Assembly: GCA_023380575.1 (NCBI GenBank)
Contig: JAMCRM010000115.1
Coordinates: 1 to 8,397 of the forward strand
DNA: 8,397 bases
Direction of reading: 5' to 3'
From: Acidobacteriota bacterium
GTDB lineage: Bacteria > Acidobacteriota > Terriglobia > Bryobacterales > Bryobacteraceae
Made by a program: the position numbers and the translations under genes. The number at the start of each line of letters is the position of its first letter. Within the stretch, counting starts at the first letter, position 1. The notes under the pieces were generated by a model, which did no database searches, was not told the origin of the DNA, and saw only the letters and a list, made by a program, of their open reading frames with translations. This document shows positions 1 to 8,397 of the stretch, piece by piece.

Positions 1-58
1 CCAGCCACGTAGACTGCCCGGAGCCCGGTAATCCCACCATCAGGACAATGCGCCGCAT
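1..58 (-). CDS. P-loop NTPase/kinase-like protein, N-terminal 19 codons only
   Basis: Reading leftward from the ATG at 58-56, the frame gives MRRIVLMVGLPGSGQSTWL and runs off the window edge. A hydrophobic beta strand followed by GLPGSGxST is the Walker A loop of small P-loop kinases and AAA-type ATPases, which bind ATP phosphates. The residue that is normally the invariant lysine (GSGKST) is glutamine here, codon CAG at 16-14. One base change from AAG would explain it, so it is either a real non-canonical P-loop or a base error. The start lies 5 bp after the stop of the DUF3467 gene on the same strand, so the two are probably co-transcribed and perhaps translationally coupled; the local Shine-Dalgarno is weak (TAGG). 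Too little is present to name the family. The call rests on the motif, its position at the extreme N terminus and the tight gene spacing. Confidence 0.55.
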   Translation of the reverse strand, partial: MRRIVLMVGLPGSGQSTWL

Positions 59-63
59 GGCGC

Positions 64-357
64 CTACTGCACCGCGCCGCCCTGGTGCTGCGGTTCGACG
101 CGGATTTCGCCGAAAGCCGCTTCGTACTGCTGCACGTTCTGCTGTAAGACGTTCAGCAGCATCTTGGCCTGTTGCGGGCTGATGTAGACACCCTGGAAAT
201 TGAGGATGGAGAAGTTCTCGGGCGAAGTCTGGGTTACTCTCCCGAACATCAGAAAGAAGTCGCACAGGGCCACGCGGACCTGCACGCTGTTGGCGTAGCC
301 TTCGCGGTAGTCCGGACCGCTCGATACTTCGATCTTGGGCTGCTGGGGCTGATTCAT
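64..357 (-). CDS. DUF3467 family protein
   Basis: A 97-residue soluble protein. I recognise the DUF3467 pattern: an early YANSVQVRVALCDFFLMFG segment (residues 21-39), a central strand region (SILNFQGVYIS, 50-60) and a helix SPQQAKMLLNVLQQN leading into YEAAFGEI (60-85). This is the family's full usual length. Its biochemical role is not established; members are small and lack catalytic motifs. Both termini are Gln/Pro-rich and look disordered. The ATG at 357 is well supported by GAGGA ending 4 bases upstream, and the stop is TAG at 66-64. A P-loop gene starts 5 bp beyond the stop, suggesting an operon. No signal peptide or membrane segment is visible. Confidence 0.88.
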   Translation of the reverse strand: MNQPQQPKIEVSSGPDYREGYANSVQVRVALCDFFLMFGRVTQTSPENFSILNFQGVYISPQQAKMLLNVLQQNVQQYEAAFGEIRVEPQHQGGAVQ

Positions 358-525
358 ACGTTCCTCAGCGTAGCATCCCTTCCGATGACCGTATTCCCGA
401 TTGCCGGACGGCGGATTCCCGCGGGCCCGATCACAGGTGGCAAACTCCCAGACGAATGAAAATTTATTCTAAATTGGCAGAACCCTTGCTTATGGAAATG
501 CGTCCGATGTAATGAGGGCAGGGAC
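358..525. promoter_or_regulatory. Divergent intergenic region with AT-rich island
   Basis: This 168-bp gap separates the divergent starts of the DUF3467 gene and the first small Cys-rich gene, so it should contain promoters for both. Most of it is GC-rich, but 455-475 is an AT-rich island that includes TAGAAT on the minus strand (471-466). A plus-strand TGTAAT (508-513) with TTGCTT (486-491, 16-bp spacing) resembles a sigma70 promoter, but its start site would fall almost on the ribosome-binding site of the gene at 526. No -35 box could be paired with TAGAAT. The region is called from gene orientation and composition; exact promoter positions are not supported. Confidence 0.35.
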
Positions 526-705
526 ATGAAGGGTACAGTGGAGCGGTTCTTGAGGGGTGAGGTCCACTGTCCGATCTGCACCCACACGGTGCCGGCGGCT
601 GTGGAAAACGGAGGCAGGCGGGTTGTCGCAGGGCAGAAGTGCCCGCGGTGCTCAGCCAAGCTGGACGCGGCCGTGGTGGTCCGGACGCTGCAGGCAGCGG
701 CATAG
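526..705 (+). CDS. 59-residue zinc-ribbon-like small protein
   Basis: This short frame starts at ATG 526 and ends at TAG 703-705. AGGG runs lie just upstream (515-518 and 520-523), giving a reasonable ribosome-binding site. The protein has two metal-binding-type pairs, CPIC (Cys15, Cys18) and CPRC (Cys39, Cys42), 20 residues apart, which fits a single treble-clef or zinc-ribbon site. Between them lies an Ala/Val stretch followed by GGRRVV; the tail after Cys42 is likely an amphipathic helix (AKLDAAVVVRTLQAAA). I do not recognise a named family. It is followed 64 bp later by another small four-Cys protein, and the pair may form an operon. The start and Cys pattern are seen; zinc binding is inferred. 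A nucleic-acid-binding or protein-interaction role would be guesswork. Confidence 0.6.
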   Translation: MKGTVERFLRGEVHCPICTHTVPAAVENGGRRVVAGQKCPRCSAKLDAAVVVRTLQAAA

Positions 706-769
706 CGTTACAGATTCGCGTCCTTGTGGAATTGGGATCAGTGAGATATCGTATTCAGGGGATTGGGAT

Positions 770-994
770 ATGAGACGGAAATTACAACCCAAGCCGGAGC
801 CCGTAGTACCGGCCGAAATTCTGGAACAGGCTAAGCGGTCGGTTTCCACCGATCAGCTTAAAAAGGTCATCAAATGCATGGTCTGCGGCGCTGAGACCAA
901 TGACTCGACCGCCGAACCGCTGTGCTGGGTTTGCCGCCGTCTCAAGATCAGCGCCTGGCGCGACATAGAGCAGCAGATGCCCGCTCAGGAGTGA
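770..994 (+). CDS. 74-residue four-cysteine zinc-ribbon-like protein
   Basis: The ATG at 770 is chosen because AGGGGA (757-762) lies 7 bases upstream. Extending the frame further upstream only runs through the preceding gene in another frame. The N-terminal 35 residues are basic and proline-bearing (RRKLQPKPEPVVPAEIL). The core has CMVC (Cys36, Cys39) and CWVC (Cys52, Cys55) separated by 12 residues, a compact zinc-ribbon arrangement. After it comes RRLKISAWRDIEQQ, a basic then amphipathic helix. No named family is recognised. The stop (992-994) lies inside the 3' end of the convergent cyclodeaminase-family gene, so the two overlap tail to tail by 10 bp (985-994). Zinc binding is inferred from Cys spacing; the function is unknown. 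Confidence 0.7.
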   Translation: MRRKLQPKPEPVVPAEILEQAKRSVSTDQLKKVIKCMVCGAETNDSTAEPLCWVCRRLKISAWRDIEQQMPAQE

Positions 995-1938
995 GCCGCG
1001 CCCAGGGACCGGCCCGCGCCGGTTTCCACGGCGCGCCGGTACACGTAGCCGGCGGCGGCAACATCCTCCACCGCCAGTCCGATGGATTTGAAGACCGTGA
1101 CATCGTTTGGCCGGGCGCGCCCCACGGCTCGCCCGGCCAAAACGTCTTTCAGCTCCACCACGCGGTTCCACTCGCCAGCCTCCAGCGCAAGCACCAGATC
1201 GCCAGCCTCCAGGCGGGCCTGTTCGAGGGAATCCACAACCAACTTTTCGGCCTTCCGTACAAATTCGGCGGGTAGTTCCCTACGTTCTGCGTGGTTGGAG
1301 CCCATGGCATTGACATGGGTACCTGGCGCGATCCAGCCGGCTTCCAGCACCGGCTCACGCGAATTTGTAGCCGTAATCACAACTCCTGCGTCCCGCACGG
1401 CGTCTTGGGCGCTGGCCGCGGCCTCGACTGGAATTCCAAGTTTGTCCGTGTACTCCCGGGCGAAAGCGGCACGTTTTTCCGGCGTCGGCCCCCACACCCT
1501 TCCATAGTTGAGGCGCCGCACCGAGGCAACCGCCTCCAACTGGGTGCGCGCCTGGTAGCCCGTGCCGATCATCCCCACCGTATCCGCCTCCGGCCTGGCC
1601 AGAAGATCGGTCGCCAAGCCGCTCGCCGCTCCGGTGCGAATCTGCCCCAGCGCGTCCGCCTGGAGGACGGCCAGCAGTGCGGCGTCTTCGGCGCGGTAAA
1701 GCAGGAAAACGAATCGCGCCCCATGTTTGGGATGCGTCGAATATACTTTGGCGCCGAAAAATTCCCCGTCGCCCCCCGCCATGTAATGCAGCACCGACCC
1801 GGTTGGCAGAACCAGGCGCTGGCGCGGCTGGTTCAAGGCCTCCTTCTTCGCCAGCCGCCCGAAGGCGTCGCGCATCAGCCGTAGGGCCTCTCCCATCGGG
1901 AGCAGTTGCCGCACATCGCCCTCGGTCAGGAAGAGCAT
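985..1938 (-). CDS. Ornithine cyclodeaminase/mu-crystallin family dehydrogenase
   Basis: A 317-residue full-length NAD(P)-dependent enzyme of the OCD/mu-crystallin family, which includes ornithine cyclodeaminase, archaeal alanine dehydrogenase and cyclic ketimine reductases. Visible hallmarks are the N-terminal LTEGDVRQLLPMGEALRLM; the probable substrate lysine in FGAKVYS (Lys64); RTGAASGLAT (101-110); the dinucleotide-binding GTGYQA (Gly125, Gly127, Ala130); and the C-terminal signature FKSIGLAVEDVAAA (283-296). At the place where true ornithine cyclodeaminases carry a catalytic Asp in a GxDxxGKxEL-type loop, this protein has GSNHAERREL, with Asn215. This argues for reductase or dehydrogenase chemistry rather than ornithine deamination. 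Start ATG 1938 is chosen because homology begins there. The SD-like TAGGAG sits only 1 base before it, which is tight. It diverges from the ABC operon across 24 bp. The exact substrate is unknown. Confidence 0.9.
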   Translation of the reverse strand: MLFLTEGDVRQLLPMGEALRLMRDAFGRLAKKEALNQPRQRLVLPTGSVLHYMAGGDGEFFGAKVYSTHPKHGARFVFLLYRAEDAALLAVLQADALGQIRTGAASGLATDLLARPEADTVGMIGTGYQARTQLEAVASVRRLNYGRVWGPTPEKRAAFAREYTDKLGIPVEAAASAQDAVRDAGVVITATNSREPVLEAGWIAPGTHVNAMGSNHAERRELPAEFVRKAEKLVVDSLEQARLEAGDLVLALEAGEWNRVVELKDVLAGRAVGRARPNDVTVFKSIGLAVEDVAAAGYVYRRAVETGAGRSLGAAHS

Positions 1939-1962
1939 ACTCCTACGATACGATAGGAAGCG
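1939..1962. promoter_or_regulatory. 24-bp divergent start region with paired Shine-Dalgarno sites
   Basis: The starts of the cyclodeaminase-family gene (minus) and the ABC ATPase (plus) are only 24 bp apart. The gap contains TCCTA (1941-1945) and TAGGA (1954-1958) as inverted arms around CGATACGA. Read on the plus strand the right arm gives AGGAAG, the ribosome-binding site of the ATPase, 4 bases from its ATG counted from AGGA. Read on the minus strand the left arm gives TAGGAG, next to the cyclodeaminase ATG. There is also a tandem CGATA-CGATA. There is no room for a promoter here, so each gene's promoter must lie inside the other's coding sequence. The inverted repeat may simply reflect two SD sites facing away from each other. 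Confidence 0.6.
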
Positions 1963-2712
1963 ATGACGGCCCCGGCCATCGCGGTTTCCCAACTGCGGAA
2001 AGTGTACGGCGGCAAGGCTGCCGTGGATGGACTGAATCTCGTCGTTCCGCACGGCAGCTTTTTCGGCTTTTTGGGGCCGAACGGCGCGGGGAAGTCCACC
2101 ACCATCCGGATGCTTACGGGGCTGGCCCCTCCCACTTCCGGCAGCATCGAGATTCTCGGCCTGCGCATGCCGGAGGAGGAAACCGAAATCAAGCGCCGCA
2201 TCGGGTTGGTGCCGGATGAATCGCTGCTTTTCGACCGGCTTACCGGCGGGGAGTACCTGGAATTCGTGGGCCGCATGTACGGTCTTCCGCGTTCCGTGGC
2301 CATCGAGCGCGCGCTCGCCCTGCTGGAACTGTTCGAACTCCCCGCGCGCCGTAAGCTGATCGCGGAGTACTCGCGCGGCATGCGCAAGCGCACCGCCATG
2401 GCGGCGGCGCTGATTCATCATCCGGACCTGTTCCTGCTGGACGAGCCTTTTGAGGGCGTGGATGCCGTAGGCGCGCGGCTCATGAAGGATATTCTTCTAA
2501 ACCAGGTCCGGCGCGGCGCCACCATCTTCCTGACCTCGCACGTGCTGGAGGTGGTGGAGCGCCTTTGCGACCGCGTGGCCATCATCAACGAGGGGCGCAT
2601 GGTGATGGAAGGCGCGCTGGCCGACCTGCGGGCGGGCGCCGAATCGCTGGAGGATATCTTCGTCCGGGTAGTGGGCGCGGAGCGCGCCTTCGCGAGGCTG
2701 GAGTGGTTGTAA
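1963..2712 (+). CDS. ABC transporter ATP-binding protein (ABC-2 exporter type)
   Basis: A 249-residue ABC ATPase that would power the membrane protein encoded directly downstream. All core motifs are present: Walker A GPNGAGKST (38-46); a Q-loop region GLVPDES (81-87), where glutamine is replaced, as is frequent in ABC-2 exporters; the signature YSRGMRKR (136-143) in place of LSGGQ; Walker B LFLLDEP (156-162) with FEGVD as the D-loop; and the switch histidine in TSH (His193). The short C-terminal tail has SLEDIFVRVVG, typical of single-domain ABC-2 ATPases. ATG 1963 is preceded by AGGAAG. The stop TAA (2710-2712) lies 10 bp into the permease frame, indicating translational coupling. The protein is cytoplasmic and membrane-associated as a dimer. 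The substrate cannot be read from the ATPase. Confidence 0.95.
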   Translation: MTAPAIAVSQLRKVYGGKAAVDGLNLVVPHGSFFGFLGPNGAGKSTTIRMLTGLAPPTSGSIEILGLRMPEEETEIKRRIGLVPDESLLFDRLTGGEYLEFVGRMYGLPRSVAIERALALLELFELPARRKLIAEYSRGMRKRTAMAAALIHHPDLFLLDEPFEGVDAVGARLMKDILLNQVRRGATIFLTSHVLEVVERLCDRVAIINEGRMVMEGALADLRAGAESLEDIFVRVVGAERAFARLEWL

Positions 2713-4313
2713 TCGCCGCTATTTTGCGGGCGCAACTGCTCGGCATGCGCATGGTGCTGCGCGATTCGAGCCGCCGGGGGGCCGTCTTCTCCGCGCTGGT
2801 GGGGCTGATCTGGTATGGCTTCTGGGGGTTCATCGGCTTCGGCGCATTCGCGTATACTTCCGACCCGAACGCGCGCGCCCAAATCGAGCGGTGGCTGCCC
2901 GCCGGGCTCCTGCTCCTGCTTTTCTGGTGGCAGCTTGCTCCCGTGATGACGGGGAACTTCGGCGCCACGCTTGACATACGCAAGCTGCTGGTTTACCCCG
3001 TCCCGCGTGGCAAACTGTACACCGTCGAGGTGCTGCTCCGCATCACCGCTTGCGGGGAAAACCTGCTGGTGGTGGCGGGAATCGGCCTGGGGCTGGCTGC
3101 CAATCCGGCTTTCGGAAACCAGCCGCGCATTGTCGCGGGCCTGATGCTGTTCGTGCTCTTCAACGTGCTGCTGAACGCCGGTCTGCGCAGCCTGCTGGAG
3201 CGATTGTTCTCCTACCGCCGTCTGCGTGAGTGGATGATCATTCTGGTTGTGCTGCTCACGGCCCTTCCGCGCCTTCTGTGGGCGAAGCATGTGGGCGCGC
3301 AAGCGCTGGAAGCGATAGCCGAAGCCGTAAGCGGGCGCTGGTGGCCCTGGACCGCCGCGGCCCACCTCGCCATCGGAACGGACCCGGCGCCGGCACTAGG
3401 GCTGATGGCCGCCTTCTGCTGTGCCGCCTGGCTTTTCAGCCGGCAACAGTTCGAGCGCAACCTCCGGCACGACCCGCAGGCCGCCGGAGCCACCCCGGCG
3501 CATGCGCGCTACGCCGGCTGGGCCGATCAACTCTTCCGGCTGCCCTCCTGCTTACTGCCCGATCCTCTTGCCACCATCGTGGAGAAGGAACTCCGTTCCC
3601 TGAGCCGCACGCCGCGCTTCCGCACGGTATTCGTCATGGGATTCACTTTCGGGCTGCTGGTCTGGCTGCCCATGATTCTTCGCGGCCCCGGCCTCCATTC
3701 CGGGCTGCAGCAGCACTTTTTAGCCGTGGTGAGCCTTTACGCGTTGATTCTGTTGGGGCAGATCTCCTATTGGAATGCCTTCGGTTTTGACCGCACGGCG
3801 GCGCAGTACTGGTTTAGCGCGCCGGTCCCGCTGGGGTTCGTCCTGGGCGGCAAAAACCTGGCGGCTGCGCTGTTCATTCTTCTAGAGGTGTTGGCCGTGA
3901 CGGCGGCCTGCCTGGCCCTGCGGTTGGCGATCTCTCCGGCGCGGATTCTGGAGGCATATCTTGTGGCGCCGGTCGCTTCGCTCTACATGATCTCGCTGGG
4001 AAACCTCAGTTCGGTGCACTTTCCCAGGCCCATGAACCCCGAGCAGGTCTCGCGCGGCGGCGCGGGAGGCCGTGCCCAGGGGCTGGTGTTCCTGGTCTAC
4101 CCCGCGGCCCTTGCGCCCGTGCTGCTGGCCTACCTGGCGCGTTACGCGTTCGGAAGCGAAGCCGTTTTTTACCTGGTCCTGGCGTTTGCGGCTGTCCTGG
4201 GAGCGGTGGTCTATCGGGTTTCCATGGAATCCGCCGTAAGCGCCGCTTTGCGCCGCCGCGAGCAGATCGTCGCCGCGCTGGCCACCGGCCAGGGACCGGC
4301 GGCCACCGAGTGA
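2703..4313 (+). CDS. ABC-2 type exporter permease, about 12 TM segments
   Basis: A 536-residue polytopic membrane protein. GTG 2703 is chosen because GAGG (2694-2697) lies 5 bases upstream, the hydrophobic N terminus begins there, and it overlaps the ATPase stop by 10 bp; an ATG at 2745 is a less likely alternative. Hydrophobic segments lie roughly at 28-50, 66-83, 111-133, 142-160, 175-193, 228-245, 307-326, 338-358, 375-410 (possibly one or two passes), 415-435, 458-482 and 486-505, suggesting two six-helix halves in one chain. Conserved-looking soluble elements are VEKELRSLSRTPRFR (293-307), just before the second half, and LGNLSSVHFPRPMNP (432-446). With the upstream ATPase it would form an exporter, probably as an ATPase dimer with this double-length permease. 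The cargo is unknown; no dedicated substrate genes are adjacent. Confidence 0.88.
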   Translation: MVVIAAILRAQLLGMRMVLRDSSRRGAVFSALVGLIWYGFWGFIGFGAFAYTSDPNARAQIERWLPAGLLLLLFWWQLAPVMTGNFGATLDIRKLLVYPVPRGKLYTVEVLLRITACGENLLVVAGIGLGLAANPAFGNQPRIVAGLMLFVLFNVLLNAGLRSLLERLFSYRRLREWMIILVVLLTALPRLLWAKHVGAQALEAIAEAVSGRWWPWTAAAHLAIGTDPAPALGLMAAFCCAAWLFSRQQFERNLRHDPQAAGATPAHARYAGWADQLFRLPSCLLPDPLATIVEKELRSLSRTPRFRTVFVMGFTFGLLVWLPMILRGPGLHSGLQQHFLAVVSLYALILLGQISYWNAFGFDRTAAQYWFSAPVPLGFVLGGKNLAAALFILLEVLAVTAACLALRLAISPARILEAYLVAPVASLYMISLGNLSSVHFPRPMNPEQVSRGGAGGRAQGLVFLVYPAALAPVLLAYLARYAFGSEAVFYLVLAFAAVLGAVVYRVSMESAVSAALRRREQIVAALATGQGPAATE

Positions 4314-4340
4314 TATACCTGCCCATCGTGGTTCGCATGG

Positions 4341-4360
4341 CGCAGGCGGTTTCCCCTGCG
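4341..4360 (+). terminator. Weak hairpin after the permease gene
   Basis: CGCAGG (4341-4346) and CCTGCG (4355-4360) form a 6-bp stem with an 8-base loop, 28 bp after the ABC permease stop. No U-run follows, so an intrinsic terminator is doubtful. It could instead slow polymerase or protect the 3' end. The larger hairpin repeat begins 20 bp further on and could fulfil the same role. Confidence 0.25.
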
Positions 4361-4380
4361 AGCTAGTGCTTAGCGGCTCA

Positions 4381-4497
4381 TGTGGGGCGGGCTCTCAGCC
4401 CGCGGCGGCCTTCCAGGCCGCCTCTTCGTGGCCCGCACGACCGCCGTTCGAGAACGGGCGGCCCGGGGGCCGCCGCAGCCCACGGGGCCGCCCCACA
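4381..4497 (+). repeat. Multi-hairpin inverted-repeat element, copy 1
   Basis: A 117-bp non-coding element in the gap between the convergent permease and enolase-family genes. Perfect 10-bp terminal inverted repeats are TGTGGGGCGG (4381-4390) and CCGCCCCACA (4488-4497). Inside, in order: stem GCGGGCT/AGCCCGC with loop CTC (4387-4403); stem GGCGGCCT/AGGCCGCC with loop TCC (4404-4422); a core with TCGTG/CACGA (4426-4440) and CGTTC/GAACG (4445-4456); stem GGCGGCC/GGCCGCC (4457-4474); and stem GCAGCCC/GGGCCGC with loop ACG (4475-4491), holding one A.C mismatch. The outermost hairpins share bases with the terminal repeats, so only one of the two pairings can form at a time. Aligned to the copy at 7915-8027, it is the same element in opposite orientation. 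No direct target duplication was seen at its ends. It could be a REP/BIME- or MITE-like non-autonomous mobile repeat, possibly acting as a bidirectional terminator here. Confidence 0.85.
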
Positions 4498-4539
4498 ACG
4501 GCCGATCCGTGGCTCGCACGGCAGCAACTTGGTACTAGA

Positions 4540-5772
4540 TCAGCCCCACACCAGCCCGTGCTTGCGGAAGAAGGCGCGGTCCCAGTCGATTCCCAAGCCC
4601 GGCTTTTCGGGGGCGTGAATATAACCGGACTTGTCCACCGGATAGACCGCCGCGAATCCGGCCTGGAAGCCTTCCGCGTTCCAGAAGCCGGGGTCGTACA
4701 TGTACTCCAGGAATCCCGTGTTGGGAGCGGCGCACTGCATGTGCAGGTTGGCGATCATCCCCACCCCGCTTTTTCCGTGATGCGGCCCGAACGGGATGCC
4801 GAACGCCTCCGCCATGCCGGCCACTTTGCGAACGCTCGAGGCAGGTAGGTACATGGGGTCCGGCTGGATGTAACTTAGTGCCCCTTTCGCGAAGATATGG
4901 CTGAAGCCGGGCAGGCTCATGGTGCCTTCGCCGCCGGCTATGCGCAGCCGCTTCACGCTCGCCCGCACCGCCGCCATATCGTCGAGGGAACTCCGGTTGA
5001 GCGGCTCCTCCAGCCAGTAAAGTCCCATTTCATCGAGTTCCCGCGCTACCCGGATGGCGCGGGCGCGGTCCCACACGGGAGGCGGGCTGCCAGGCCGGCT
5101 ATCCCCCTGGTTGGCGTCCACCATCACGTCCATTTTGCCGCGCACCGCGTCCATCACGGTGCGGGCCAGCGCCAGATCATCCTTGACGTCTTCGTGGTGC
5201 AGGCGCAGTTTGATGGCGCGGAAGCCCAGTTCGTAGAACTTCAGGGCGTCTTCGGCGCGCTCCTGCGGCGTTTTGTTGAAGTGGACCGTGGCGGCGTACG
5301 GCTTTACCTTGGTGCCCGCCGCGCCCCACAAGCGGTAGAGCGGCTGGCCCACGGCTTTCCCGATGATGTCCCACAGGGCCACCTCCAGGAAGGACAGGCG
5401 GGCGCGCGACTTCCGCTTGTTGAAGAACTCGGTGTCATGGATTCCGATGTCGAAGGGATCTCTGCCGATGAAGTACTCTTCGGCGTGCTTCTGTACTTCG
5501 GCGCCCGTGCCGGCCGGGAGCTTATAGTCGCCGTCCATGGAAATTCCGGTGAGGCCCTGGCTGGTTTCGAACTGGGTGACGACGTAATCGCGGGTGTCCT
5601 GGGGGATTTTCTTGGGGTCCCAGGGGAGCACCAACCCCTTGCCCGTGATGACGTCCCGCACCTCCACGGTGCGAACGCGGGTGATGCGCAGCGGCTTTAC
5701 TCCCGCCGGACGTGCCGGAACGGCCAGCAGGCCCGCGGCCCCGGCCATCAAACCGAAATCTCTGCGATTCAT
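4540..5772 (-). CDS. Tat-exported mandelate racemase/enolase superfamily protein
   Basis: A 410-residue protein. It opens with MNRRDFGLMAGAAGLLAVPARPA, a twin-arginine signal (RRDF, hydrophobic stretch, Ala-rich cleavage region), predicting export of the folded enzyme. The rest is an enolase-superfamily capping domain plus barrel. Metal ligands are Asp219 (VDAN), Glu255 (WLEEP) and Glu282 (AGGEG). Likely catalytic residues are Lys188 in the second-strand motif (KLR, a KxR form of KxK), the Asp305 (QPDP) / His331 (GPHHG) dyad, and Glu356 (FLEY). These positions match the layout of mandelate racemase, whose relatives mostly dehydrate or epimerise acid sugars. The Asp219-Glu255 gap is about 10 residues longer than in mandelate racemase, owing to a Gly/Pro-rich insert (222-234). 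ATG 5772 is fixed by the Tat signal, though no clear Shine-Dalgarno precedes it. The substrate is unknown. Confidence 0.9.
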   Translation of the reverse strand: MNRRDFGLMAGAAGLLAVPARPAGVKPLRITRVRTVEVRDVITGKGLVLPWDPKKIPQDTRDYVVTQFETSQGLTGISMDGDYKLPAGTGAEVQKHAEEYFIGRDPFDIGIHDTEFFNKRKSRARLSFLEVALWDIIGKAVGQPLYRLWGAAGTKVKPYAATVHFNKTPQERAEDALKFYELGFRAIKLRLHHEDVKDDLALARTVMDAVRGKMDVMVDANQGDSRPGSPPPVWDRARAIRVARELDEMGLYWLEEPLNRSSLDDMAAVRASVKRLRIAGGEGTMSLPGFSHIFAKGALSYIQPDPMYLPASSVRKVAGMAEAFGIPFGPHHGKSGVGMIANLHMQCAAPNTGFLEYMYDPGFWNAEGFQAGFAAVYPVDKSGYIHAPEKPGLGIDWDRAFFRKHGLVWG

Positions 5773-5810
5773 ATGAACGAGATGCTACCACGGTGCCCCA
5801 GCGGCTGTGT

Positions 5811-5819
5811 TGCTATAAT
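5811..5819 (+). promoter_or_regulatory. Extended -10 promoter for the DUF1385-prfA operon
   Basis: TGC followed by TATAAT (5814-5819) is an exact match to the extended -10 consensus TGnTATAAT used by sigma70-type polymerase. No -35 hexamer is recognisable 16-18 bp upstream, which is acceptable for extended -10 promoters. It lies in the divergent gap between the enolase-family gene and DUF1385. The expected transcription start is about 5826, leaving a leader of roughly 45 bases to the ATG at 5871. Confidence 0.7.
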
Positions 5820-5826
5820 GGAATTG

Positions 5827-5846
5827 TGTCCGCTCGGACGTTTTTT
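5827..5846 (+). terminator. Small hairpin plus T6 in the leader (possible attenuator)
   Basis: GTCC (5828-5831), loop GCTC and GGAC (5836-5839) form a short stem, extendable by a T.G pair (5827/5840), and are followed immediately by TTTTTT (5841-5846). This is the form of a minimal intrinsic terminator, placed right at the predicted start of the leader transcript. No plus-strand gene upstream needs termination, so attenuation or polymerase pausing of the prfA operon is possible. The stem is short, so the call is weak. Confidence 0.3.
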
Positions 5847-5870
5847 CGCCTTTTTGCCCATACACAACTG

Positions 5871-6803
5871 ATGCCGGTGCTTGAAAGCGGGGAGGAGACC
5901 CTTGTCGGGGGCCAGGCCGTCATCGAGGGGGTCATGATGCGCGCTCCCCACAGCTACTGCGTGGCGGTGCGCAAACCGGGTGGCGACATCGCCACGGAAG
6001 AGATGCCGCTCCCCCGCATGTCCGATACCTACCCCATTTTCAAGTACCCCATCGTGCGCGGCGTGGGCACGCTTTACCAGGCCATGAAGCTGGGGCTGAA
6101 GGCGCTGCGCTTTTCGGCCAACGCCTCTCTCGACAATGGGCAAACCACGGTAAAGGTCAAGGAGATCTCCAATTGGGCCATCACGCTCAACCTGATCTTC
6201 TCCCTGGCGTTTTTCATCTTTCTCTACAAGCTGGTCCCGCTTTACCTGGTGACTTCTCTCGAAAAATGGTTCCCCGCGCTGGCCGGCCGCTTCGCTTTCA
6301 ATGTGGTGGACGGGCTGATCCGCCTGGCGATTTTCCTCGGCTTCCTCTATGTTGTCTCCCTCATGAAAGACATCCGCAGGGTCTTCGAATATCACGGGGC
6401 CGAGCACAAGGTGGTTTTCAATTTCGAGTCCGGAAAACCCGTGAACGTGGCCAACGCGCAGACCTTCACCACTTACCATCCCCGCTGCGGCACCAGCTTC
6501 CTGCTGGTGGTGATGCTGATTTCGATGGTCGTGTACATGACCATTCCGTTCAGCGGCTTCCTGGCCAAGTTCGTTTCCCGCATCGTCCTGCTGCCGGTGA
6601 TCGCGGGGCTGAGTTACGAACTGATTCGCTTTGCCGCCAAGAGGCGCGGCTCCGTGCTGGCCCTGTTGACCGCGCCGGGCCTGTGGCTGCAGCGCATCAC
6701 CACGCGGCCCCCGTCGGACGAACAGACTTCCGTGGCCATCCGCGCTCTCGAAGGCGCCATGGCGCTTGAAGAATCGCAGGGCGGCACGCTGGTAATCTCC
6801 TAA
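5871..6803 (+). CDS. DUF1385 (YqhQ-like) membrane protein
   Basis: A 310-residue integral membrane protein of the DUF1385 family. Diagnostic segments are the N-terminal GGQAVIEGVMMRAP (13-26), YHGAEHKVVFNFE (174-186) and TTYHPRCGTSFLLV (200-213); the His, Glu and Cys residues in these are the family's conserved polar positions. Hydrophobic segments lie at about 103-127, 146-165, 209-228, 236-255 and 261-275. The biochemical function is unknown. In many Firmicutes this family is encoded beside prmC and prfA, and the same linkage appears here, supporting a shared operon. The start is chosen at ATG 5871, since family members begin shortly before GGQAV. A GTG at 5826 is in frame and coincides with the predicted transcript start, so a leaderless longer form is conceivable. 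Neither start has a Shine-Dalgarno. The stop is 9 bp before prfA. Confidence 0.9.
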   Translation: MPVLESGEETLVGGQAVIEGVMMRAPHSYCVAVRKPGGDIATEEMPLPRMSDTYPIFKYPIVRGVGTLYQAMKLGLKALRFSANASLDNGQTTVKVKEISNWAITLNLIFSLAFFIFLYKLVPLYLVTSLEKWFPALAGRFAFNVVDGLIRLAIFLGFLYVVSLMKDIRRVFEYHGAEHKVVFNFESGKPVNVANAQTFTTYHPRCGTSFLLVVMLISMVVYMTIPFSGFLAKFVSRIVLLPVIAGLSYELIRFAAKRRGSVLALLTAPGLWLQRITTRPPSDEQTSVAIRALEGAMALEESQGGTLVIS

Positions 6804-6812
6804 GTCATCTCC

Positions 6813-7892
6813 ATGCAATTCAAGGATAAGCTCGATCAGATCGAACAGCGCTTCGACGACCTCACCCGCCAGTTTGCGGACCCCACGTTAACCGGTGACG
6901 GCGATCAGTATCGCAAAGCCGCCAAAGCGCGCAGCGAACTGGAAGAAATCGTTGGCAAGTACCGCGAGTGGAAGAAGGCCGCCGCCGAACTGCGGGACGC
7001 GCGCGCCATGCTCGCCGAGCAGGATCCCGAACTGCGCGCCATGGCTACGGAAGAAGTGGCCCGCCTGGAGCCTGAACTTGCCGGAATCGAGGATCAGCTC
7101 AAGATCCTGCTCCTACCCAAGGACCCTAACGACGAAAAGAACGTCGTGCTGGAAATCCGCGCGGGCACCGGCGGCGACGAGGCCACTCTCTTCGCGGCCG
7201 AGATTTTCCGCATGTACACCCGTTACGCGGAAACGCAGCGCTGGAAGGTGGATGTCACCTCTTCGAGTGAATCCGCCGTGGGCGGGCTCAAGGAAGTCAT
7301 CGCACTGATCAACGGCGACAAGGTCTATAGCAAGCTGAAATACGAGAGCGGCGTGCACCGCGTGCAGCGCGTGCCGGTGACCGAGCAGCAGGGTCGAGTG
7401 CACACCTCCGCCATCAGTGTGGCGGTGCTGCCGGAAGCCGACGACGTCGAAATCAAGCTGGACCCCAAGGACATCCGCATCGACACGTTTTGCTCTTCGG
7501 GTCCCGGCGGCCAGAGCGTCAACACCACCTACTCCGCCGTGCGCATCACGCACCTGCCCACCGGGCTGGTGGTTTCCTGCCAGGACGAAAAATCCCAAAT
7601 CAAGAACCGCGCCAAGGCCGAGCGCGTGCTGCGTTCGCGCCTCTATGAGATGGAACTGGAAAAGCAGCAGGCGCAGATCGGGGCCGAACGGCGCAGCATG
7701 GTGGGGACGGGCGACCGCAGCGAAAAAATCCGCACTTATAACTTCCCCCAGAACCGGGTCACGGACCAGCTTGTAGGCCTGACCCTGCACCAACTCGACA
7801 TCGTGATGGACGGGCGCCTCGATCCCATCATCGAAGCCCTCACCACCCACTACCAGGCCGAGAAGATGAAGCAGCAGGGCCAAGCGGCGTGA
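6813..7892 (+). CDS. prfA: Peptide chain release factor 1
   Basis: A 359-residue class I release factor, the full RF1 length. It reads UAA and UAG in the ribosomal A site and triggers peptidyl-tRNA hydrolysis. An N-terminal helical domain (about 1-105) precedes the conserved [11 protein letters not shown] (114-124). The codon-recognition tripeptide is Pro188-Val189-Thr190, in [15 protein letters not shown]; the PxT form identifies RF1 rather than RF2, with Val where E. coli has Ala. The catalytic GGQ is at 232-234 within [19 protein letters not shown]. Gln234 is the expected target of PrmC, encoded just downstream. The conserved C-terminal domain follows ([18 protein letters not shown], about 302-319). 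It follows the DUF1385 gene by 9 bp with no obvious Shine-Dalgarno, suggesting translational coupling. A hairpin repeat separates it from prmC. Confidence 0.98.
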
Positions 7893-7914
7893 ACCGGTCG
7901 TGGCTCGTGGATGT

Positions 7915-8027
7915 TGTGGGGCAGCCCCTTGGGCTGCGGCGGCCTCTCAGGCCGCCGTGGTCGGCATTTGTACAGGCCACGAAAAGGCGGCCTGAGAGGC
8001 CGCCGCAGGCTGAGAGCCTGCCCCACA
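7915..8027 (-). repeat. Multi-hairpin inverted-repeat element, copy 2
   Basis: A 113-bp element filling most of the 148-bp gap between prfA and prmC. Perfect 10-bp ends are TGTGGGGCAG (7915-7924) and CTGCCCCACA (8018-8027). Four perfect hairpins follow: GCAGCCC/GGGCTGC, loop CTT (7921-7937); GGCGGCCT/AGGCCGCC, loop CTC (7938-7956); GGCGGCCT/AGGCCGCC, loop GAG (7986-8004); and GCAGGCT/AGCCTGC, loop GAG (8005-8021). The core (7957-7985) has GTGG/CCAC ends. Its reverse complement aligns with copy 1 throughout, including TTCGTGGCC in the core, so the two copies are inverted relative to each other. The right end lies 3 bp before the AAAGGAG of prmC. In an operon it would be transcribed and fold in the mRNA. 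Confidence 0.87.
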
Positions 8028-8040
8028 CGCAAAGGAGCAG

Positions 8041-8397
8041 GTGACCATCCAGATCGCCCTTCTCCAGGGCACCCGGGTTCTGGAGGAGGCCGGTGTAGCC
8101 GCGCCGCGCCTCACCGCGGAAGTGCTGCTCTCGCACGCGCTGGGCCGCGAGCGCGTCTATCTCTTCGCCCACCCCGAACACCCCCTCACCGACCTGGAAC
8201 AACTGCACTATGGCCGCTACCTGCATGAGCGGCTGAACGGCAAGCCGACCCAATACATCACCGGGCGCCAGGAATTCTGGGGGCGCCCCTTCCGCGTCAC
8301 CCCGGACGTGCTGATCCCCCGCCCGGAAACCGAGCACGTGGTGGAGACCGCCCTGGAACTCGCCCGCGGCGCGCGGCGCATCGTGGACGCGGGCACC
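8041..8397 (+). CDS. prmC: Release factor glutamine methyltransferase (partial, 5' end)
   Basis: An open frame of 119 codons runs to the window edge. PrmC (HemK) transfers a methyl group from S-adenosylmethionine to the glutamine of the GGQ motif in RF1 and RF2. The N-terminal helical domain (about 1-65) leads to the family-specific GKPTQYITGRQEFWG (67-81), then VTPDVLIPRPETEHVVE (86-102). The SAM-binding motif begins as IVDAGT (114-119) just as the sequence ends; the catalytic NPPY would lie beyond the window. GTG 8041 is chosen as start because homology begins within the first few residues and AAAGGAG (8031-8037) sits upstream, although its 3-base spacing is short. Placement directly after prfA, the enzyme's substrate gene, is the common bacterial arrangement. 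Confidence 0.95.
   Translation, partial: MTIQIALLQGTRVLEEAGVAAPRLTAEVLLSHALGRERVYLFAHPEHPLTDLEQLHYGRYLHERLNGKPTQYITGRQEFWGRPFRVTPDVLIPRPETEHVVETALELARGARRIVDAGT

Follow-up and report, generated by a model that had tools for sequence, protein, structure and literature searches.

Four-hairpin repeats of the Bryobacterales and their apparent spread by a transposase with matching hairpins at the ends of its gene

Two inverted copies of a four-hairpin element

The window analyzed here, a stretch of 8,397 nucleotides from an acidobacterial contig, contains two copies of a four-hairpin element: a 117-bp copy on the plus strand (4381–4497; copy 1) and a 113-bp copy on the minus strand (7915–8027; copy 2). 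Copy 1 lies in the intergenic region 4314–4539 between two convergent genes, namely an ORF ending at 4313, which is located 3′ of an ABC transporter ATPase gene and yielded no Pfam match, and an enolase-superfamily gene (4540–5772). Copy 2 is located between prfA (stop at 7892) and prmC (start at 8041), the latter assigned by its position and by matches in relatives.

Both copies present the same layout, in which a GTGG tag is followed by an outer hairpin, an inner hairpin and a spacer, and then by the mirror arrangement. The tags read TGTGGG, the outer stems span 7 bp, the inner stems 8 bp, and the spacers 34 bp in copy 1 and 29 bp in copy 2. In copy 1, the left tag (4381–4386), the left outer hairpin (4387–4403; 7-bp stem, loop CTC), the left inner hairpin (4404–4422; 8-bp stem) and the spacer (4423–4456, with TTCGTGGCC at 4425–4433) are assigned to the plus strand, and the right inner hairpin (4457–4474; 8-bp stem), the right outer hairpin (4475–4491; seven pairs, one of them G–T) and the right tag (4492–4497) to the minus strand. 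Conversely, the left tag (8022–8027), left outer hairpin (8005–8021), left inner hairpin (7986–8004) and spacer (7957–7985, with TTCGTGGCC at 7983–7975) of copy 2 are assigned to the minus strand, and its right inner hairpin (7938–7956), right outer hairpin (7921–7937) and right tag (7915–7920) to the plus strand.

A repeat search of the window recovered the two copies as inverted pairs with arms of 66 nt (4381–4446 and 7962–8027; 85% complementary) and 51 nt (4449–4499 and 7913–7963; 78% complementary), the two longest among the inverted pairs listed for the window. These arms bear out the end-to-end alignment of two inverted copies put forward in a preliminary description of this DNA, which had also reported an asymmetry that is indeed seen in both copies: the left outer stem is of GGCT/AGCC type with loop CTC, and the right outer stem of GCCC/GGGC type. 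The shared core named in that description, TTCGTGGCC, is common to both window copies but missing from the full-length relatives found in two other genomes (G170 and G206), and it is therefore not a feature of the family. A search of the window against Rfam at the gathering score returned no match to a named RNA family. One terminator-like match falls within an element, on the minus strand of copy 2.

Folding z-scores for the two strands were −3.9 and −4.4 for copy 1 and −10.5 and −9.9 for copy 2, and none of 200 shuffles folded as well in any of the four folds (two copies, two strands). The four local stems initially described are present, but they do not constitute the sole fold, since the halves of the element also pair with each other in a long arm-to-arm alternative. 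This long form is the minimum-energy fold of copy 2 on both strands, and the minimum-energy fold of copy 1 is largely of the same form, except for small outer hairpins on one strand. Across 42 whole elements (31 from G009 and G208, nine from G007 and two from the window, a set that includes five recognized once a GTAG tag was allowed), the local outer stems are paired at 580 of 588 positions, versus 515 of 588 for the arm-to-arm alternative, and the left and right outer stems differ in 34 of the 42. In 29 halves, all 203 cells of the outer stem are paired and five of its seven pairs show changes on both sides, with a covariation score that was reached by none of 500 shuffles. The paired percentage is partly a product of construction, because such a stem was a condition for including a half; the compensatory changes are independent of that condition. 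An aligned 93-bp family likewise shows variable loops and stems that are mostly kept.

The rule for GTRG-tagged REPs places GTAG or GTGG 0–2 nt 5′ of the stem, and calls for a basal stem of 7–20 nt, a loop of 2–5 nt and at least three G/C among the first four bases (PMC6006769). All four window halves carry GTGG, then 1 nt and then the stem, in agreement with the tag rule, and their 7-bp stem, 3-nt loop and GCAG or GCGG at the base agree with the stem rule. GTAG variants of the tag occur among the elements of relatives (L310, L319, L339 and L346). Both window copies also correspond structurally to REPINs, as inverted REPs with a spacer for which a long fold is possible.

Dispersal and genomic placement in relatives

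The window resembles the Bryobacterales: its DUF1385 protein (5871–6803) shows 74% identity to a protein recorded under Acidobacteria bacterium SZAS-6 and 70% identity to three records from Bryobacterales or Bryobacteraceae. All copy counts were taken from the genomes of relatives. A pattern for the outer hairpin, allowing up to three mismatches, matched in 6 of 20 relatives, and its reversed control gave no match in the 20. G007 contained 18 matches to this pattern, nearly all in inward-facing pairs, and G009 contained 13, some of them paired. A half-element model (R1), built from 29 halves and comprising 42 positions and 15 pairs, found matches in 4 of 20 relatives at E ≤ 0.01, and in G009 it matched 138 of the 150 candidates scored. 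At E ≤ 0.001, R1 matched 93 of 257 genomes of the Bryobacterales (25 candidates scored per genome); across a draw of the phylum it matched 2 of 396 genomes (16 candidates scored in each), both of which also belong to the order set. Because of these two proportions, the four-hairpin family is, as judged by searches at the sensitivity of R1, common but patchy within the order and rare or absent elsewhere in the phylum.

Used as a DNA query, copy 2 matched 63 of the 257 genomes, mostly with one half only (three candidates scored per genome). Its best whole-length match, in G170 (81% over positions 2–113), has a right outer hairpin identical to that of copy 2 and a different left one, and a relative in G206 matches over the whole length with ends of another type. 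The left half of the window element recurs with no more than three mismatches at 245 places in G059 (116 forward, 129 reverse), where the reversed control gave no match. No such match was found in 7 of the 12 genomes searched, among them G118, G169, G095 and G144, which all rank in the top five DNA matches to the prfA region of the window, and no viral contig had an exact match to a 29-base segment taken from the left half. The notion of a discrete, dispersed element advanced in the preliminary description holds well in the relatives, where neither of the contrary observations that it named, a restriction to two copies or a loss of conserved ends and hairpin order, was made. High copy number and extragenic location, as used to recognize REPs, are both found in relatives. 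Direct arrays of half elements, in tandem rather than inverted and about 83–85 bp apart, were also observed at L169:28–238 (G117) and G216:C3:3090–3544.

Under a simple GC-frame ORF rule, 5 of 59 elements fall inside called ORFs versus 188 of 236 control points, fractions that are approximate because the caller missed the window genes at 985–1944, 1963–2712 and 5871–6803. The remaining 54 copies lie outside the called ORFs, which is the kind of intergenic bias that the preliminary description had suggested testing for. In G009, many matches to a 93-bp element break off at the edges of that element; a single G009 element served as the query for the copies from G009 and G208, which therefore resemble it by selection. 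The 93-bp element at G009:C161 is absent in G208, where flanks that are 96% and 93% identical meet with 8 bp in its place. At the same site, G209 and G210 gave no scored match to the element, with flanks aligned at 71–77%, and G211 carries other sequence. Gain of the element in G009 would be the simpler reading of this one site. A second candidate empty site (L228) is not clean, with other sequence in G208, and an apparent insertion in G208 opposite position 10675 of L225 was dropped, as the extra bases face a run of N in G009.

Inspection by eye detected no target duplication (direct repeat) either at G009:C161, relative to G208, or at the window copies, and a target-sequence analysis over 25 elements yielded low flank information. 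A AGTGGGTCAGTTTGGT-like flank is present on one side of the G009 and G208 elements L311, L312, L324, L339, L343, L344 and L347, and in L344 a similar inverted stretch lies on the other flank, as if the element had inserted into a longer palindrome. Of 52 relative loci, among which two genomes appear twice, 46 allowed the spacing between prfA and prmC to be measured. In 36 of these 46 the genes overlap or are at most 22 bp apart, versus 148 bp in the window, and the spacing is about 0 bp in most measured relatives. Longer gaps were observed in L009 (59 bp), L285 (124 bp), L286 (196 bp), L290 (62 bp) and L303 (338 bp). Palindromic REP-like inserts of other types are visible at the junction in L009, L286, L290 and L303, and because of these the prfA–prmC junction looks like a recurrent landing site.

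Hairpin units at the ends of RAYT genes

The window contains no gene for a REP-associated tyrosine transposase (RAYT). Among the 257 Bryobacterales genomes, 135 gave a RAYT match at E ≤ 1e-10, comprising 76 of the 93 genomes with elements versus 59 of the 164 others, as raw counts that ignore kinship. At this threshold, 17 of the 93 element-bearing genomes gave no RAYT match; G007, which contains clear dimers, is among these 17, but it does have a weak Y1 match.

The best match from each of 30 genomes defined a set of 30 RAYT loci, four of which end short at the right side. R1 hits lie at the gene end in 27 of these loci, facing inward at both ends in 15, and amount to 52 in the 20.0 kb near RAYT genes versus 8 in the 78.8 kb away from them. 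A model-independent scan of the 30 loci for GTRG followed by two hairpins, with loops of up to 5 nt plus the second hairpin, also identified an inward-facing unit at 27 loci, at both ends in 16 and at one end in 11. The scan retrieved 57 double hairpins in 20,012 bases near RAYT genes versus 14 in 78,825 bases away, and 13 in the 98,837 bases of a reversed-sequence control. It found no double hairpin at the RAYT gene of L199, and at L218 and L219 the double hairpins at the gene ends face outward. Under a stricter rule with a 3-nt loop, hairpins were found at 14 of 46 RAYT loci, because many loops are longer or shorter. Sixteen RAYT loci (L348–L363), most of them from element-bearing genomes, were picked by hand and stand outside the count of 27 in 30. 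A first set of 29 Y1 loci from 10 genomes gave nine R1 matches at E ≤ 1, and many of its Y1 genes belong to other branches. The stems vary widely between RAYTs, yet they stay paired.

The closest partner of the window copies is the RAYT at G059:C398 (L348), which carries the motifs NHVH and YIEYNP. Comparison of its ends with copy 2 gave 41 of 41 identical bases for left against left and 39 of 41 for right against right, versus 38 and 36 in the cross comparisons. Copy 1 displays the same side preference at lower identity (37 versus 34, and 30 versus 27). The linkage to a RAYT gene that the preliminary description had suggested looking for is therefore found in relatives, both in the set of 30 loci and in the correspondence of the G059 RAYT ends with copy 2.

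The RAYT proteins inspected in relatives present the motifs NHVH and YIENNP or YIEYNP, and the two RAYT proteins tested both match Y1_Tnp above the cut-off. For two RAYT proteins, the best NCBIfam match is NF047646, at 79.2 and 76.8 bits just below the curated cut-off of 80, and the best PDB sequence match is TnpA-REP 4er8 (E = 1.3e-4 and 8e-4). RAYT subclass 2.4 is defined by the motifs NH[IFV]H, WQ and YIxNNP (PMC6006769, Table 1). Judged by these motifs, the L123 protein carries all three, and the G059 RAYT has NHVH and WQ as in this subclass, but YIEYNP. In L348 (729–1301) and L123 (1378–1974), the RAYT frame extends across the hairpins at the end of the element, and its stop codon lies at the element edge or close to it, so that the end repeat encodes the tail of the protein. 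The window spacers, used as queries, gave no match in the 46 RAYT loci at E ≤ 0.05. In G129, a 178-bp element lies between matching double hairpins (L186:1364–1541), and 48 bp of it match the end of a RAYT coding region in that genome at 83% (E = 0.002), a weak hint that this element is perhaps an internal-deletion derivative of a RAYT element.

Proposed origin of the repeats and relation to known systems

The data directly show the structure of the elements and its covariation, their dispersal and location outside ORFs, a single site that is occupied in one genome and empty in another, and a link to RAYTs whose ends match. In the light of these results we consider it very probable that both window copies are non-autonomous inverted dimers of a two-hairpin, GTRG-tagged REP unit mobilized by RAYTs, the movement itself being read from these patterns. 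The two-hairpin unit also forms the ends of transposon-like RAYT genes (HUH/Y1) in relatives; the dimers would be short forms of this RAYT element without its gene, and the four-hairpin repeats would apparently owe their spread to a transposase with such hairpins at the ends of its own gene. How the DNA is cut, which strand is chosen, how it is copied and what effect there is on the host we infer. By analogy with TnpA-REP and the IS200/IS605 enzymes, the RAYT would bind the hairpins in single-stranded DNA and cut at or near the GTRG tag, and a single-stranded copy of the unit would then be moved or copied into intergenic sites, as proposed for REPs. Inserted hairpins would be carried in transcripts, as with copy 2 between prfA and prmC, and mRNA folding may be affected as a side effect; a direct role of the hairpins in gene expression is possible.

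Other origins can be weighed against the same observations. If the hairpins were selected host signals, acting as terminators, mRNA stabilizers or DNA sites for protein binding, with any mobility old or irrelevant, the intergenic location of both copies, between convergent genes and between prfA and prmC, would be readily explained, as would the terminator-like match inside copy 2. That sole match, however, runs against the direction of prfA and prmC, the positions of the elements vary (as illustrated by the short prfA–prmC spacing of most relatives and by the absence of the C161 copy in G208), identical units occupy unrelated sites in G059, and the end sequence is common to elements and RAYT genes, all of which renders this explanation improbable. 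Even less probable is a classical MITE, that is, a short inverted-repeat element moved by a target-duplicating DDE transposase. The copies are short, non-autonomous, intergenic and numerous, with inverted ends, but these ends are hairpins with a GTRG tag, genes with the same ends encode Y1 transposases, and no direct target repeat is seen. A DDE-type MITE in the strict sense is hence not supported, and of the preliminary label of a REP/BIME- or MITE-like element it is the REP-like, non-autonomous part that stands, now with a link to RAYTs. Chance assembly of GC-rich sequence, which the GC-rich window and its many weak inverted pairs might evoke, was dismissed from the beginning, rightly so given the fold shuffles, the reversed patterns without a match and the related elements in many genomes, and we assign it a negligible probability.

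Within the reading of RAYT-mobilized REP dimers, the unit that moves can be considered separately. Dimers are present in the window, G007, G009 and G208. In G059 there are at least 80 exact copies of the 41-bp half, with the closest same-contig pair among the matches listed 814 bp apart, and 20 of 20 inspected exact halves lack a second half in the flank examined, these being the top R1 scorers, so that divergent dimers in this genome could escape. The two-hairpin unit seems to spread alone in G059. We tentatively propose that, in this order, the unit recognized by RAYTs may be the tandem hairpin pair, moving as a 42-bp monomer and as heterodimers that keep the identity of their left and right sides, as exemplified by the window, G009 and G170. 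REPIN work in Pseudomonas, where doublets are the unit and singlets their remnants (PMC3116915), would instead have only the dimer move, with the lone G059 halves as its remnants; this accommodates the dimers of the window, G007, G009 and G208, but remnants would be expected to diverge, in contrast to the many exact and solitary halves of G059, and we deem it less likely than not.

REPINs are extragenic, RAYT-linked inverted REP pairs with a spacer, for which a long hairpin is possible (Bertels and Rainey 2011, PMC3116915). The elements described here share these properties, and differ from the published REPINs in the second hairpin of each REP, in the frequent divergence between their two ends and in the abundance of lone units in G059. 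GT[AG]G REPs adjoin RAYT genes and are dispersed (Nunvar et al. 2010, PMC2817692; Quentin et al. 2018, PMC6006769), and some REPs of P. fluorescens SBW25 begin with GTGG (PMC2817692, PMC6006769). The units reported here similarly carry a GT[AG]G tag beside a short stem-loop, both near and away from RAYT genes, but they have two hairpins each and occur in a different lineage.

TIRtrons, in turn, are formed by Y1 transposase (TIRYT) genes flanked by inverted repeats, some of which are double palindromes, and some TIR families comprise single, dimeric and grouped copies (Di Nocera et al. 2013, PMC3733652). One group of TIRYT transposases is acidobacterial (T. saanensis, K. versatilis, A. capsulatum and G. 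mallensis), and the TIRtron section of that work does not name the Bryobacterales (PMC3733652). The present family resembles TIRtrons in the double-palindromic ends of a Y1 gene, found at both ends in 16 of 30 loci, and in its dispersed single and dimeric copies; the comparison is by description only, and TIRs are mostly unrelated to GTAG REPs, unlike the GTRG-tagged ends observed here (PMC3733652). The same source describes double inverted repeats of the P. putida 607 and P. fluorescens 4255 RAYTs, each a REP with an adjoining stem-loop and present in hundreds of copies, and the CGTC-3 dimers of A. tumefaciens, with two stem-loops in the spacer and four overall (PMC3733652). Our units are like the former in joining a REP to another stem-loop, and like the latter as four-stem-loop dimers, with the differences that the Pseudomonas REPs are called degenerate and the CGTC repeats are described without a transposase partner (PMC3733652). 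The class 3 TnpA-Y1 repeats of Solibacter usitatus, with about 600 copies, are also acidobacterial, abundant, transposase-linked hairpins (PMC6006769). They were ruled out as the present type, which has GTRG rather than CnGA at the foot and a Y motif ending in NP rather than EQ (PMC6006769). Solibacter contains many short repeats, and the text on them does not name this type (PMC3174227).

The preliminary description knew of no named family for the element. Close named kinds do exist in REP dimers or REPINs and in the double-palindromic repeats of TIRtrons. No description of Bryobacterales REPs was found in a search of largely open-access literature. The family is a new lineage within the known RAYT/REP type, since a 2013 paper already described double palindromes at the ends of such transposases, and its two-hairpin unit may be a distinct REP variant. 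These results bring a repeat family that is abundant in an acidobacterial order into the RAYT/REP world, with transposase genes and copies that have the same ends. The many pairs of transposase and hairpin would make RAYT recognition testable by comparison, and the family would account for hairpin-rich intergenic inserts, such as that between prfA and prmC, which could be mistaken for regulatory RNA.
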